Assembly (NCBI GenBank): GCA_029862005.1 | Contig: JAOTYD010000001.1 | Location: forward strand, 124,001-188,000 | Source of the DNA: Gammaproteobacteria bacterium | GTDB lineage: Bacteria > Pseudomonadota > Gammaproteobacteria > GCA-001735895 | Direction of reading: 5' to 3' | DNA length: 64,000 bases | In this document: positions 1 to 64,000 of the stretch, piece by piece | Layout: every line of letters begins with the position of its first letter | How positions within the stretch are numbered: the stretch's first letter is position 1 | The notes under the pieces: generated by a model | Database searches by the model: none | Told to the model about the DNA's origin: nothing | What the model saw: the letters and a program-made list of their open reading frames with translations, nothing else | Program-made: the position numbers and the translations under genes

Positions 1-900
1 ATCGTGATGTGCCACGAATGCGGCTGGCAATCTCTTTGTCAAAATTGCGATGCACGGTTGACCTTGCACCAATCGGTGCAATCCCTGTTATGTCATCACT
101 GTGGCTATGCCCAGGCCGTACCCGAAACCTGTCCGGAGTGTGGCCATGCCGAGATCAGGCATTATGGCATCGGTACCGAGCAGCTTGAACAGGGTTTGAT
201 TCAGCGCTACCCGGACACCACCGTGCTGCGTATTGATCGAGACGTGATAGCGTCTCGTGCCGCGCTGAAGGCGCGGCTGAAACAATTGCAGAGTGGACAA
301 CCCTGCATTCTGATTGGCACCCAGATGATCGCCAAGGGACACGATTATCCTGCAATTACGCTGAGCGTGATTCTGGATGCAGACCAGGCATTGTTTAGCG
401 CTTCCTACCGTGCCAGCGAACGCCTGGCGCAAACGCTGTACCAGGTTTCCGGACGCTCGGGGCGGGGCGATCGGGAAGGCGAGGCTATCGTACAGACCCG
501 GTTTCAGGATCATCCGTTAATGCAGGCACTAAGCCAGCGAGACTATCGCGATATCGCGAACGAGCTGTTACAGGAGCGTCGCCTGCTCGGATTTCCACCC
601 TTTGCACGGGTCGTTATGTTTCGTGCCGATGCAATCGAGCTTAAGGCAGCGCTTGCCAGGCTCGAAGATATCAGGACGTTGCTCGAGGCAGCGCCTCGTT
701 TCGAGGCACTGTCCTGCGTCGGGCCGATGCCGGCATTGATGACCCGCCGGGTCGGTCGCTACCGCGCGCAATTGACGCTGATCTCGCAGGATTACCAGGC
801 GTTGCGCTCGGTTCTGCAGCAATCGATGCCAGCCCTCGAGCAACTCGCCAGCAGCGCCCGTGTCAGCTGGAGCATCGATGTCGATCCTCCCGACCTCTAA
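1..900 (+). CDS. priA: Primosomal protein N' (PriA), 5'-truncated by the window edge
   Basis: This is the last ~300 residues of the replication-restart helicase PriA (family usually near 730 residues). The frame is open from base 1, so the start lies outside the window. The cysteine-rich zinc-binding region is visible first (CHECGW, CQNCD, CHHCG, CPECG), then the helicase C-terminal lobe with GTQMIAKGHD and the arginine-finger motif QVSGRSGRGDREG. PriA reloads the replisome at stalled forks. The gene is followed by hairpin repeats and then argS, a neighbourhood common in gammaproteobacteria. Identification is firm. Confidence 0.96.
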   Translation: MVMCHECGWQSLCQNCDARLTLHQSVQSLLCHHCGYAQAVPETCPECGHAEIRHYGIGTEQLEQGLIQRYPDTTVLRIDRDVIASRAALKARLKQLQSGQPCILIGTQMIAKGHDYPAITLSVILDADQALFSASYRASERLAQTLYQVSGRSGRGDREGEAIVQTRFQDHPLMQALSQRDYRDIANELLQERRLLGFPPFARVVMFRADAIELKAALARLEDIRTLLEAAPRFEALSCVGPMPALMTRRVGRYRAQLTLISQDYQALRSVLQQSMPALEQLASSARVSWSIDVDPPDL

Positions 901-948
901 CCCCGTAGCTGTCATAAAGAGCTACCCAGTGAGAAAGCGTAATAGTGC

Positions 949-1048
949 GGCACGGTCATCGGGATATCTTTGCAGGATCGCCGTAAATACATTCGTGTAG
1001 GCTCGCGCCCGGAGTGCCGTCTCACAAAGATATCCCGATGACCGTGCC
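949..1048. repeat. Family A long hairpin repeat, copy A1
   Basis: Arms 949-972 and 1025-1048 are perfect 24-bp inverted repeats around a 52-base core. The core shares blocks CGCCGT-AATAC, TGTAGGCTCGCGC and CGTCTC with copy A2 at 26561-26671. The outer arm pattern GGC-CGG-CATCG is shared with A2, but two positions differ with matching changes on the other arm, so pairing is kept. No coding function is seen. Confidence 0.8.
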
Positions 1049-1159
1049 TTGTTGGTTCGCAACGAGCTCCAACATTAAAATCATCATTTCCGCGAATGCG
1101 GAAATCATTTGGTAAATGAACTTTATAAGATTGCGATGACCACGCCTTTGAAACTGGTA

Positions 1160-1289
1160 GCTATCTCGGAAGATCGCCCGTAAAAGTGTAGCGCGGCATG
1201 GATGCCGCGTTCCAAGCGATTCCATGGATGGACCAACCGGCGCTTGCGCCGGTTGGGAGCGTCTTTTACGGGCGATCTTCCGAGATAGC
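1160..1289. repeat. Family B long hairpin repeat, copy B1
   Basis: Arms 1160-1186 and 1263-1289 are perfect 27-bp inverted repeats around a 76-base core (1187-1262). The core differs from copies B2 (26692-26821) and B3 (47431-47554) at only two or three positions. The arms differ at roughly half their positions yet remain fully complementary. Inside the core are two further hairpins: GCGGCA/TGCCGC, and CCAACCGGCG/CGCCGGTTGG with loop CTTG. Confidence 0.88.
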
Positions 1290-1381
1290 GAAATGGTTTG
1301 CAGAAATGATGGGTGGCCCAGGCAGGACAGCTCGGGTAAAATCCACGATCATTTTTCCCATCCGGGTACGAGTTTTAGCCC

Positions 1382-3133
1382 TTGAAGCAAATCATCACCG
1401 ATCTGATCGCGCAGGCTCTACGCGAGCTTGAGCAGGCTTCGCAGATTCCGTCTGAACTCAATGCCAATATCCAGGTGACGCCTGCCAGGGATCCCGGGCA
1501 GGGTGACTTTGCTTCGAATATTGCGCTGACACTGGCCAAGGCAGTGGGCACGCCGCCGCAGGCTCTGGCAGAACTGATCGTCGGTAAGCTAGACGCCATC
1601 GACACGATCGAAAAGGTTGAAGTGGCCGGCCCGGGCTTTATCAATTTCTTTGTCGCCAGCGCCGCGAGTCATTCGATTATTAACAGGATACTCGAGCAGG
1701 GCACCGAATTTGGAAGCAGTGCAATCGGGCAGGAGAGCAAGATCCAGGTCGAATTTGTATCTGCCAATCCGACCGGACCGCTGCATGTTGGTCACGGTCG
1801 CGGTGCCGCGATCGGTGCAACGCTTGCCAACTTGCTGGGCTTTATTGGCTACGAAGTGCAAAAAGAGTACTACGTCAACGATGCCGGGCGGCAAATGCAT
1901 ATTCTCGCCACCTCCGTCTGGTTGCGATACCTGGAACTCTGCGGGGAGACAATCAGTTTTCCGAGCAATGGTTACCAGGGTGATTACGTCTGGGACATCG
2001 CGGCGACGCTGCACCGTGAAAACGCTGCTCGTTTTCAGAAGCCTGTGCTCGAGGTGATGGCCGATGTCAGTGAAGATGCGCCCGCAGGAGACAAGGAAAA
2101 ACACATCGATGACTTGATCGAGAACGCCCAGACACTGCTTGGCGACACCGGGTACCGCGTCGTTTTCGACTTGGCGTTGGTGACATTGGTCGATGTGATA
2201 CGTAATGATCTGCATGCCTTCGGGGTTGATTTCGAAAACTGGTTTTCGGAACGCTCGTTGAGCGACGACGGTCTGATTGAGCAAGCGATACAGCGGTTGC
2301 AGGATAAAGGTAGCGTCTATAAACAGGATGGGGCACTGTGGTTTCGCTCCACCGATTTTGGCGATGAAAAAGATCGCGTGGTGCGGCGTGAAAATGGGCA
2401 GACCACGTATTTTGCTTCTGACATCGCCTACCATATGAACAAGTTCGACCGGGGATTCGACAAGGTCATCAATATCTGGGGCGCGGACCATCACGGATAT
2501 ACTCCCCGGGTCAAAGCGGCATTGAGCGCGCTGGGTTATGATGCCGACAACCTCGAGGTTCAGTTGGTGCAATTCGCCAATTTGTTCGAACACGGCCAGA
2601 AGATTTCGATGTCGACACGCTCCGGGGAATTCGTCACGTTGAGACAATTGCGGGAAGACGTCGGGCTGGATGCCGCACGCTTCTTTTACGTGATGCGCAA
2701 ATCGGAACAACACATGGATTTTGATCTCGATCTGGCGCGCGAGCAATCCAACGATAACCCGGTTTATTACGTGCAGTACGCGCATGCACGAATTTGCAGT
2801 GTCCGACGGCAGTGCGTCGAGAGGGGGATTAACCCGGCTGTCCAGGATGCTAACCTGGAGCGTCTGGAAAACGCACACGAGCAAGCCCTGGTGAAGCAAC
2901 TGAGCCAGTTTCCGGAGCGGGTAGAAGCCGCCGCGCTTCGCCGTGAACCCCACCTGGTGGTTACCTATTTGCGCGAACTCGCCAATCATTTCCACTCCTG
3001 GTATAACGCGCACCAGTTTATCGTCGATGACGCTGAGTTGCGTGCCGCGCGTCTGGCGCTGGCATCGGCCGTACAGCAAGTATTAAGCAATGGCCTCGGG
3101 TTAATGGGTGTTTCGGCGCCGGAAACAATGTAA
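1382..3133 (+). CDS. argS: Arginine-tRNA ligase
   Basis: Class I aminoacyl-tRNA synthetase that charges tRNA-Arg. The HIGH signature appears as HVGH at residues 135-138 after SANPTGPL, and the KMSKS-equivalent loop as KISMS at 407-411. The C-terminal DALR-type anticodon-binding domain includes the segment with QYAHARICS. Length of 583 residues matches the family (E. coli about 577). A TTG at 1382 is the start that gives the family-length N-terminus (MKQIITDL). It is followed 8 bases later by the SPOR gene, probably in one operon. Confidence 0.97.
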   Translation: MKQIITDLIAQALRELEQASQIPSELNANIQVTPARDPGQGDFASNIALTLAKAVGTPPQALAELIVGKLDAIDTIEKVEVAGPGFINFFVASAASHSIINRILEQGTEFGSSAIGQESKIQVEFVSANPTGPLHVGHGRGAAIGATLANLLGFIGYEVQKEYYVNDAGRQMHILATSVWLRYLELCGETISFPSNGYQGDYVWDIAATLHRENAARFQKPVLEVMADVSEDAPAGDKEKHIDDLIENAQTLLGDTGYRVVFDLALVTLVDVIRNDLHAFGVDFENWFSERSLSDDGLIEQAIQRLQDKGSVYKQDGALWFRSTDFGDEKDRVVRRENGQTTYFASDIAYHMNKFDRGFDKVINIWGADHHGYTPRVKAALSALGYDADNLEVQLVQFANLFEHGQKISMSTRSGEFVTLRQLREDVGLDAARFFYVMRKSEQHMDFDLDLAREQSNDNPVYYVQYAHARICSVRRQCVERGINPAVQDANLERLENAHEQALVKQLSQFPERVEAAALRREPHLVVTYLRELANHFHSWYNAHQFIVDDAELRAARLALASAVQQVLSNGLGLMGVSAPETM

Positions 3134-3141
3134 CGATTCTG

Positions 3142-3639
3142 ATGGCAAAAAAACAGTCGACATCGCTTTGGGTCTGGGCATTCCTGCTATTGGTGCTGGC
3201 CTCGTTTATTGCACTGGTTCTGTTTCTCGATCAAAAAATTGTTGAAAACAGCGGCGCAGATAATCAGCAGCAGGCATCGACCGGCAGTCCGAATAAACCA
3301 ACCATCGATTTCTACTCGGTGTTGCCAAAGCGTAAAGTCGAAATCCCGATTTCAGAGGAAGACCGTGAAGCCATCGAAAATCCCAGTATCAATAAGGAAG
3401 CTGTCGACCGGTCGATACTGCAGGTCGGTTCTTTCCAAAGCGCTGGCGAAGCCGACACCCTCAAGGCGCAGCTGGCATTCCTGGGCCTGCAGGCGACCAT
3501 CAAGTCCGCCGTCGTCAATGATGAAACCTGGCATCGTGTAGAGCTGGGACCTTTTTCGAGTCAGTCCAAATTGTCACGCACCAAGAACCTGCTGATCGAA
3601 AACAGGATCAAGTATATCGAGCGCAACCAGGCAAACTAG
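3142..3639 (+). CDS. SPOR-domain membrane protein (FtsN/DedD-like)
   Basis: A 165-residue protein with a short cytoplasmic N-terminus, one membrane segment (about residues 10-29, WVWAFLLLVLASFIALVLF), a flexible linker and a C-terminal SPOR domain (about 90-163, starting ILQVGSFQSAGEA). SPOR domains bind glycan strands stripped of stem peptides at the division septum. The argS-SPOR pair is a common gammaproteobacterial arrangement, with the second gene often called FtsN-like. It lacks the long FtsN linker, so a role in division is likely but true FtsN identity is not shown. Confidence 0.85.
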   Translation: MAKKQSTSLWVWAFLLLVLASFIALVLFLDQKIVENSGADNQQQASTGSPNKPTIDFYSVLPKRKVEIPISEEDREAIENPSINKEAVDRSILQVGSFQSAGEADTLKAQLAFLGLQATIKSAVVNDETWHRVELGPFSSQSKLSRTKNLLIENRIKYIERNQAN

Positions 3640-3664
3640 CACAATTAGCTGGATTGCCCCCGGC

Positions 3665-4396
3665 TCAGCTGTAAAGGTCGAGCAGGAACCAGTCAGGTAC
3701 CAGGTTGCGCGAATCGCTCAGTAATTGCTCGTGTGCTCGAAAGTCGGAGCAATGTTTTTCCACCAGCGTCCAGAAGGCCCTGGAATGATTCAGGTGTCGC
3801 GTATGGCAAAGCTCATGAATCATCAGGTATTCCACGGTTTTTACCGGCAGAAATAGAAGCTGATCATTGAGGCTGATGTTACCGCGTCTTGAGCAGCTTC
3901 CCCACCGTGTCTTCTGACTGCGAACACTCAGTTTATTGAATTCGAGCCCGGTTCTGGTCGATATCTGCTCGAGCAGTGCAGGAAACGACGCCTGTGCCTT
4001 GCTTCGAATCCAGTCGCGTAACTCATGGACACGCTCGCGATGGCCGCTCGCCTGGATAACTATTTGATCTGTGCTGGGCTCGTCGAACAAGTCGAAATTG
4101 AACTGTAGCGAATCACCCTTGTAAACCACCGGAATAGAACTGTTGTCGAAAGCTAGAGTCAGCAACCGCGGCAGGCGTATGGACTGACGCAGCTTTGACT
4201 GCCGTGCAAGTTGACGTCGTGCCCAGGCTTCGTGTTTTGCGACCAGGTCCGGAACTTCATTGCGTGGGAAACGCGTCGGAATAATCACTTCAAGTCCGCC
4301 ATACGGTTTGATTTGCAGCCTGGCGTATCGTGCCCGCGGCGATACGCGCAGTTTCCACTTTAGCGCTAACGGCGATACGGTTTCTTCGTCGACCAT
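3665..4396 (-). CDS. YgjP/DUF45-family zinc metallopeptidase-like protein
   Basis: 243 residues. The C-terminal half has the zincin motif HELCH followed by a downstream histidine (HLNHSRAFW), preceded by the family signature WGSCS-x-x-GNISLN. These are the marks of the YgjP-type (SprT-like, DUF45) predicted metal-dependent hydrolases. No signal peptide is seen, so it should be cytoplasmic. It lies convergent to the SPOR gene and 9 bases downstream of the antiporter gene on the same strand, so the two may be cotranscribed. The substrate is unknown. Confidence 0.85.
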   Translation of the reverse strand: MVDEETVSPLALKWKLRVSPRARYARLQIKPYGGLEVIIPTRFPRNEVPDLVAKHEAWARRQLARQSKLRQSIRLPRLLTLAFDNSSIPVVYKGDSLQFNFDLFDEPSTDQIVIQASGHRERVHELRDWIRSKAQASFPALLEQISTRTGLEFNKLSVRSQKTRWGSCSRRGNISLNDQLLFLPVKTVEYLMIHELCHTRHLNHSRAFWTLVEKHCSDFRAHEQLLSDSRNLVPDWFLLDLYS

Positions 4397-4405
4397 AAAG
4401 TTGCC

Positions 4406-6364
4406 CTATAAACCTGACATGATTTCTATCTCGACTGCCTGAATATCATCCGGGTGACCTTCGATGACAAAGACATCGTGCGGCTTAAATTCAACATCGA
4501 TGAGCGGGCTGTCGCAGCTGACTCCGTTACGACGTAACGCAATAATTTTGACCTTGTCGAGACTTTTCAAGGATTCGATGCTGTGACCAACCGAAGCGTA
4601 AGTACCGAGTATTTCTATACTGTGCATATGGTGATGATCGGGCGCATCGAGATCGACGTCGTCCACGCTGTGAAAAAATGCACGTACCCGGGCGTAGTGC
4701 CCTTCACGCGCCTCGTCGAGCATTTCATCGATGGAATGGGGATCCTCACCCAGCGCTGTCAAGGTATGCTTGGCAAGCATCATACTTGATTCGACCGTAT
4801 CCGGGATCACTTCATCGGCACCACACTCGAGCAGGTGCTCGAGATGACGATCGTCGCGGGTTCTAATGATCATCGGAATATCCTTACTTAACTCGCGCGC
4901 AGTCTTGGCGATATGCTCGCTGGCCTTGAATTCAGTAAATGATATGACCAGTACCCGGGCCCTGGCAAAGCCGGCGCTTTGCAGAATCTCGGGTTTGCTG
5001 CTATCGCCATAGAAAACCGGTTCACCCGCCTCGCGCGCCTCGGTGACAATGTCGGTATCGATTTCCAGCGCAACGAAAGGAATGCCGACCCGCCGCAGGA
5101 ACTGCGCGAGATTTTGCGAGGTGCGGCCAAAGCCGCACAGAATAACGTGGTCCGCGATATCCTTGCAGGCTTCCTCGATACTTGTTTCGACCTGGTTCAG
5201 ACTGTCGCGATAATCCGGATCAAATCGGCAGGCAATCTTTTCATTGAATTGAATCAGCATCGGTGATATCGCCATGCTCAGGATAATCGCCGCGATGATG
5301 GGCTGGCTAAGTCCGAGCTCGAGTAGACCCGTAGCGAGCGCGACTGCCAGCAACGCGAATCCGAATTCACTGCCCTGGCCGAGTAGAATACCAGCACGAA
5401 TCGCGACTCCCTTGGTAAAGCCGGCCAGATGTGTGATGACTGCGATCGCGATACCCTTGCCAGCGATCAGGCCCAGGGTCAAAATCGCGACCGTCAGGGG
5501 TTCATTGATGATGATGCGCCAGTCGAATTGCGAACCGACGGAAATAAAGAACAATCCCATCAGAACATCGCGGAAAGGCCTGATTTCATTTTCGATATGA
5601 TGCTGAAACTCGGTTTCGGCGAGCATGATGCCGGCGAGAAAAGCACCCATGGCCAGCGATAGCCCCAGTTGCCATGTCAGCCAGGCAGCCAGCAGCGCGA
5701 TCAGCAGGATAAACAGCGTGAACAGTTCATGCGAATGGGTGGCGGCAACCGCACGCACCGCGGGCCGGACCAGGTATTGGCCGGCGTAGAATATTACCGC
5801 GAAAGCGAAAGCGCCCTTGGCCAGGGCCAGGCTGATCGGCATCAGCAAAGATTCTACTCCGGGTGCGGCGAAAATCGGTATCAATACCAGGAATGGCACT
5901 ACCGCCAGATCCTGGAACAGCAATACGCCGAGCGATATATTGCCATGTGGTTGATGCAACTCGTACTGTTCAGTCAGCAGCTTTACCACGATTGCGGTGG
6001 ATGACATTGCGAGTGCACCACCAAGGGCGAAAGCGACCTGCCACGACAGTCCCAGCCAGATACCAACCACCACGGTGCTCAAGGTTGACACAGTAACCTG
6101 CGCAACACCGATGCCGAAGACGATTTTACGCATCGAGATCAGGCGCGGAATAGAAACCTCGAGACCGATCGTAAATAACAGGAAAACCACCCCGATTTCG
6201 GCAATTTGCTCGATCGCATGTGAGTCATGAATCAAGCCGAAAGCATTGTCGCTGGCAAGCAAACCTACCACCAGGTAGCCCAGCACTGCGGGGATGTCGA
6301 TGAGTTTAAACACAGCGACCCCCATCACCGACAGTATCAATATGATCAGGATATCGTTTAACAT
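4406..6364 (-). CDS. Monovalent cation:proton antiporter-2 (KefB/KefC/YbaL type) with RCK domains
   Basis: 652 residues. An N-terminal transporter of about a dozen hydrophobic segments (residues 1-380) belongs to the CPA2 family. It is followed by an RCK_N/TrkA-N Rossmann domain (VILCGFGRTSQ, from about 405) and a C-terminal TrkA-C-like domain (about 570-650). CPA2 proteins of this layout exchange K+ (or Na+) for protons under nucleotide or ligand control. The ion specificity cannot be read from sequence. No KefF/KefG-type ancillary gene is adjacent, which favours a YbaL-like stand-alone system. Confidence 0.88.
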   Translation of the reverse strand: MLNDILIILILSVMGVAVFKLIDIPAVLGYLVVGLLASDNAFGLIHDSHAIEQIAEIGVVFLLFTIGLEVSIPRLISMRKIVFGIGVAQVTVSTLSTVVVGIWLGLSWQVAFALGGALAMSSTAIVVKLLTEQYELHQPHGNISLGVLLFQDLAVVPFLVLIPIFAAPGVESLLMPISLALAKGAFAFAVIFYAGQYLVRPAVRAVAATHSHELFTLFILLIALLAAWLTWQLGLSLAMGAFLAGIMLAETEFQHHIENEIRPFRDVLMGLFFISVGSQFDWRIIINEPLTVAILTLGLIAGKGIAIAVITHLAGFTKGVAIRAGILLGQGSEFGFALLAVALATGLLELGLSQPIIAAIILSMAISPMLIQFNEKIACRFDPDYRDSLNQVETSIEEACKDIADHVILCGFGRTSQNLAQFLRRVGIPFVALEIDTDIVTEAREAGEPVFYGDSSKPEILQSAGFARARVLVISFTEFKASEHIAKTARELSKDIPMIIRTRDDRHLEHLLECGADEVIPDTVESSMMLAKHTLTALGEDPHSIDEMLDEAREGHYARVRAFFHSVDDVDLDAPDHHHMHSIEILGTYASVGHSIESLKSLDKVKIIALRRNGVSCDSPLIDVEFKPHDVFVIEGHPDDIQAVEIEIMSGL

Positions 6365-6556
6365 CTGAGGACTGGTCTAATTTAATCCGGGTCTGTATAA
6401 CACACTAATGCATTTAAACAGATAACAACTGTAACAAGTTAGTGACAGGAATAAAAAAGAGGAGTCCTGCGAGTGTGGTTCTAATTACTCGCACACCACG
6501 ATTCCGATTTGGGGTCTGTTTTTTAAGACTGTCAATGTCATCGATAATGCTCGAAA

Positions 6557-7390
6557 ATGCAGGCCATGGACGCGGTCGAAATCGAAACCTTCATCCTTGA
6601 ACGCGAGGCCATTATCCGCCTTGGTGTTTTCGGGCTCGTTTTCATCGTCATGTTGCTATGGGAGCTGATAGCTCCTCGACGGGAGCTGAGCGTTCCCAAG
6701 GCGCTGCGGTGGAGCAGTAATCTGGGTTTGTTACTGCTGAACAGCATGGTGCTGAGGCTATTGTTTCCTGCAGCAGCGGTAGGGATTGCCTATTCAGTGG
6801 CGGAGCAGGGCTGGGGATTGTTTAACCTCGTTGATTTACCCTTATGGCTCGAGGTATCAGCTGCAGTAGTATTGCTCGATTTTGCGATCTACCTGCAGCA
6901 TCGATTGATGCACCTGGTACCGATCCTGTGGCGTTTGCACCGTGTACATCACGCCGATCTCGATTTCGATCTGACCACCGGTTCCCGGTTTCACACCATT
7001 GAAATCATCGTTTCGATGTTGTTCAAATGGCTGGTGATAATACTGCTCGGCCCGGCGCTGATCGCGGTACTCGTGTTCGAGATCGTGCTGAACGGTATGG
7101 CGATATTCAATCACGCCAATGTTGGTTTACCGCGCGCTGTTGATCGATTAGTACGTTGTTTTTTGGTCACCCCGGATATGCACCGGGTGCACCATTCGGT
7201 GCTGGTGCGGGAGACCAACAGTAACTATGGTTTCAACCTTTCAATCTGGGACCGGGTCTTCAGGACCTATATCGATCAGCCCGAAAAGGGTCACCAGGCA
7301 ATGACGATAGGGCTCGCAGAATTTCGCAATGCCAGGCAGGTTGATCGATTACCGGGCATGCTGGCGTTACCGTTTGTCGGTAAGCGATGA
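6557..7390 (+). CDS. Sterol desaturase / fatty acid hydroxylase family membrane protein
   Basis: 277 residues with several membrane segments and the eight-histidine di-iron pattern of the superfamily: HRLMH at 115-119, HRVHH at 128-132, and a C-terminal HRVHH. The family hydroxylates or desaturates lipid substrates using O2. The first start gives MQAMDAVE, and a second ATG nine bases later is equally possible. The gene overlaps rlmG by four bases (ATGA), so the two are translationally coupled. The lipid substrate is not predictable. Confidence 0.88.
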   Translation: MQAMDAVEIETFILEREAIIRLGVFGLVFIVMLLWELIAPRRELSVPKALRWSSNLGLLLLNSMVLRLLFPAAAVGIAYSVAEQGWGLFNLVDLPLWLEVSAAVVLLDFAIYLQHRLMHLVPILWRLHRVHHADLDFDLTTGSRFHTIEIIVSMLFKWLVIILLGPALIAVLVFEIVLNGMAIFNHANVGLPRAVDRLVRCFLVTPDMHRVHHSVLVRETNSNYGFNLSIWDRVFRTYIDQPEKGHQAMTIGLAEFRNARQVDRLPGMLALPFVGKR

Positions 7391-8547
7391 ACAAGCCTTT
7401 ATCAATCGATAGCCAGAAGTTACTGCTGGTGCCTCAGGGCGAGTTTGAGCTGGTTTGTAATCCGCGCGATGAACTGTTGCAGGCCTGGGACTCCGCCGAT
7501 GAATTTCTATTGAACTATCTTGATGAAATCAAGGTGCTGTCGCGCCACGGCAAGCTACTGATATTGAATGATACCTTCGGCGCACTCGCCGTAGCTCTCG
7601 CGAATCACCCGGTTTATTCCTGGAACGATTCCTATCTGGCGCAGCAAGCACTACGCGATAACCTGACCGCAAACGGTTATCCTGTTGATCAGGTCAAGAC
7701 CAACCAGGGTATCAATTTTCCCACGGCGTCCGTTGACTGCGTACTAATCAAGATTCCAAAAGCGCTCGCCTTGCTCGAACACCAGCTCTATGCATTACGC
7801 CGGGTTTTGCATCACGATACGCATATTTTCGCGGCTGGAATGGCGCGCAATATCCACCGATCGACGCTGGATCTGTTTGAAACCATCCTCGGGCCGACAA
7901 CGACAACGCGGGCGCGCAAGAAAAGCCGTCTTATCCTGGTTGAGCGTGATCAATCGCTTAACGAGGGTCAAAGCCCTTATCCTGACAGCTACGAATTGCA
8001 GGTGGATCGAATCTACCGGATCATAAATCATGCGAGCCTGTTCAGCCGTGATCGACTTGACCGGGGCAGTCAGCTGTTGCTGGAGAATATGCCGGTGGCG
8101 GATCGTTTTCGACGTATTGTTGACCTGGGTTGCGGCAATGGGGTCATCGGAATTATCGCCGCCGCCCTGAATTCCGAGGCCAGCATGCTGTTTTGCGACG
8201 AATCGTACATGGCGATCGCAAGTGCAGAGGATAATTTTCGCAACGCGTTTGCAGGATCGCGTGCCGCCACGTTCAGGGTAGGCGACGGCCTGCAGGGTGT
8301 GGATTCCAATCGCCACGACCTCGTCTTGATTAATCCACCGTTTCACCAGCAGCACGGTGTCGGTGATGCGACCGCATGGCAAATGTTCAGGCAGGCGCAA
8401 CGCGTATTGACTCCAGGTGGCGAATTGCGGATCGTCGGTAACCGTCACATGGCTTATCACAGCAAACTGAAAAAACTGTTTGGCAATTGCGAAACCATCG
8501 CCTCTGACAGCAAGTTTGTTGTCCTCAGCTCAACCAAGCATAAATAG
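7387..8547 (+). CDS. rlmG: 23S rRNA (guanine-1835-N2)-methyltransferase
   Basis: 386 residues, close to E. coli RlmG (about 378). The N-terminal half is a degenerate methyltransferase-like domain. The C-terminal half is the catalytic Rossmann fold with the SAM loop DLGCGNGVIG (about 245-254) and the N2-guanine motif NPPF at 316-319. The closing segment HMAYHSKLKKLFG is typical of RlmG rather than RsmC. The start overlaps the upstream hydroxylase stop. Confidence 0.92.
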   Translation: MNKPLSIDSQKLLLVPQGEFELVCNPRDELLQAWDSADEFLLNYLDEIKVLSRHGKLLILNDTFGALAVALANHPVYSWNDSYLAQQALRDNLTANGYPVDQVKTNQGINFPTASVDCVLIKIPKALALLEHQLYALRRVLHHDTHIFAAGMARNIHRSTLDLFETILGPTTTTRARKKSRLILVERDQSLNEGQSPYPDSYELQVDRIYRIINHASLFSRDRLDRGSQLLLENMPVADRFRRIVDLGCGNGVIGIIAAALNSEASMLFCDESYMAIASAEDNFRNAFAGSRAATFRVGDGLQGVDSNRHDLVLINPPFHQQHGVGDATAWQMFRQAQRVLTPGGELRIVGNRHMAYHSKLKKLFGNCETIASDSKFVVLSSTKHK

Positions 8548-8612
8548 CTCGACATTGATCGAGGCCGCTATCGATATTGGTTCAGGAGGAAAAACGAGGT
8601 GTAGAGATTGGT

Positions 8613-10499
8613 TTACCAGCCGCCGCCACCGCCACCACCGCCACCGCCACCCGATGAGCCTCCGGACGATCCCGACGAAGATCCGGGGGCGACCGACGAA
8701 GATGCGATCGCCGAATCGAAAGAACTCGATAGCGCGTTTGAAAAATGATTGTCGCGGTGACCGCGAGCATGATACCAGCCTGGGTGAGAATAGTTGCTTT
8801 CGATCAGGCCTTGTGCAATCGCATGATTGAGTTTGGCAGTCCATTCGTTTTCGAGATCGAGCGCAATCGCATAGGGTAGATAAGTTTCATATAAACCGAT
8901 GGTGAAGCTGGGAGCACCCGATAACGTCATTTCATCTTCTTCGGCCACCTTGAGGTAATGTTTGAAGCCCTCGATCTGATCCAGTAGCCGTCGCCCTGCA
9001 AGTGTCGGTGCCTTTAACCACTGGTAGAAAAAATAGTGCATGGCCAGCATCGCGATAACGCCAGTAACCAGGGGCAGGGGTACTACTTCCGAGAACCCCA
9101 CAATGGGGATACCCGTGCTCAAGATTACCCAGGCAAAGACCAATAGCACCACGACGTTAACCGCAACCTGGATTTTACCTCTCTTCCGAAGGCGCTTTAA
9201 ACCGCGCCAAATGGCTGAAAGCATGATTATTGGAACGACCGAGAAAACGACGAAGAATATCGTTTTCATGATGACTTCTTCCGATGGCAGCCTCGTGATG
9301 GCAGTTGCAATGACAATCACGGTCGCCAGGACGCCCGGAATCAGTAGCCCGCTGTTGGTGTTGAAGTATTTTTTCTCGTAATCGCGCTTGAGTGATTTTT
9401 TATGTTTGCCGATAGCCTTTGACAGGATGCCATGGTTTGACTGCACGACACTGATGTTGTCGCGCCCATCCCCGAACAGCCCGTTCAGGACCTGCCCTTC
9501 GCCGGGGGCAAGCGGTAGTTCGGTCGCTTCCTGTTTGGTCAACTTGAACTGTCCCTCGTCGTCATTGATATCAGCGGCGCCCTTCACCGCGAGATTAATG
9601 ATTGCGCTGGTAAAACATTTTTTATCGTAGCCCATGTTCTGCACATACCGCATCGATGCGGGTGAGTACCCCACGGGTGGTTGGTAACGCGGTATAATCA
9701 CGCCCGACTCGGGATCCCGGCCATACCATAGCCACAGCGTCAGATAATAAGCAAACAGCGCGAGTGCGCCTCCGCCAACTATAAGCGCGGGCTGGTTATC
9801 CTCGAAAAACCAGGCGCGGCGCTGGGAAGCGCCGGGTTCGTTAACGATCCCTTTCGGCCACCCCGCGACGATTGTAAGCCCTTCGTGGCGTCCCAGCGGC
9901 TGGCTGCTTTCAAAATAAGCCTGATTGCTGGTGCTGCGACGATGTCGCAGGTTCTGCGCGGTCGAGCCCTGCGGGCCGGTATATCCGGTAAGCTGGAAGT
10001 CGGTAACGGCATCGGGCAGCGTCACGCGGGCTGATGCCCGGTCGATTCGAAAGGCCCAGCCGTTACCGGTGACATTCCAGTAGAGTTCGTCAAAATCGTC
10101 GAAGAAGCCGAGCTGTCGAGTGGTGAGGTACCGAATTTGATACTCATAGAAGCCAGGTGACAGGTAAACATTATGCGCGCCGATATAAAGCCGTTTACCG
10201 TTGGATTGATTCTTGATGTGGTAGGGCTCGGAACGGCCGTCGCGTTGCACCGACAGAACTTCGAAATCGACCGACATGGTGCGATCTTTTGCGGTGGTAT
10301 AACGGGTTGGAAAATCACGGAAAATTCCGCGCCGGATAGATTGACCCTCGGCCCTGACAACAATGGTTTCGGTTACCTGTAAATCACCATTGCGGCGCAC
10401 TTCGATGTCGCTGTGAAAAGACTCTATATACTCTTCTGCCTGGCCGTTGAAAGACAAAGATAGCAGTAGAGCGGCGAACAGGGCGCGCAGCATTATCAT
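8613..10499 (-). CDS. DUF2207 family membrane protein with polyglycine tail
   Basis: 628 residues. A signal peptide ends near QAEEY (residues 1-22). It is followed by a large extracytoplasmic beta-rich DUF2207 domain, a membrane segment near residue 240, a cytoplasmic-type region, and two or three more membrane segments at about 395-500. The C-terminus runs into serine/glycine low complexity ending in about 11 glycines and tryptophan, encoded by GCC/ACC repeats at 8620-8650. DUF2207 function is unknown. Overlap of four bases with lemA suggests the two act together at the membrane. Confidence 0.85.
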   Translation of the reverse strand: MIMLRALFAALLLSLSFNGQAEEYIESFHSDIEVRRNGDLQVTETIVVRAEGQSIRRGIFRDFPTRYTTAKDRTMSVDFEVLSVQRDGRSEPYHIKNQSNGKRLYIGAHNVYLSPGFYEYQIRYLTTRQLGFFDDFDELYWNVTGNGWAFRIDRASARVTLPDAVTDFQLTGYTGPQGSTAQNLRHRRSTSNQAYFESSQPLGRHEGLTIVAGWPKGIVNEPGASQRRAWFFEDNQPALIVGGGALALFAYYLTLWLWYGRDPESGVIIPRYQPPVGYSPASMRYVQNMGYDKKCFTSAIINLAVKGAADINDDEGQFKLTKQEATELPLAPGEGQVLNGLFGDGRDNISVVQSNHGILSKAIGKHKKSLKRDYEKKYFNTNSGLLIPGVLATVIVIATAITRLPSEEVIMKTIFFVVFSVVPIIMLSAIWRGLKRLRKRGKIQVAVNVVVLLVFAWVILSTGIPIVGFSEVVPLPLVTGVIAMLAMHYFFYQWLKAPTLAGRRLLDQIEGFKHYLKVAEEDEMTLSGAPSFTIGLYETYLPYAIALDLENEWTAKLNHAIAQGLIESNYSHPGWYHARGHRDNHFSNALSSSFDSAIASSSVAPGSSSGSSGGSSGGGGGGGGGGGW

Positions 10500-11023
10500 C
10501 GCCGAATTTCCTCGAATTCGAAATACTGGGCAGGCCGATAGTTAAACAGGCGGGCTATGAACAGGTCAGGAAAGCTATCGATCCGGGTATTTAAATTCCG
10601 AACCGCACCATTGTAGTATCGCCGCGCATGCTGAATGTCGGCTTCGACGGCACTGATGTCATTTTGTAATTGTAGAAAGCTCTGGTTAGCCTTGAGCTCG
10701 GGGTAGGCTTCCTGCAGCGCGAAAATCGATAGTAGGCCCTGGCTGATACCGTTTTCCAGTTGACCCTGCTGTTCTACTCCCTGGATATTGCCGGCCTGAT
10801 TTCGCAGTGTGGTGACCTGGTCAAGCGTCGCCTGCTCGTAAGCCGCGTATTGCTTTACCGCGTCGACCAGTTTCGGTATCAAATCATGACGACGCTTGAG
10901 TTGTACTTCGATATCGCTCCAGCCGGCACGGGTGCGTTGGCGATCGCGCACCAGGTTGTTGTATATGGTGATGCCATAAACCACGACCCCGATGATTCCG
11001 GCCAGGATTATCCACTCGATCAT
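10496..11023 (-). CDS. lemA: LemA family protein
   Basis: 175 residues with one N-terminal membrane anchor (IIGVVVYGITIYNNLV). The family's alpha-helical domain follows, with the conserved segment VQLKRRHDLIPKLVD and the C-terminal FNYRPAQYFEFEE. LemA proteins are membrane-anchored proteins of uncertain role. The LemA-DUF2207 pairing seen here is recurrent in bacteria. The gene overlaps both neighbours by four bases (TfoX_N upstream, DUF2207 downstream), so all three form one transcription unit. Confidence 0.92.
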   Translation of the reverse strand: MIEWIILAGIIGVVVYGITIYNNLVRDRQRTRAGWSDIEVQLKRRHDLIPKLVDAVKQYAAYEQATLDQVTTLRNQAGNIQGVEQQGQLENGISQGLLSIFALQEAYPELKANQSFLQLQNDISAVEADIQHARRYYNGAVRNLNTRIDSFPDLFIARLFNYRPAQYFEFEEIRR

Positions 11024-11376
11024 GCTTTCTGCCGCTTACTTTTTTTACTCGGATTACGCAGGGCGGTGTCGAAGGCCAGCCTCGCCCAGCGCAGGCAGGC
11101 GTCCGGGTCCTCGAAAAACTCCTCGGGCGCAAGATAGTAGGAAAGCCGATACTCCTTTTCCTTTTTGTAATAGCTGAAAGCTTCGCAACCTTCGGCGCTA
11201 AACAACTCGCGGGTTTCATCGTCAGCCTTGAGATAGAGGCTGCCGTCGGCAATCAGACCAAACATCAATCCCTGGTGAAAAATGCCGTAACCGCCGAACA
11301 TGCGTCTGGCTTCGCAGGGTCCGAACGAATCCAGCAGGTCGACGATGTGGGTCGCAAATTCCTGCGCTTCGGACAT
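11020..11376 (-). CDS. TfoX/Sxy N-terminal domain protein
   Basis: 118 residues covering a single TfoX_N domain, recognised by RRMFGGYGIFHQGLMFGLI and LYLKADDETRELF and by the ending YYLAPEEFFEDPDACLRWA. Full-length TfoX/Sxy activates competence genes with CRP. Stand-alone N-terminal domains such as this one are widespread and have no established function. It starts the coupled TfoX_N-lemA-DUF2207 unit and is 14 bases downstream of the L,D-transpeptidase gene. Confidence 0.88.
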   Translation of the reverse strand: MSEAQEFATHIVDLLDSFGPCEARRMFGGYGIFHQGLMFGLIADGSLYLKADDETRELFSAEGCEAFSYYKKEKEYRLSYYLAPEEFFEDPDACLRWARLAFDTALRNPSKKSKRQKA

Positions 11377-11390
11377 GTTTAAATCCCGGG

Positions 11391-12599
11391 CTAGTTTTTG
11401 ACGATCGTATTTTCGATTGACGGAAATCTACGATTGCCCTCGTAGACAATTTGCCAGTTGGTGCCCGTCTTGCGCCAGAAAAGTTCCTTGGGCGATTCGA
11501 CATTCAAATTGTTGCTGCGATAGTTCTGTTCAAACTGCATCAACATCAGGTTGTCTTCACCGGGATAGTTAAAGATATTAAGCTTGCTGTATTCGACCTC
11601 GATCCAGGTCTTGTTGCCGTTTACCCAGCGTTTATGATCATCCCAGCTTTTAAAGTCGCGTCCATAGGCATCCAGTTCGGATTTCGAGTAGTGTTGACGG
11701 TACTTTTCATGATCAAGGCTTTCCCAGTCGATTAGCCAGCTCGATAACAGCTGCATGACTTGCTGGCGTTTCGCCAACCATTGCTCGCGTTTGATCCAGT
11801 TAACTTGTTCCGCGACGACGACAGGCGTGTGCAGCGAAGGCTGGATATATTTATCGATATGCAGGAAATCGGGGTTGCTGACGACGATACAGCCGTTGCT
11901 GGCCCGAGGCGAACGGTTATAGGTGTAAGAGGGAGTGCCATGGATCCAGATCCCGCCACCGGTGCGCTGCTGGCGCTGGTCCCAGGCATTAGGGTAGTTG
12001 ATTGGAAACGCGCCCTCGCCGTATAAATCCGGAAGCTCCATGCCATCGATGTATCGGGTCACATGATAGATACCGATGGGTGTCTTTTGGTCGCCGCGTT
12101 TTTGCTTGCCGTAACCGTTCAAACCGATGGTGATGAAATAATCGGTTTCGAGACGCAGATCGCCGCCCTCGTTGCGGTAGATATAGACGCGAGAGCGCTG
12201 TTGATCGACCAGGATGACATAGGGTTGATCGTCGGCCAGCAATAAAATGTTGTCCGGGTACAGGCCCTGATGAGCCGGGCTGGCATCATGTTGCCAGCGT
12301 TTTCGGATTTCGTCGCGGAAGTCCTGGATTGCACGATCGGTATCTATGCCGGAGCCAATCCCGGTCAGTGGCTCGGCCTTGGCCAGCAGCAGGTCGGCAT
12401 AGAGCATGTGTCCGAGCCGGCTATGCGGATATCGCTTGATCAGGTCGCGCGTACTGTTCAGGGCTTGATCGTGATTGAGGCTTTGAATTTCCTTGATTGT
12501 TTCAAGGAGACTTTGCTCGTAATTATTCCCGGGCGGGTCACCCGCCATCAGGTTGCAGTGCAAACCAAGCAATAACAGTAATGTAAAAAAAAGTTTCAT
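11391..12599 (-). CDS. L,D-transpeptidase (YkuD) with C-terminal Cds6/NTF2-like domain
   Basis: 402 residues from the ATG at 12599, chosen because it gives a signal peptide (MKLFFTLLLLLGLHC) and an ATGA overlap with the upstream TPR gene. A frame extension to 12635 lacks this logic. The middle carries the YkuD catalytic motif (HGTPSY then SNGCIVVSN, with His and Cys). The C-terminal ~120 residues form an NTF2/SnoaL-like domain (LLSSWLIDWESLD...WQIVYEG) like that of Cds6-type proteins. It likely makes or anchors L,D-crosslinks in periplasmic peptidoglycan. The N-terminal region resembles a helical tetratricopeptide-like domain. Confidence 0.87.
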   Translation of the reverse strand: MKLFFTLLLLLGLHCNLMAGDPPGNNYEQSLLETIKEIQSLNHDQALNSTRDLIKRYPHSRLGHMLYADLLLAKAEPLTGIGSGIDTDRAIQDFRDEIRKRWQHDASPAHQGLYPDNILLLADDQPYVILVDQQRSRVYIYRNEGGDLRLETDYFITIGLNGYGKQKRGDQKTPIGIYHVTRYIDGMELPDLYGEGAFPINYPNAWDQRQQRTGGGIWIHGTPSYTYNRSPRASNGCIVVSNPDFLHIDKYIQPSLHTPVVVAEQVNWIKREQWLAKRQQVMQLLSSWLIDWESLDHEKYRQHYSKSELDAYGRDFKSWDDHKRWVNGNKTWIEVEYSKLNIFNYPGEDNLMLMQFEQNYRSNNLNVESPKELFWRKTGTNWQIVYEGNRRFPSIENTIVKN

Positions 12600-13501
12600 A
12601 AAACAGATAATACCCGCTCTTCGGTAATTTTCCATTGAGAGCCAATACGGCTAAAGGCAAGTCGTTTCACCACCCGGTCGCTGTAGCGTACTGAATCATA
12701 GGCCTGTTTGAAATCAATAATAGCTTTATTTTCGCTGCGCCACTTGACTTGTATGTTTTCGATCTCGACTTTTATTTTGCCGGGGCGTGAAATACGTTTG
12801 CGTCGTTGTTCAATCCATTGGTCGTGGGACTTGAAATCTGCGTGGTAATCAGCACTATAAAAATCGGTATAGGTAGCAAAGTCTTTACCACTCCAGGCTT
12901 TTGCCCAATTCTTGACCCGCTCGATCAACCGGGTTTCCTGGTTGGCTAAGTTGATCAGGGTCTGGTCATCCGGGATCTTATCTGTCACCGGTTCCTCGTC
13001 CACCGAATCCAGATTGGTGAGTGCAGTAAGCTGTATATTATGTGTGTATTTGGCTGGTTCACTCGATTCGCTGACGGCACGCCGATAGGCTTCACTCGCG
13101 ATGCCCTTGTAAATCTGGCTTAGATTATCGTAAGCGGTTGCATAACTGGGACTGGTGTTGAGCGCCTCGACCAGTAGTTGGCTGGCGCGATCATAGTCGC
13201 CCTTTGCCAGATAGATCATGGCCAGGTTATTGCGCGGCTCGGGTAAGTTGGGGTTATCCTTGATCAAGTCCTGGTAGAGCATCTCTGCCTTTTCTGGTTG
13301 CGCGCTCATCTGGTAGGCATAGGCAGTGAGGAACCGCGCGCGCGCGTGCTGCGGGTTTTGCGCAAGCAACTGCTCGCCCGTATCAGCCGCGTCGGTATAC
13401 TGTTGTTGTTCGAGCAACTGTTGTAATTGCTGTATCGAGGTTGCGGCCGAGGCTGCGGCAGTGGCAAGCAAGCATAGGAAAATGAGGAGAAAGCGCAGCA
13501 T
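12596..13501 (-). CDS. Exported TPR protein with C-terminal Cds6/NTF2-like domain
   Basis: 301 residues. A signal peptide (MLRFLLIFLCLLATAAASA) is followed by about three tetratricopeptide repeats (residues 25-135; for example PEPRNNLAMIYLAKGDYDRA). A linker then leads to a C-terminal domain (KNWAKAWSGKDFATYTDFYS...WKITEERVL) of the same kind as the end of the neighbouring L,D-transpeptidase. The two genes overlap by four bases. TPR proteins of this type are thought to bind or guide periplasmic L,D-transpeptidases, which is an inference here. Confidence 0.82.
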   Translation of the reverse strand: MLRFLLIFLCLLATAAASAATSIQQLQQLLEQQQYTDAADTGEQLLAQNPQHARARFLTAYAYQMSAQPEKAEMLYQDLIKDNPNLPEPRNNLAMIYLAKGDYDRASQLLVEALNTSPSYATAYDNLSQIYKGIASEAYRRAVSESSEPAKYTHNIQLTALTNLDSVDEEPVTDKIPDDQTLINLANQETRLIERVKNWAKAWSGKDFATYTDFYSADYHADFKSHDQWIEQRRKRISRPGKIKVEIENIQVKWRSENKAIIDFKQAYDSVRYSDRVVKRLAFSRIGSQWKITEERVLSVL

Positions 13502-13592
13502 CTTGTTTTATGCATTCGAATTATTGCGCGCGATTATAGCAAACACCGTTGTAAAATCTTTACTCCTTAATTGTGGTAATCACTTTTTAATA

Positions 13593-14489
13593 ATGCGCTT
13601 GTTCCTGGTCGATTCGAGTATTTTCATTTTCAGGGCCTGGTATGGTCCGTATCCCGAACGGGTAAACCTGCAGCAGCTGCCTAACCAGGCGTTCGTTGGT
13701 TTCAGCGATTTCGTGTTCCGGCTCCTGACCGAGCAGGCGCCACGTCATCTTGTCTTCGCGTTTGATGAAAGCCTGTCCAAATCAGCGCGCAAGGAGATAT
13801 ATGCCGATTACAAGGCGAACCGCAGTCCGGCTCCTGAAGAATTGAAGCGACAGTTTGCCTGGTGCCGCGAATGGCTGGAAGCGCTGGGTATTTCCTGTGT
13901 CAGCAGCAAGCGCTGGGAAGCCGATGACCTGATTGGTTCACTGGCGAACTACCATGGTTCGACACGGCTACCGGTGACGATTCTGACCGCCGACAAGGAC
14001 CTGGCGCAATTAATTACCGAGCGTGATATCTGGTGGGCCTATCTCGATAATAGGAAACTCGACTATCGCGCGATTTGCAAAAAGTTCGGCGTGCGCCCGG
14101 AGCAGATCGCCGATCAACTGGCCCTGACCGGCGACAAGGTCGACAACATTCCCGGGATTCCGGAAGTCGGACCGAAAACGGCGGCGCGCTTGCTGAAGAA
14201 ATACGACACGATCGATATACTTCGGCAGCATTTACACGAAGTGGCTGATATGAAGTTTCGTTACGCAGGAAGAATTCAGCGTTCCCTGATCGAGCATGAG
14301 GCGTTGCTCGATGTCAGCCTCGCGTTAACCCGGATCAACTGCGAGATCGAGGAGATGCGGCAGGTTGATATCCTGCGCCAGCAGGCGGATATCGAACAGC
14401 TGCAACGCATGATGCGCGAGCAGGCTTTCGAGGCAGCGCGCAGCACTCGCTGGCTGAACTACCTGGACGCGGCAATCGCCAGCGGGTAA
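13593..14489 (+). CDS. 5'-3' exonuclease (PolA N-terminal / ExoIX-like)
   Basis: 298 residues from the ATG at 13593. The open frame extends further upstream, but that part lies opposite the TPR gene. It shows the flap-endonuclease family features: LFLVDSS at the N-terminus, [14 protein letters not shown], the acidic cluster [20 protein letters not shown], and the helix-hairpin-helix [16 protein letters not shown]. No polymerase domain follows, so this is a stand-alone nuclease, longer than E. coli Xni. It probably trims primers or flaps. It is divergent from the TPR/L,D-transpeptidase operon. Confidence 0.9.
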
Positions 14490-14493
14490 TAAC

Positions 14494-15030
14494 ATGACGC
14501 GGACATTGCTCTTCAATAAACCCTTCCAGGTGCTGAGCCAGTTTTCGCCATCAGGAGATAAACGGACGCTGGCTGACTATATCGATGTGCCCGGCGTCTA
14601 CGCGGCGGGGCGGTTAGATTTCGATAGCGAGGGTTTGATGGTACTGACAGATGACGGCGTTCTGCAAGCGCAAATCTCAAATCCGCGTTACCGTCGAGTG
14701 AAAACTTACCTGGCGCAAGTTGAGGGTATACCCGAACCGGAGGCTCTGCAGGTGTTGGCTTCGGGCATGAAACTGAAAGACGGTCCGACTCGTCGCGCGA
14801 ACGTAATTCAGGTTGATGAGCCGAGCTGGCTCTGGCCCCGCGACCCGCCGATTCGGGTGCGCAAGAATATTCCGACGCAGTGGTTGCGGATTAAGATCCA
14901 GGAGGGGCGTAATCGCCAGGTACGACGCATGACCGCGGCAGTCGGGCATCCCACGCTGCGCCTGGTCAGGACCGAAATCGGCGATTGGTCATTAGACGGA
15001 CTGCAGCCGGGTGAGCATCGTTTGTTATGA
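14494..15030 (+). CDS. rluE: 23S rRNA pseudouridine(2457) synthase
   Basis: 178 residues, a compact RsuA/RluB/E/F-family pseudouridine synthase without an S4 domain. The catalytic motif [17 protein letters not shown] contains the aspartate, and the C-terminal family motif [23 protein letters not shown] is intact. The short N-terminus ([14 protein letters not shown]) and length fit RluE. It lies four bases after the exonuclease stop and overlaps the next gene by four bases (ATGA), so the three are one operon. Confidence 0.93.
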
Positions 15031-15899
15031 TTAACTGGCAATCACTCAGTGCTTCGCTGGCACAACAGCTGCAACGTTCGCCGACTGAAATTCGCGCAGT
15101 AGCGATACACGGTGGCGATATCAACCAGGCCTTTCGGCTTGAATGTGGCGAGCAGGATTTCTTTGTCAAAGTCAATCGAAGTGAATTACTGTCAATGTTT
15201 GTCGCTGAAAAAGCGGGGCTTGATGCGATCCGTGACAGCGAAGCGATCCGGGTACCCGAAGTATTCCTGACCGGATGTGAAGGTGATCTTGCCTACATCG
15301 TAATGGAATACATCGAGCTCGGAGGACTGCCCGATGCGGATCGATTTGCCACGGCATTGGCCGCGATGCACCGCTGTTTTCACAAACAGTTCGGCTTCGA
15401 GTACGACAATACCATTGGCAGCACGCCACAACACAATACCTTTAATGCGGACTGGATTGATTTCTGGCGCCGACAGCGGCTCGACTTTCAACTGGAGCTG
15501 GCACGAAAAAAAGGATTTGATACCAGGTTGATTGACGCCGGTAATCGCCTGGCAGGAGATCTTGGAAAATTTTTTACCAGCTATCAGCCCAAACCGTCTC
15601 TGCTGCATGGCGATCTGTGGGGCGGTAACCAGGGCGCCGACGAGAACGGCAATCCAGTTATTTACGACCCGGCTTGCTACTTCGGTGACCATGAAGCCGA
15701 TCTTGCGATGATGGAGTTATTCGGTCATCCGGGGAAGCGTTTCTTCGCTAGGTACAATGAGCATTTTCCAATCGATACCGGCTATGCCGAGCGACGAGAG
15801 CTCTACAATCTCTACCACGTACTGAACCATGCCAATTTGTTTGGCGGTGGTTATGCTTCGCAGGCGCGAGGTATTATCGAGCGTCTGTTGGCGTTATAA
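15027..15899 (+). CDS. Fructosamine kinase family protein (YniA-like)
   Basis: 290 residues with a kinase-like fold: the Ala/Lys ATP segment [15 protein letters not shown] in the hinge, HGDLWGGNQ as the catalytic loop and [16 protein letters not shown] as the metal-binding segment. These are hallmarks of the fructosamine/ketosamine-3-kinase family, which phosphorylates sugar adducts on proteins so they fall off. The bacterial substrate is not known. Translation is coupled to rluE. The stop at 15899 is followed by the ABC transporter promoter region. Confidence 0.88.
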
Positions 15900-16011
15900 A
15901 GCCGATTTCAGCGGTTCAATTCCGACTGGTTTGCGGGCTGAAAAAAGTGTTACCATGCGCGCACAACTAGAAAATATCGACAAAAACGATAATCCCAGGA
16001 GGGGAAACCGA

Positions 16012-16797
16012 ATGAGCGAAGCAGCTGGCGACCAACCGGCGCTTGAGGTCGTAGACCTTCATAAAAGCTTTGGCGATGTTGAAGTAATCCGCGGCGTATC
16101 GCTGAGCGCGCATAAAGGTGATGTCATTTCGATACTGGGAGCCTCGGGCTCCGGAAAAAGTACCTTCCTGCGCTGTATTAACCTGCTTGAAATCCCTAAC
16201 GCGGGCGATGTCTTTGTTGCCGGCGAAAAAATACGCATGCATACCAGTAGATCCGGTCGCTATGAACCCGAAGACATTCACCAGGTAGAGCGCCTGCGAG
16301 CACGCCTCGGCATGGTTTTCCAGAGTTTCAACCTGTGGTCGCACATGACGGTAATTGAAAACGTGATCGAGGCGCCGGTGCATGTACTTAAGGTCCCCAA
16401 GGCCGAGGCGACCGAGCAGGCCGAAGCCTTGCTCGACAAGGTCGGAATTCTGGAACGCAAGGATTACTATCCGGCGCAATTATCTGGTGGTCAAATGCAG
16501 CGCGTTGCCATTGCGCGTGGACTGGCGATGAATCCCGAGGTGATGTTGTTTGATGAGCCGACCTCGGCACTAGATCCGGAACTGGTTGGAGAAGTGCTCA
16601 AAGTTATGCGCGATCTTGCCGAAGAAGGGCGCACCATGTTGGTCGTTACCCATGAAATGGGGTTTGCGCGTGACGTGTCATCGGAGGTCGTATTTTTGCA
16701 CCAGGGTCGGGTAGAAGAGCAGGGCGAACCCCATCAAATGTTTAAAAATCCGAATTCGGATCGTTTTCGAAAATTTCTATCGAGGACGATGCAGTAA
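16012..16797 (+). CDS. Polar/basic amino acid ABC transporter, ATP-binding protein
   Basis: 261 residues from the ATG at 16012, preceded by a strong ribosome-binding site (AGGAGGGGA). The open frame upstream of this is not needed for a family-length protein. Walker [11 protein letters not shown]-loop VFQSFNLW, signature LSGGQMQR, Walker [13 protein letters not shown] and switch His in THEMGFAR are all intact. It resembles HisP/ArtP-type ATPases. It heads an operon with the binding protein, two permeases and a ureohydrolase, which points to arginine-like or other guanidino substrates. Confidence 0.93.
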
Positions 16798-16858
16798 CCG
16801 CCCGTAGGGCATAACAAAACAGTTTCTCAGTGAAACACAACCAAAGTGAGGAAGTAAG

Positions 16859-17632
16859 ATGAAGTTCAGAAAATTAATGACAGCATTGACTGCTGTTACA
16901 CTGATGCTAGGAATGGGAAGCGTACAGGCCGCGGATCTTCGTGTCGGCGTTGAAGGCGCTTATCCCCCGTTCTCATGGAAAGAATCCGACGGCACCCTGA
17001 AAGGTTTCGATATCGAAATTGCCGAAGCCATCTGTGCCGAAATGCAGCGCAAATGCGTGCTGATAGAGCAGGACTGGGACGGCATGATTCCGGCGTTGCT
17101 GGCAAAGAAATTCGATACCATTATCGCCTCGATGTCGATTACCGAGGAGCGCAAGAAGCGCGTCGATTTTAGCGACAAGTATTACAACACGCCCGCTAAA
17201 TTCGTCGCCAAAAAAGGCGCCGGTTTGAAAATTACCAAGGAAGGATTGAAAGGTAAAAGAATCGGCCTGCAGCGCGGCACCACGCACCAGTGTTTCATGG
17301 AAAAGATGTTTCCCGATGTCGAGCTGGTGCTCTACGGAACCCAGGACGAGGTATTTCAGGATCTCGCGATAGGTCGTATCGATGCCCAGTTTTCAGACTC
17401 GATCGCAGCTGATGATGGCTTCCTTAAAACCGATGCCGGAAAAGATTTCGAGTTTACCGGTGGCGACCAGCATGACGAGGCATGTCACGGTCCGGGTGCC
17501 GGCATGACCGTGCGCAAGCAGGACAAGGAGCTGCGCATGGAGCTCAACGCGGCGATCAAGGCGCTTCGTGAGAAAGGCATTTATCAGAAAATAAACGCCA
17601 AGTATTTCGATTTCGATATCTTCGGCGGTTAA
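16859..17632 (+). CDS. Periplasmic lysine/arginine/ornithine-type binding protein
   Basis: 257 residues: signal peptide (cleavage after VQAA, near residue 23), then a family 3 solute-binding protein with DLRVGVEGAYPPFSW, GFDIEIAEAIC, and ASMSITEERKKRVDFS. The family name LAO/HisJ/ArtJ-like follows from these. An intrinsic terminator directly after the gene (17645-17678) precedes the permease genes, a layout that yields more binding protein than membrane components. The likely ligand is a basic amino acid or guanidino compound, judging by the ureohydrolase at the operon end. Confidence 0.92.
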   Translation: MKFRKLMTALTAVTLMLGMGSVQAADLRVGVEGAYPPFSWKESDGTLKGFDIEIAEAICAEMQRKCVLIEQDWDGMIPALLAKKFDTIIASMSITEERKKRVDFSDKYYNTPAKFVAKKGAGLKITKEGLKGKRIGLQRGTTHQCFMEKMFPDVELVLYGTQDEVFQDLAIGRIDAQFSDSIAADDGFLKTDAGKDFEFTGGDQHDEACHGPGAGMTVRKQDKELRMELNAAIKALREKGIYQKINAKYFDFDIFGG

Positions 17633-17644
17633 TCGCCGGCACCC

Positions 17645-17678
17645 AACCCGGCCTGTGTTTTTCCAGGCCGGGTTTTAT
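17645..17678 (+). terminator. Intrinsic terminator/attenuator inside the ABC operon
   Basis: A perfect 11-bp stem (AACCCGGCCTG at 17645-17655 with CAGGCCGGGTT at 17664-17674) with an 8-base loop is followed by TTAT. It lies between the binding-protein stop and the first permease start, with only 22 bases to the GTG. It probably stops part of transcription so that downstream genes are made in smaller amounts. Confidence 0.85.
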
Positions 17679-17700
17679 AACCTGATCGACAGGCATTAAA

Positions 17701-18399
17701 GTGGATCTGATCATCGAATACCAGGGCCAGTTACTATCCGGCACATGGGTGACGATAAGGCTCGCGCTGCTGTCACTGGTCATCGCGGTATTGTTCGGAT
17801 TGATCGGCGCCTGGGCCAAGTTGTCCAAGAATATCGTCGCACAGAAAACCGCGAATGGTTATACCGCCATCGTGCGCGGCGTCCCCGACCTGGTATTGAT
17901 TTTACTGGTGTTCTTCGGCGGCCAGGAGCTGGCCAACTCGATCGGCACACTGACCGGCCTGTGGGACTACGCCGAAATCAGCCAGTTCGCCGCCGGCGTC
18001 GGTACCATCGGCGTCGTGTTTGGTGGCTACATGACCGAAACCTTTCGCGGCGCGATCCTGGCAATACCGAAAGGCCAGATCGAGGCCGGCGTCGCCTGTG
18101 GCATGTCACGCCTGACCATATTTCGCCGCATTATCTGGCCGCAGATGGTGGTTTACGCACTACCGGGTTTTTCCAATAACTGGCTGGTACAAATCAAATC
18201 AACCGCGCTGGTCTCGGTCATCGGGCTGCAGGACGTCGTCTACAACGGATTTGTTGCCGGGCGTTCGACGCGGCAATTGTTTACCTTCATGTTCGCAGTG
18301 CTAATGATTTACCTAGTTTTGACCGCGATATCTGATTCTGGATTGCGCTGGCTCGATAAAAAATACAGCAAGGGCATCGTGAGGACCGACGATGGGTGA
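17701..18399 (+). CDS. Polar amino acid ABC transporter permease (HisQ/ArtQ type)
   Basis: 232 residues starting at GTG 17701. Five or so membrane segments and the permease EAA loop (RGAILAIPKGQIEAGVACGMSR) mark a HisQ/ArtQ-type inner-membrane subunit. The gene overlaps the second permease by eight bases. The two are expected to form a heterodimer with two copies of the ATPase. Confidence 0.91.
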   Translation: MDLIIEYQGQLLSGTWVTIRLALLSLVIAVLFGLIGAWAKLSKNIVAQKTANGYTAIVRGVPDLVLILLVFFGGQELANSIGTLTGLWDYAEISQFAAGVGTIGVVFGGYMTETFRGAILAIPKGQIEAGVACGMSRLTIFRRIIWPQMVVYALPGFSNNWLVQIKSTALVSVIGLQDVVYNGFVAGRSTRQLFTFMFAVLMIYLVLTAISDSGLRWLDKKYSKGIVRTDDG

Positions 18400-19171
18400 T
18401 TCGATCATCCAGTTTCTCGAAACCTGGTCACCGATCGACATTGTATTGATCGCTCAGAATTTCGATCGTTTCCTGTGGGGCGCCCTGACAACTTTGCAAT
18501 TGACGGTACTGTCGCTAGTAATTGGCGGAATTCTGTCGATTCCGCTGGCGATCGTACGCGCCGGCAATAATCCGTTTTTAAACGCGCCGGTGTGGGCTTT
18601 TACCTACCTGTTTCGCGGTACCCCGCTGCTGGTGCAGACCTACCTGATTTATTACGGTCTGGGCCAGTTCGAGTGGATCCGCGAAACATTCCTATGGGGA
18701 CCGATTCTTTCGCAAGCATGGTACTGTGCGCTGATTGCATTTTCACTCAACACCGCGGCTTATACCACCGAATTGCTGCGTGGTTCGATCGTGAATACCA
18801 GCAGGGGCGAAATCGAAGCCGCCAGGGCTTGCGGCTTCAGCAACTGGATGGGCCTCAGACGCATCGTGCTGCCGAGCGCCTTTCGGCGTGCGCTACCAGC
18901 CTACTCGAACGAAGTCATTTTCATGCTGCATGGATCGGTGGTGGCAAGCACGATTACGATCCAGGACCTGCTCGGCGTGGGGCGATGGCTCAACGGTCGC
19001 TATTACCTCGCCTACGAAGGTTTCATCACCGCTGCGGTTCTTTACTTTATTATCGTGCTGGCGGTGTCCCGTGGATTTCGTCTCTGGGAAAAACACTGGT
19101 TGCAGCACCTTTACCCGCGCGAAGCGCTTGAGATTAAACCCGCCAAGGGAGCCGCGTCTTTTCGAATCTAG
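18392..19171 (+). CDS. Polar amino acid ABC transporter permease (HisM/ArtM type)
   Basis: 259 residues, second permease of the system. Family signatures include FRGTPLLVQTYLIYYGLGQ and the EAA loop LRGSIVNTSRGEIEAARACGFS. It is overlapped by the first permease and followed three bases later by the ureohydrolase gene, so translation is likely coupled along the operon. Substrate specificity rests with the binding protein. Confidence 0.92.
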   Translation: MGDSIIQFLETWSPIDIVLIAQNFDRFLWGALTTLQLTVLSLVIGGILSIPLAIVRAGNNPFLNAPVWAFTYLFRGTPLLVQTYLIYYGLGQFEWIRETFLWGPILSQAWYCALIAFSLNTAAYTTELLRGSIVNTSRGEIEAARACGFSNWMGLRRIVLPSAFRRALPAYSNEVIFMLHGSVVASTITIQDLLGVGRWLNGRYYLAYEGFITAAVLYFIIVLAVSRGFRLWEKHWLQHLYPREALEIKPAKGAASFRI

Positions 19172-19174
19172 AGC

Positions 19175-20131
19175 ATGGGCGATAACAAATTCAACCAGCC
19201 CCTGGGTGGCAACGAAATGCCGCGTTTCGGCGGTATCGCGACGATGATGCGGTTGCCGCATTCACCTGATCCCGTCGGACTCGATGTCGGTTTTGTCGGC
19301 GTGCCTTTCGACATCGGAACTTCCAACCGCGCCGGTGCACGCTTCGGTCCCAGACAGATTCGCACCGAGTCCTGCCTGATCCGCCCCTACAATATGGCGA
19401 CGCGTGCGGCCCCCTTCGATTCACTGCAGGTAGCCGACATCGGCGATATTGCGATCAACACCTTCAACCTTGAAAAATCGGTAGCGATTATCGAACAGGC
19501 CTACGATGAAATCCTGGCGGCCGATTGCAAGCCCATCACACTCGGTGGTGATCACACCATTTCGTTGCCGATACTGCGCTCATTTAACAACAAACACGGC
19601 CCCGTCGGTATTGTCCACGTCGACGCGCATGCCGATATAAATGACCATATGTTTGGTGAACCAATCGCGCACGGTACGCCGTTTCGACGTGCCATCGAGG
19701 AAGGCCTGATCGAGCCAACACGCATGGTTCAGATCGGACTGCGCGCCAGCGGTTACGAGGCGGATGATTTTGACTGGCCGCGGTCGCAGGGTGTGCGCGT
19801 GGTGCAGGCGGAGGAATGTTGGTACCAGTCGTTGGCTCCGCTGATGGCCGAAGTGCGCGAACAGCTGGGTGCCGGTCCGGTTTACCTGACATTTGATATC
19901 GATGGTCTTGACCCGGCCTATGCGCCCGGCACCGGAACCCCGGAGATAGGTGGTCTGACCGTGCACCAGGGACTAGAGATCGTCAGGGGCTGTCGAGGGC
20001 TCGATATTGTCGGTGCCGACCTGGTCGAAGTGGCACCTGCTTACGATACCTCGGGTAATACGGCGCTGGTGGCGGCCAACCTGCTGTTCGAAATGCTGTG
20101 CGTGTTCCCCGGTGTTGAATACCGCAGCTAG
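19175..20131 (+). CDS. Agmatinase/guanidino-acid ureohydrolase
   Basis: 318 residues of the arginase/agmatinase family. All Mn-binding motifs are present: GGDHTISLP, HVDAHADI and the third, FDIDGLDPAYAPGTGTPE. The enzyme splits a guanidino compound into urea and an amine. The family includes agmatinase, guanidinobutyrase and guanidinopropionase, which cannot be told apart by eye. Being last in a basic-amino-acid ABC operon, it likely handles an imported guanidino compound. Start ATG 19175 is three bases after the permease stop. Confidence 0.9.
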   Translation: MGDNKFNQPLGGNEMPRFGGIATMMRLPHSPDPVGLDVGFVGVPFDIGTSNRAGARFGPRQIRTESCLIRPYNMATRAAPFDSLQVADIGDIAINTFNLEKSVAIIEQAYDEILAADCKPITLGGDHTISLPILRSFNNKHGPVGIVHVDAHADINDHMFGEPIAHGTPFRRAIEEGLIEPTRMVQIGLRASGYEADDFDWPRSQGVRVVQAEECWYQSLAPLMAEVREQLGAGPVYLTFDIDGLDPAYAPGTGTPEIGGLTVHQGLEIVRGCRGLDIVGADLVEVAPAYDTSGNTALVAANLLFEMLCVFPGVEYRS

Positions 20132-20174
20132 TCGCAGCTCTGCAAGAAACTGGCAATCGAAACTGCATTTTAGA

Positions 20175-20275
20175 CTGTCATACCGCGGCTTGGTCTCGGT
20201 ATCCACGGGAACAGTCGATATAGAAAACTGGGTCCCGCTATCAAGTCGCGAGACGACTATGGGATCTAGCGTCTT
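20175..20275. repeat. Family C palindromic repeat, copy C1, between convergent genes
   Basis: It begins TGTCATACCGCGGCTT, matching TGTCATCCCGCGGTTT of copy C2 at 37693 in all but two positions. The first half folds through ATACCG/CGGTAT (20080s pattern, actual positions 20180-20185 and 20197-20202). The second half has AGTCG/CGACT nested in TCCC/GGGA (about 20233-20264). It lies between two convergent genes and overlaps the end of the methyltransferase gene slightly. It may act as a two-way terminator. Confidence 0.6.
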
Positions 20276-21291
20276 CTGCGGCGACGTGAACTGCCACGGG
20301 TTTGCACTTCGTGCTGGCCGCTGGCCTGGGCCTGTGCACCTTTAGTCACTGCGCCGAGCTCGCGTTCGACATCTTCAATGCTCGGCGCAGGGCCAGGAGC
20401 AGTGCTGTCCAGTGCATGACGCATTGCCGCCACGTGTTCAGCCGTGGTGCCGCAGCAGCCACCGACGATACGCGCCCCGGCATCGCGTGCCATGGTGGCA
20501 TAACGCGCCATGATCTCGGGTGTGCCGTTGTAATGAATTTCGCCGTCGATAAATTCGGGGATTCCGCAGTTCGCCTTGGCCACGAGAATCGGGTCGCCAC
20601 TGTCGGCGGGTTTGCTGGACTGCATGTTCAGGATCGTTGCAACCACTTCGGATGCGCCAATACCACAGTTGGTACCGCAGGCGTGCACGCCCAGGCGCTG
20701 GTGCAACGCCATCACATCGGAGGCGCCAACGCCCATCATGGTGCGGCCATTGGTGTCGAAGCTCATCGTGAAAATGATCGGTAATGCGGTTTGCTGTGCG
20801 CCCTGTACCGCGTACTCGACTTCCTCCTGCGACGACATGGTTTCGATCCAGATCACATCGGCACCACCCTGCTCCAGCGCCAGTGCCTGCTCGGCAAACG
20901 CGGTAATGGCATCTTCGGCCTGCAAATCACCCAGCGGTGCGAGAATTTCGCCGGTTGGACCGATCGAACCTGCCACCACGATTTCGCGGCTGCAGCATTC
21001 GACAACTTCACGCAGTATCTCCGCTGCAGCGATATTTAACTCGGCCACTCGAGATTCGGCCTGGTGCAGTTTCAGGCGGTAACGGGTGCCGCCGAAACTA
21101 TTGGTCAGTATCAGGTCGGACCCGGCGTCGATGAATGACTGGTAATGTGTTGCTACCCGGTCGGGGAAGTCGATGTTCCATAATTCCGGAGCATCCCCGC
21201 TTTGCAGACCCATGCCAAAGAACGTCGTGCCGGTGGCGCCGTCGGCAAGCAAGGTAGCCTTTTCGCCGAGTAGTTTATCGATCCGATTCAA
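20266..21291 (-). CDS. bmt: Homocysteine S-methyltransferase (betaine-homocysteine methyltransferase-like) with Arg6 tail
   Basis: 341 residues. The Pfam S-methyl_trans barrel is intact: LADGATGTTFFGMGL at the N-terminus, ILTNSFGG, then the zinc-binding cysteines in GTNCGIG and GGCCGTT. Such proteins pass a methyl group to homocysteine, from betaine (BHMT) or, in MetH, from methylcobalamin. The C-terminal ~40 residues are outside the barrel and end in GSSRRRRRR. That tail parallels the basic tails of the corrinoid-system proteins at 43322, 44264 and 47651, so I favour the homocysteine module of a split methionine synthase, with BHMT as the alternative. It overlaps ispB by four bases. Confidence 0.85.
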   Translation of the reverse strand: MNRIDKLLGEKATLLADGATGTTFFGMGLQSGDAPELWNIDFPDRVATHYQSFIDAGSDLILTNSFGGTRYRLKLHQAESRVAELNIAAAEILREVVECCSREIVVAGSIGPTGEILAPLGDLQAEDAITAFAEQALALEQGGADVIWIETMSSQEEVEYAVQGAQQTALPIIFTMSFDTNGRTMMGVGASDVMALHQRLGVHACGTNCGIGASEVVATILNMQSSKPADSGDPILVAKANCGIPEFIDGEIHYNGTPEIMARYATMARDAGARIVGGCCGTTAEHVAAMRHALDSTAPGPAPSIEDVERELGAVTKGAQAQASGQHEVQTRGSSRRRRRR

Positions 21292-22289
21292 CAGCGTCTT
21301 TCAACCGCGTAGTCCGCCAGGAAAATCAATGCCTGTTTATACGGGCTCTGTTCGAGATCGGCAATTTGGCGCTTAGCCTGGTCAGCTTCCGATTGAGCCT
21401 TTCCGATGGTGTATTCAAGGGCACCGGTATCCTTAATCGCCTGCAGGATATCTGGGAAACGCTCGGCCTTGCCATTTTCGATCGCATCCCGGATCAATTT
21501 TTTTTGTGAAGCGTTGCCAACTTCCATGGCGCGAATCAATGGCAGGGTCGGCTTGCCCTCGGCCAGGTCATCGCCGACGTTTTTGCCGAGCTCATCGCTT
21601 TGCGCTGAGTAATCGAGTGCATCGTCGATCAGCTGAAATGCCATGCCCAGATGCTTGCCGTAGGTCTGCAGCGCATGCTCCTGCTCCGCAGGTGCGTCAC
21701 CGAGCAGGGCGCCAATACGTGCCGCGGCCTCGAACAGACAAGCGGTCTTGGCGTAGATCACCTCTTGGTACTTGGCTTCGTCGGTATCGGGATTCCGGAT
21801 ATTAAGCAGCTGTAACACCTCTCCCTGGGCGATGGTATTGGTCGTGTTTGCCAGCAAATCCATGATCGTCATGGACTGCGCGCGCACCATCATCTGGAAT
21901 GCGCGTGAATACAGGTAATCTCCGACCAGCACGGCGGCCTCGTTTCCCCAGATAGCGCTGGCCGCTTCCTTGCCGCGACGCATATCCGAATCATCGACAA
22001 CATCGTCGTGCAGCAGGGTTGCGGTGTGAATAAACTCGATGACCGCGGCCAGCAGTGCGTCCTGTTCCCCCGAGTACCGACAGGCTTTCGCAGAAAGAAT
22101 AACCAGCATCGGGCGCAGGCGTTTGCCGCCGCTTAGAATAATGTGCTGGCTAAGCTGGTTGATCAGTGCCACCTGCGATGCGAGGTTGTCGGTGATCACC
22201 TGGTTTACCCGCAGCATATCGCTATCGGTCAGATTTTTTAGGTCCTCCAGTGTGAACGACTGATTCGATGTAAATGCGGCTTCAGACAT
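21288..22289 (-). CDS. ispB: Octaprenyl/polyprenyl diphosphate synthase
   Basis: 333 residues, trans-polyprenyl synthase family. The first aspartate-rich motif is LHDDVVDDSDMRRG and the second is LIDDALDY. GGKRLRP near residue 54 is the substrate-binding segment. The product is the isoprenoid side chain of ubiquinone, consistent with ubiA at 33.9 kb. In many gammaproteobacteria ispB lies directly divergent to rplU; here about 4.6 kb separates them. Confidence 0.94.
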   Translation of the reverse strand: MSEAAFTSNQSFTLEDLKNLTDSDMLRVNQVITDNLASQVALINQLSQHIILSGGKRLRPMLVILSAKACRYSGEQDALLAAVIEFIHTATLLHDDVVDDSDMRRGKEAASAIWGNEAAVLVGDYLYSRAFQMMVRAQSMTIMDLLANTTNTIAQGEVLQLLNIRNPDTDEAKYQEVIYAKTACLFEAAARIGALLGDAPAEQEHALQTYGKHLGMAFQLIDDALDYSAQSDELGKNVGDDLAEGKPTLPLIRAMEVGNASQKKLIRDAIENGKAERFPDILQAIKDTGALEYTIGKAQSEADQAKRQIADLEQSPYKQALIFLADYAVERRC

Positions 22290-22344
22290 AGTGCGGAGTA
22301 TCGCAAAGACACTGCTTGCGATCTAGCATAAGCGCAGGTTTTAT

Positions 22345-23529
22345 TTAGAGAGACTGGTAGTAATCGATCAGGATTTTGGCGACTTCGGGGCGAGAAAACT
22401 CCTTAGGTGGTGCGATTCCCTCGCTCAACATTTCGCGCACCCGAGTGCCGGAAAGCAGGACAAAATCGTCTTTGCTGTGATCGGGTGCCTCGTTCATCAT
22501 CACCACGCGATTCAGCTTTTTCGACCACGCGGTATGGTCGGCGCGGAAAATTTCTATTTCGAGCGCGTCCTCAGGAACCTCGGTGTCAAATATCGTTTGC
22601 GCATCGAAGGCGCCGTAGTAATCACCGACACCGGCATGATCACGCCCAATGATGAAATGGCTCGCGCCCATGTTCTGGCGGAAATAGGCGTGTAACACCG
22701 CTTCGCGCGGGCCGGCGTAGAGCATATCGAATCCGTAACCGGTAACGATTGCGCTGTTTTCCGGAAAGTAAAGTCGCACCATGGTGCGAATCGCGTCGTC
22801 GCGGACGTCGGCAGGAATATCACCCGTTTTGAGTTTACCCAGTAGCATATGGATCACGAGCCCGTCACAGTCGAGACGCTTCATCGCCATGTGGCACAAT
22901 TCTTCATGCGCCAGGTGCATAGGGTTGCGCGTCTGGAATGCGACCACGCGTTTCCAGCCGCGGCGCTCGATTTCCTCGCGAATCTGCACCGCAGTCCTGA
23001 AGGTATCGGGGAAGTCGGTTTCGAAATAACTGAAATTGAGCACCTGGATCGGGCCGCTGATCGCATAGTGTCCGTGACTGTTGAATGCTGCTACACCGGG
23101 ATGGTCATTGTCAGTGGTGCGATAGACTTTTTCAGTCATCAGCGCCATCTGCTCATCGTTGACCAGCTCGATCGCTTCAACCTGTTGAATGGCAATGACC
23201 GGATTGCCGTCAACGTTCGGGTCACGCAACGCGATCCTGTCGGCGTCCTCGATATCGGCGATCGATTCCACCAGGTTCAGGATCGGCACCGGAAAGAAGC
23301 GCCCATCGACGGTATGCATACGCTCGGCAGCGCTGAGCGCATCGGCCAGGTTCATGTATCCAGTCAACGGGGTAAAATAGCCACCTCCGAGCATGACCGC
23401 GTTGGCGGCTGCAGCCGAACTGATTTCCACCGAAGGCAGCTGTCGGGCCTCCTCGATGAGTGCGTTGCGCTGCGTTTCGTCAGAAACGTACAGGGGTTTA
23501 AGGCTATCTGTGCCGACTGGGTTGGTCAT
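22345..23529 (-). CDS. sat: Sulfate adenylyltransferase (ATP sulfurylase), homo-oligomeric Sat type
   Basis: 394 residues from the ATG at 23529 (MTNPVGTDSL). An in-frame ATG at 23589 would add 20 unrelated residues. The catalytic motifs FQTRNPMHLAHE and GRDHAGVGDYYG are intact. The N-terminal segment MLGGGYFTPLTGYMN is typical of the Sat form used by sulfur oxidizers and sulfate reducers rather than CysDN. The enzyme interconverts APS plus pyrophosphate with ATP plus sulfate. No APS reductase or other sulfur gene is adjacent, so direction and pathway remain open. Confidence 0.92.
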   Translation of the reverse strand: MTNPVGTDSLKPLYVSDETQRNALIEEARQLPSVEISSAAAANAVMLGGGYFTPLTGYMNLADALSAAERMHTVDGRFFPVPILNLVESIADIEDADRIALRDPNVDGNPVIAIQQVEAIELVNDEQMALMTEKVYRTTDNDHPGVAAFNSHGHYAISGPIQVLNFSYFETDFPDTFRTAVQIREEIERRGWKRVVAFQTRNPMHLAHEELCHMAMKRLDCDGLVIHMLLGKLKTGDIPADVRDDAIRTMVRLYFPENSAIVTGYGFDMLYAGPREAVLHAYFRQNMGASHFIIGRDHAGVGDYYGAFDAQTIFDTEVPEDALEIEIFRADHTAWSKKLNRVVMMNEAPDHSKDDFVLLSGTRVREMLSEGIAPPKEFSRPEVAKILIDYYQSL

Positions 23530-23636
23530 GGGGATTTTTTTAATAATTTTGATATAGCGAAATGTAACGACTGCCGACGCAGTTCGCAATCGAATCTGGT
23601 TTTAGGTGTATTCAGAGGGTTTATTAGCGTTGTTCG

Positions 23637-24455
23637 CTAGAGGCATCCCAGTAGAGCCATGTTGAGTTGTTCGAGGCGTTGCACGGTCGGTGGCATCTGC
23701 TGGCCGTCTGTTTTTACAAGCAACACGTTAACGATCTCCAATTGGTATTTTTGTGCGAGGCTTTGTGCGAGCGGTGATGCGGGATATTCCAGAGTTAATA
23801 AACAGGCCGCCGGGCTCGAATCAAGCTGGTTTTCGATTCGCTCGAGGTCCTTGAAGCCTCCGTGGCTATCGTGTTGATCGTGAATGGTTGCGATTGCCCT
23901 GAGATCCATGTCTGCTTCAAAATGGTTTGTAAAAGCATGATCGGCGATAAAGCGCGGATACTTATCTTGCCATTTAGCCTGTGTATCCTGGCGCCAGCGT
24001 GCTATCGCATTGGCCAGCTCGTTAGCACTCAGCCTGTATTGTGCCTGGTGCTTTGGATCCAGTTCCATCAGAGCGGTTGCGATGATTTCTATGCTGCGCA
24101 GTAACTGCTTCGGTGAATACCAGATGTGACCATCTCCGTTGTTGATGCCAAGTTCAGGTATCAGTTCAAGCGGGCGCGTCGAGCCTGGCAGAATTTCCGG
24201 CAATCGGTTAAATCCGGCTTCAAATTGACTTCCGATCCAGATCACCAGGTCAGCCTGTTGCAGCAGGCGCATATGTGAAGGCCTGAAGGCGAAGTGATGC
24301 GTGGAAATCGGGTCCTCGATAATTAAATCCGGCTCTGCAATGCCCTTCATTATTGACGCTGTCAGTTCTTGCAGCGGTACAATCGAGGTAACCACGCGGG
24401 GAGCCGCGGACACGGCAGCCGATTGCAGGCATAACAGCAGAATAATAAGACGCAT
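23637..24455 (-). CDS. znuA: Zinc ABC transporter periplasmic binding protein
   Basis: 272 residues: a signal peptide (MRLIILLLCLQSAAVSA) then a cluster A-I metal-binding protein. Candidate zinc ligands are the histidines in DPISTHHFAF, the acidic/His-containing NNGDGHIWYS and the HAFTNHF segment. It is shorter than E. coli ZnuA and lacks a long histidine loop. It is divergent from zur-znuC-znuB across a shared Zur box, which supports zinc as the metal. Confidence 0.9.
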   Translation of the reverse strand: MRLIILLLCLQSAAVSAAPRVVTSIVPLQELTASIMKGIAEPDLIIEDPISTHHFAFRPSHMRLLQQADLVIWIGSQFEAGFNRLPEILPGSTRPLELIPELGINNGDGHIWYSPKQLLRSIEIIATALMELDPKHQAQYRLSANELANAIARWRQDTQAKWQDKYPRFIADHAFTNHFEADMDLRAIATIHDQHDSHGGFKDLERIENQLDSSPAACLLTLEYPASPLAQSLAQKYQLEIVNVLLVKTDGQQMPPTVQRLEQLNMALLGCL

Positions 24456-24482
24456 GCGGCAGGAATGGTGGTGAAAGTTATA

Positions 24483-24505
24483 GTTACGTTATAATATAAC
24501 ATTAT
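24483..24505. promoter_or_regulatory. Zur box between znuA and zur
   Basis: The region around the perfect palindrome GTTATAATATAAC (24488-24500) matches the known Zur operator pattern (TGTTATANTATAACA-like). A TATAAT hexamer (24490-24495) lies inside it, so Zur binding would block the promoter. The box runs into the zur start codon at 24504. It can serve both the znuA and zur-znuCB directions. Confidence 0.85.
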
Positions 24506-25001
24506 GTCCGCAAAAACTAAGTATCCCGATATCGCTTTTCGCAAGCACGACCATCGCCGCTGTCAGCGCCAGTTATTGTCCGAAGCCAGGCAGCTGTGTG
24601 ATTTGCGCAAGCTGCGCCTGACGTCCCGGCGTCGGCAAGTGCTGGAAATCCTGCTCGTCAGTCACCAGCCCATGGGAGCTTACGATATCCTGGCAGAGCT
24701 TAACCGCGCTCATCCCGCCGAAAGAATTGCACCGCCCATCGTTTATCGCGCACTGGAGTTCCTGATGTCCGAAGGATTAATTCATCGGATCGAGAGTCTC
24801 AACGCGTTTATCTCCTGTGTGCATCCGGGGCATGAATGTACCGCTCAATTCCTGATCTGTCGGGATTGCGAGCAGGTGGCTGAACTCGAGAGCAGTAATC
24901 CCCCCTTGCTGATTGAAGCCAGTAACCTCGGATTTGCGGTAGACCACTCGGTGGTTGAGATTACCGGCGTGTGTGCGGAGTGTCGGAAACATGCAGGTTG
25001 A
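24504..25001 (+). CDS. zur: Zinc uptake regulator (Fur family)
   Basis: 165 residues. A winged-helix DNA-binding half (LTSRRRQVLEILLVSHQPMGAYDIL) is followed by a metal-binding half with CVHPGHECTAQFLICRDC and a final CAEC pair. This cysteine/histidine set fits Zur rather than Fur. It represses zinc uptake genes when zinc is plentiful. The ATG at 24504 sits at the edge of its own operator, giving autoregulation. It overlaps znuC by 11 bases. Confidence 0.93.
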   Translation: MSAKTKYPDIAFRKHDHRRCQRQLLSEARQLCDLRKLRLTSRRRQVLEILLVSHQPMGAYDILAELNRAHPAERIAPPIVYRALEFLMSEGLIHRIESLNAFISCVHPGHECTAQFLICRDCEQVAELESSNPPLLIEASNLGFAVDHSVVEITGVCAECRKHAG

Positions 25002-25743
25002 GTTATTGCTGCGTGCAAGCAATCTCAATTACGTGCAGGGTAAACGGCAGATCCTTGATGACATCAGCTTCGAACTGCGGCGCGCGGAGATCACTACGAT
25101 CATCGGTCCGAACGGTGCCGGCAAGACCACGTTGACGAATATCGTTACCGGCCTGATTGACGATTTCGAGGGTGTAATAGAACGCGCACCTGATTTACGG
25201 ATTGGCTACCTGCCGCAAAAAGTTTATGTCAATACGTTAATGCCGCTCAGCGTGAGACGCTTAATGCAATTAACTCATAACGCTAGCGAAAGCGAGATCG
25301 ATCAGGCGTTGTCGCAGACCGAAGTAGCTTACCTGAAGCAGCGCCAGGTGCGTTCGTTATCCGAGGGCGAGTTAAAACGAGTATTGCTGGCCCGCACGAC
25401 CCTCGGACAACCTGACATGCTCGTACTGGACGAGCCGACTGCGGGTGTCGACGTCAGCGGAGAGATCAGAATGTACCAGTTGATCGTTGAACTGCGCTCC
25501 CAACTGCAGTGCGCAGTGTTACTGGTGTCGCATGACCTGCACCTGGTGATGTCGCAAACCGACCAGGTGTTGTGCCTGAATCAGCACCTGTGCTGCTCCG
25601 GGTTGCCCGAATCGGTTAGCCAGCATCCGGAATACCTGGCGCTGTTCGGGCAGCAGGCTTCAGATTCAATTGCGATCTACGCGCATCATCACGACCACGA
25701 GCACGATGTCGACGTTGAGTCGGCGGGGCATCGTCATGACTGA
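24991..25743 (+). CDS. znuC: Zinc ABC transporter ATP-binding protein
   Basis: 250 residues from ATG 24991 (MQVELLLRASNL). Walker A GPNGAGKTT, the signature LSEGELKR (a slight variant of LSGGE), Walker B MLVLDEPTAGVD and the switch histidine VSHDLHLV are present. The C-terminus is histidine-rich (AHHHDHEHD...GHRHD), which probably binds zinc in the cytoplasm. It overlaps zur upstream and znuB downstream (ATGACTGA), so all three are tightly coupled. Confidence 0.93.
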   Translation: MQVELLLRASNLNYVQGKRQILDDISFELRRAEITTIIGPNGAGKTTLTNIVTGLIDDFEGVIERAPDLRIGYLPQKVYVNTLMPLSVRRLMQLTHNASESEIDQALSQTEVAYLKQRQVRSLSEGELKRVLLARTTLGQPDMLVLDEPTAGVDVSGEIRMYQLIVELRSQLQCAVLLVSHDLHLVMSQTDQVLCLNQHLCCSGLPESVSQHPEYLALFGQQASDSIAIYAHHHDHEHDVDVESAGHRHD

Positions 25744-26548
25744 GTGGCTCGACGATTTCATGGTGCGCGCCGTGATTGCCGGCCTCATCATGGTTACGAT
25801 TGCGGCGCCCATGGGATGCCTGATGGTATGGCAGCGACTGGCATTCCTCAGTGATACCCTGGGACATGCCGCGGTCATGGGCGTAGGTCTTGGCCTGTTG
25901 CTGCAGGTGCAGCCGATTTTTGGTGTACTGGCGGTCGCCTTGTTGATCGTGTATTTGCTGAGCCGGGTAACCAGTTTCAATACCGCGCTTTCCGAGACCA
26001 CGCTCGCAATCATTTCCCATACAGGACTTGCAGGCGGCATTATCCTGGTGGGCTTGTTGCCGGCAAATACTGTTAATCTCGAGGCGATACTGTTTGGCGA
26101 CCTGCTCGCTACAACGACCACCGATTTGGCGACATTACTGATAACGACTGTACTGTTGTTGTTTGTGTTGCTGCACCACTGGCGAGGGTTTGTCGCGGTC
26201 TCGGTTAGTCGCGAAATGGCCCAGGCCGAGGGCATCGAGGTGCGCAAGGTCCAGTTCCTGATGTACATCATGATTGCGCTGCTGGTCGCGGTGATGATGA
26301 AGGTTATGGGTGTGCTGCTGATTGCAGCAATGCTGGTCATACCGACCACCAGTGCCCGCCTGCTCAGTCGCAGCCCGGAACAAATGGTATTGGTCAGTGC
26401 GCTTTACGGCCTTGGCGCGCTTGTCGGCGGTATCAGCGGCTCGTTCCATTTCGACTGGCAGACCGGTCCCGCTATCGTCGTCAGCGCTACCGCGTTACTG
26501 CTGGTGACGCTCGCCGTCACCCGCAGCTTCAAGCCTTATTTCAATTAG
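25736..26548 (+). CDS. znuB: Zinc ABC transporter permease
   Basis: 270 residues from ATG 25736 (MTEWLDDFMVRA), overlapping znuC by eight bases. About eight hydrophobic segments and the ABC-3 permease pattern (WQRLAFLSDTLGHAAVMG, SREMAQAEG, LLIAAMLVIPTTSARLLSRS) identify it. Upstream in-frame starts lie within znuC and are not needed. It ends the zur-znuC-znuB operon. Two hairpin repeats follow. Confidence 0.93.
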   Translation: MTEWLDDFMVRAVIAGLIMVTIAAPMGCLMVWQRLAFLSDTLGHAAVMGVGLGLLLQVQPIFGVLAVALLIVYLLSRVTSFNTALSETTLAIISHTGLAGGIILVGLLPANTVNLEAILFGDLLATTTTDLATLLITTVLLLFVLLHHWRGFVAVSVSREMAQAEGIEVRKVQFLMYIMIALLVAVMMKVMGVLLIAAMLVIPTTSARLLSRSPEQMVLVSALYGLGALVGGISGSFHFDWQTGPAIVVSATALLLVTLAVTRSFKPYFN

Positions 26549-26560
26549 TCCCTCCGATTT

Positions 26561-26671
26561 GGCGCGGGCATCGTAAATTGTTTGCGAGAACGCCGTGAAT
26601 ACTTCCATGTAGGCTCGCGCGCAACATCCCTGTTGCGCAGCGTCTCGCAAACAATTTACGATGCCCGCGCC
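26561..26671. repeat. Family A long hairpin repeat, copy A2
   Basis: Perfect 28-bp inverted arms (26561-26588 and 26644-26671) flank a 55-base core. The core contains an extra hairpin (GCGCAACA/TGTTGCGC) absent from copy A1, but shares CGCCGT-AATAC and TGTAGGCTCGCGC with it. It begins 12 bases after znuB and could terminate transcription in both directions. Only 20 bases separate it from B2. Confidence 0.85.
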
Positions 26672-26691
26672 TTTACAACTAGCGAACCCAG

Positions 26692-26821
26692 GCCCTCCCC
26701 GGATTATGTTCGCAAAAGTGTAGCGCGGCAGGGATGCCGCGCTCCAAGCAATTCCATGGATGGACCAACCGGCGCTTGCGCCGGTTGGGAGCGTCTTTTG
26801 CGAACATAATCCGGGGAGGGC
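26692..26821. repeat. Family B long hairpin repeat, copy B2
   Basis: Perfect 27-bp inverted arms (26692-26718 and 26795-26821) flank the 76-base family B core (26719-26794). The core equals B3 except one base and B1 except three. It sits between znuB and the rplU promoter. Together with A2 it fills most of the 379-base gap. Confidence 0.9.
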
Positions 26822-26863
26822 AAGGTGCCTGGATCAATTTGTGACGGCGAGGGGTCTAAGGCA

Positions 26864-26892
26864 TTGACCTGCGGGCTGGCAGCCGCTAGAAT
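26864..26892 (+). promoter_or_regulatory. Sigma-70 promoter for rplU-rpmA
   Basis: TTGACC (26864-26869), a 17-base spacer and TAGAAT (26887-26892) form a good sigma-70 promoter. It lies 36 bases before the rplU ATG and just after the family B hairpin. Confidence 0.75.
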
Positions 26893-26927
26893 TCGCCACC
26901 TTTTTCAGTATTGCATCGGAGCCACAC

Positions 26928-27239
26928 ATGTACGCTGTCATCGCCACCGGCGGAAAACAGTACAAGGTAACCAAGGGTGAAACCCTGCGTGTCGAAAAGC
27001 TCGACGGCGAGGAAGGATCGACCGTCAAGCTCGACAAGGTATTGATGGTTGCCGACGGCGACAAGGTTTCCGTGGGAACCCCGACTCTAGACAAGGCATC
27101 CGTGACGGCAAAGATCATGGCACAGGGTCGTGGCGACAAGATCGAAATTATCAAATTCCGCCGCCGCAAGCATTCGCGTACCCAGGCAGGGCACCGTCAA
27201 AGCTATACTGAAATCGAAGTAACCGATATCAAGGCATAG
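26928..27239 (+). CDS. rplU: 50S ribosomal protein L21
   Basis: 103 residues, full length. The start [14 protein letters not shown] and the basic segment [16 protein letters not shown] are diagnostic of bL21. It is followed 10 bases later by rpmA and then a terminator. The rplU-rpmA-obgE order is widely conserved. Confidence 0.98.
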
Positions 27240-27249
27240 GTTCTAAAGC

Positions 27250-27504
27250 ATGGCACACAAGAAAGCAGCGGGCAGCACCCGCAACGGTCGCGATTCCGAA
27301 TCCAAACGGCTCGGCGTGAAGAAGTTCGGTGGTGAAGCAGTTATTCCGGGTAACATCCTGGTCCGTCAGCGTGGCACCAAGTTTCATCCTGGTATCAATG
27401 TCGGTTGTGGCAAGGACCATACCCTGTATGCAAAGGCAGAAGGCAAGGTCGAATTCAGGGTCAAGGGGCCGCGCAACCGCACTTTCGTCAGTGTGGTGAG
27501 CTAG
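27250..27504 (+). CDS. rpmA: 50S ribosomal protein L27
   Basis: 84 residues, full length. The N-terminus [16 protein letters not shown] reaches the peptidyl-transferase centre in bL27, and [15 protein letters not shown] is conserved. No N-terminal cleavage extension of the Firmicutes type is present. An intrinsic terminator follows 28 bases after the stop. Confidence 0.98.
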
Positions 27505-27522
27505 CCGGAATCCTGGTCCTAA

Positions 27523-29701
<2,179 letters not shown>

Positions 29702-29704
29702 TCA

Positions 29705-30238
29705 ATGAAAAAAGTTATCGCTTTTGGTGCCAGTAACAGCAGTCGTTCGATCAATAAAAAACTGGTGACCTATGCCATTTCGTTACTCGACGATGTCGAC
29801 GTGGAAGTGCTCGATTTGAACGATTACGAAATGCCGTTATTCAGCGTCGATCGTGAAGACGTATTGGGTCAGCCGGATCTGGCGAAGGCGTTTTTACAGA
29901 AGATTGCTGACTGCGATGGGCTCATTATTTCCTTTGCCGAGAACAACGGTACCTACAGTGCCGCCTACAAGAACCTCTATGACTGGGTTTCACGCATACA
30001 GCCCAAGGTTTACCGGGACAAGCCGATGGTGCTGCTGTCTACTTCACCGGGTGGTCGTGGCGGTAAATCGGTGCTCGAGCTGGCCTTGAGTCAGATACCC
30101 CGCTTCGGTGGACTGGTAAAGGCGAGTGTTGCGGTGCCCTCGTTCGGAGAAAATTTCGATATCGAGGCGGGTGTAATCACCAACGACGAAATTGCAGGGC
30201 AGATTCACGCGGCGATTAGCCGACTTTTTGCAGAATGA
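29705..30238 (+). CDS. NAD(P)H-dependent FMN reductase family protein
   Basis: 177 residues with a flavodoxin-like fold. It has an FMN phosphate loop (GASNSSRSINKKL), the segment FAENNGTYSAAYKNLYDW, and a glycine-rich loop (STSPGGRGG). Such enzymes reduce FMN, quinones or chromate-like acceptors. It lies three bases after proB and overlaps the dioxygenase gene by four bases, so it may supply electrons or simply be cotranscribed. The specific substrate is unknown. Confidence 0.87.
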   Translation: MKKVIAFGASNSSRSINKKLVTYAISLLDDVDVEVLDLNDYEMPLFSVDREDVLGQPDLAKAFLQKIADCDGLIISFAENNGTYSAAYKNLYDWVSRIQPKVYRDKPMVLLSTSPGGRGGKSVLELALSQIPRFGGLVKASVAVPSFGENFDIEAGVITNDEIAGQIHAAISRLFAE

Positions 30239-31035
30239 GTAACGGCACCACCATTCTCTATATTCCGCACGGCGGGGGACCGTTACCGTTACTCGATGAT
30301 CCAGGTCACGCCAATCTGGAGCGATTTCTGCGCACCCACCCGGCAGCCATCGGTACACCTGATGCCATCGTTGTCATCAGCGCGCACTGGGAAGAGACCG
30401 TAATTGCGATTACCGCTGCATCAAAGCCGGAATTGTTGTTCGACTATCACGGATTTCCTGCCGAAACCTACGAGTACCAGTACCCGGCGCCCGGTCATCC
30501 CGAGCTTGCCGAACGGATTCAGGGATTATTGCGGCGGGCGGGAATTGATTCGCGTCTCGATCATCAGCGTGGTTTCGACCACGGCATGTTTGTACCGTTA
30601 TTGCTGATGTATCCCGAGGCCAATATTCCGTGTATCCAGGTCTCACTTGCCGCGAGTCTCGATGCGGCCGAGCATGTCGGTATCGGCAAGGCACTGGCAG
30701 CATTGAAAACTGAAAATCTGCTGGTTCTGGGTTCCGGATTTTCGTTTCATAACATGAAGGCCTTGATGAGCAAGCGCGATGACTCTATTGACCCGCGTAA
30801 CCAGGAATTTGAAAACTGGCTGGCCGAAACCTGCAGCGCTCCCGACCTGTCCGCTGGCGAGCGGGAGCAGCGTCTGATTGATTGGGAATCGGCACCGCAT
30901 GCGCGCTACTGTCATCCGCGCGAGGAACATTTGTTGCCATTACAGGTATGCTATGGCATCGGTCAGGGTGCGGCGAAGCGGGTTTTCCAGGAGCCGGTCG
31001 CCGGATTTATCGCCAGCGCCTACCAGTGGGATTAA
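30235..31035 (+). CDS. DODA-type extradiol aromatic ring-opening dioxygenase (YgiD-like)
   Basis: 266 residues, LigB superfamily. Iron/zinc ligands can be seen in YIPHGGGP, ISAHWEE and DHQRGFDHGMFVPLLLMYP, with a C-terminal HPREEHLLPL. The family opens catechol-type rings (4,5-DOPA dioxygenase in E. coli YgiD and plants). The physiological substrate here is unknown. Its start overlaps the FMN reductase stop, and it is convergent with the DMT exporter gene with a four-base overlap of stops. Confidence 0.88.
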   Translation: MSNGTTILYIPHGGGPLPLLDDPGHANLERFLRTHPAAIGTPDAIVVISAHWEETVIAITAASKPELLFDYHGFPAETYEYQYPAPGHPELAERIQGLLRRAGIDSRLDHQRGFDHGMFVPLLLMYPEANIPCIQVSLAASLDAAEHVGIGKALAALKTENLLVLGSGFSFHNMKALMSKRDDSIDPRNQEFENWLAETCSAPDLSAGEREQRLIDWESAPHARYCHPREEHLLPLQVCYGIGQGAAKRVFQEPVAGFIASAYQWD

Positions 31036-32030
31036 TTCGGATTCTGCTGCGGCAATTCGGCAGCCTGAACCGGTAACAGCACGGTTTCGTTGTGCTCGAT
31101 CTGGCGCTCGCGGTACCAGATGTAAAGACTGCTGGAGATCAGCACGAGAATGCCGATAACCGTCGTTGATCCCGGCACTTCGTCCCAGAACAGGTACCCA
31201 AAGACTACGGCCCAGACGATGTAGGTGAATTCAAAGGGCGCGATTGCACTCGCCTCCGATGAGCAATAGGCACGGGACAGGCAGTAAAATCCGACCGCGG
31301 CTATTACTCCGATTACCAGCATTAACATGAAATCGACATCAGTCGGCATGACCCATTCTCGTCCAAAAAAAGCCAGCGAGGGATGGCTCGACGGAATCGA
31401 CATAATCCCGCTGACCAGCAGCAGGCTCAGGATTCCGCTGGCAATGGAAAAAACCAGTATCGCGTTGAAGGCGATGGTCATGGGGTGGTCGTGGTTGCCG
31501 AGAAAACGAGTGAGGATGGTTTGCGAGGCGTAAGTTATGGCTGCGGTAAACGCGAAAACGACCGCGAGTGAATTGAATTCACCGCGCGGTGATAAAATTA
31601 TCAGCACGCCAACAAAACCGACCACGACTGCGCTCCAACGCCGCAAGCCGACTTTTTCACCGAGTATCAGCGCCGACATCGCGGTGACAAACAGGGGCAT
31701 CGTAAACGTTATCGAAACCACCTCGGCCAATGGCATCGCCGCAACCGCGAGGTAGTAGGTGGTGTAGGAACTGAACCCGAGCAAACCTCTTGCCACCATT
31801 AAACCCGGGCGACGCGATTTCAGCGTAATGGTTTCACGCGCGAGCTTGATCATTAACAGCAACAGGCCGAGCGCGATCATCCCGCGCACGAAAACGATTT
31901 GCAAGACCGAGTAATGATCACTGAAGTACTTGATGATGATGTCCTGAATTGAAAACAGGAACAGCCCGACAACCAGGACAATGGCTGCATTGGTCGCATT
32001 GGGGACGGCAATTGCCGGATTGGCGCTCAT
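31032..32030 (-). CDS. EamA/DMT-superfamily transporter
   Basis: 332 residues with about ten membrane segments arranged as two EamA repeats. The second repeat ends in PFEFTYIVWAVVFGYLFWDEVPGS, a typical DMT signature. Substrates of this family range from amino acids to metabolites and cannot be assigned. It is divergent from a LysR-type regulator across a 118-base gap containing a LysR-like box, so that regulator probably controls it. Confidence 0.88.
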   Translation of the reverse strand: MSANPAIAVPNATNAAIVLVVGLFLFSIQDIIIKYFSDHYSVLQIVFVRGMIALGLLLLMIKLARETITLKSRRPGLMVARGLLGFSSYTTYYLAVAAMPLAEVVSITFTMPLFVTAMSALILGEKVGLRRWSAVVVGFVGVLIILSPRGEFNSLAVVFAFTAAITYASQTILTRFLGNHDHPMTIAFNAILVFSIASGILSLLLVSGIMSIPSSHPSLAFFGREWVMPTDVDFMLMLVIGVIAAVGFYCLSRAYCSSEASAIAPFEFTYIVWAVVFGYLFWDEVPGSTTVIGILVLISSSLYIWYRERQIEHNETVLLPVQAAELPQQNPN

Positions 32031-32108
32031 ACTATTCCGCGGATTCGATTTGACGAAGTAGTCTAGTGGCTCGAGAGTATTTGAAAAGTGAATTTTTATG
32101 GTTAGTAT

Positions 32109-32125
32109 TATCGATAAATTCGATA
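32109..32125. promoter_or_regulatory. Candidate LysR operator between the DMT exporter and its regulator
   Basis: Inverted repeat TATCGA-TAAAT-TCGATA, which contains a T-N11-A core (T at 32111, A at 32123) as bound by LysR-type regulators. It lies 24 bases upstream of the regulator start in the divergent gap. Confidence 0.6.
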
Positions 32126-32148
32126 GCCCTTAACATTAGGAGTCGCGC

Positions 32149-33009
32149 TTGAAAATCGATCACATTCGCACTTTCCTCGAGATCTCGGATTGCGGAAATT
32201 TTAATCGCGCTGCCGAGAATCTGCACGTCACGCAGTCCACCGTCAGCGCCCGCGTCAAGGCCATGGAAGAGCGATTTGGCAGAACGCTGTTTACACGGGG
32301 TCATTCCGGGGTTGAACTGACTTCTGCCGGTCAGCATTTTCGCGAGTATGCACTCAATATTCAGCGACTCTGGCAGCAGGCGCAGCAGCGGGTATCGCTG
32401 CCCGAAAATTTCAGCCATGGCATTGGTCTCGGGTCCCAGGTCAGCCTGTGGGATAGCCTGATACTGCGGTGGATACCGTGGATGCGGCAAAACGCCAACG
32501 ATATCGCGATTCATGTCGAAGCCGACTACTCACCGAGCCTGATGCGCCAACTCTCCGACGGACTGCTGGATATTGGCGTCATGTATAACCCGCGTCAGAC
32601 CCCCGGACTCGTAGTCGAGGATCTGCTCGAGGAAACCCTGTTGCTGGTAGCAACGAATCCGCGCGAAATGGTGGATGGCTGGGTCGAGGACTACGTTTTC
32701 GTTGACTGGGGTGAAGAGTTCCGTCGCCTTCACGGCGAGGCCTTCCCCGATATGGACACGCCCGCGATTTCGGTGGGGCTTGGTTCGCTCGGGCTCGAGT
32801 ATATAAGGCAAAACGGTGGCTCGGGTTACTTCCCGATGCGCGTGGTGCAGCCGTTTATCGATACAAAGGAACTATTCCTGGTGCAGGGTGCGCCCGAGAT
32901 GAAGCGCCCGGCCTACATGGTTTACCCAGAAGTGGCACGTTTCCAGGAAACCCTCGACCTGGCCTTAGCCGGGTTACGCGAGATCGCGAGCCAATGGGAA
33001 GCTGGGTGA
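32149..33009 (+). CDS. LysR family transcriptional regulator
   Basis: 286 residues. The winged-helix domain (HIRTFLEISDCGNFNRAAENLHVTQ...STVSARVKAME) is at residues 3-60 and an effector domain follows. The start is TTG at 32149, supported by an AGGAG ribosome-binding site 6-10 bases upstream and the absence of a better ATG. It is divergent to the DMT exporter. The effector is unknown. Confidence 0.9.
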   Translation: MKIDHIRTFLEISDCGNFNRAAENLHVTQSTVSARVKAMEERFGRTLFTRGHSGVELTSAGQHFREYALNIQRLWQQAQQRVSLPENFSHGIGLGSQVSLWDSLILRWIPWMRQNANDIAIHVEADYSPSLMRQLSDGLLDIGVMYNPRQTPGLVVEDLLEETLLLVATNPREMVDGWVEDYVFVDWGEEFRRLHGEAFPDMDTPAISVGLGSLGLEYIRQNGGSGYFPMRVVQPFIDTKELFLVQGAPEMKRPAYMVYPEVARFQETLDLALAGLREIASQWEAG

Positions 33010-33092
33010 GGGGGAATCTAAAAAATACAGCTTGATCGTAAGATTCCGGCGGTCCGATGCATCGGTAACCCTCGCGGGTTTCCGGGATGATT

Positions 33093-33120
33093 AGAGATGG
33101 AGCCTTAAGTCTCCATCTCT
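33093..33120. other. Hairpin across the rubredoxin stop codon
   Basis: A perfect 10-bp stem (AGAGATGGAG at 33093-33102, CTCCATCTCT at 33111-33120) with loop CCTTAAGT contains the rubredoxin stop codon in its loop. There is no T-tract on either side, so it may stabilise the mRNA end or terminate weakly between the convergent LysR and rubredoxin genes. Confidence 0.6.
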
Positions 33121-33275
33121 ATCATTTCGAAATCGTCCTTGCCCATACCACAGTCCGGGCATATCCAGTCATCGGGAACATCATCCCAGCGCGTACCGGG
33201 AGCTATACCGTCTTCTGGCCAGCCCTCGCCCTCGTCATAGATAAACCCGCACACGATGCATTCCCAGCGCTTCAT
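33105..33275 (-). CDS. Rubredoxin
   Basis: A 56-residue gene that begins [16 protein letters not shown]. It carries both rubredoxin iron knuckles: CIVCG near residues 6-10 and CPDCG near 40-44. The aromatic and proline residues of the family are present ([18 protein letters not shown]). It is a small cytoplasmic one-electron carrier. The stop codon lies in a hairpin loop. It lies 10 bases downstream of the gamma carbonic anhydrase gene on the same strand and is probably cotranscribed with it. Its redox partner is not evident. Confidence 0.95.
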
Positions 33276-33285
33276 CGAACAAACC

Positions 33286-33804
33286 TCAGTAATTTTCAGT
33301 TAGCAGCCTGTAGTGCTCGGCGACGTAAGACAGATACTCGATTTCACGCTCGCTGAGTTCCCGTTTACGTGTTACCGGATTACCGAGGTAAAGAAATCCG
33401 GATTCGAGAACCTTGCCCGGCGGCACCAGGCTGCCGGAGCCGATCATGACGCGGTCTTCGATTACCGCGTTATCGACGATAATCGAACCCATGCCGACCA
33501 GGCACTGGTTGCCTATTCGGCAGCCGTGCAAAAGGACCTTGTGCCCGATCGTAACCTCGTTGCCGATATGTAATTCGGCACCATCGGGACTGTATTCACC
33601 GTGGTGGGTAACATGCAGCACGCTACCATCCTGGATATTGGTGTTATTACCGATACGGATTTTATTGATATCTCCCCGGATCACGGTCAACGGCCAAACC
33701 GAGCAGTTTTCACCGATTACGACATCCCCGATGACAACCGCGGTTTCATCGATATAGCTGTTTGCTCCAATAGTCGGGGTCGTATCCTTGAAACTGCGAA
33801 TCAT
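33286..33804 (-). CDS. Gamma carbonic anhydrase family protein (YrdA-like)
   Basis: 172 residues from ATG 33804 ([19 protein letters not shown]). A longer frame upstream would overlap ubiA and adds unrelated sequence. The left-handed beta-helix hexapeptides are obvious ([16 protein letters not shown]), and the metal-binding histidines appear in LHVTHHGEY and [10 protein letters not shown]. Many family members lack proven carbonic anhydrase activity. It is divergent to ubiA and probably cotranscribed with rubredoxin. Confidence 0.93.
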
Positions 33805-33865
33805 TGTTTCGCCCTGCTGAAAGAAACGCGTATAGTAACGATTTTTTCGCGACACGCATCGATTT

Positions 33866-34768
33866 TTGGTGAAAATTAAAGGGCTGACAATACCTGACCT
33901 GCCGCCCGCGCTTGGCACACGGCTAAGCCTCTACGCCCAGTTAATACGCTTTGAAAAACCCATTGGATTTTACCTGGTGCTGTGGCCGACGCTGTGGGCG
34001 CTTGCAGTGGCTGGTCAAGGCTCACCGGATGGCTGGATTCTGTTCGTGTTTGTATTCGGGTGTTTTCTGATGCGCTCGGCGGGCTGCGCGATCAATGACT
34101 TCGCCGACCGTGATTTTGATCGCCACGTGAAACGCACCCGGGAACGTCCGTTAACCAGCAGGAAAATCACACCAAAAGAGGTGCTTGCGGTATTCACTGT
34201 ACTGGCCCTGGTTGCCTTTCTGCTGGTATTGAGCCTGAACCGGCTAACGATACTGCTTTCCTTCGGGGGAATTCTGCTAGCCGTGAGTTATCCTTTCATG
34301 AAGCGTTTACATTACTTGCCCCAGGTCCACCTGGGGGCCGCCTTTGGCTGGGCGATTCCAATGGCCTTCGCGGCGCAAACCGGGGCGGTGCCGAAGGAGG
34401 CGTGGCTGTTGTTCGTGGCGAACATCGTATGGGCCGTTGCTTACGATACGATGTACAGCATGGTGGATCGCGAAGATGACCTGAAACTTGGTGTCAAGTC
34501 GACGGCGATCCTGTTTGGCGCGTATGACCGCTCCATGACGGCCATTTTTCAACTGTTATTTTTACTGGCCCTGGTGCTGGTCGGTATGGAGCTCGAATTT
34601 AACCTGGTTTACTACCTGGGGCTCGGCGTCGCAACACTGTTCATGGCTTACGAACAATTCCTGATAGCCGATCGGGCACCGGCACATTATTTTTCTGCTT
34701 TTCTGCACAACCACTGGGTCGGCGCTGCGGTTTTCGCCGGCATCATGGGGCACTATTACTCGCTTTAG
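33866..34768 (+). CDS. ubiA: 4-hydroxybenzoate polyprenyltransferase
   Basis: 300 residues with eight to nine membrane segments. The two aspartate-rich prenyl diphosphate/Mg sites are NDFADRDFDRHVKRT and DTMYSMVDREDDLKLG. It attaches the polyprenyl tail (made by IspB, 21.3 kb) to 4-hydroxybenzoate in ubiquinone synthesis. The start is TTG 33866 or the adjacent GTG 33869, with no ATG at a suitable place. No ubiC is next to it. Confidence 0.95.
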   Translation: MVKIKGLTIPDLPPALGTRLSLYAQLIRFEKPIGFYLVLWPTLWALAVAGQGSPDGWILFVFVFGCFLMRSAGCAINDFADRDFDRHVKRTRERPLTSRKITPKEVLAVFTVLALVAFLLVLSLNRLTILLSFGGILLAVSYPFMKRLHYLPQVHLGAAFGWAIPMAFAAQTGAVPKEAWLLFVANIVWAVAYDTMYSMVDREDDLKLGVKSTAILFGAYDRSMTAIFQLLFLLALVLVGMELEFNLVYYLGLGVATLFMAYEQFLIADRAPAHYFSAFLHNHWVGAAVFAGIMGHYYSL

Positions 34769-34780
34769 GCCGTTGGAAGC

Positions 34781-35221
34781 TTAGCCGGTTGAGGCGATGA
34801 GCTCCGAGAGTTCCGCGGCCAGCGATTTGATCCGGTCAGCGTCCTGCTCGTCAAACGCTCCGTCACGCTGGGCCATGCTGCTGAAATCGACGCAGCCCCA
34901 GGGCTTGCCGTTGACAAGGATTGGCGCACCGATATAGCACTCGATGGGTAGCGACCGATATAGAGGATGGTGTGTTGTCTTTGCCGAGTTGTCGATATGG
35001 TTTTTGACAACGGGTAGCTGATTTTCAAATACTTCTCGACTGAAGGTCTCGCCAAGCGCGTATATTTCTCCGGGTATGTAAGCGCCCGAGTTGGACTGCA
35101 CCGCGAAGATTTCGTAATTATTATTATCGATTCGTGCGACTACCCCGAGCGTCGTCGATAGTTCACGGTTGCCTTTTGCTAACAGGCTGTTGACACGATC
35201 CTTGAATTGAGTGTTCTGCAT
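34781..35221 (-). CDS. GAF-domain protein
   Basis: 146 residues consisting of one GAF domain: LGVVARIDNNNYEIFAVQSN, then YIGAPILVNGKPWGCVDFSS and a helical end (DRIKSLAAELSELI). GAF domains bind small ligands or sense redox state. No output domain is fused, so it may act through a partner. It is convergent with ubiA. An AT-rich 250-base region lies upstream. Confidence 0.85.
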   Translation of the reverse strand: MQNTQFKDRVNSLLAKGNRELSTTLGVVARIDNNNYEIFAVQSNSGAYIPGEIYALGETFSREVFENQLPVVKNHIDNSAKTTHHPLYRSLPIECYIGAPILVNGKPWGCVDFSSMAQRDGAFDEQDADRIKSLAAELSELIASTG

Positions 35222-35470
35222 TAAGACGACAGTTTCCGGGGGCTGAACAACCTATATTAGTAGTCAGTCCGGCTAACACTAATTGTAAAATTCTATTCAC
35301 GAAATTGGGTAAACGGCATGTATTTGGGTGCAAATGGCACCTTTTATTGGCATGGTTAATAAATACTTATGGGAGATTCTTGATGTTGATTGATAAATGT
35401 AATCCAACCCGGGACAGGTTATGCGATTAAATTATTAATTTTTAAATATTGTAAGGGCATTTAGTGTTCT

Positions 35471-36382
35471 CTAGAGTTCGATGACCGGACCAATTTGTTG
35501 CACCAGCCAGTCACGAAAGCGTACCACGTTGACATCATTTTCCAGGTTTTCGCGGCATATACAGTAGTATCCCAGATCGGTCTTGAGTGACTGTTTTATC
35601 GGACGCACCAATCGGTTGGTTGCGACGAGCTCGTCCACCAGGTATCCCCAGCCCAGTGCTACACCATGTCCGGCGCAGGCAGCGTCGATGACCAGCGGGT
35701 AACTGTTTAGTTGCAGGTTACGATTGCCAAGCGGTTGATCGATATTGTTGCCTCCGAACCATAAACGCCAGTTCATCCAGTTCCAGTGGCTGTCGGCAAG
35801 ATCGATCAACTGCGTCTGCAGCAGCCAGCTTACCCAGTCCTGTTGTGCTAGCTCGTAGTCAAACCCGGGACTGCATATCGGAAATACTTCCTCGTCGAAC
35901 AGCTTTACGCTTTGAAACCCTGGCCACAGGCCGTCACCGTGCAAAACGGCCACTTGTACCTCGCTGCCGAGGCTCTCGTTGTAGTCATCTGAGGCGATAA
36001 TGCGTAGCGTAACCGCCGGCATCAATTGCCGCAGTTGCGTGAGTCGTGGGCTTAACCATTGCGTGGCGAAGGACTGGTCGCAGCCGATGACCAGTTGCTG
36101 CGCGAATTCGACATTCTGGATATCCATCGTCGCACCGGCGAGTTGCTTCAGTATCGCGACCACTGTGTGCTGGTATTCACGCCCCTCGTTGGTTAATTGC
36201 ACCGCACGATGCGAACGCGTGAACAGCTTGACCTGTAAACTGTCCTCGAGGCTTCGAATCTGCTGACTGATCGCGGCCTGTGATAAATGTAACTCCTCGG
36301 CGGCCCGCGTGAAGCTGAGCAGGCGTGCAGCTGCTTCGAAAGCAATCAACGGGTCAAGCGGTGGCAGGCGATTTTTTAACAT
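35471..36382 (-). CDS. LysR family regulator (GcvA-like) divergent to the Rieske oxygenase
   Basis: 303 residues. The N-terminal helix-turn-helix (LIAFEAAARLLSFTRAAEEL, HLSQAAISQQIRSLE) and the effector domain with WLSPRLTQL resemble the GcvA subgroup. Divergent placement 108 bases from the Rieske oxygenase gene, with an inverted repeat between them, suggests that it controls that gene. GcvA-type regulators often respond to amino acids, which fits a methylated-amine substrate, but the effector is unproven. Confidence 0.88.
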   Translation of the reverse strand: MLKNRLPPLDPLIAFEAAARLLSFTRAAEELHLSQAAISQQIRSLEDSLQVKLFTRSHRAVQLTNEGREYQHTVVAILKQLAGATMDIQNVEFAQQLVIGCDQSFATQWLSPRLTQLRQLMPAVTLRIIASDDYNESLGSEVQVAVLHGDGLWPGFQSVKLFDEEVFPICSPGFDYELAQQDWVSWLLQTQLIDLADSHWNWMNWRLWFGGNNIDQPLGNRNLQLNSYPLVIDAACAGHGVALGWGYLVDELVATNRLVRPIKQSLKTDLGYYCICRENLENDVNVVRFRDWLVQQIGPVIEL

Positions 36383-36389
36383 CGATCAA

Positions 36390-36411
36390 TAAGATTTCAT
36401 TATCCATCTTA
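36390..36411. promoter_or_regulatory. Candidate LysR operator upstream of the Rieske oxygenase
   Basis: Inverted repeat TAAGAT-N10-ATCTTA in the divergent gap, close to the regulator's start. It is in a very AT-rich stretch. The size fits a LysR recognition site. Confidence 0.5.
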
Positions 36412-36490
36412 ATAAATATTGACCATTTGAACCAGCTTATTCATTAGTTTAAATTATAGAATTCGAAAGAATCGTATCCCGGAGACAGAC

Positions 36491-37630
36491 ATGAGTGTTA
36501 CTGCCCTGAAAAAGCGAGTCGACGATCTGCCGTTTAATCGCAATCCCGAAAAGTCTTTCACGATAGCGGCGCGTTATTACCTCGACGACACGGTGATGGA
36601 ACAGGAAAAGGAAGCTGTTTTCTATCGCAATTGGTGGTATGCCGGACACCAGAGTCAGTTGGTGGAATCGGGTTGTTACCTGACGGTACAGGTTTGTGAT
36701 CAGAACATTATCGTTATCCGTGATCGCAACGGTGAACTCAATGCGTATTTCAACGTGTGTCAGCATCGCGGTCACGAGTTGTTGACCGGCAGCGGCAAGG
36801 TGCGCACGATTACCTGCCCGTATCATGCCTGGTCCTATGGTCTCGATGGCGAACTCAAGGTCGCGCGTAATACCGAGAAGATGATCGATTTTGACAAATG
36901 CCAGTTTGCGCTGAAACCGGTGCAGGTCGAAGTATTTTGCGGACTGGTATTTGTCAATCTCGATCTTGATGCTGCCCCGCTTAAGCAACAGGCGGCGGAT
37001 CTGGAAACCGAAATTCGTGCATTTTGTCCACGCGTCGATGAGGTTGTCTTTGCGCAACGTGACCGGTTCGAAGTTGCGAGCAACTGGAAGGTACTGGTCG
37101 ATAATTTCCTCGAATGCTATCACTGCCATCCGGCGCACAAGGATTTTGTAAACCTGGTCGATATGAAGAGCTATACCACCACGGTGCACGATATCTACTC
37201 GAGCCATGTGTCCGATGCTGCCGCCACGACAGAGAGCAGCGCCTATCACTTCGAAAAAGGTGAGGTCGATTTTGGCTATGCCGGATTTTTCTTATGGCCT
37301 AACCAGACGATCTGGATCTACCCGGGTGAACCCAATATTTCGGTCTTGCAAATGATACCGGACGGGGTCGGACGCACCATCGAATACCAGGACTGGTACC
37401 TGCCGAATCCACAACCGAGCCAGCAGCAACTCGATGCGATGGACTACCAGCGCGACGTATTGCAACCTGAAGACGTTGGTCTTTGTGAAAGTGTTTACCG
37501 GGGATTGCAATCGAAAGGCTATAACCAGGGGCGCTTCGTGGTGGATCCCGAGCGCAGTGAATTATCCGAGCACGCGGTGCATCATTTCCAGCAGCTTTAC
37601 CTCGAAGCGATGGGTGTCAGCCTGGATTAG
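36491..37630 (+). CDS. Rieske non-haem iron oxygenase alpha subunit (GbcA/CntA-like)
   Basis: 379 residues. The Rieske [2Fe-2S] ligands are C90-x-H92 and C109-x2-H112 (CQHRGHE, CPYHAW). The mononuclear iron site lies in NFLECYHCHPAH with the usual Asp/His pattern. Length and arrangement resemble the monooxygenase group that demethylates or cleaves quaternary amines (glycine betaine, carnitine, stachydrine). The reductase partner is not adjacent. The context of betaine-type genes favours a methylated amine substrate; the exact one is not known. Confidence 0.87.
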   Translation: MSVTALKKRVDDLPFNRNPEKSFTIAARYYLDDTVMEQEKEAVFYRNWWYAGHQSQLVESGCYLTVQVCDQNIIVIRDRNGELNAYFNVCQHRGHELLTGSGKVRTITCPYHAWSYGLDGELKVARNTEKMIDFDKCQFALKPVQVEVFCGLVFVNLDLDAAPLKQQAADLETEIRAFCPRVDEVVFAQRDRFEVASNWKVLVDNFLECYHCHPAHKDFVNLVDMKSYTTTVHDIYSSHVSDAAATTESSAYHFEKGEVDFGYAGFFLWPNQTIWIYPGEPNISVLQMIPDGVGRTIEYQDWYLPNPQPSQQQLDAMDYQRDVLQPEDVGLCESVYRGLQSKGYNQGRFVVDPERSELSEHAVHHFQQLYLEAMGVSLD

Positions 37631-37692
37631 TCCGCCATTCGCCATCCCACGCAGGGCTGAGACGCCGAGCAAGTCCCTCCCAGCTTAGTCAT

Positions 37693-37718
37693 GTCATCCC
37701 GCGGTTTAACCGCGGGAT
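37693..37718. repeat. Family C palindromic repeat, copy C2
   Basis: TGTCATCCCGCGGTTT followed by the complementary half makes an 11-bp perfect stem, ATCCCGCGGTT (37696-37706) with AACCGCGGGAT (37708-37718). It shares its first 16 bases, apart from two, with C1 at about 20176. It lies after the Rieske gene and could end its transcript. Confidence 0.65.
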
Positions 37719-37794
37719 CCAGGCTAAACTCTTCCATGAAGTTATCTTAACAAGCCCGTTTGCAATGGTTGGTGAGCGGCGTAACATTGACTGA

Positions 37795-38958
37795 ATGATG
37801 AATTTGAAGCGCTATATTCCAGACCACGCAGTGACGACAGTACCGGCGCTCGCGCTATTGGTTGCGCTGTACTACTTCCTGTCACCCGACGATCCCGCGG
37901 ATAGTGGAATCGAGTCCACTTCGAGTGTCCCCGCTTATTACGATCACTGGCAGCGTGGCACCGAAGTCGACGAGTTTGACATCGATGCCGAACTGTCGCG
38001 GCTCGAACTCGATGATGTCAAACGTGACCGCTTGATTCGCGATTTATTGCACCAGGGGAAATTCAAGCAGGCACGCACCCAGTTACTTGAAGTGGCAGCA
38101 GCGTCGATATTGCAGGATGATCAAACCCGGTTGGGCGATACCCTGCAGTTACTCGGTGAAGTCGCGATCAATCAGCAGGAATTATCGACCGCCGAGATTT
38201 ATCTGCAGGAAGCGCTTTACCTGGCCATGTCGCAAGATAATGTTGTCGGTACCGCGCGCTGTTACCAGTTACTTGGACAATTGAATATCCGTGCACGCGA
38301 ATTGGCGCGACGCGCAGCCAACACCTATGACGAGCTTTGGCAGGCGCGTAACTCGATAGCGCGCGGGTTCTACCACGGAGTAAACGAAAATCTGCAACAG
38401 GTCATTCAGGATAACCTTGAAATCAAGCGCTTCGGTGCCGCTGCCGATGCCTGGGAAGCACTGGCTTCGCTACACGACAAGGTTCACGATGACTACCAGG
38501 CGCAACAGGCACGTATCGAAGCGGCCAGGTTGTTTGCCTCAACCGGTCAAATGAGCCATGTGCACCGTTTGATGGACGGTCTGGATCGCAGTTTGATTAG
38601 TGATGCCGATTTGGGTGATATCGAGAACGAAATCGAGGGTTTGTTCCAGCAACACCAGCAGGACCTGATAAAAACCTCGCAGGCGCGTGATTACCAGATG
38701 CTCTATCATCACTACCTGCGCATAGGCCAGCTTGAGCGCGCCTGGAAGTTCAGAATCAAGTCCAGCGAAACTCTCGCCAATACCAGTGACCGTTCGATGT
38801 ATCAGCGCCAGGCCGATGTTATCGCGGTGCTTTACAATTCTAATTTCGCGATGGACAGGGCCAAGCGCTATCTCGACCAGGCCGGCAAAATTTACGATGA
38901 CAGTGACTTGCCAGATGGGCTCGAAAAAACCCGGGAAATGGAAGCGCTGATCTATTAG
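37795..38958 (+). CDS. Membrane-anchored TPR-like protein of unknown function
   Basis: 387 residues. One N-terminal hydrophobic segment (VPALALLVALYYFL) anchors or exports it, and the rest is helical with several tetratricopeptide-like pairs (for example LGDTLQLLGEVAINQQELS, TAEIYLQEALYLAM). I do not recognise a specific family. It is 15 bases upstream of the flavin reductase gene and so likely cotranscribed with it. TPR arrays usually mediate protein contacts. Confidence 0.75.
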   Translation: MMNLKRYIPDHAVTTVPALALLVALYYFLSPDDPADSGIESTSSVPAYYDHWQRGTEVDEFDIDAELSRLELDDVKRDRLIRDLLHQGKFKQARTQLLEVAAASILQDDQTRLGDTLQLLGEVAINQQELSTAEIYLQEALYLAMSQDNVVGTARCYQLLGQLNIRARELARRAANTYDELWQARNSIARGFYHGVNENLQQVIQDNLEIKRFGAAADAWEALASLHDKVHDDYQAQQARIEAARLFASTGQMSHVHRLMDGLDRSLISDADLGDIENEIEGLFQQHQQDLIKTSQARDYQMLYHHYLRIGQLERAWKFRIKSSETLANTSDRSMYQRQADVIAVLYNSNFAMDRAKRYLDQAGKIYDDSDLPDGLEKTREMEALIY

Positions 38959-38973
38959 CCGGAACTCCACCGT

Positions 38974-39915
38974 ATGACCAATAATCAAGAAGCCGAAATC
39001 GACGCCCGTGATCTGCGATGCGCATTCGGACATTTCGCCACGGGCGTTACCGTGGTAACTACGCTTGATACAACCGGCGCTCCCTGTGGTTTCACCGCCA
39101 ATTCGTTCACCTCAGTTTCCATTGATCCACCCCTGCTATTGGTCAATATAGCGAGGTCAGCCTACGGATGTGATGCATTCACCGGGTCGCACGGATTTGC
39201 CGTCAACATTCTTGCCGCCAACCAGCGCGACCTGTCGAATCGCTTTGCGAGGGCGGGTACCGATAAATTCGCCAACCAGGATTGGCATGCCGAGATTACC
39301 GGTTCGCCGATAATCGAAGGAGTTGTAGCCTGGTTTGATTGTGAGCATTTCGAGCAGGTCGAGGCGGGCGATCACATCATTTTGATTGGCAGGGTGTTGC
39401 AGTACGCTTATAACACGCATGCGCCGCTCGGTTTTTGTCGCGGCGCCTATGTTTCATTCGGCATGACACCGGGCATGCTGCAGCTGGTTTCATCTCCGGG
39501 TAGTCTGCGGGTTGGCGCCATCATAGAGTCCAACGGTAAGATATTGCTGGAGCGCAATCATGAAACCGGTCAGTTACACCTGCCCGCGTCTGAATCGGTA
39601 GGCGATGTCGCAACGCCCGGCAGCCTGCTCGCCAAGCTCGCTTCTGCAGGCATCGAGGTTGATTTACCGTTTATCTATGCGGCTTACCATGAAGATTCAC
39701 AGCGCTTTGTTTATTACCTCGGCGAATTGTTATCGATAGATGATGCGGTTGAAACCAGCACCATGTGTTTTTACGAGTTTGATAACATCACCTGGGAGGA
39801 AATTAGCGATAGCGCGATTATCGCGATGCTCGAACGTTTTATCCGTGAAAAGAGGCTCGGGAACTACAGTATTTATATCGGCGATCGAGCACAGGGTGAG
39901 GTTCACCCCGCTTAA
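38974..39915 (+). CDS. Flavin reductase-like protein fused to a NUDIX-like C-terminal domain
   Basis: 313 residues. Residues 1-165 form a flavin reductase (HpaC-like) domain: FATGVTVVTTLD, GFTANSFTSVSIDPPLLLVNI, and GDHIILIGRV. After a hinge near 175, residues 183-300 (VGAIIESNGKILLERN...YYLGELLSIDD) look like a NUDIX fold, but the canonical GX5EX7REUXEEXGU box is not intact, so hydrolase activity is doubtful. Such reductases supply reduced FMN to monooxygenases. No two-component partner is adjacent. Confidence 0.8.
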   Translation: MTNNQEAEIDARDLRCAFGHFATGVTVVTTLDTTGAPCGFTANSFTSVSIDPPLLLVNIARSAYGCDAFTGSHGFAVNILAANQRDLSNRFARAGTDKFANQDWHAEITGSPIIEGVVAWFDCEHFEQVEAGDHIILIGRVLQYAYNTHAPLGFCRGAYVSFGMTPGMLQLVSSPGSLRVGAIIESNGKILLERNHETGQLHLPASESVGDVATPGSLLAKLASAGIEVDLPFIYAAYHEDSQRFVYYLGELLSIDDAVETSTMCFYEFDNITWEEISDSAIIAMLERFIREKRLGNYSIYIGDRAQGEVHPA

Positions 39916-40030
39916 CCCGGTTTGAGTCTCTAAAATATATAGCGTGTTGTGCAGAAAACTAACTAATAATCAACAATATCCGCACCCCCTGGCAGTGTCG
40001 CGTTAAGGCAATGTGAAGTCGCTGCAGTGT

Positions 40031-40075
40031 TAGCTCAACTGCCAGTTAGAACCTATTCTCAGTAGCTTAACTGCC
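40031..40075 (+). promoter_or_regulatory. Direct repeats upstream of the corrinoid operon
   Basis: TAGCTCAACTGCC (40031-40043) and TAGCTTAACTGCC (40063-40075) match at 12 of 13 positions and are offset by 32 bases, about three helical turns. A third partial repeat, GCAGTGT at 39992 and 40024, has the same 32-base offset. Direct repeats on one face of the helix fit an AraC-family activator such as the GlxA-like proteins nearby. Confidence 0.55.
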
Positions 40076-40111
40076 TGCCTGGGCGGTTATTGAACGCGTG
40101 AGGTTTTTTTA

Positions 40112-40825
40112 ATGACAGATTACGATGACGACGACTACGACGAAGAAGACGATCTCGATTTAAGCACTCTGCCCGATGATGAACTGGTCGAGCAAATGCA
40201 TGACGATTTGTACAACGGCCTCAAGGAAGAAATAGCCGAGGGTACCGAGATTCTGCTCGAACGTGGTTGGGATGCCAACAAGGTTTTGAACGAAGCCCTG
40301 GTTGCGGGTATGACGATCGTCGGCATCGACTTCCGTGACGGCATTTTGTTCGTGCCGGAAGTCTTGATGTCAGCCAACGCGATGAAAGCCGGTATGGCGC
40401 TCCTCAAGCCTCTGCTGTCGCAATCGGACGAACCCACCGCCGGTAAGATGGTCATCGGTACTGTCAAGGGCGATATCCACGACATCGGAAAAAACCTGGT
40501 ATGCATGATGATGGAAGGTGCCGGCTTCGAGGTTGTCGATCTGGGCATCAATACGCCGGTTGAAGATTACCTGGCCGCGCTCGAGGAGCATAAGCCCGAG
40601 ATTCTCGGCATGTCGGCACTGTTGACTACTACCATGCCTTACATGAAAGTCGTCATCGATACCATGAAGGAGCAGGGAATCCGTGATGATTACATCATCC
40701 TCGTGGGTGGCGCGCCACTGAACCAGGAATTCGGTGAAGCCATCGGTGCCGATGCCTACTGTCGTGATGCAGCGGTTGCGGCCGATACCGCCAAGCAGCT
40801 CGTTGCCGAAAAGCGGGCCGGCTAG
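40112..40825 (+). CDS. Corrinoid (B12-binding) methyl-carrier protein with acidic N-terminal tail
   Basis: 237 residues. Residues 1-17 are almost entirely acidic (11 of 17 are Asp/Glu). A four-helix cap follows (about 20-105), then the Rossmann B12-binding domain with the base-off motif GDIHDIGKNL (Asp121, His123), and later SALLTTTMPYM and ILVGGAPL. It matches MtgC/MtbC/MtaC-type carriers and MetH modules 2-3. It shuttles methyl groups between donor and acceptor methyltransferases. First gene of a seven-gene operon. The acidic tail is not part of the fold and is unusual. Confidence 0.93.
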   Translation: MTDYDDDDYDEEDDLDLSTLPDDELVEQMHDDLYNGLKEEIAEGTEILLERGWDANKVLNEALVAGMTIVGIDFRDGILFVPEVLMSANAMKAGMALLKPLLSQSDEPTAGKMVIGTVKGDIHDIGKNLVCMMMEGAGFEVVDLGINTPVEDYLAALEEHKPEILGMSALLTTTMPYMKVVIDTMKEQGIRDDYIILVGGAPLNQEFGEAIGADAYCRDAAVAADTAKQLVAEKRAG

Positions 40826-40861
40826 GGGCGTCGGGCCAGGCTGCCGGAGTGTTAGCGCGGG

Positions 40862-41476
40862 ATGAAAAAATCAGACTCGATACTGGTAATCACCTGTGCT
40901 GCGATCGCGCGCGAAGTCAATGAAATAAAGAAACTCGGGCAGTGGTCGCAAATGGATCTGCAGGCTATCACCGCCGACCTGCATGCCCGACCCGAAAAAA
41001 TCCCGGCCGCGGTTGCCGACAAGATTGACCGTGCGCGCGACCAGTATGACCATATATTTGTTGCCTATGGTGATTGCGGAACCAGCGGCGAACTCGACCG
41101 GGTGCTTGAGGCGAAGGGTGTCAAGCGTTTGCCGGGCGCGCACTGTTACGATTTTCTTGCCGGACGCAAAAACTACGAGCAAATGCAGGAACAGGAACCA
41201 GGCACTTTTTACCTGACCGACTTCCTGGCGCAGCATTTTCAACGTTTGGTGATCGAGATACTGGGCATCGATCGCCATCCCGAATTACTGGAGATGTACT
41301 TCGGCAATTACACGCGCCTGGTTTACCTGGCGCAGACGGATTCGGGCGAGTTGACGAAGCTGGCGCGCGCTGCGGCCGATCAGCTGGGTTTGCGTTTCGA
41401 GCGCAAGTTCACCGGCATGGGTGAAATGGTGCCGGAACTGGATGCGGCGATGCAGGAGGCAATGTGGGGCAGATAA
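40862..41476 (+). CDS. DUF1638 family protein
   Basis: 204 residues beginning KKSDSILVITCAAIAREV. Features of DUF1638 are ITCAAIA, FVAYGDCGTSGEL and CYDFLAGR. The biochemical role is not established. It sits between the corrinoid protein and the small basic protein, and overlaps the latter by 13 bases, which ties it to corrinoid methyl transfer. Conserved cysteines (ITC, GDCG, HCYD) could bind metal or cobalamin, which is a guess. Confidence 0.85.
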   Translation: MKKSDSILVITCAAIAREVNEIKKLGQWSQMDLQAITADLHARPEKIPAAVADKIDRARDQYDHIFVAYGDCGTSGELDRVLEAKGVKRLPGAHCYDFLAGRKNYEQMQEQEPGTFYLTDFLAQHFQRLVIEILGIDRHPELLEMYFGNYTRLVYLAQTDSGELTKLARAAADQLGLRFERKFTGMGEMVPELDAAMQEAMWGR

Positions 41477-41778
41477 AAATTGTCTACTGGCGCGATATTC
41501 CCGGACAGGTCGTGGTTCGTGAAGGACGACGCAGTAAGCGGTTGCGGCTGCCGCTGCGATTCATGAAAGCGATCGAGCGCGCCGGGTATCGTCTCAGGAA
41601 AAAACAGCAGGATGCATTATTCGAGCCCTGGCACGATGTTACCCAGTCTTTTGAAGGTGACATCAATGAGCAGGCAGCGCAATTGGTACGACAGCTGGAG
41701 GAACGTTACACGGATGACGTTCTGGAAACTTTAATTCGAGCCAGCGGCGTTGACGAAACCCGTAGCCGAAACGCATGA
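41464..41778 (+). CDS. Small 'virulence factor' family protein of the corrinoid operon
   Basis: 104 residues from GTG 41464, inside the end of the DUF1638 gene. The start KIVYWRDIPGQVVVREG is the mark of the family named 'virulence factor' in databases, a name without mechanistic basis here. The protein is strongly basic in the middle (REGRRSKRLRL, GYRLRKKQQ). Its place in a methyl-transfer operon suggests an accessory role, perhaps contact with the acidic corrinoid protein. Confidence 0.78.
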   Translation: MGQIKIVYWRDIPGQVVVREGRRSKRLRLPLRFMKAIERAGYRLRKKQQDALFEPWHDVTQSFEGDINEQAAQLVRQLEERYTDDVLETLIRASGVDETRSRNA

Positions 41779-41790
41779 TCGGAGTAATCC

Positions 41791-42261
41791 TTGTATAGAT
41801 TTCGTCAATGGTCGGTTAAGCATTCGAGAAAACTGGAAGCGGTTTATCGAAACTTTGAACCGGTTTTGATCAAGCTGCACCCGATATTCAAGACGCTTGG
41901 TTACGGGCGGCTTGAGAAACCGGTGCGTGTCCTCGAGAAAACGGTAAAGGGATTAATGTTCGATTGCCAGATGTGCGGTAAATGCGCGCTTAGCGCCACC
42001 GGCATGTCCTGTCCGATGAACTGCCCGAAATCGATTCGTAATGGTCCCTGTGGTGGTGTGAGGCTCAATGGTCACTGTGAAATCAAACCCGAAATGCGCT
42101 GTGTCTGGGTAGATGCCTGGCAGGGCAGTAAGCAAATGCGGGATTCGCAGGCAATCCAGCAGGTGCAGATACCCGTCAACCATTTGCTCAAAGGCAGTTC
42201 GTCGTGGTTGCGCGTGGTACGCGACGTGTATGACGCACGTGAAAAAGAGACCGTCCAATGA
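41791..42261 (+). CDS. Methylenetetrahydrofolate reductase C-terminal (zinc-finger-like) domain protein
   Basis: 156 residues, TTG start at 41791 with GGAG upstream. A cysteine-rich stretch CQMCGKCALSATGMSCPMNCPKS...NGPCGG and a later Cys pattern match the MTHFR_C (DUF2229-like cysteine) domain that accompanies MetF-type reductases in corrinoid-using bacteria. It overlaps metF by four bases (ATGA). It probably brings an iron-sulfur or zinc site to MetF for electron transfer. Confidence 0.83.
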   Translation: MYRFRQWSVKHSRKLEAVYRNFEPVLIKLHPIFKTLGYGRLEKPVRVLEKTVKGLMFDCQMCGKCALSATGMSCPMNCPKSIRNGPCGGVRLNGHCEIKPEMRCVWVDAWQGSKQMRDSQAIQQVQIPVNHLLKGSSSWLRVVRDVYDAREKETVQ

Positions 42262-43265
42262 CCGTAACTCGCGAACCGCATTCTGGAAATCCACTGCCGC
42301 AAAAAGAAGGTCATGTTTCGACCGGCCGGCTCGAGCGGGTTTTGCGTTCCGGGAAATTCGTGGTTACCGCCGAACTGGCACCACCGGATTCCGCGCTGGC
42401 CGAAGACGTTTACGAACGCGCGCGTCTGTTTGACGGGTACGTCGATGGAATGAATGCGACCGATGGGTCGGGGGCGCACTGCCATATGTCCAGTGTTGCA
42501 ATGTGTGCATTGCTCACCAATGTCGGCTACTCGCCCGTGTTGCAGATATCCTGTCGTGACAAGAATCGCATTGCGATCCAGGGAGATGTGCTCGGGGCCG
42601 CGGCGATGGGTGTTTCCAATGTCCTGTGTTTGAGCGGAGACGGGGTTCAGGTTGGCGATCATCCGGAAGCCAAGCCGGTATTCGATCTCGACAGCATGTC
42701 GCTGCTTGAAACCATTCGCATCATGCGCGACGAATCGCGCTTCCTGAGCGGCCGGTCAATTACGTCACCACCACAACTGTTTCTCGGCGCGGCGGAGAAT
42801 CCGAGCGCCCCTCCGTTTGATTTAAGGCCTTATCGGCTGGCCAAGAAGATAGCCGCGGGTGCCCAGTTTATTCAGACACAGTATGTTTTTGATATCGATC
42901 ATTTGCGTGCCTTCATGGCAAAGTCGCATGACCTCGGATTGCTCGAGCAGTGTTTCATTATTCCGGGCGTGGGACCTCTGGCCTCGGCCCGCACCGCGCT
43001 GTGGATTCGCAACAACGTACCCGGCATCCATATCCCGGATGCAATCATAAAGCGGCTCGAGGGAGCGCAGGAACCGAAGAAAGAAGGCCGCAAAATCTGC
43101 ATCGAGCTGATTCAGCAGATCAAGGAGATCGAAGGTGTCAGCGGCGTGCATGTGATGGCCTACCGCCAGGAAGAAGCGGTCGGTGAAATCATTCAACAGT
43201 CTGGCGTGCTTGATGGGCGAGTCCCGTGGTACCCGGGTTGTGAGGTTCAGTCCAATTCTGCCTGA
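42258..43265 (+). CDS. metF: Methylenetetrahydrofolate reductase (MetF family)
   Basis: 335 residues of the MTHFR TIM barrel: KFVVTAELAPPDSA, YVDGMNATDGS, NVLCLSGDG, GAQFIQTQYVFDI and the late segment FIIPGVGPLASARTA. In this operon it could make methyl-THF for methionine or run in reverse to oxidise methyl-THF from demethylation. It is coupled to the MTHFR_C protein by a four-base overlap. The 335-residue length is longer than E. coli MetF (296). Confidence 0.9.
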   Translation: MTVTREPHSGNPLPQKEGHVSTGRLERVLRSGKFVVTAELAPPDSALAEDVYERARLFDGYVDGMNATDGSGAHCHMSSVAMCALLTNVGYSPVLQISCRDKNRIAIQGDVLGAAAMGVSNVLCLSGDGVQVGDHPEAKPVFDLDSMSLLETIRIMRDESRFLSGRSITSPPQLFLGAAENPSAPPFDLRPYRLAKKIAAGAQFIQTQYVFDIDHLRAFMAKSHDLGLLEQCFIIPGVGPLASARTALWIRNNVPGIHIPDAIIKRLEGAQEPKKEGRKICIELIQQIKEIEGVSGVHVMAYRQEEAVGEIIQQSGVLDGRVPWYPGCEVQSNSA

Positions 43266-43321
43266 ATCCGGGTTCGAATCGGTTCAAGAGTCAGAGAAGT
43301 TGATATTTTGAGGATATAACA

Positions 43322-44233
43322 ATGACAGAAACGGTTGTCAGTTCAGCTACCAGAGAATTAGTGATTGGCTTTGAGCGTCCGTTCGTACTGATCGGCGAGC
43401 GCATCAATCCAACCGGCCGTAAAATCATGGCCGACGAGATGAAGAATGGCGATTACAGCCGTGTACAAAGCGATGCCCTCGCCCAGGTTGCGGCGGGCGC
43501 ACATATGCTTGACGTCAACGCTGGTATCCCGTTGGCGGACGAGCCGCGCATTCTGGCCGAATCGATACAACTGGTGCAGAGCCTTACCGACGTACCGCTC
43601 AGTATCGACTCGTCCATCATCGATGCGCTTGAAGCCGGGCTCGCCGTCTACCAGGGCAAGGCGCTGGTTAATTCGGTGACCGGTGAAGACGAGAGCCTGG
43701 AACGGGTTCTGCCGCTGGTCAAGAAGCACGGGGCCGCGGTGGTCGCAATTTCGAACGACGAAACCGGTATTTCGGAAGATATCGACGTGCGTTATAGCGT
43801 CGCCAAAAAAATTGTTGAACGTGCCGCTGATCATGGCATTGCAGCCAGCGACGTTGTGGTCGATCCGCTGGTTATGCCGATCGGCGCGATCAACAGTGCC
43901 GGACGCGAGGTGCTCAGGTTGATCCACCGCTTGCGTACCGAACTCAAGGTCAACACGACCTGTGGTGCGTCCAACGTCAGCTTCGGATTGCCCAATCGCA
44001 ATGGTTTCAACGGTGCATTTATCAGCATGGCGATCCAGGCCGGGATGACTTCGGCAATTACCAATCCGTTGCATGCCGAAGTCGTCGCAGCGAGTCTGGG
44101 CGCCGATGTCATGCTCGGTAAGGACCCGGATTGCGCACGCTGGATCAAACATTTTCGTGAGCCTGCACCCGAGGGTAGTATGGTTCGCGGAACCGGTCGT
44201 CGTGGCGGACGTCGACGGCGCTCGGTCGCCTGA
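43322..44233 (+). CDS. Methyltetrahydrofolate:corrinoid methyltransferase (pterin-binding) with Arg-rich C-terminal tail
   Basis: 303 residues, a DHPS-like barrel of the MtgA/AcsE/MetH-module family: LIGERINPTGR, HMLDVNAGIP, SIDSSIIDALEAG, ISNDETGI and TTCGASNVSFGLPNR. It moves methyl between folate and the corrinoid. The last ~15 residues (RGTGRRGGRRRRSVA) lie outside the barrel and are strongly basic. This parallels the tails of the proteins at 20266, 44264 and 47651. A 56-base gap precedes it. Confidence 0.9.
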   Translation: MTETVVSSATRELVIGFERPFVLIGERINPTGRKIMADEMKNGDYSRVQSDALAQVAAGAHMLDVNAGIPLADEPRILAESIQLVQSLTDVPLSIDSSIIDALEAGLAVYQGKALVNSVTGEDESLERVLPLVKKHGAAVVAISNDETGISEDIDVRYSVAKKIVERAADHGIAASDVVVDPLVMPIGAINSAGREVLRLIHRLRTELKVNTTCGASNVSFGLPNRNGFNGAFISMAIQAGMTSAITNPLHAEVVAASLGADVMLGKDPDCARWIKHFREPAPEGSMVRGTGRRGGRRRRSVA

Positions 44234-44263
44234 GTTGATTCTCTGAACCCGGGTTACATTACC

Positions 44264-46285
44264 TTGGAAGAAGAAGCCAGTGTTCTGTTCATGCCCTCGG
44301 GTCTGCGTGGCCAGGTGCCAATCGGGACCACGGTACTCCAGGCAGCCCAACGCCTGGGTGTTGATCTAGAATCAATTTGCGGCGGCCAGGGTAAGTGCCG
44401 CAAGTGCCAGGTGTTACCTCAGGAAGGTGAATTTTCGAAACACGGTATTGTTTCGCGCGCCGAGCATCTTTCCGGCCTCACCGAGACCGAGCTTCATCAC
44501 CAATCCAGGAAACGCCTTAAAAACGGTCGGCGCCTCGGATGTAATGCCCGTATTCTCGGTGACCTGGTGGTCGACGTCCCCGAAGAAAGCCAGCAGCACA
44601 AGCAGCATATCGCCAAGGCAGTTACCGCCTACGATATCCAGGTCTTGCCGGCTGTACGTTTGTACACCGTGACCTTGCCAGAGCCTGACATGCATTCCCC
44701 GATTTCCGATAAACGACGCCTGCAGCAGGCCCTGGTGAAAGAACATGAATTACCCGTCATGGATTGCGAACTGTCGCAACTGCGATTGCTGCAGCCCGCG
44801 CTCGCAAAAGCCGGCCGTAAGATTACCGTGGCGGTATACCAGTTCCAGCAGATAATTGGTGTCTGGCCGGGTGAAAAAAAGGAAATATTCGGGCTGGCGG
44901 TAGATCTCGGTTCGACCACAATCGCGGCGCAGCTCTGTGACTTGTATACGGGCGAAGTGGTTGCCACGGCAGACACGATGAATCCGCAAATCCGCTTCGG
45001 CGAGGATTTAATGAGTCGCGTCTCTTACGTAATGATGAATGAGGGCGGTGACACCGCGATGACGCAGGTGGTTCGGGAAGCCTTTAACCAGCTTGCCAGG
45101 CGTGCTGCCAAGTCGGCCGGCGTACAGCCCGAGGATATCCTGGACATGACCGTGGTTGCGAATCCAATCATGCACCACCTGTTTCTGGGTATCGATCCGA
45201 CGCCGTTGGGCACCGCACCCTTCACGCTGACGACCGATCAAACCCAAGTATTGCGTGCCGCCGAACTCGATATTCAGCTGCATCCGGAAACGCGCATATG
45301 CACTTTACCCTGTATTGCCGGCCACATCGGTGCCGACACTGCCGGGGTCATCCTGTCGGAACGACCAGACCTGGCCGAGGAAAACGTGTTGCTGGTTGAT
45401 GTCGGCACCAATGCCGAAATCGTGCTCGGAAATCGCCATCGCCTGCTGGCGGCATCCAGCCCGACGGGTCCTGCCTTCGAAGGTGCCCAGATAACGTCCG
45501 GGCAGCGTGCGGCTCCTGGTGCGATCGAGCGTGTCCGCATTGATCCGGGGACACTGGAACCGAGTTTTCGAGTGATCGGATGCGATGCCTGGTCCAACGA
45601 ACCTGACTTCATGGACAAGAGTGCACGGGCCGGGGTTAGTGGTATTTGCGGATCCGGCATTATTGAAGTGGTTGCGGAAATGTTCCTCGCCGGCGTCATA
45701 GATCAGGACGGCGTGATTGGACCTGTCCCGGGTAAAAACAGCGAGCGCATTGTTAAAGATGGCCGCACCTATTCATACCTGCTGCAGGATGGCGAGCGTC
45801 CGATACGCATTACCCAGAATGACGTGCGTGCGATTCAGCTTGCCAAGGCAGCGCTGCATGCCGGGACCCGCTTGTTAATCGACCACATGGGCATCGATAA
45901 GGTCGATCGCATCGGCCTGGCCGGTGCCTTTGGCAGCCATATTGATGTCAAGTACGCGATGGTGCTGGGATTGATACCGGACTGCGATCTCGACAATGTC
46001 GGGTCGGTGGGTAACGCGGCGGGTACCGGTGCGCGAATCGCGTTATTGAATTTCCCATCACGTATTGAAATCGGTGAAATTCTGCCCAAGGTGGAAAAAA
46101 TCGAAACCGCGATAGAGCCCAAATTCCAGGAGTATTTTATTGACGCGATGGCACTGCCGCACAAAACCGATGCTTACGAGGAACTCTCGAAGGTCGTAAA
46201 ACTGCCCGCGCCCAAAGCCAAGGCTGAAGGTAGCCCGGGCGACGAACGCAAGCGCCGCTCCCGTCGTCGTCGCGATCGCAATTAG
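44264..46285 (+). CDS. RACo/RamA-like corrinoid reactivating ATPase ([2Fe-2S], ASKHA) with Arg-rich tail
   Basis: 673 residues. The N-terminal ferredoxin domain has Cys39, Cys45 and Cys48 (ESICGGQGKCRKCQV) and a later Cys (RLGCNAR). The DUF4445 ASKHA ATPase follows, with VDLGSTTIAA, DVGTNAEIVLG and GLAGAFGSH. It reductively reactivates Co(II) corrinoid, as RACo in acetogens and RamA in methylamine systems do. It ends in a basic tail, RKRRSRRRRDRN. The start is a TTG at 44264; an in-frame ATG downstream (44291) is possible. Last gene of the operon; its stop overlaps the GlxA gene's stop. Confidence 0.92.
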   Translation: MEEEASVLFMPSGLRGQVPIGTTVLQAAQRLGVDLESICGGQGKCRKCQVLPQEGEFSKHGIVSRAEHLSGLTETELHHQSRKRLKNGRRLGCNARILGDLVVDVPEESQQHKQHIAKAVTAYDIQVLPAVRLYTVTLPEPDMHSPISDKRRLQQALVKEHELPVMDCELSQLRLLQPALAKAGRKITVAVYQFQQIIGVWPGEKKEIFGLAVDLGSTTIAAQLCDLYTGEVVATADTMNPQIRFGEDLMSRVSYVMMNEGGDTAMTQVVREAFNQLARRAAKSAGVQPEDILDMTVVANPIMHHLFLGIDPTPLGTAPFTLTTDQTQVLRAAELDIQLHPETRICTLPCIAGHIGADTAGVILSERPDLAEENVLLVDVGTNAEIVLGNRHRLLAASSPTGPAFEGAQITSGQRAAPGAIERVRIDPGTLEPSFRVIGCDAWSNEPDFMDKSARAGVSGICGSGIIEVVAEMFLAGVIDQDGVIGPVPGKNSERIVKDGRTYSYLLQDGERPIRITQNDVRAIQLAKAALHAGTRLLIDHMGIDKVDRIGLAGAFGSHIDVKYAMVLGLIPDCDLDNVGSVGNAAGTGARIALLNFPSRIEIGEILPKVEKIETAIEPKFQEYFIDAMALPHKTDAYEELSKVVKLPAPKAKAEGSPGDERKRRSRRRRDRN

Positions 46286-47289
46286 CTCGCGAGGTCGGCT
46301 TCCTCGGCGGCGGATTTCTGCTGTAGTTTGCGACGCTCATCGCGTGGTGGTATACCGAACAGGTCCCGATAACATTTACTGAAATGTGGCGCAGAAATGA
46401 ATCCGCAGGCAAGCGCAATGTCGACAATCGATTTGCTGGTTTGCAGCAGTAACAGGCGCGCGCGGTTGAGGCGTAGGTTCAGGTAATATCGCGTCGGAAC
46501 GCAGTTCAGATGCTTTTGAAACAGGCGTTCGAGCTGGCGCCTCGAAATTCCGACGTAGTTGGAGAGCTCGTCGAGACTGATCGGTTCTTCGATGTTGGCT
46601 TCCATTAAAGTCACGGCCTCGGTGAGCTTGGGTTGATTCGAACCCAGTGCCAGGTGCAGGGGTATGCGCTGGCGATCGTCCGAATTGCGGATACGTTCAC
46701 ACATGAATTGTTCCGATATGTGGGTAACCAGTTTATTGCCATGACGGTCCTGGATCAGTTTCAGCATCATGTCCATCGAGGCTTGCCCGCCCGCGCAAGT
46801 AATTCGATCCCGATCAATCAGGAACAGATCATCGCTAACGTTAACCTCGGGAAATTCCTCGCGCAGGCTGGCGATGTTTTCCCAGTGAATGGTACATTTG
46901 TAGCCGTCCAGTAAACCGGCACGGGCCAGCAGGTAGCTGCCGGTGCAGAGGGCGCCGATGACGATATTGTTGCGCTTGGCGATTCGGCGCAGCGCAAACT
47001 GCAGTTGCTTGGACCAGGCATCGACGATGTCGGCGCCGCCGCAAACAAACAAAATGGACATCTCGCCGGCATTTTCGATGCTGTCGTCGGGAGTTATTTC
47101 CAGTCCGTTACTGGCCTTTTCCGGTAAACCGTCAATGGTGTAAACGCTCCAGCAATAGAGTTCCTTGCCGGCATCGCGATTGGCCATACGCAACGGTTCG
47201 ATGGCCGAGGTAAACGCAATCATCGAGTAATTTGGGACTTGTAAAAAACCGAAGTGCTCGGGTTTTGATGCGGTTTTTTCGTCAGTCAT
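46282..47289 (-). CDS. GlxA/GbdR-like AraC family regulator
   Basis: 335 residues from ATG 47289 (MTDEKTASKPEHFGFLQV). The frame is open a further 68 codons upstream, but those lie in non-coding DNA and the family B hairpin, so the longer version is rejected. An amidotransferase-like ligand domain (FVCGGADIVDA, GALCTGSYLLARAGLLDG) is followed by two AraC helix-turn-helix motifs (LSNYVGISRRQLERLF, VDIALACGFISAPHFSKCYR). It resembles GbdR, the activator of betaine/dimethylglycine catabolism. An inverted repeat precedes it. Confidence 0.88.
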   Translation of the reverse strand: MTDEKTASKPEHFGFLQVPNYSMIAFTSAIEPLRMANRDAGKELYCWSVYTIDGLPEKASNGLEITPDDSIENAGEMSILFVCGGADIVDAWSKQLQFALRRIAKRNNIVIGALCTGSYLLARAGLLDGYKCTIHWENIASLREEFPEVNVSDDLFLIDRDRITCAGGQASMDMMLKLIQDRHGNKLVTHISEQFMCERIRNSDDRQRIPLHLALGSNQPKLTEAVTLMEANIEEPISLDELSNYVGISRRQLERLFQKHLNCVPTRYYLNLRLNRARLLLLQTSKSIVDIALACGFISAPHFSKCYRDLFGIPPRDERRKLQQKSAAEEADLAS

Positions 47290-47330
47290 AGGGTTGATTG
47301 TAGCGGAGCGCGTCTCGAATTTGATCACAA

Positions 47331-47349
47331 AGTGATCAATCGCCAAAAT
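47331..47349. promoter_or_regulatory. Inverted repeat upstream of the GlxA-like regulator
   Basis: TTGATCAC-AAA-GTGATCAA is a perfect 8-bp inverted repeat with a three-base spacer, 42 bases upstream of the regulator ATG. It looks like an operator, possibly for autoregulation or for another factor. The half-site TTGATCA also occurs in the palindrome at 54307-54322. Confidence 0.6.
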
Positions 47350-47430
47350 ACTAGCCCCTAATTTCCCCCATTGCACGTCATTTTTACAGCAGACTTTGAG
47401 CCCGTCGAGGTGCCTCATCGTATGGTAAGT

Positions 47431-47554
47431 CTCTCCGAATATAGCTCGCAAAAGTGTAGCGCGGCAGGGATGCCGCGCTCCAAGCGATTCCATGGATGGA
47501 CCAACCGGCGCTTGCGCCGGTTGGGAGCGTCTTTTGCGAGCTATATCCAGAGAG
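47431..47554. repeat. Family B long hairpin repeat, copy B3
   Basis: Arms 47431-47454 and 47531-47554 pair at 22 of 24 positions around the 76-base core (47455-47530), which differs from B2 at one base. The two mismatches (C47436/A47549, A47438/C47547) are both G-U pairs in a minus-strand transcript. It sits between the mttB 3' end and the GlxA-like gene, without an adjacent family A copy. Confidence 0.88.
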
Positions 47555-47650
47555 GGCGTTCGTATAGTTTAAACGCGACGAGCGACCTGGATTTAATGCT
47601 CAGTCAAGAAACCGATCACATGTGCAGATTTGTTTCGAGGGGATGGTAAG

Positions 47651-49216
47651 TTAGACCATGGAGTCGGGCATCGAATCTTTGCGCTGCTTGATGTAGGCCA
47701 GCAGGGCTTCGTCGATATCGGGATCGAGAGGCGGTGCCTCGTACTCGTTGAGCAGTTTCTTGAAGCGCTTGTTGCAACGCTGTGCATGATCGAGACTACC
47801 CTCGGATTCCCATTGCTCGAAACTATTATTGTCGGTAATCGGTGATCGGTAGAACGCGGTTTTGAAATTATTCTGTGTGTGATTGCATCCCAGGAAATGT
47901 ACGCCGGGACCGACTTCGCGAATCGCATCCATGGCCTGGCCGTTCTCGGAGAGATCGACACCTCCCAGCAGGATTTCCATCATCGCCGCCTGATCCGCGT
48001 CCATGATGAATTTTTCATAACCCATCGCGAGACCACCCTCCATCCAGCCCGCGGTATGCAATACAAAGTTAACGCCGGCCATCACCGCGGGGTAAAGTGT
48101 GGCGGCAGCCTCGTAGGCCGCCTGTGCATCGGGTAGCTTGGAACCGCAGAGCCCGCCACCGGAACGGAATGGTACGCCGAGTCTGCGCGCCAGGGCCGCC
48201 ATGACATAAAGTACCAGCGCGGGTTCCGGAGTACCAAAGGTCGGGGCACCCGACTGCATCGACATTGAACTCGCGAAGCTGCCGAAAATAACTGGCGCAC
48301 CGGGATTAACCAGCTGTACGAAAGTAATACCGGCGAGTGCCTCGGCGAGAGACTGGGCCGCGGTGCCGGCTACGGTTACCGGTGACATCGCACCGGCAAG
48401 GATAAACGGCGTGATGATCGTGGCCTGGTTGTTTTCGGCATATACCTTGGCGGCACCCAGCATGGTATCGTCGAAGGTCATTGGCGAGTTTGCGTTGATC
48501 AGGCTGGTTGCGTAGGTGCGCGGGCGTCCGGTTTCGGGATCGATATAATTTTCACCGGCAATGATTTTGATCATTTCGACGGTATCAACCGCACGTTCGG
48601 GCGCGGTTACCGAGCCCATAAATGCCTTGTCGGAATACTTGATATGCGAGTAAACCATATCCAGGTGGCGTTTGTTGACCGGAACATCGACCGGCTCGCA
48701 AATGGTGCCACCGGAGTGATGAAGGCTTGGTGACAGGTAGGTCAGCTTGACGAAGTTTTGAAAATCCTCGAGGTTCGCGTAACGACGACCCTTGTCCAGG
48801 TCAAATACGAACGGGCTACCGTAGGCGGGAACAAAAACAGTATTTTTACCGCCAATCCGAACGCTGCGTGCCGGATTGCGCGCGTGTTGCGTGTATTCAG
48901 CCGGCGCCGAAGCCTGGATAATGGAGCGGCACAGGCCGCGGGGAAAACGAACCGTGACACCATCGACTTCGGCACCGCCTTGTTTCAGGATTTCGAGTAC
49001 CTCGGGCATATCCCGAAACTCGATGCCGACTTCCTCGAGAATGGTGTCGGCGTTGTTTTCGATAACTTGCAACCCTTCCTCGTCGAGCACCTCGAAAACG
49101 GGGATCTTGCGTTTTATGTATGGCGCACTGACGCTTTCGGTCGTGACACCAGCCCGTCGCGCGTCACGCCCGCCGCGTCCGCGTCGATTCCTGGATGCCC
49201 GTCTTGCTTCGCTCAT
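47651..49216 (-). CDS. MttB-family (non-pyrrolysine) methylamine/betaine:corrinoid methyltransferase
   Basis: 521 residues from ATG 49216, chosen for its GAGG site and family-typical start MSEARRASRN. An upstream ATG at 49261 is less likely. The N-terminal 25 residues are arginine-rich (NRRGRGGRDARR), and the trimethylamine methyltransferase barrel then follows (from about VFEVLDEEGLQVIE). No in-frame amber codon occurs, so it is the pyrrolysine-free group that includes glycine betaine methyltransferase MtgB. It likely demethylates a quaternary amine and passes the methyl to the corrinoid protein at 40112. Confidence 0.9.
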   Translation of the reverse strand: MSEARRASRNRRGRGGRDARRAGVTTESVSAPYIKRKIPVFEVLDEEGLQVIENNADTILEEVGIEFRDMPEVLEILKQGGAEVDGVTVRFPRGLCRSIIQASAPAEYTQHARNPARSVRIGGKNTVFVPAYGSPFVFDLDKGRRYANLEDFQNFVKLTYLSPSLHHSGGTICEPVDVPVNKRHLDMVYSHIKYSDKAFMGSVTAPERAVDTVEMIKIIAGENYIDPETGRPRTYATSLINANSPMTFDDTMLGAAKVYAENNQATIITPFILAGAMSPVTVAGTAAQSLAEALAGITFVQLVNPGAPVIFGSFASSMSMQSGAPTFGTPEPALVLYVMAALARRLGVPFRSGGGLCGSKLPDAQAAYEAAATLYPAVMAGVNFVLHTAGWMEGGLAMGYEKFIMDADQAAMMEILLGGVDLSENGQAMDAIREVGPGVHFLGCNHTQNNFKTAFYRSPITDNNSFEQWESEGSLDHAQRCNKRFKKLLNEYEAPPLDPDIDEALLAYIKQRKDSMPDSMV

Positions 49217-49457
49217 GGTTGGTTCCTCGTAATCCTGTCGAAGGAATTGCGAAATAAACAATCAAGTATGGTTTTTGACCATTTTAAGGGCTGATCTAAG
49301 CGCGACCCTGAACTGTTTGCCAGCGCCATATCGGTTTTTGGGAGGGCAGTGTTAGCAGTTGTGGATGCAGCTAATATCGCTAGAATGAGGTTCGAATCCA
49401 GAGAAATCAACGGAGGTTGCGGTTATCAGCGATGATCCCGAAATAATCGGTATCCTT

Positions 49458-50390
49458 TTGATCGAGGGTTACCCGATCATTCCTTTCAGCTGCGTGGTCG
49501 ATGCTTTGCGTGCGGCCAATCGTTTATCGGGCAAGAAACTTTATCAATGTGAGTACTACGCACCCGATGCCGAACCGGTATCTGCATCCTGTGGTATTAC
49601 CGTGCCTACCCGGGCACTCGCTGATGTAAAAAATTTGAAAACCCTGATCATTGTCGCACCCAACACCGCACAACATTTTGACGACGCCAATACGATTAAA
49701 CTGTTGAAGACGATGGATCGGCAGAAAGTGAACCTGGGTTCGGCAAGCTCAGGCAGCTTCATCCTCGCGCGCGCCGGCCTGCTCGATGGATGTCGTTGCA
49801 CAATACACTGGGAAAACATTCCGGTTTTCAAGGAACTGTACCCCCAGCTCGATGTTAGCTTCACACTTTACGAAATTGCCGAGCGCCGCTTCACTTGTTC
49901 CGGGGGTATCGCGGCACTCGATATGACGCTCAAGTTGATTGAAAATCAGTACGGGCGGAAACTCGCCCAGCAGATTTCACAGCAGTTTCAACACGACCGT
50001 ATCCGTACCGAGATCGATTCGCAGCAAATGGCAGATCGCATGGACCTGGCAATGAATGCGCCGAAACTTATCGATGTTATCAACCTGATGGAAAATAATA
50101 TTGAAGTGCCGCTGCCGCTGCCTGCAATTGCCGCAAAGTGTAAGCTTTCGCTGCGCCAGATAGAACGCCTGTTTCACAAGTACCGTAATGTAACGCCGAG
50201 CCAGTATTATCTGTCGTTGCGCTTGATGCATGCCAAGCAGCTTTTACTCAATACCAATCATAGCGTGATCGATATTTCGCTAGCCACAGGATTTGAAACC
50301 CAGTCCTATTTCACTGCTTGCTACCGCAAGCATTTCGGGAGTTCACCGCGTAACCATCGGTCACAGGTGGCTACCGAAATAAAAGATTAG
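49458..50390 (+). CDS. GlxA-like AraC family regulator, start unclear
   Basis: About 310 residues as given from TTG 49458. Conserved family sequence already begins upstream (IIGILLIEGYPIIPF), so the true start must be earlier. A strong GGAGG at 49412-49416 is followed, in frame, only by non-standard codons (GTT 49422, ATC 49425). The ligand domain (NLGSASSGSFILARAGLLDG) and AraC motifs (IAAKCKLSLRQIERLF, IDISLATGFETQSYF) are intact. It is divergent to mttB and 10 bases upstream of the oxidoreductase gene, so it may control both. Confidence 0.82.
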   Translation: MIEGYPIIPFSCVVDALRAANRLSGKKLYQCEYYAPDAEPVSASCGITVPTRALADVKNLKTLIIVAPNTAQHFDDANTIKLLKTMDRQKVNLGSASSGSFILARAGLLDGCRCTIHWENIPVFKELYPQLDVSFTLYEIAERRFTCSGGIAALDMTLKLIENQYGRKLAQQISQQFQHDRIRTEIDSQQMADRMDLAMNAPKLIDVINLMENNIEVPLPLPAIAAKCKLSLRQIERLFHKYRNVTPSQYYLSLRLMHAKQLLLNTNHSVIDISLATGFETQSYFTACYRKHFGSSPRNHRSQVATEIKD

Positions 50391-50400
50391 TCACACTGAA

Positions 50401-51648
50401 ATGACCCAGCCCGTCCTAGTACTAGGTGCCGGTATTGTCGGAATCAGCTGTGCGCTCGAGTTGCAGCGGCGCGGTTACCGCGTAACACTCATCGACCGCC
50501 GGGGCCCCGGGGAGGAAACATCTTCGGGCAATGCAGGTATTTTAAGTTACAGCAATATCACACCACTGGCTGATCCTTCGCTACTGCCGCGGTTACATCG
50601 ACTGATCCTGAATCTTGATGCCGATTTTTTGATGCACTATCCCCATCTGATCTCACTGTTTCCGTGGTTGCTGAGATTCGTTTTACGCTGTCGACGGAAA
50701 ACCTTTTTACACGATGGAGATGCAATGGCCGCTTTGACCCTGGCATCGATAGATCTGCATAAACAATGGATTGCAGAGGCGAATGCACAGGATTTGCTAA
50801 ATCAGGTCGGCGGCCTGAAACTATATCGACATCAAGTGACTTTTCTGCGCGATGAGTTAGAGCGTGAGTTACTGGAACGTTGTGCGGTAAAGCATACATT
50901 ACTCAACGCTGATGAGGTCTACGCGCTAGAGCCGTATCTGAAACCTGTTTTCGCACGCGGTGTTTTGATCGATGAATCGGTTTCGATTCGCAATCCCGAG
51001 AAACTTTGCAAGGCTTATGCACAAATGTTTGTCGCAGCGGGCGGGCAGATCAGGCGCGCCAATATTCAAACGCTGCGTCAACAGCCCAAGGGCTGGGAGC
51101 TGACCAACGACCAGGGTATTGAAACTGTTACCCGGCTGGTTGTCTGTATGGGTGCGTGGACTCCCGAACTGATCGGTCAGCTCGGTTACTCTAATCCACT
51201 CGCAATTGAACGCGGATACCACACGGTTTTTGCAGCGGCAGGATCGGCCAGCTTATCCCGCCCAATCTTCGATGTTGATGCGAGCTATGTCATGGCACCG
51301 ATGGATATGGGTTTTCGGGTCACAACCGGAACCAATCTGACGCGACGTGAAACAGCACCAGACCCGCGCCAGGTCGCGCTGGTTATTCCACGAGTGCGCG
51401 AGGCCTTTCCGGTGGGTGACGTCATCATGCGGGATCCGTGGATGGGAAGACGCCCGACGGTACCCGATACCCTGCCGCTGATCGGACCGGCGCCGCATCA
51501 TGAAAACCTGTGGCTTGCATTCGGGCATTCACACATGGGACTGACGATGGGTCCGGTCACGGGACAGTTAATTGCCAACTTTATCGACGGATGCGATCAA
51601 CCGATTTCGCCACGAGCCTGTGATCCGGCACGATACCTCCAGGGCTAG
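50401..51648 (+). CDS. DadA-like FAD-dependent amino acid dehydrogenase
   Basis: 415 residues, D-amino acid oxidase/dehydrogenase superfamily. The FAD-binding N-terminus is VLVLGAGIVGISCALELQRRG. GEETSSGNAGILSYSNITPLADP is characteristic of DadA-type enzymes, and the C-terminal GRRPTVPDTLPLIGPAP closes the FAD site. It likely oxidises a D-amino acid or an N-methyl amino acid and passes electrons to the membrane. It is 10 bases after the regulator gene, and its stop overlaps that of the convergent cupin gene. Confidence 0.88.
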   Translation: MTQPVLVLGAGIVGISCALELQRRGYRVTLIDRRGPGEETSSGNAGILSYSNITPLADPSLLPRLHRLILNLDADFLMHYPHLISLFPWLLRFVLRCRRKTFLHDGDAMAALTLASIDLHKQWIAEANAQDLLNQVGGLKLYRHQVTFLRDELERELLERCAVKHTLLNADEVYALEPYLKPVFARGVLIDESVSIRNPEKLCKAYAQMFVAAGGQIRRANIQTLRQQPKGWELTNDQGIETVTRLVVCMGAWTPELIGQLGYSNPLAIERGYHTVFAAAGSASLSRPIFDVDASYVMAPMDMGFRVTTGTNLTRRETAPDPRQVALVIPRVREAFPVGDVIMRDPWMGRRPTVPDTLPLIGPAPHHENLWLAFGHSHMGLTMGPVTGQLIANFIDGCDQPISPRACDPARYLQG

Positions 51649-52559
51649 TTGAACTTGCTCAAACTTCTGATCGCCGAAGAGCGTCCGAGCATCTGCCGAA
51701 ACTTCCCGATATCCTCGCGCTTGTAGGCTGTGGCTTCCTCCAGTGCTGCCTGAAATTCTTCGGATTTCAGGATTGAAACATATCGATCCACGACGCGCGA
51801 GGCGGGTTCATAAGGTAATTCGCAGGCATGTCTGTACTGGTTAGTCGCTTCACCTGCGATATCCGCGGTCGTTGGGGTATTGTCAACCAGGTCGAATGAC
51901 ATGTGCAGGCTGAAAGGGGCACTCGTTATGCAGCGATGTGGCACACCTGCGCGAAGATAAAGCGCATCGCCCGGTCGCATCGGAATTTCCTGCATCACGG
52001 GCCCTAGTTGTTGATCGTTCAGGTCCTGTATCTCGGCATAGCGCCGCTGCTGCGGTTGAAACAATTGCCAGTTCTTTTTACCGGCGAGCTGAACCACGAG
52101 AACATCGTCGGCATCGCAGTGACCCTCGTAGGCTTCATTATCCTGCTGTGAAAAAAACACCTCGGCAGTGGTCAGCACACAGGGCAGGGAATTATCGAGC
52201 CGGGCGGCAAAATCGTTGATGTTAGAATCGAGCACATCGATCCCTTCAAGTACAACCGCTGCACCTTTGTTGATTTCGTTATTCAGCAGTTCCTTGTCCA
52301 TGAAATACAATTTCCTGCTCTGCACGGTTTTGTAAAAACAACTCTTTTCCAGTTCCACGCGAATCCCGTCAAGCTTGACGTGTACCCACTCGGGTTTTAG
52401 CAATGGATTGTTCAGATGGCGTTGCAGGTCTTCCACTTTAAAAAAACTGGGATTGTTAATAACCCCGGAACGATGAGTGAAGGCTTCGGGCAGGTTATTG
52501 CGTTGTTGCAGGTAAAAATCGAGCAATGCCTGAAGTTCTTTATGTAGCTTTTGTTTCAT
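51645..52559 (-). CDS. Cupin/JmjC-like Fe(II)/2-oxoglutarate oxygenase
   Basis: 304 residues. Iron ligands are His147 and Asp149 (EGHCDADDVLVVQ) and His208 (LRAGVPHRC), the HxD...H pattern of the cupin_4/JmjC group that includes bacterial ribosomal oxygenases such as YcfD. The C-terminal helical part differs from YcfD. The hydroxylated target (protein or small molecule) is unknown. It lies between betaine-type genes and downstream of the GMC gene on the same strand, 75 bases apart. Confidence 0.8.
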   Translation of the reverse strand: MKQKLHKELQALLDFYLQQRNNLPEAFTHRSGVINNPSFFKVEDLQRHLNNPLLKPEWVHVKLDGIRVELEKSCFYKTVQSRKLYFMDKELLNNEINKGAAVVLEGIDVLDSNINDFAARLDNSLPCVLTTAEVFFSQQDNEAYEGHCDADDVLVVQLAGKKNWQLFQPQQRRYAEIQDLNDQQLGPVMQEIPMRPGDALYLRAGVPHRCITSAPFSLHMSFDLVDNTPTTADIAGEATNQYRHACELPYEPASRVVDRYVSILKSEEFQAALEEATAYKREDIGKFRQMLGRSSAIRSLSKFN

Positions 52560-52634
52560 ACTGTAAATCTCGCCAGTTTCTAATCACCGATTTGAGGGCT
52601 CATCCCGAATTTTGACACCGACAGCCTTGTTTTG

Positions 52635-54269
52635 CTATTTCTGAAAATGAAAACTTGCCTGTTCGGGCTCCAGTGACTTCTTGCCGAGAATAAAATCCGC
52701 GGCACGGGCCGCGATCATTTGTATAGGCGCGTTGAGATTACCGCTGACTATATCGGGCATCACCGAGGCGTCTACCACGCGCAATCCTTCGATGCCATGC
52801 ACCTTCATCTCCCGATCAACGACAGAATTGTTATCGTCGCCCATGCGACAGCTGCAACTGGGATGAAAATCAGTGGATGCCGTTGCCCGAATCCAGTTCT
52901 CGATGTCGGAATGAGACCTGGCCTTGGCGTGGGGCTCTGTGCGTTCACCGCGAAAAGCAATGAATGCGGATTGGGAAATCAGTTCATTAATCTTGTGATA
53001 GCCCTCGACCAGTTCACGCAGGTCAGATTCCTCGCCCAGGTAGTTGAAATTTACCGCTGGCTTGTCAGCCGGATTAGCCGAATGCAGCGAAATATGACCC
53101 CTGCTGGCCGGCCTTAGCTGGTCGGCTTGCAGCGTGAATCCCTGCGAAAGCCTGATTTTTCGGCCTTCGTAGGTCGCCGCGATCGGTGCAAAATGATATT
53201 GCAGGTTTGGATAGTCGACGTCCTGATTGCCTCGAATCAGGCCCCCGGCCTCCCAGATGTTGGAGGCGCCGAAGCCATCTTGAGTCCTAAGCCAACGTAA
53301 ACCAATCTTGAGCTTGTTCCAGGGACGGGCGACGTGTTGATAAGTGATCGGCCGTGTACATCTCCAGGTGCAGTGAATCTTGAGGTGGTCCTGCAGGTTT
53401 TGACCCACCCCCGGCATTACTTGCCGGATTACAATATCGTGTCTCTTTAACTCTTCTGCCGGACCCAGACCCGAAAGCATCAGCAGCTGGGGTGATTTTA
53501 TCGCGCCGCAGGAAACGATGACTTCGCGGCTGGCACGAATAATCTGTATCTTGCCTCGATGCTGAAACTTGACACCGATAGCACGCTGCTTGTCGAGTAA
53601 CACCTGATCAACCAGGGCGCATATGACGAGATCCAGATTGGGCCGTGAAAGTGCCGGCTTCAGATGAGCGACCGCGGCGCTGCAGCGACGACCATCGCGG
53701 ATCGTGCTATCCAGACGCGCCAGTCCCTCCGGTTTATAACCATTGAGGTCGTCCGATTTACCCTGGCCCGAGGTCGAACCCGCTTCCAGGAAAGCGTCGA
53801 ATAAAGGATTTTCCAGCTTGGCGGTTGATACGCTCAGCGGTCCACTGTCACCACGCCAGGCGCTGGCGCCGCGCTCCGAAGTTTCACCGGCTTTGAAATA
53901 AGGCAGGCAGTCGGCGTAGCTCCAGCCGGTCAATCCCAGCGTGTCATTCCAGCGGTCGTAATCTTTAGGATGGCCTCGCATGTAGACCATCGAGTTGATC
54001 GATGACGAACCGCCAAGCACTTTACCTCGCGGCAGCTCGACCTGGCGTTGTTGCAGATTCGCCTCGGGCTCAGTTTGGTAATTCCAGTTGATGCTGGGAT
54101 CCTTGTATACGCTGCTCACGCCGGCTGGAATGTGGATCATTAGCTTGCGATCCATCGGACCGGCCTCGACGATTAACACCGAATACTCGCCACTCTCGCT
54201 CAAGCGATTAGCGAGCACACACCCAGCTGATCCCGCACCGAGGATGATGTAGTCATATTCGGGTTTCAT
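52635..54269 (-). CDS. GMC family oxidoreductase (choline dehydrogenase-like), copy 1
   Basis: 544 residues. FAD-binding start [23 protein letters not shown] signature [18 protein letters not shown], the second signature GAIKSPQLLMLSGLGP and the catalytic His in DFHPSCSCRMG are all present. It resembles BetA and other alcohol dehydrogenases of the family. A choline/betaine role is plausible from the neighbourhood; other alcohols remain possible. It is divergent from patB across a 113-base gap with a palindrome. Confidence 0.87.
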   Translation of the reverse strand: MKPEYDYIILGAGSAGCVLANRLSESGEYSVLIVEAGPMDRKLMIHIPAGVSSVYKDPSINWNYQTEPEANLQQRQVELPRGKVLGGSSSINSMVYMRGHPKDYDRWNDTLGLTGWSYADCLPYFKAGETSERGASAWRGDSGPLSVSTAKLENPLFDAFLEAGSTSGQGKSDDLNGYKPEGLARLDSTIRDGRRCSAAVAHLKPALSRPNLDLVICALVDQVLLDKQRAIGVKFQHRGKIQIIRASREVIVSCGAIKSPQLLMLSGLGPAEELKRHDIVIRQVMPGVGQNLQDHLKIHCTWRCTRPITYQHVARPWNKLKIGLRWLRTQDGFGASNIWEAGGLIRGNQDVDYPNLQYHFAPIAATYEGRKIRLSQGFTLQADQLRPASRGHISLHSANPADKPAVNFNYLGEESDLRELVEGYHKINELISQSAFIAFRGERTEPHAKARSHSDIENWIRATASTDFHPSCSCRMGDDNNSVVDREMKVHGIEGLRVVDASVMPDIVSGNLNAPIQMIAARAADFILGKKSLEPEQASFHFQK

Positions 54270-54306
54270 GCGCAGAGCATCGCAACTGTTTTACTTGAGG
54301 TCAAAC

Positions 54307-54322
54307 CAAATTGATCAATTTG
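54307..54322. promoter_or_regulatory. Perfect palindrome between the GMC oxidoreductase and patB
   Basis: CAAATTGATCAATTTG is a perfect 16-bp palindrome in the divergent gap, 61 bases before the patB start and 38 bases before the GMC start. It looks like an operator shared by both genes. It contains TTGATCA, as does the inverted repeat at 47331. Confidence 0.6.
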
Positions 54323-54382
54323 CTTGGATGGCGGAGGGGCTTGTCATATGATCGAAGCGTTCTTAAAAATGCAGGGATAAAC

Positions 54383-55531
54383 ATGACTGAAGTGTTTGAT
54401 TTCGATCGTGAAATCGATCGAAGCGGGAGTCATAGCGCCAAGTGGGAGAAATACCGCAACCGGGATATCCTGCCAATGTGGGTTGCGGACACCGATTTCG
54501 CGGTTGCTCCCGAAATTCAACAGGCCTTGCATAAAAGGGCGGATCACCCTGTTTTCGGATACACCGAGACACCTGCACACCTGATAGAGCTTCTCGTTGC
54601 GCGCATGCAGCGACTCTATAACTGGACGGTCGATCCCGAGTGGCTGGTGTCTTTGCCAGGTATTGTCGGCGCGCTCTACCTTGCCTGTCGGGCCAACGGT
54701 AAAGCCGGAGATCCGGTATACCTCCCTGCCGTCATCTATCCCCCGTTCGCCAAGGCCCCGGGCTTTAACGCCATGGTTAACCAGCCAATCCCGATGTGTC
54801 ACCGCGAACAGCGCATGATCATCGACATGGACTGGCTTGAGCAGCAACCGCGTCGCCCCGGAGAATTATTGCTGTTTTGCAACCCCCAGAATCCCGGCGC
54901 CTCGGTCTACCGAAAGGAGGAACTGCAGCGGCTTGCGGACATCGTTGAACGACAGGCGTTAACCCTGGTGTCGGATGAAATACACTGCGACCTGATTCTC
55001 GACAGGGACAAATCGCATATTCCGATTGCCTCGCTCGGTCCGAGTATTGAGCAACACAGCATCACCCTGATGGCGCCGAGCAAGACCTTCAACCTCGCGG
55101 GTCTGGGTTGCGCTTTTGCGATTATTCCGAATCCGCGTCTGCGCCGGGGCATGAAGGTAAATCCGTACATCGTTCCGCACGTGAATTTGATGGGTCTCGC
55201 CGCAGCAGAAGCGGCTTACGAATTCGGCGACGAATGGAATCGGCAGCAATGTGAATACCTCGCCGCCAACCGGGATTACCTGATCGATGCGATCAACCGC
55301 ATCCCCGGATTGCAGCTGGGTCCGATCGAGGCAACTTACCTGGCCTGGATCGATGTGTCGGCACTCGGATTGGAGGATCCGATGAAATTCTTCGAAAATG
55401 CCGGAGTTGGGATGTCGCCCGGTCGCGATTTTGGTGATGTGAACTACATGCGGCTTAATTTCGGTTGTCCACGGCAGCGCGTGGAGCAGGCCGTCGAACG
55501 CATTCGCAAGGCCGTCGAGGCGCTTGTCTAG
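54383..55531 (+). CDS. PatB/MalY-type cystathionine beta-lyase (PLP aminotransferase fold)
   Basis: 382 residues from ATG 54383 (MTEVFDFDREIDRSG). Family marks include LPMWVADTDFAVAPEI, HPVFGYTE and FCNPQNPGA. The PLP lysine is in APSKTFNLAGLG. PatB/MalY enzymes cleave C-S bonds in cystathionine or cysteine conjugates, giving homocysteine or free thiols. Homocysteine production would feed the methyl acceptor of the nearby methyl-transfer system. Divergent to a GMC oxidoreductase gene. Confidence 0.88.
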   Translation: MTEVFDFDREIDRSGSHSAKWEKYRNRDILPMWVADTDFAVAPEIQQALHKRADHPVFGYTETPAHLIELLVARMQRLYNWTVDPEWLVSLPGIVGALYLACRANGKAGDPVYLPAVIYPPFAKAPGFNAMVNQPIPMCHREQRMIIDMDWLEQQPRRPGELLLFCNPQNPGASVYRKEELQRLADIVERQALTLVSDEIHCDLILDRDKSHIPIASLGPSIEQHSITLMAPSKTFNLAGLGCAFAIIPNPRLRRGMKVNPYIVPHVNLMGLAAAEAAYEFGDEWNRQQCEYLAANRDYLIDAINRIPGLQLGPIEATYLAWIDVSALGLEDPMKFFENAGVGMSPGRDFGDVNYMRLNFGCPRQRVEQAVERIRKAVEALV

Positions 55532-55703
55532 AAGCGATCATTTTCCTGCTGCGGACTTGATTGGTCATGTCGTTATTGTCTTTTCCGAGGTCGTTCTAGT
55601 GCGGCGTTAAACGATCTAATTCGGATAACCTTTGATTAATTAAGCGGAGTACGGCAGCGGTGCTCTATTCGAGCTGGCAACAACAAATACAGCAGGTCAA
55701 GTA

Positions 55704-57047
55704 ATGGCAATTCCGACACATGTTAAATATCTCATTATTGGGGCGGGCATCCACGGTCTTAGTACCGCCTATCACCTGGCACAGCAGTTAAGAGCCCAGG
55801 GTAAGGGCGACGGAAAGGATATCCTGGTTGTCGACAAGAGTGGTATTGCTGCTGGTGCTTCCGGCATCGCTTGCGGCGTGGTACGGAACAATTACTTTCA
55901 ACCGGCAATGCGCGAATTGATGGCGCACAGCGTCAGCATCTGGGAAACCGATCCAGAAGGCTATAGCTACCACCCGGTGGGCTATATGCAAATCAGTCCG
56001 GAAAGTATGCATGCCGATGTGGCTACCATTGCGCAGCAGCAAAAGGATATCGGTTATGAGTCTGTCTTCATTGAGGGTGAAAAGGAATCGGCGGACTATA
56101 TGAAGAACATGTTCCATGACTGGCAGGCCCAGGGTATCACCTCGGTACTGCACGAAAAGCGCGGCGGTTATGCCAACAACACCAGGGCGATCTATGCGCT
56201 GGCGACCAGGGCCGAGAACGAGGGCGTACGCATCTTGACCGGCTGTACCGTTACTGGTTTCAAGAGTGATTCGGCCGGTGGCGCGATCATGGCGGTCGCG
56301 ACTGACAAGGGTGAAATAGGTTGCGACCAGGTTGTCATTGGCGCCGGACCCTGGGCCAAGACCGTCTGGGATATGCTCGAACTCCCAAAAGCAATCAGCA
56401 TCAAGGGCGCGGACGGTCAAATGCACAACAATATACCGATGTGGATTTACTGGTCATTGCAGGAAGGCACGCTCGGCGTCGATCCCGAGCTGCAGAAAAC
56501 CAACGATGGTCAGTTCCCGCCGGTTATCCATGTCGACAGCAACGCGCCGCTGTATTCGACGTACGATGGCAGCCTGATCACCGACAAGATGTGGGGCATC
56601 TATTACAAGCCTGATTTTCACTTCGGCGGCATCCAGGGTGGTGCTGCACCGTACGCGATTGATACCGACCCGGATGATGTCGCGGTCGATCCCTACGGCG
56701 TCGATTCCCCCGATTTCGTGGTTGGCGAAGACTTTGCCCACATGTGGGTTTCGGCGCTCGCGCATTGCCAGAAGCGTTTCGAGGGCAAGTTCGAGTTCTA
56801 CAAGAATGAGCCTTCCGGTGGTATCGGTTCTTTCACCCCGGATAGTTTCCCGGTGTTCGATGTGTTCCGCGAAAACTGCTACCTGATCGCCGATTCCAAT
56901 CACGGCTATAAGATGCTCGGCGTTGGCAAACTGGTAGCCGAAGAGCTGTGCGGTCAGAAAAGCAGGTTACTGGAACCGTTTCGCTTCTCGCGTTACGCTG
57001 AGGGCAGGTTGCACCCGGTATCGAGTAGCCCGTTTCCCTGGAGCTGA
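55704..57047 (+). CDS. Sarcosine oxidase beta-like FAD oxidoreductase
   Basis: 447 residues, DAO superfamily. The FAD site is YLIIGAGIHGLSTAYHLA, followed by AAGASGIACGVVRNNYFQPA and a C-terminal SFPVFDVFRENCYLIADSNHGYKMLGVG. It resembles the catalytic beta subunit of heterotetrameric sarcosine oxidase and related dimethylglycine enzymes, but alpha, gamma and delta subunits are not adjacent. It probably oxidises an N-methyl amino acid, in line with the surrounding betaine-type genes. Confidence 0.83.
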   Translation: MAIPTHVKYLIIGAGIHGLSTAYHLAQQLRAQGKGDGKDILVVDKSGIAAGASGIACGVVRNNYFQPAMRELMAHSVSIWETDPEGYSYHPVGYMQISPESMHADVATIAQQQKDIGYESVFIEGEKESADYMKNMFHDWQAQGITSVLHEKRGGYANNTRAIYALATRAENEGVRILTGCTVTGFKSDSAGGAIMAVATDKGEIGCDQVVIGAGPWAKTVWDMLELPKAISIKGADGQMHNNIPMWIYWSLQEGTLGVDPELQKTNDGQFPPVIHVDSNAPLYSTYDGSLITDKMWGIYYKPDFHFGGIQGGAAPYAIDTDPDDVAVDPYGVDSPDFVVGEDFAHMWVSALAHCQKRFEGKFEFYKNEPSGGIGSFTPDSFPVFDVFRENCYLIADSNHGYKMLGVGKLVAEELCGQKSRLLEPFRFSRYAEGRLHPVSSSPFPWS

Positions 57048-57073
57048 CGGGTACAGAGGATAGCGGGCAGGAT

Positions 57074-58090
57074 TCAGGCGAAATGCAGCCGGGTACGATT
57101 GGCGAAGGCCACCAGCGATAACATGACCGGCACTTCGACCAGCACGCCGACGACGGTGGCAAGCGCGGCGCCCGAGTTCAGGCCGAACAGGCTGATCGCA
57201 ACCGCCACAGCGAGCTCGAAGAAATTTGAGGTACCGATCAGCGCGGCCGGCGCCGCGGTGTTAAATGGTACCCGCCACAGGTAAGCCCAGCCGTAGGCAA
57301 CGGCGAAGATTGCGTAACTCTGGATCAATAGCGGGATTGCGATCAGCAGGATAACCATCGGCTTGTCGATGATGGTCTGCGCCTGGAATCCGAACAACAA
57401 CACGACGGTAGCCAGTAGCCCCATGACCGAGAAGGGTTTGATCTTCGCGGTGAAATCCGCGATGTGCTCGTGGTTACCCGTATTATCCAGCATCTTGCGA
57501 GTCATGTATCCTGCCGCCAGGGGGATAACCACGTACAAGATTACCGATAGCAGCAGCGTCTCCCAGGGCACGACTATATCGGTCACGCCGAGTAGCAGGG
57601 CCGCGATCGGCGCGAACGCGAACACCATGATGATGTCGTTGATCGAAACCTGTACCAGCGTATAGTTAGCGTCCCCGCGCACCAGTTGGCTCCAGACAAA
57701 CACCATCGCGGTGCAGGGGGCAACGCCCAGCAGGATCATGCCAGCGATGTATTCCCTGCCGGTTTGGGGATCGACCAGTCCGGCGAAGACATGCTCGAAG
57801 AACAGCACGCCGAGTGCGGCCATGGTAAAAGGCTTGATCAGCCAGTTGACCACCAGCGTGATACACAGTCCACGTGGTTTCTTGCCAACACCCTTGATCG
57901 ACGCGAAATCGACATTCACCATCATCGGGTAAATCATGATCCAGATGAGCACCGCCACCACCAGGTTGACGCTGGCGTACTCGATACCGGCAACCAGTTG
58001 AAAAAGTTGCGGTAGCGCAACGCCACAGGCCACACCGGCCGCGATGCAAAGTGCCACCCAGACTGACAGGTAACGTTCGAAGATGCCCAT
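57074..58090 (-). CDS. acr3: Arsenite efflux transporter Acr3
   Basis: 338 residues from ATG 58090 ([14 protein letters not shown]). The frame extends upstream without support. Ten membrane segments are visible and the essential cysteine lies in [13 protein letters not shown]. Acr3 exports As(III) using the proton gradient. It is the last gene of an arsR-arsI-acr3 operon and follows arsI by 43 bases. Confidence 0.94.
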
Positions 58091-58133
58091 TATTTTTTGG
58101 CCGTAAGTCGTGTCGTATTGGTTGAAATCGTTG

Positions 58134-58586
58134 TTAGCAGCAACTGGAACCGGATTTGTCTTGCGGGCGACCGCAGCAGGCCGAATCAGCATTGGCATTC
58201 TTGATGATATCGGTGCCGTAAACCGGGCTTTCACCCAGCGTCAGGAAAGTCTCCCAGGCAATGCTGTCGGGATCGAAGATCCAGCTCTTCTCCGAGTTGG
58301 CATAGCAGCAGGTCGTTGCGCCTTCCTCGATCATCGGCGCGCCGGCGGTTTTCAGGCGCGCGTAGACTTCACCGAGTTCGCTGTTGTTCTCGACCTGGAT
58401 GCCAAGGTGATCGAGGCCCTTGCGCTCACCACGGGTAGTGATGGCAAAGTTGACGCGCGGGTCGTCCAGCATCCACTTGGCATAATCTTCCTTGAGCACG
58501 GTGGGCTCGGCGTCGAATAACGAGTTGTAAAAACCGACCGAGGAATCGAGATCGGAAACCGAAATATTAACGTGCAGGCGTTTCAT
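58134..58586 (-). CDS. arsI: ArsI-type C-As lyase (VOC family)
   Basis: 150 residues. The residues that define ArsI are in place: His5, His60 and Glu112 as iron ligands, and the vicinal cysteines Cys93-Cys94 (ATTCCYAN) that bind trivalent organoarsenicals. The enzyme demethylates methylarsenite to arsenite, which Acr3 exports. The C-terminal tail (SACCGRP...SSCC) adds two more cysteine pairs. It overlaps arsR by four bases. The CadI name is used for close relatives. Confidence 0.92.
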
Positions 58587-58948
58587 GAGTTTACTCCATT
58601 GAGGTTGGTTGGGTCGCAGCAGCGGGGTAGCAGGCTCTCGAGTACCGGCAAGCAGACCTCGGGATTACCCTCGCAGCATTCTTCCATCAGGAACGAAAAC
58701 AGCGCGCGGGTGCCATCGAAGTCGATGCTGTAGATAATCGAGCGGCTTTCGCGCCTGGAGTTGACCAGGCCCGCGTTGACCAGGGTCGACAGGTGTGTCG
58801 ACAGGGTGTTATGCGGGATTTCCAGCGCATCGGCAATGCGGCCGGCGGCCAAGCCCTCGCTGCCGCTGCGTACCAGCAGCCGGAAAGCCTTCAGCCTGGA
58901 TTCCTGCGACAGTGCATTGAGCGCCTTTGCTGCATTAGATATGTCCAT
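58583..58948 (-). CDS. arsR: ArsR family arsenic-responsive repressor
   Basis: 121 residues from ATG 58948, the start that yields a standard ArsR length; longer frames run into the operator and upstream DNA. The winged helix (LEIPHNTLSTHLSTLVNAG) and C-terminal cysteines Cys91-Cys92-Cys99 (ECCEGNPEVC) resemble the As(III) site of the Acidithiobacillus ArsR type rather than the E. coli CxC site. It is the first gene of arsR-arsI-acr3, and its start codon lies inside a perfect inverted repeat. Confidence 0.92.
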   Translation of the reverse strand: MDISNAAKALNALSQESRLKAFRLLVRSGSEGLAAGRIADALEIPHNTLSTHLSTLVNAGLVNSRRESRSIIYSIDFDGTRALFSFLMEECCEGNPEVCLPVLESLLPRCCDPTNLNGVNS

Positions 58949-58971
58949 ATGTCGACGATAATCGACATATG
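58946..58971. promoter_or_regulatory. ArsR operator (perfect inverted repeat)
   Basis: CATATGTCGA (58946-58955), spacer CGATAA, TCGACATATG (58962-58971). The 10-bp arms are perfect. The site covers the predicted -10 region and the arsR start codon, so bound ArsR would block its own promoter. Confidence 0.85.
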
Positions 58972-58983
58972 GTTGTAAGTCAA
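58955..58983 (-). promoter_or_regulatory. arsR promoter on the minus strand
   Basis: On the minus strand, TTGACT (58983-58978), 17 bases, then TATCGT (58960-58955). The -10 box ends seven bases before the arsR ATG, so transcription would begin at about the start codon. There is no ribosome-binding site before the ATG, which fits a leaderless transcript. Confidence 0.6.
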
Positions 58984-59115
58984 GAATATTTTGATGATCG
59001 GGTCGGCTTGTTATTGAAGGCTCGTCCCGCCTACAGTTATAAAGAAAGATTTGCAAATAATGAGCGGCCATTCAAAATAGGATCTCCAGAAATCGCTTAA
59101 TTCAGACAGCAATTT

Positions 59116-60783
59116 ATGGCACTAACTTTCGATTACATCATCGTCGGCGCGGGCTCGGCCGGTTGCGTACTCGCTAATCGTCTCAGCGAAGACCCGGCGG
59201 TCACGGTCGCATTGCTCGAATTTGGAGGTAGCGATAACAGTATCTTTATCCAGATGCCGACCGCGTTGTCGATCCCGATGAATATGGCGAAGTACAACTG
59301 GGGTTACAAGTCCGAGCCCGAACCCTATCTCGATAACCGTCGCATGGATTGCCCGCGCGGCAAGGTGCTTGGTGGGTCGTCATCGATAAACGGCATGGTC
59401 TACGTGCGCGGCCACGCGCAGGACTTTGACGAATGGGAAAGCCAGGGCGCGAAAGACTGGGGCTATCGCCATTGCCTACCCTATTTCAGGAAAGCCGATA
59501 ACTGGGCCTTCGGTAGTGACGAATATCGATCCCAGGATGGTCCACTGGCAGTCTGCAATGGCAATAATATGCAGAATCCCCTGTACCGGGCATTCATTGA
59601 AGCGGGTGAACAGGCCGGCTACATGAAAACCGCGGATTACAACGGTCGCCAGCAGGAAGGTTTCGGTCCGATGCACATGACGGTAAAGGACGGCGTGCGC
59701 TGGTCAACGGCAAATGCTTATTTAAAGCCGGCACGGGAGCGACCCAACCTGGAAGTTATCACCGGTGCCCTGACCCAGCGCATTGTGCGCGACGGCAAGC
59801 GCGCTACTGGAGTCGAGTTCATCCGCGCAGGTGGCAAGCAGACCTTGAATGCCGGTCGCGAGGTGATACTCAGCGCCGGCCCGATTGCGTCACCCCATTT
59901 GCTGCAACTATCTGGCATTGGCCCGGCCGCGGTATTACAAACGGCCGGTATCGAGGTTGCCCACGATCTGCCGGGTGTCGGTGAAAACCTGCAGGACCAC
60001 CTCGAATTCTACTTCCAGTTTCGCTGTAACCAGCCCATTACGCTGAACGCCGAACTCAGCCCATGGCGCAAGTTTTTAATCGGTTCCCGCTGGTTGCTGA
60101 CCAAAAAGGGCCTGGGCGCGACTAACCATTTTGAATCCTGTGCGTTTATTCGCTCGAAGGCCGGGGTGAAATGGCCCGACATCCAGTATCACTTTCTGCC
60201 GGGGGCGATGCGCTACGATGGCAATGCCGCCTTCGATGGACACGGTTTCCAGGTACATGTCGGCCATAACAAGCCCAATAGTCGTGGCACCATCAAGGCA
60301 CGCACGCCGAGTGTTCAGGACAAGCCCGAGATTATTTTTAATTATCTGCAACGCCAGGAGGATATCGAGGCCTATCGTGCCTGCGTGCGCTTAACGCGCG
60401 AGATCATTGGTCAGCCGGCGATGGATGCCTATCGTGGCCCCGAAATTCAACCCGGCGAATCGATTCAAACTGATGAAGAAATCGATGCCTTCGTGCGTAG
60501 CGCGGTCGAATCGGCCTATCATCCCTCCTGTGCCTGCCGCATGGGTGAAGACGATATGGCCGTGGTCGATTCGAAAACCCGGGTGCGCGGAATCGATGCC
60601 TTGCGCGTGGTGGACTCGTCGATTTTTCCAACCATTCCGAACGGCAACCTGAACGCACCGACGATTATGCTGGCCGAGCGTGCGGCGGATATCATCAAGG
60701 GCAAGGGCATGCTCGAAGCCTCCGACGCCAATGTCGGTCTTGGCCAGGACTGGGAAACGCTGCAGCGCTCCACCACGACCTAG
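59116..60783 (+). CDS. GMC family oxidoreductase (choline dehydrogenase-like), copy 2
   Basis: 555 residues, close in size to BetA. It has [38 protein letters not shown], the second GMC signature [16 protein letters not shown] and the catalytic His in [11 protein letters not shown]. It likely oxidises choline to betaine aldehyde; betaine aldehyde dehydrogenase (betB) is not in the window. The start ATG follows the divergent arsR region. The neighbouring copy at 52635 differs enough to suggest a different substrate. Confidence 0.88.
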
Positions 60784-60799
60784 CAATTCGGGCGTTTAT

Positions 60800-61234
60800 T
60801 TAGAGTCGTTTCGGTAAATGAGAACGAATGTCGTCAATACTGTGGTTGACCAGGTCCTTGCTTATCTCGCCCTCGAGCAGCGCGCTGCATTGTTTGTTCA
60901 TAGAAGAGCGCAGCAAACCCAGGAATTTCGGTGATGCGACAAGGTAAACCCTGCGCAGGTCGCTGCCTTGTCGAAGCCTGTCAATTTCAACACATAATTC
61001 ATCGGCAAAATTTTTCATCTCCTTGTCGTGAGCCGTTCTTTCATGCCCCATGGAATGTTTACCATATCCCCCTGCATCGGATTCGCTACCGGTTCCATCG
61101 CTGACAAGGTCCTGCTCGCGCAGGCGGCTCTCCGGATGAATGAAATCCCTGTCATCGATCAACGGGCTTTGCCCGCTCTCAGCCACCAGAATTCTTGCCT
61201 TACTGCCGTCTGCGACCACAACACATATGGACAT
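60800..61234 (-). CDS. Host-attachment (eRF1-like) family protein
   Basis: 144 residues. The family named for a plant-attachment protein starts with VVADGSKARILVAESG and has a late RVYLVASPKFLGLLR and a central KEMKNFADELC. These proteins are predicted to have an eRF1 domain 3-like fold. No function is established for most members. It is convergent with the GMC gene and divergent from the HDOD gene. Confidence 0.82.
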   Translation of the reverse strand: MSICVVVADGSKARILVAESGQSPLIDDRDFIHPESRLREQDLVSDGTGSESDAGGYGKHSMGHERTAHDKEMKNFADELCVEIDRLRQGSDLRRVYLVASPKFLGLLRSSMNKQCSALLEGEISKDLVNHSIDDIRSHLPKRL

Positions 61235-61332
61235 TTTCGTACCCCCTAGATATTGGATAAATAAATTGACTCTACTATGAAATCGGGAAACGGCTATCGA
61301 CGCAGATCAATAAAATCCGCGTAAATCCCGGT

Positions 61333-61359
61333 TTAAGTCCGGCCGACATCAGCCGATAA
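61333..61359 (+). promoter_or_regulatory. Sigma-28 (FliA) promoter for the HDOD gene
   Basis: TTAAGTCC (61333-61340), exactly 11 bases, then GCCGATAA (61352-61359). The E. coli sigma-28 consensus is TAAAGTTT-N11-GCCGATAA; the -10 element matches at all eight positions. It points to control with the flagellar regulon. It is 58 bases before ATG 61418. Confidence 0.8.
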
Positions 61360-61417
61360 GGTCTAATATATTCTATGGTCCTTGAATAATCTGATTCTTC
61401 CCCGGGGAAGCATAAGC

Positions 61418-62665
61418 ATGCAAAGCAATACTGCAACACTCGACCATTCGGCTCTGAAACGGATTCGAAGTCTGGCGCTATTCAACGATAAACAACTCGA
61501 CAACCTGGCCGCCAGGCTTGAACTAAAAACTGCCCAGCCGAAGCAGCGCATCATCGGCTTGGGTGATACGGGCGACTACGGTCTGTACCTGTTGAGTGGC
61601 GAAGCAATCAGCCAGGACCGGGAAGGCACCCGGTGCAAGGTGGTATCCGAAAGCGATGGTCAGCTACAGCCGATCGCGCAGATTCGGCCGAGTCTTTATG
61701 ATATCGAAACGCTTTCACCGGTTGTATATCTCGAGATTCCCAACGAACTGCTCACCCAGATGTCATTGCTCGAGGAAACCGCCAGCGCCGGCATGGAAGT
61801 CGATATCATAGAGCAATCGGAAGAAGCGAATCGTCTTACCATCAGCCTGTGCCAGGATATCAGCAGCGGCAGCATTTCACTGCCGACGATGCCAGAAGTG
61901 GTTCACAAGATCAAGCAGGAATTTGCCGGCGATGACTTTGATGTAGCTAAGATAACGGGGCTGATCCAGTCTGATCCGTCGATAACAGCCAAGCTGCTGA
62001 AAGCGGCCAACAGCCCGCTGTATCGAGGTAGCGAACCTATCGAGACCTTGCAGCAAGCCATCCTGCGCATGGGAATGGACGTGATTCGAAAGCAGATCAT
62101 GATTTACGCGGCGTCGGAACTGTTCCAGTCAAAATCAGCAGGCATGAGAAACCGAATGCAGTCACTATGGAAAAACAGTCGTAAAGTCTCTGCATTCAGC
62201 CGTATTCTTGCAGTCAGGTCGGGACATTTCGATCCTGAAATGGCCCAGATGGCGGGATTGATATGCGACCTCGGGATAGTCGCAATACTGGATTATGCGC
62301 AAACGCATGGCGATCTCTACGACGATGATGAGGCCCTCGACCAGACCATCCGCGCGATGCATTCCCCTATCAATGGCATGTTCCTTTACCAGTGGAAGTT
62401 GGGTGACGATATCGTCACCGTTGGCGAGGAATCCCGTAAATGGTTTCGAAACCATCGCGACGCCGCCGACCTTTGTGACCTCGTGCTTGTTGCTCGCTAT
62501 TACAGTCTCATCGGTACCCGTGCCCAGAAAGGTCTGCCGGCGCTTGCAAAGATGCCGGCATTTTTAAAACTGCAGCTGGAATTCAGCGCCGAGGACAGTG
62601 CCAGCTTTGTCCAGGAGTCCCGAACTGAAGTCGCCGCCATCGAAAGCATGCTTGGATCGGTTTGA
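61418..62665 (+). CDS. HDOD-domain signalling protein
   Basis: 415 residues from ATG 61418; a TTG at 61382 would add 12 residues. Residues 1-135 look like a cyclic-nucleotide-binding-like beta domain (LALFNDKQLDNLAARLEL, DYGLYLLSG). The HDOD domain follows (about 150-345; SLPTMPEVVHKIKQ, LKAANSPLYRG). HDOD proteins act in signalling, often in motility or chemotaxis in proteobacteria. The sigma-28 promoter upstream suggests a motility role. Confidence 0.88.
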   Translation: MQSNTATLDHSALKRIRSLALFNDKQLDNLAARLELKTAQPKQRIIGLGDTGDYGLYLLSGEAISQDREGTRCKVVSESDGQLQPIAQIRPSLYDIETLSPVVYLEIPNELLTQMSLLEETASAGMEVDIIEQSEEANRLTISLCQDISSGSISLPTMPEVVHKIKQEFAGDDFDVAKITGLIQSDPSITAKLLKAANSPLYRGSEPIETLQQAILRMGMDVIRKQIMIYAASELFQSKSAGMRNRMQSLWKNSRKVSAFSRILAVRSGHFDPEMAQMAGLICDLGIVAILDYAQTHGDLYDDDEALDQTIRAMHSPINGMFLYQWKLGDDIVTVGEESRKWFRNHRDAADLCDLVLVARYYSLIGTRAQKGLPALAKMPAFLKLQLEFSAEDSASFVQESRTEVAAIESMLGSV

Positions 62666-62782
62666 CAGGTTTGTTTTTCGAAGCTTGATCCAGATAATTT
62701 CAACAATTCGCTTTCCGGGTAACCGGCTCCCGTATTTCTTCAGCGAGTGGAAAACAACAACCTCTCCGGATTGACCTTCGGT

Positions 62783-63916
62783 TCAGCCGACAATCGCGAG
62801 CAACACGCCTGCCGCAACGGCCGAGCCGATGACCCCTGCCACATTCGGGCCCATCGCGTGCATTAACAGAAAGTTTTGTGGGTTTGCCTGCAAGCCGATC
62901 TTGTTGGCGACACGTGCTGCCATCGGTACCGCTGAAACCCCGGCGGCGCCAATCAGGGGATTAACCGCCTTGCCTGTGACCCGGTACATGATTTTACCCA
63001 TGATGACACCGGCCGCGGTTCCAATTGAAAATGCGATCATGCCCAATAGCAGAATGCCGAGGGTTTCGGCACTTAAAAACTTGTCGGCAGCTAGCTTGGA
63101 GCCAACCGAGAGCCCAAGGAATATAGTCACGATATTGATTAACTCGTTTTGCGCGGTATTGCTCAAACGATCGACCACGCCGCTTTCCTTGAGCAGGTTA
63201 CCGAAGCAGAGCATCCCGACCAGTGGGGTCGCCGACGGTAACAGCAGCAGCGTTACCAGCAGCAGGATCAGGGGAAATAAAATCCGCTCCAGTTTCGAAA
63301 CCTTGCGCAGTTGCGTCATTCTGGTCTTGCGTTCTTCCTTGGTGGTCAGCAACTTCATGATCGGCGGCTGTATGATCGGCACCAGCGCCATGTAGGAGTA
63401 AGCCGCAACCGCTATCGCGCCGAGCAGGTCCGGTGCCAGGCGCGAACCGACATAAATCGCGGTCGGTCCGTCGGCGCCACCAATAATTGCGATCGCGGCC
63501 GCGTCGGCGAGGCTGAACTCGATACCCGGAATCAGGTTCATCGCGATCGCGCCAAACAGCGTAAAGAAAATCCCAAACTGCGCTGCGGCACCCAGTATCA
63601 TCAGGCTGGGTCTCGCCAGCAACGGGCCGAAGTCGGTCATCGCGCCAACACCCATGAAAATCAGCAAGGGGAACACGCCGGTCTCGATGCCTGCCTGGTA
63701 AAGAATACCGAGCAATCCGTCGGGGCCAGCAATGGCGGCGACCGGGATATTGGCGAGAATGCCACCGAAGCCGATTGGAATCAGCAACAGGGGTTCGAAG
63801 CCCTTATGGATTGCGAGGAAGATGAGCAAACCACCCACCAGGATCATGATCACCTGGCCGAAGGTGAAATTGTACAACCCGGTCGAAGCCCAGAGTTGCA
63901 GTAGGCCTTGCTCCAT
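62783..63916 (-). CDS. oadB: Na+-translocating decarboxylase beta subunit
   Basis: 377 residues with about nine to eleven membrane segments. The family's hallmark is [19 protein letters not shown], and [16 protein letters not shown] and [24 protein letters not shown] are also characteristic. It exports Na+ driven by decarboxylation of biotin-bound carboxyl groups from oxaloacetate or a similar acid. It is downstream of the alpha subunit gene whose end is at 63922. Na+ pumping fits a marine habitat. Confidence 0.95.
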
Positions 63917-63921
63917 CTGGT

Positions 63922-64000
63922 TTAGCCTATGGTCATCAGGGATTGATCGGCCTGGATCGCATCACTCTTCTTGATCGCGATCGAAACAATCTTGCCGCTC
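63922..64000 (-). CDS. oadA: C-terminal end of a biotin-carrier (decarboxylase alpha) subunit, truncated
   Basis: Only the last 25 residues are in the window, reading [14 protein letters not shown] then [10 protein letters not shown] before the stop. They match the final strands of a biotinyl/lipoyl domain. Position five bases upstream of oadB supports oxaloacetate decarboxylase alpha (OadA) or an equivalent. The biotin lysine lies outside the window. Confidence 0.8.

Follow-up and report, generated by a model that had tools for sequence, protein, structure and literature searches.

The 64,000-nucleotide stretch analyzed here (hereafter, the window) carries three copies of a hairpin-forming element that we call family B, together with two copies of a sister element, A (Table 1). 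Based on Pfam matches, copy B1 neighbors the genes for the primosomal helicase PriA and for arginyl-tRNA synthetase, B2 is followed downstream by a gene for ribosomal protein L21, and B3 is flanked by genes for an AraC-type regulator and an MttB-family methyltransferase, both called on the minus strand. All three copies had been recognized in the original prediction, and each is confirmed. As described there, B1 and B2 have perfect arms, which extend over 27 nt and enclose 76 nt, and the arms of B3 pair at 22 of 24 positions; the covariance model extends this last copy outward to the limits given in Table 1. The folding energies of the three copies are 8 to 13 s.d. below those of dinucleotide shuffles. 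Only 20 nt separate A2 from B2, and because the RNA-like strand of A2 is the minus strand, these two elements stand back to back. The other sister copy, A1, retains perfect arms despite two GGA loops and an inner hairpin that look degraded when read from the sequence.

Table 1. Positions of family B elements, their parts, and sister elements in the window.
Feature	Position	Strand	Remarks
B1, complete element	1160-1289	+	27-bp P1, junction, P2, P2b, P3; B-model score 150.9 bits
B1, P1 stem, 5' arm	1160-1186	+	22 locus-specific nt, then AAAAG
B1, P1 stem, 3' arm	1263-1289	+	CTTTT, then 22 locus-specific nt
B1, junction pairs U·G, G-C, U·G, 5' side	1187-1189	+	Partners at 1259-1261
B1, P2 hairpin	1191-1210	+	ANGGAY-type loop, here AUGGAU
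B1, P2b hairpin	1221-1232	+	UCC-AUGGAU-GGA; second GGA site
B1, P3 hairpin	1233-1256	+	10 bp, CUUG-type loop; not in the RF01731 model
B2, complete element	26692-26821	+	B-model score 151.8 bits
B3, complete element	47428-47557	+	B-model score 132.9 bits; noted earlier as 47431-47554
A2, sister element	26561-26671	-	Full-length B-model match at 26563-26669, minus strand, 63.5 bits
A1, sister element	949-1048	-	Upstream of B1; perfect 24-nt arms

Near B3, a sub-threshold match to the pyrrolysine element PYLIS_3 (33.7 of 38 bits; 48052-48150, minus strand) sits within the uninterrupted MttB-family gene at 47651-49261, and a RACo-type activator gene lies nearby at 44264-46285. This MttB-family gene probably represents the non-pyrrolysine branch of the family.

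Searching the entire assembly with the 86-nt core recovers about 30 family B copies rather than three, and five other species of the genus carry between 14 and 43 matches each to the B model. Metagenome contigs often end in or beside these hairpins (e.g., L103, L113, L133, L138, and L145), so that copy counts in fragmented genomes are too low. In each copy, a near-constant 86-nt core is enclosed by a 27-bp stem, of which the outer 22 bp are specific to the locus. In the genome examined here, mean divergence among copies is 7% for the core compared to 51% for the arms, and the two values are uncorrelated (r = -0.14). The contrast between a near-invariant core and variable, complementary arms, first pointed out for three copies, is therefore general. 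Counting outward from AAAA/TTTT in 113 copies, Watson–Crick pairing is 82 to 100% at arm positions 1 to 22 and then falls to 45, 42, and 29% before settling at about 20 to 25%. Pairing thus greatly exceeds chance, and this sharp drop indicates that the length of the stem is fixed at 22+5 positions. The arms share a weak consensus (GCYACCTCGGG..GAA.GCYCGC), but every copy has a complementary arm pair of its own.

A structural alignment of 55 copies yields a single fold, composed of the 27-bp P1 stem, a U·G/G-C/U·G step, P2, the short P2b, and the 10-bp P3. Very strong support for this fold comes from the covariation analysis that had been suggested for these elements: 95.8% of cells are paired, and double changes occur in 30 of the 51 pairs. 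The covariation score is 0.403, compared to 0.114 for shuffled columns and 0.05 to 0.091 for slid partners; given that the copies are related, the comparison with shuffled columns does not amount to a probability, and it is the slid-partner control that retains this relatedness. Covarying pairs are present in P1, P2b, and P3, with UCC/GGA, CCC/GGG, and UAC/GUA all occurring in the P2b stem, and the three junction pairs are invariant in 54 to 55 of the 55 copies. Within the core, the two ANGGAY hairpins are 26 nt apart. By pattern match, both carry ANGGA-type loops in 111 of 128 copies, with a variable nucleotide at the N position.

Arm mismatches reveal which strand is functional. When read on the plus strand of the core, they are G·T in 89 cases versus A·C in 16, and with one copy counted per locus the numbers are 56 versus 10 (p = 7e-9). 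The excess is seen both where the element is sense (14:0) and where it is antisense (12:2) to its neighboring genes, and on the GGA strand of sister element C the corresponding counts are 14 versus 1. Equal numbers would be predicted if the process acted on double-stranded DNA or if the arms were repaired mutationally; on the opposite strand, the same cells would read as A·C. The asymmetry thus indicates selection on one single strand, most simply an RNA. Several points count against an RNA: the excess is weak in the genome examined here when taken alone (17 versus 11), it is not significant on the GGA strand of sister A (18 versus 10), and a folded single strand of DNA would yield a similar asymmetry.

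No Rfam family matches the window at its gathering score. Under a permissive threshold (211-nt search), the best full-length match of B1 is to RF01731, the TwoAYGGAY RNA, on the plus strand with 32.9 bits (E = 0.0009); the best score seen among B copies is 37.5 bits, under the gathering cut-off of 43 bits. When the whole genome is searched with RF01731, six matches are obtained at E <= 0.001, three of which exceed the cut-off, and two of those below it are B copies (E = 4e-4 and 7e-4). Sister element C scores above the cut-off (54.7 and 47.7 bits), and the B covariance model matches sister A along its full length (Table 1). Both sisters follow the same plan of a conserved core and variable arms. 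The matches to the two models indicate that A, B, and C are of one structural kind, and that in each the modeled strand is the one with two GGA loops. Across the class, RF01731 is found in 18 of 274 genomes, compared to none of 14 control genomes, and copies from other genera likewise hold a conserved core inside a long variable stem.

The history of individual copies was examined at orthologous sites. We required flanks that were unique after repeat masking on either side of the element, because A and C elements in the flanks confound unmasked pairing. The comparison covers 100 loci from relatives and, from the relative G030, about 1.6 Mb of sequence. At the B1 locus, an element with the same flanks is present in three species; the arms of these orthologs differ at 2 to 3 of 22 positions, and every difference is matched on the opposite arm. 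In general, arms are closest to those of the ortholog (median rank 0.00 when all copies in the other genome are ranked), whereas for the core, the ortholog is hardly nearer than a copy picked at random (median rank 0.39, with 0.5 expected by chance). Where the flanks are 95% identical, arms have covered 19% and cores 46% of the distance to unrelated copies, and for orthologs overall these values range from 19 to 37% and from 46 to 79%, respectively. Moreover, the type of core, either 86 or 101 nt, differs in four of nine ortholog pairs at 95% flank identity, compared to 0.38 of random pairs. The core is flipped in just 1 of 25 well-supported ortholog pairs, and inversion is therefore rare.

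The arm and core ranks, together with the switching between core types, indicate that arms stay with their locus while core variants move between loci. Judging from these sequence comparisons, cores are likely exchanged between copies, and gene conversion is the simplest reading, although short of proven. Plain slow evolution of the core may be part of the explanation, as only a few positions of the core can vary, and the switch between 86 and 101 nt could in part reflect a 15-nt insert that is repeatedly lost or gained. The original prediction had proposed, as one of three options, that pairing-preserving selection and conversion act on the stems. The selection is borne out by the covariation, by the compensated changes at orthologous sites, and by the strand-specific excess of G·T mismatches; conversion of the stems is not, and any swapping is placed by the data in the core instead. 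The comparison with empty orthologous sites that had been recommended had a divided outcome, in that no clean empty site was found among the orthologous loci compared, and sites that carry the element show that its arms are inherited.

The candidate empty sites proved to be deletions or replacements by another element. Where one relative carries two inverted B copies (L090 in G002), another retains just one fused, palindromic remnant (G030:C1:40758-40924), apparently through a deletion between neighboring inverted elements. At a further locus (L148; G030:C2:95544-95673), the left arm matches the G009 allele and the right arm resembles that of G002, and the two mispair; this copy appears to be either an assembly chimera or the product of recombination through the core. 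The 15-nt insert, GGTCCGACGCATCGG, is quasi-palindromic and occupies one fixed place in 101-type B cores (e.g., L094 and L157), and it also occurs elsewhere in sisters A and C and in unrelated spacers. There are 6 to 15 exact copies in each of G000, G002, and G030 and none in two other species; the reversed pattern has no occurrence in those genomes. It may represent a very small mobile insert.

The placement of the elements is strongly biased. Based on gene calls from codon usage, the genes on either side of B are convergent for 66 copies, tandem for 42, and divergent for none, versus 28, 84, and 52 for ordinary spacers of at least 130 nt. In tandem spacers, the plus strand of B is sense in 19 copies and antisense in 23. 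Given this near balance and the G·T excess among antisense copies, read-through from neighboring genes cannot be the sole source of an RNA. A search of the flanks for a promoter consensus upstream of B copies found none, which counts against an RNA. Another element of the same kind is present within 450 nt of 69 of the 128 copies. In 68 of 70 cases, the nearby partner is on the opposite strand and 5' of B, so that the two stand back to back, as do A1-B1 and A2-B2; the partner may belong to a different subfamily (A-B or C-B). Of 21 RF01731 pairs spaced by no more than 500 nt in six genomes of other families, 20 show the same arrangement, as counted from the match list. Divergent (-,+) RF01731 pairs a few hundred bases apart occur in G307, G197, G280, and G126 (loci L370-L389), and G197:C3:106074-106683 is an exception to the pair rule. 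Neither viral contigs nor plasmids gave a match, the latter being searched both for B and for a distant RF01731 copy.

CsrA/RsmA proteins recognize the pattern CANGGANG in hairpin loops. The genome examined here encodes CsrA (PF02599, 90.1 bits; C2:67069-67224). A separate 112-codon frame with two CsrA-domain matches (L323; G000:C56:6472-6762, minus strand) is possibly a tandem CsrA protein beside the ordinary one at C2:67069, and a third frame with a CsrA domain is present at C10:7772. TwoAYGGAY RNAs have been predicted from their loop motifs to bind CsrA (PMC4333381). Given this published prediction and the loop motifs of B, binding of CsrA to B is probable.

We therefore favor, as the likely explanation, that family B is a dispersed structured RNA of the TwoAYGGAY kind, formed by the plus strand of the core, with a core that probably binds CsrA. 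This proposal draws on the fold and its covariation, the strand asymmetry, the behavior of orthologs, the genomic positions of the copies, and their kinship with RF01731-type elements. It also resolves the paradox raised in the original prediction: because arms and core are under different constraints, the paired arms are able to diverge widely around a core that hardly changes. The outer helix of P1 would be kept for pairing only, leaving its sequence free to diverge from locus to locus by matched changes. The core, with its junction, two ANGGAY hairpins, and third hairpin, would be conserved in sequence as a site for both RNA-binding faces of a CsrA/RsmA dimer. Most copies are old residents of gene 3' ends, often in back-to-back pairs, and recombination between copies seems to shift core variants around and even them out. 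We infer that the plus strand is transcribed and bound by CsrA, and that its function is either local control of 3' ends or titration of CsrA from many loci.

The main rival holds that the folded strand is DNA rather than RNA, as in a REP/REPIN-like mobile hairpin whose transposase handles a folded single strand and whose doublets are the mobile unit. Dozens of copies, doublets that are strictly divergent (both for B and for RF01731 pairs in other genera), a strand asymmetry irrespective of gene direction, and a weak preference for A at -1 and G at +5 in the flanks would all fit such an element. However, its inverted repeats are not conserved among copies, most testable sites are common to species at 95% flank identity, which indicates little recent movement, and the clearest absences looked like deletions. 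In addition, a free N in ANGGAY fits the specificity of CsrA but not transposition, and we regard a mobile DNA hairpin as unlikely. Template switching during replication, which would copy one arm onto the other with no selection on an RNA, has been described as a mechanism for RNA hairpins (PMC8794818). Double changes comprise 42 transitions and 40 transversions versus 1476 and 857 in the flanks, and this shortage of transitions makes single-step double changes plausible. Template switching nevertheless predicts as many G·T as A·C leftovers, where 56:10 are seen, and the double changes are not clustered (6 adjacent versus 9.6 expected). It also leaves the fixed stem length and the invariant U·G pairs unexplained, and overall we find it improbable, slightly more so than the terminator discussed next.

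The abundance of B between convergent genes and its absence between divergent ones might alternatively mark a hairpin that serves as a bidirectional 3' end or terminator. Promoter avoidance alone would yield part of this placement, though, and no U-tract follows the stem, with a terminator scan negative at B1, B2, and B3. Since a symmetric terminator needs neither strand-specific pairing nor conserved GGA loops, we give this function a small probability. Far less credible is the original proposal that the element inserts into existing palindromes or makes an inverted copy of one flank at insertion. Although it would account for wholly different arms around near-identical cores, it conflicts with the fixed arm length, with the weak arm consensus, and with the inheritance of arms at orthologous sites, none of which offers a clean empty site. 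Pre-existing palindromes are rejected as targets: the 35 long perfect palindromes in 1.65 Mb include no B-type arm pair that lacks a core.

More tentatively, many Gammaproteobacteria might carry genome-wide doublets of CsrA-site hairpins at gene 3' ends, with private drifting stems and exchanged cores, as a distributed CsrA-responsive system for 3'-end control or titration. If true, this would be a layer of control undescribed for TwoAYGGAY RNA. The TwoAYGGAY kind is seen here to form a large, dispersed family in which covariation is strong, the functional strand is clear, doublets are strict, and stem length is fixed, and this opens the CsrA hypothesis to direct testing. With dozens of stems in each genome, the family also provides material for studying the evolution of paired sequences, and it serves as a warning that palindromes with variable arms need not be footprints of transposition. 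In the literature searched, which leaves out most subscription papers, the dispersed copy number, the fixed-length locus-specific paired stems, the strand-specific wobble, and the back-to-back rule are unreported. The same literature yielded nothing on point for CsrA-site repeats and no functional test of TwoAYGGAY RNA since its listing in 2010.

Among known repeats, B resembles REP/REPIN sequences in being short, dispersed, intergenic, 3'-biased, and hairpin-forming, with inverted doublets. It differs in that its arms are about 50% divergent within one genome, its conserved part is the junction core, and its doublet partners can come from different subfamilies. The Correia elements, or NEMIS, of Neisseria are likewise 100 to 160 bp long with inverted repeats of about 26 bp around a core, and they can be transcribed as long hairpins (PMC2649163). 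In contrast, terminal repeats define the Correia family, whereas those of B are locus-specific and preserve pairing alone, and no clean empty site was found that would display a target duplication.

Among RNAs, the paired GGA hairpin sites, in a genome that encodes CsrA, recall the CsrA-titrating sRNAs CsrB, CsrC, and RsmX/Y/Z. However, B has two sites, about 30 dispersed copies, and no visible promoter of its own. The closest likeness is to TwoAYGGAY RNA, for which tandem GAs and low conservation of the external stem have been noted (PMC4333381). B shares the two AYGGAY-type hexaloop hairpins on the same strand and a long external stem, the 27-bp P1, that is paired but poorly conserved in sequence. 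As to tandem GAs, the P2 stem is GCGAGGC...GCCGAGC in about half of the 55 aligned copies, which gives tandem G·A pairs (columns 34/49 and 35/48), and the other copies have G-C and C-G at these columns. The differences are that the second GGA hairpin of B has just 3 bp, that many pairs of the Rfam model are unformed, and that B carries the third hairpin, P3. The short hairpin, the extra P3, and scores under the RF01731 cut-off count against the RNA that we favor. By score B is not a member of RF01731; it is a variant of the TwoAYGGAY kind with P3 and a shortened second GGA hairpin.

Follow-up and report, generated by a model that had tools for sequence, protein, structure and literature searches.

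MtgBCD has been put forward as a major pathway by which N-osmolytes are demethylated in the ocean and, when joined by MtgE, as a methionine synthase; MetH is said to be missing from most genomes that carry MtgBCD (PMC12478193, accessible text). The same accessible text reports that MtgBCD increases on glycine betaine, and its main text contains neither ‘GbdR’ nor ‘transcription factor’. Titles in its reference list name several methylated amines as substrates of MttB homologues (PMC12478193).

Operators of the GATR subfamily of AraC regulators (ArgR/CdhR/GbdR/SouR type) have been described in other settings. The ArgR ARG box of Pseudomonas is TGTCGCN6GNAA, present as a tandem repeat with 5-bp separation, and the second repeat is generally less conserved (PMC10963909, accessible text). 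The CdhR site at caiX-cdhR of P. aeruginosa is a direct repeat of GGTCGC half-sites with a 15-bp spacer (PMC5806209, accessible text). The same text describes these half-sites as closely resembling those used by GbdR, SouR and ArgR. It also describes CdhR and GbdR as activating, with CdhR additionally repressing its own basal expression. Here we report a probable operator of this known kind on a target, MtgBCD, for which a literature search of partial coverage, including the accessible part of PMC12478193, found no regulator.

Gene layout

The window, the whole stretch of DNA that we analysed, comprises 64,000 nucleotides of a gammaproteobacterial assembly that is 97% complete. It contains an mtgC-led run of genes, an mtgB gene and two regulator genes:

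40112–40825, plus strand: mtgC, corrinoid-binding protein (PF02310/PF02607, Pfam scan)
40862–46285, plus strand: remainder of the predicted operon, encoding DUF1638, PF13769, DUF5981, MTHFR, a pterin-binding methyltransferase (mtgD) and a RACo/RamA-like reactivase (Pfam scan)
46282–47289, minus strand: R1, GbdR-like DJ-1/AraC regulator (NF052371, 472.2 bits; cut-off 480)
47651–49216, minus strand: mtgB, MttB family (PF06253, 758.6 bits; promoter geometry)
49458–50390, plus strand: R2, second GbdR-like regulator, divergent from mtgB (NF052371, 302.3 bits)

The best NCBIfam match of the 40112–40825 product is MtgC, at 218.9 bits and thus under the cut-off of 370. By Pfam domains, genes for MtgC, MtgB, MtgD, RamA and DUF1638 are all present, a set held in common with the marine MtgBCD(E) system (PMC12478193 and PMC5764234, accessible parts). 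MtgBCD-type genes are also linked in many loci of our wider mtgC set (best 80 of 585; see below). Spacing and shared strand suggest that mtgC-DUF1638-...-mtgD-ramA forms a single transcript. Together, the operon and mtgB likely encode a demethylase that depends on cobalamin and acts on glycine betaine or a similar methylated amine.

R1 and R2 are both DJ-1/AraC proteins in the Pfam scan, with the R2 DJ-1 match (21.3 bits) under its cut-off of 26.6. We call them only ‘GbdR-like’ because both fall under the NF052371 (GbdR) cut-off. We took Met 69 of the listed ORF 46282–47493 as the R1 start because in-frame stops in relatives all fall at query residues 42–67. For mtgB, the ATG at 49216 was preferred because transcription is predicted to start at or downstream of the listed TTG at 49261. 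A MITE-like element of ~124 bp (47431–47554), with 24-nt terminal inverted repeats that are 92% complementary, lies between mtgB and R1 and overlaps the opening codons of the R1 ORF in its over-extended form.

A conserved 21-base direct repeat before mtgC

We searched 57 genomes with the corrinoid protein and identified loci in 29 besides our own, 28 from the same genus and one from the same class. The genus set (n = 27) is the window plus 26 same-genus genomes with a readable upstream region. It omits two loci whose gene starts lie off the contig (L028 and L030) and one from another family (L029), which still carries TGTCGC-N15-TGTCGC.

The conserved element before mtgC (39996–40032), TGTCGC-GTTAAGGCAATGTGA-AGTCGC, is a direct repeat with a 21-base period (TGTCGC/AGTCGC at 39996–40022). 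Twenty-one bases correspond to two helical turns. The predicted promoter features are:

39996–40011, plus strand: putative operator box 1, TGTCGC-N6-G-N-AA (TGTCGCGTTAAGGCAA); conserved in the genus and equal to the published ArgR box consensus
40017–40032, plus strand: putative operator box 2, AGTCGC-N6-G-N-TA, 21 bases after box 1; conserved in the genus
40030–40035, plus strand: -35-like hexamer TTAGCT (3/6 against TTGACA), overlapped by box 2; offset 34 from the operator start
40054–40059, plus strand: -10 hexamer TATTCT; offset 58 from the operator start; columns each conserved in 25–27/27

All 27 genus loci carry TGTCG[CT]-N15-[AT]GTCGC, and thus a direct repeat of the GTCGC type with a 15-bp spacer; two (L020 and L022) have TGTCGT first. 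In box 1, TGTCG and the AA at 40010–40011 are invariant (27/27), and the sixth base and G40008 are each kept in 25 loci, so that box 1 has the G-N-AA of the ArgR box. Box 2 keeps GTCGC at 40018–40022 in every locus, G40029 in 26/27 and one A (A40032) in 21/27. The -10 reads exactly TATTCT in 24 of the 27 loci, and the alignment from operator to -10 is ungapped. Column information averages 1.94 bits in the cores and 1.85 bits in the -10, as against 0.45 bits in the 40 bases upstream (27 genus loci). The promoter-proximal half-site overlaps the -35 region (box 2 ends at 40032), the arrangement of class II AraC activators, given the predicted start site.

The mtgC element thus has the same syntax as the ArgR box, with box 1 an exact match to its consensus; here, however, the target is a corrinoid methyltransferase operon and the linked regulators are GbdR-like (PMC10963909, accessible text). 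It resembles the CdhR site in its GTCGC-type direct repeat and 15-bp spacer, with a GATR-subfamily regulator and quaternary-amine catabolism as the likely setting, but CdhR acts from further upstream (class I), whereas box 2 here overlaps the -35 (PMC5806209, accessible text).

The bare operator pattern is not enriched across the genome (14 matches, compared with 26 for a reversed control), and 12 of the 14 matches fall inside ORFs of at least 100 codons. A stricter pattern that includes GNAA gave two genome matches and one in the control. One of the two matches outside such ORFs (C14:38890), before a CBS-domain gene and 3.3 kb upstream of the first soxB, was rejected as a regulon site; it recurs in one of nine relatives examined.

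Recurrence in wider mtgC loci

The wider set consists of the best 80 of 585 confirmed mtgC loci from a scan of species genomes, and all wider-locus counts below refer to these best 80. From the class of the named genera, we take these loci to include Alpha-, Beta- and Gammaproteobacteria. Seventy-nine have at least 250 bases upstream and were scored; the remaining locus (L071, 212 bases) holds a perfect pair. Three of the 80 apparently duplicate genus loci (L061/L005, L062/L008 and L063/L020).

Plus-strand GTCGC pairs that match at 9/10 positions or better occur in 50 of the 79 scored loci at spacer 15, compared with 1–7 at other spacers from 5 to 30. Perfect plus-strand pairs occur in 21/79 at spacer 15 and in 0–3 at the others. 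With both strands considered, 53 loci reach 9/10 at spacer 15, as against 3–14 over spacers 4–35. At 8/10 the background is high, with 19–36 of the 79 loci at other spacers and 62 at spacer 15. A plus-strand pair of 9/10 is absent from 29 of the 79 loci; these include all six actinobacterial loci of the set, which also lack an 8/10 pair. Among the 50 loci with a 9/10 pair, a -10 at offset 58 was found in six. The class II geometry holds firmly within the genus and weakly outside it.

We also scored 5-mers repeated at a given lag (lags 6–60), independently of any motif. This test was confined to non-coding upstream DNA because coding sequence inflates lags that are multiples of three. Lag 21 was the top lag in both sets, with 25 of the 27 genus loci (mean over lags 4.9, sd 3.8) and 46 of the 79 wider loci (mean 24.2, sd 5.6; best 80 of 585). 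Lag 12 came second in the wider loci (43/79, best 80 of 585), which is unexplained.

The 32-base repeats are mostly incidental

A sequence-only reading of this region had noted two repeats with a 32-base offset and attributed them to an AraC-type operator. Both exist exactly as noted: GCAGTGT at 39992–39998 and 40024–40030, and a longer pair with the following position:

40031–40075, plus strand: lineage-specific 13-mer pair, TAGCTCAACTGCC (40031–40043) and TAGCTTAACTGCC (40063–40075); 12/13 in 2/27 genomes only

As a string the 32-base repeat is unusual. Over lags from 13 to 100, a direct repeat matching at 12/13 or better was contained in 9 of 2000 dinucleotide-shuffled versions of the 196-bp intergenic region, and in 6 of 326 tiles of equal size cut from the window. 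The 13-mer repeat with a 7-mer at the same lag arose in 0 of 2000 shuffles, a composite that was defined post hoc.

That these repeats are themselves the operator is nevertheless highly improbable. The strings are real and rare in shuffles, but conservation in close relatives, which the reading would call for, is lacking: only the window and L002 keep 12/13, and the other 25 of 27 genus loci score 1–8/13. The two 13-mers carry 0.68 and 0.59 bits per position (27 genus loci). In the motif-free test, lag 32 is at background (5/27 genus loci, mean 4.9; 25/79 wider loci, best 80 of 585, mean 24.2). One 13-mer copy spans the spacer between -35 and -10, and the other, TAGCTTAACTGCC, spans approximately the predicted transcription start (near 40066). 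The first GCAGTGT shares only its final three bases with the true half-site. The proposal of a phased AraC-type operator thus survives in part. There is a putative direct-repeat operator of the DJ-1/AraC (‘GlxA-like’) kind at these coordinates, so that the guess at regulator type was close, but the element is the 21-base TGTCGC/AGTCGC pair and not the 32-base TAGCTYAACTGCC/GCAGTGT pair.

The same operator pattern at mtgB and soxB-2

The promoter region of mtgB contains a related pair:

49302–49328, minus strand: putative mtgB operator, TGGCGC-N15-GGTCGC; pair in 16/16 orthologues, with the 34 and 58 offsets of mtgC

It is followed by a -35-like TCAGCC (49294–49289) and a -10 CATACT (49270–49265). 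TG[AG]CGC-N15-NGTCG[CT] is present in every one of the 16 mtgB orthologues whose start is visible (L047 and L059, whose N-terminal end is unseen, are omitted). Among 12 more distant MttB paralogues, one scored 8/10 and none scored higher. The mtgB operator has no G-N-AA. In the wider mtgB promoters, 7 of 31 reach 9/10 as against 0–3 at other spacers between 8 and 22, and 23 reach 8/10 as against 5–13.

We identified a variant, TGTCGT-N15-[AG]GTCG[TG], in 9 of 28 genus soxB loci (L202, L203, L205–L209, L210 and L211; L204, a fragment, is omitted from the set), 93–171 bases upstream of the match. In L210, the copy of our own genome, the pair lies at 1333–1359 (G000 contig C17). The nine loci are one orthologous group, soxB-2, all of whose members carry the variant and are 85–100% identical to L210. 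The other 19 soxB loci are at most 62% identical to L210, and none carries it. Within ~320 bases upstream of soxB, GTCGY pairs number eight at spacer 15 and 0–1 at each of spacers 8–14 and 16–22. Because soxB encodes sarcosine oxidase, this variant suggests a link to the route from glycine betaine through dimethylglycine to sarcosine. The soxB-2 promoters have TTG at offset 34 in 9/9 and TTGAC[AT] in 7/9, which makes their -35 better than that of mtgC (three of six matches to TTGACA) or mtgB (two of six). Given this good -35, soxB-2 promoters need not depend on an activator as those of mtgC and mtgB do.

A separate pattern, GCGCC-N16-CCGAC, is common to 7 of 25 soxB upstream regions examined (L190–L192, L194–L196 and L199; L200, L203 and L215 are omitted from this count only), ~100–130 bases upstream. 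All seven belong to the other soxB orthologous group, 11 of whose 12 members were examined. On the minus strand it reads GTCGG-N16-GGCGC, a reversed GATR-like pair, and by eye its AA falls in register with that of the ArgR box.

Candidate regulator and mode of action

R1-like genes (>300 bits) are found in the flanking DNA covered, up to 10 kb on either side of mtgC, in 13 of the 79 wider loci (best 80 of 585). The pair scores 8/10 or higher in all 13 and 9/10 or higher in 10 of them, compared with 2–4 and 0–2 at spacers 13, 14, 16 and 17. Twelve of the 13 lie outside the genus, and in all 12 the regulator is nearer R1 than R2. The count omits six loci with regulator matches of 102–296 bits (L089, L091, L094, L095, L117 and L121), whose operator scores are 7, 9, 10, 9, 10 and 10. 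In each of the 17 same-genus genomes compared, mtgB is followed by R1 in the same orientation, with gaps of 84–3220 bases (G008, G009 and G014, with fragmented mtgB, and G007, without a close mtgB match, are omitted). In some genomes R1 may thus be cotranscribed with mtgB. The stretch 47301–47700, upstream of R1 itself, holds no site of at least 8/10, which counts against the reading proposed below. On these sequence comparisons R1 is the better candidate than R2 for the operator. The genome contains a third GbdR-like regulator at C8:129957–130940 (237 bits, L187), whose matched stretch is interrupted by a single in-frame TGA.

We propose that 39996–40032 is a GATR-subfamily AraC operator through which a GbdR-like regulator, most likely R1, activates the mtgC operon (class II) and mtgB. 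Conservation, spacing, promoter geometry and recurrence at mtgB and one soxB make this the probable reading, in which binding, activation, ligand, transcription start and the choice of R1 over R2 are predicted. The two direct-repeat boxes, 21 bp apart, would present one face of the DNA, and the -35 hexamer that box 2 overlaps is a poor one. With its ligand bound, the GbdR-like regulator, of which R1 (46282–47289) is the likeliest candidate, would occupy the operator and recruit RNA polymerase, and would thereby switch on mtgC-DUF1638-...-mtgD-ramA. A site of the same kind would switch on mtgB, which is followed by R1 in the same orientation. The outcome would be a glycine-betaine methyltransferase (MtgBCD) regulon.

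There is a lesser but appreciable chance that the operator is of the GATR type and that its regulator is instead R2, the third paralogue on contig C8 or an arginine-responsive ArgR-type protein. The intergenic region with the putative mtgB operator separates mtgB from the divergent R2, a third GbdR-like paralogue is present in the genome, and box 1 fits the ArgR consensus exactly. The linked genes, however, are concerned with methyl transfer and not with arginine, and the 12 linked regulators outside the genus, all beside pairs of at least 8/10, side with R1 (best 80 of 585). It is improbable that the block is a repressor operator whose bound regulator excludes polymerase at the -35. The overlap of box 2 with that hexamer would suit such a repressor, but the poor -35 boxes of mtgC and mtgB are what activator-dependent promoters are expected to have (that of soxB-2 is good), and the related CdhR and GbdR are both credited with an activating role, although CdhR in addition represses its basal expression (PMC5806209, accessible text).

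Less plausible still is an RNA element, such as a cobalamin riboswitch, as the source of the conservation. Such an element would suit an operon that encodes a B12 enzyme and has a leader hairpin (40069–40088) with some covariation. The conserved block nonetheless lies upstream of the -10 and thus outside the predicted transcript, no Rfam family reaches its gathering score in the window, and RNAalifold gives no consensus fold for the leader.

The possible hairpin is located at the 5' end of the mtgC leader and has 86.5% of cells paired over 27 sequences, a value reached by 1 of 500 shuffles (their mean is 82.3). In four of its six pairs both partners have changed, a number that 95 of 500 shuffles also reach, and slid versions give 29–62%; the hairpin was picked from the window's own sequence.

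A link to methionine synthesis

With a MetH profile we found no full-length MetH in the genome; of seven partial matches, the best two are mtgC and mtgD. There are six S-methyltransferase matches, the best of which (20266–21291, minus strand) is a candidate MtgE. We do not claim MtgC as the only methionine route because MetE-like domains are present elsewhere (C1:249446 and C2:181523). Tentatively, one GATR operator could tie the MtgC hub to osmolyte sensing in many Alpha-, Beta- and Gammaproteobacteria, and in those without metH, apparently including this one, methionine synthesis might come under glycine betaine-type control. The conserved operator offers a concrete target for mutation and a candidate regulator, and it opens the question of how methyl-group catabolism is balanced against methionine synthesis.

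Charged tails on MtgC and its partners

Charged tails are encoded at the MtgC N-terminus (40112–40190), the MtgD C-terminus (44170–44233), the RamA C-terminus (46220–46285), the MtgB N-terminus (49160–49216) and the C-terminus of the MtgE candidate (20266–20330). The MtgC tail is strongly acidic, with a net charge of -4 or lower in 25 residues in 73 of the 80 wider loci and a median of -10 (best 80 of 585). An RRR motif occurs in the last 25 residues of 47/52 MtgD, 42/48 RamA-like and 15/18 MtgE-like proteins of the wider loci; it is present in 0/69 DUF1638, 0/24 MTHFR, 0/30 MtgB, 1/17 R1-like and 2/80 MtgC proteins (best 80 of 585).

RR is found near the N-terminus of MtgB in 31/32 wider loci and near those of 14/70 DUF1638, 7/27 MTHFR, 11/55 MtgD, 22/49 RamA-like and 14/80 MtgC proteins (best 80 of 585). 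In the genus it is present in 16/16 mtgB orthologues and 30/30 MttB paralogues with a visible N-terminus, where start codons are unfixed and the stretch may run slightly upstream. A literature search of partial coverage found nothing on such tails. The genome encodes six MttB-type genes (E-value of 1e-100 or better) and one MtgC match. The tails suggest charge-coded docking of many clients on one shared corrinoid/B12 carrier, a pattern that may carry more weight than the operator itself.
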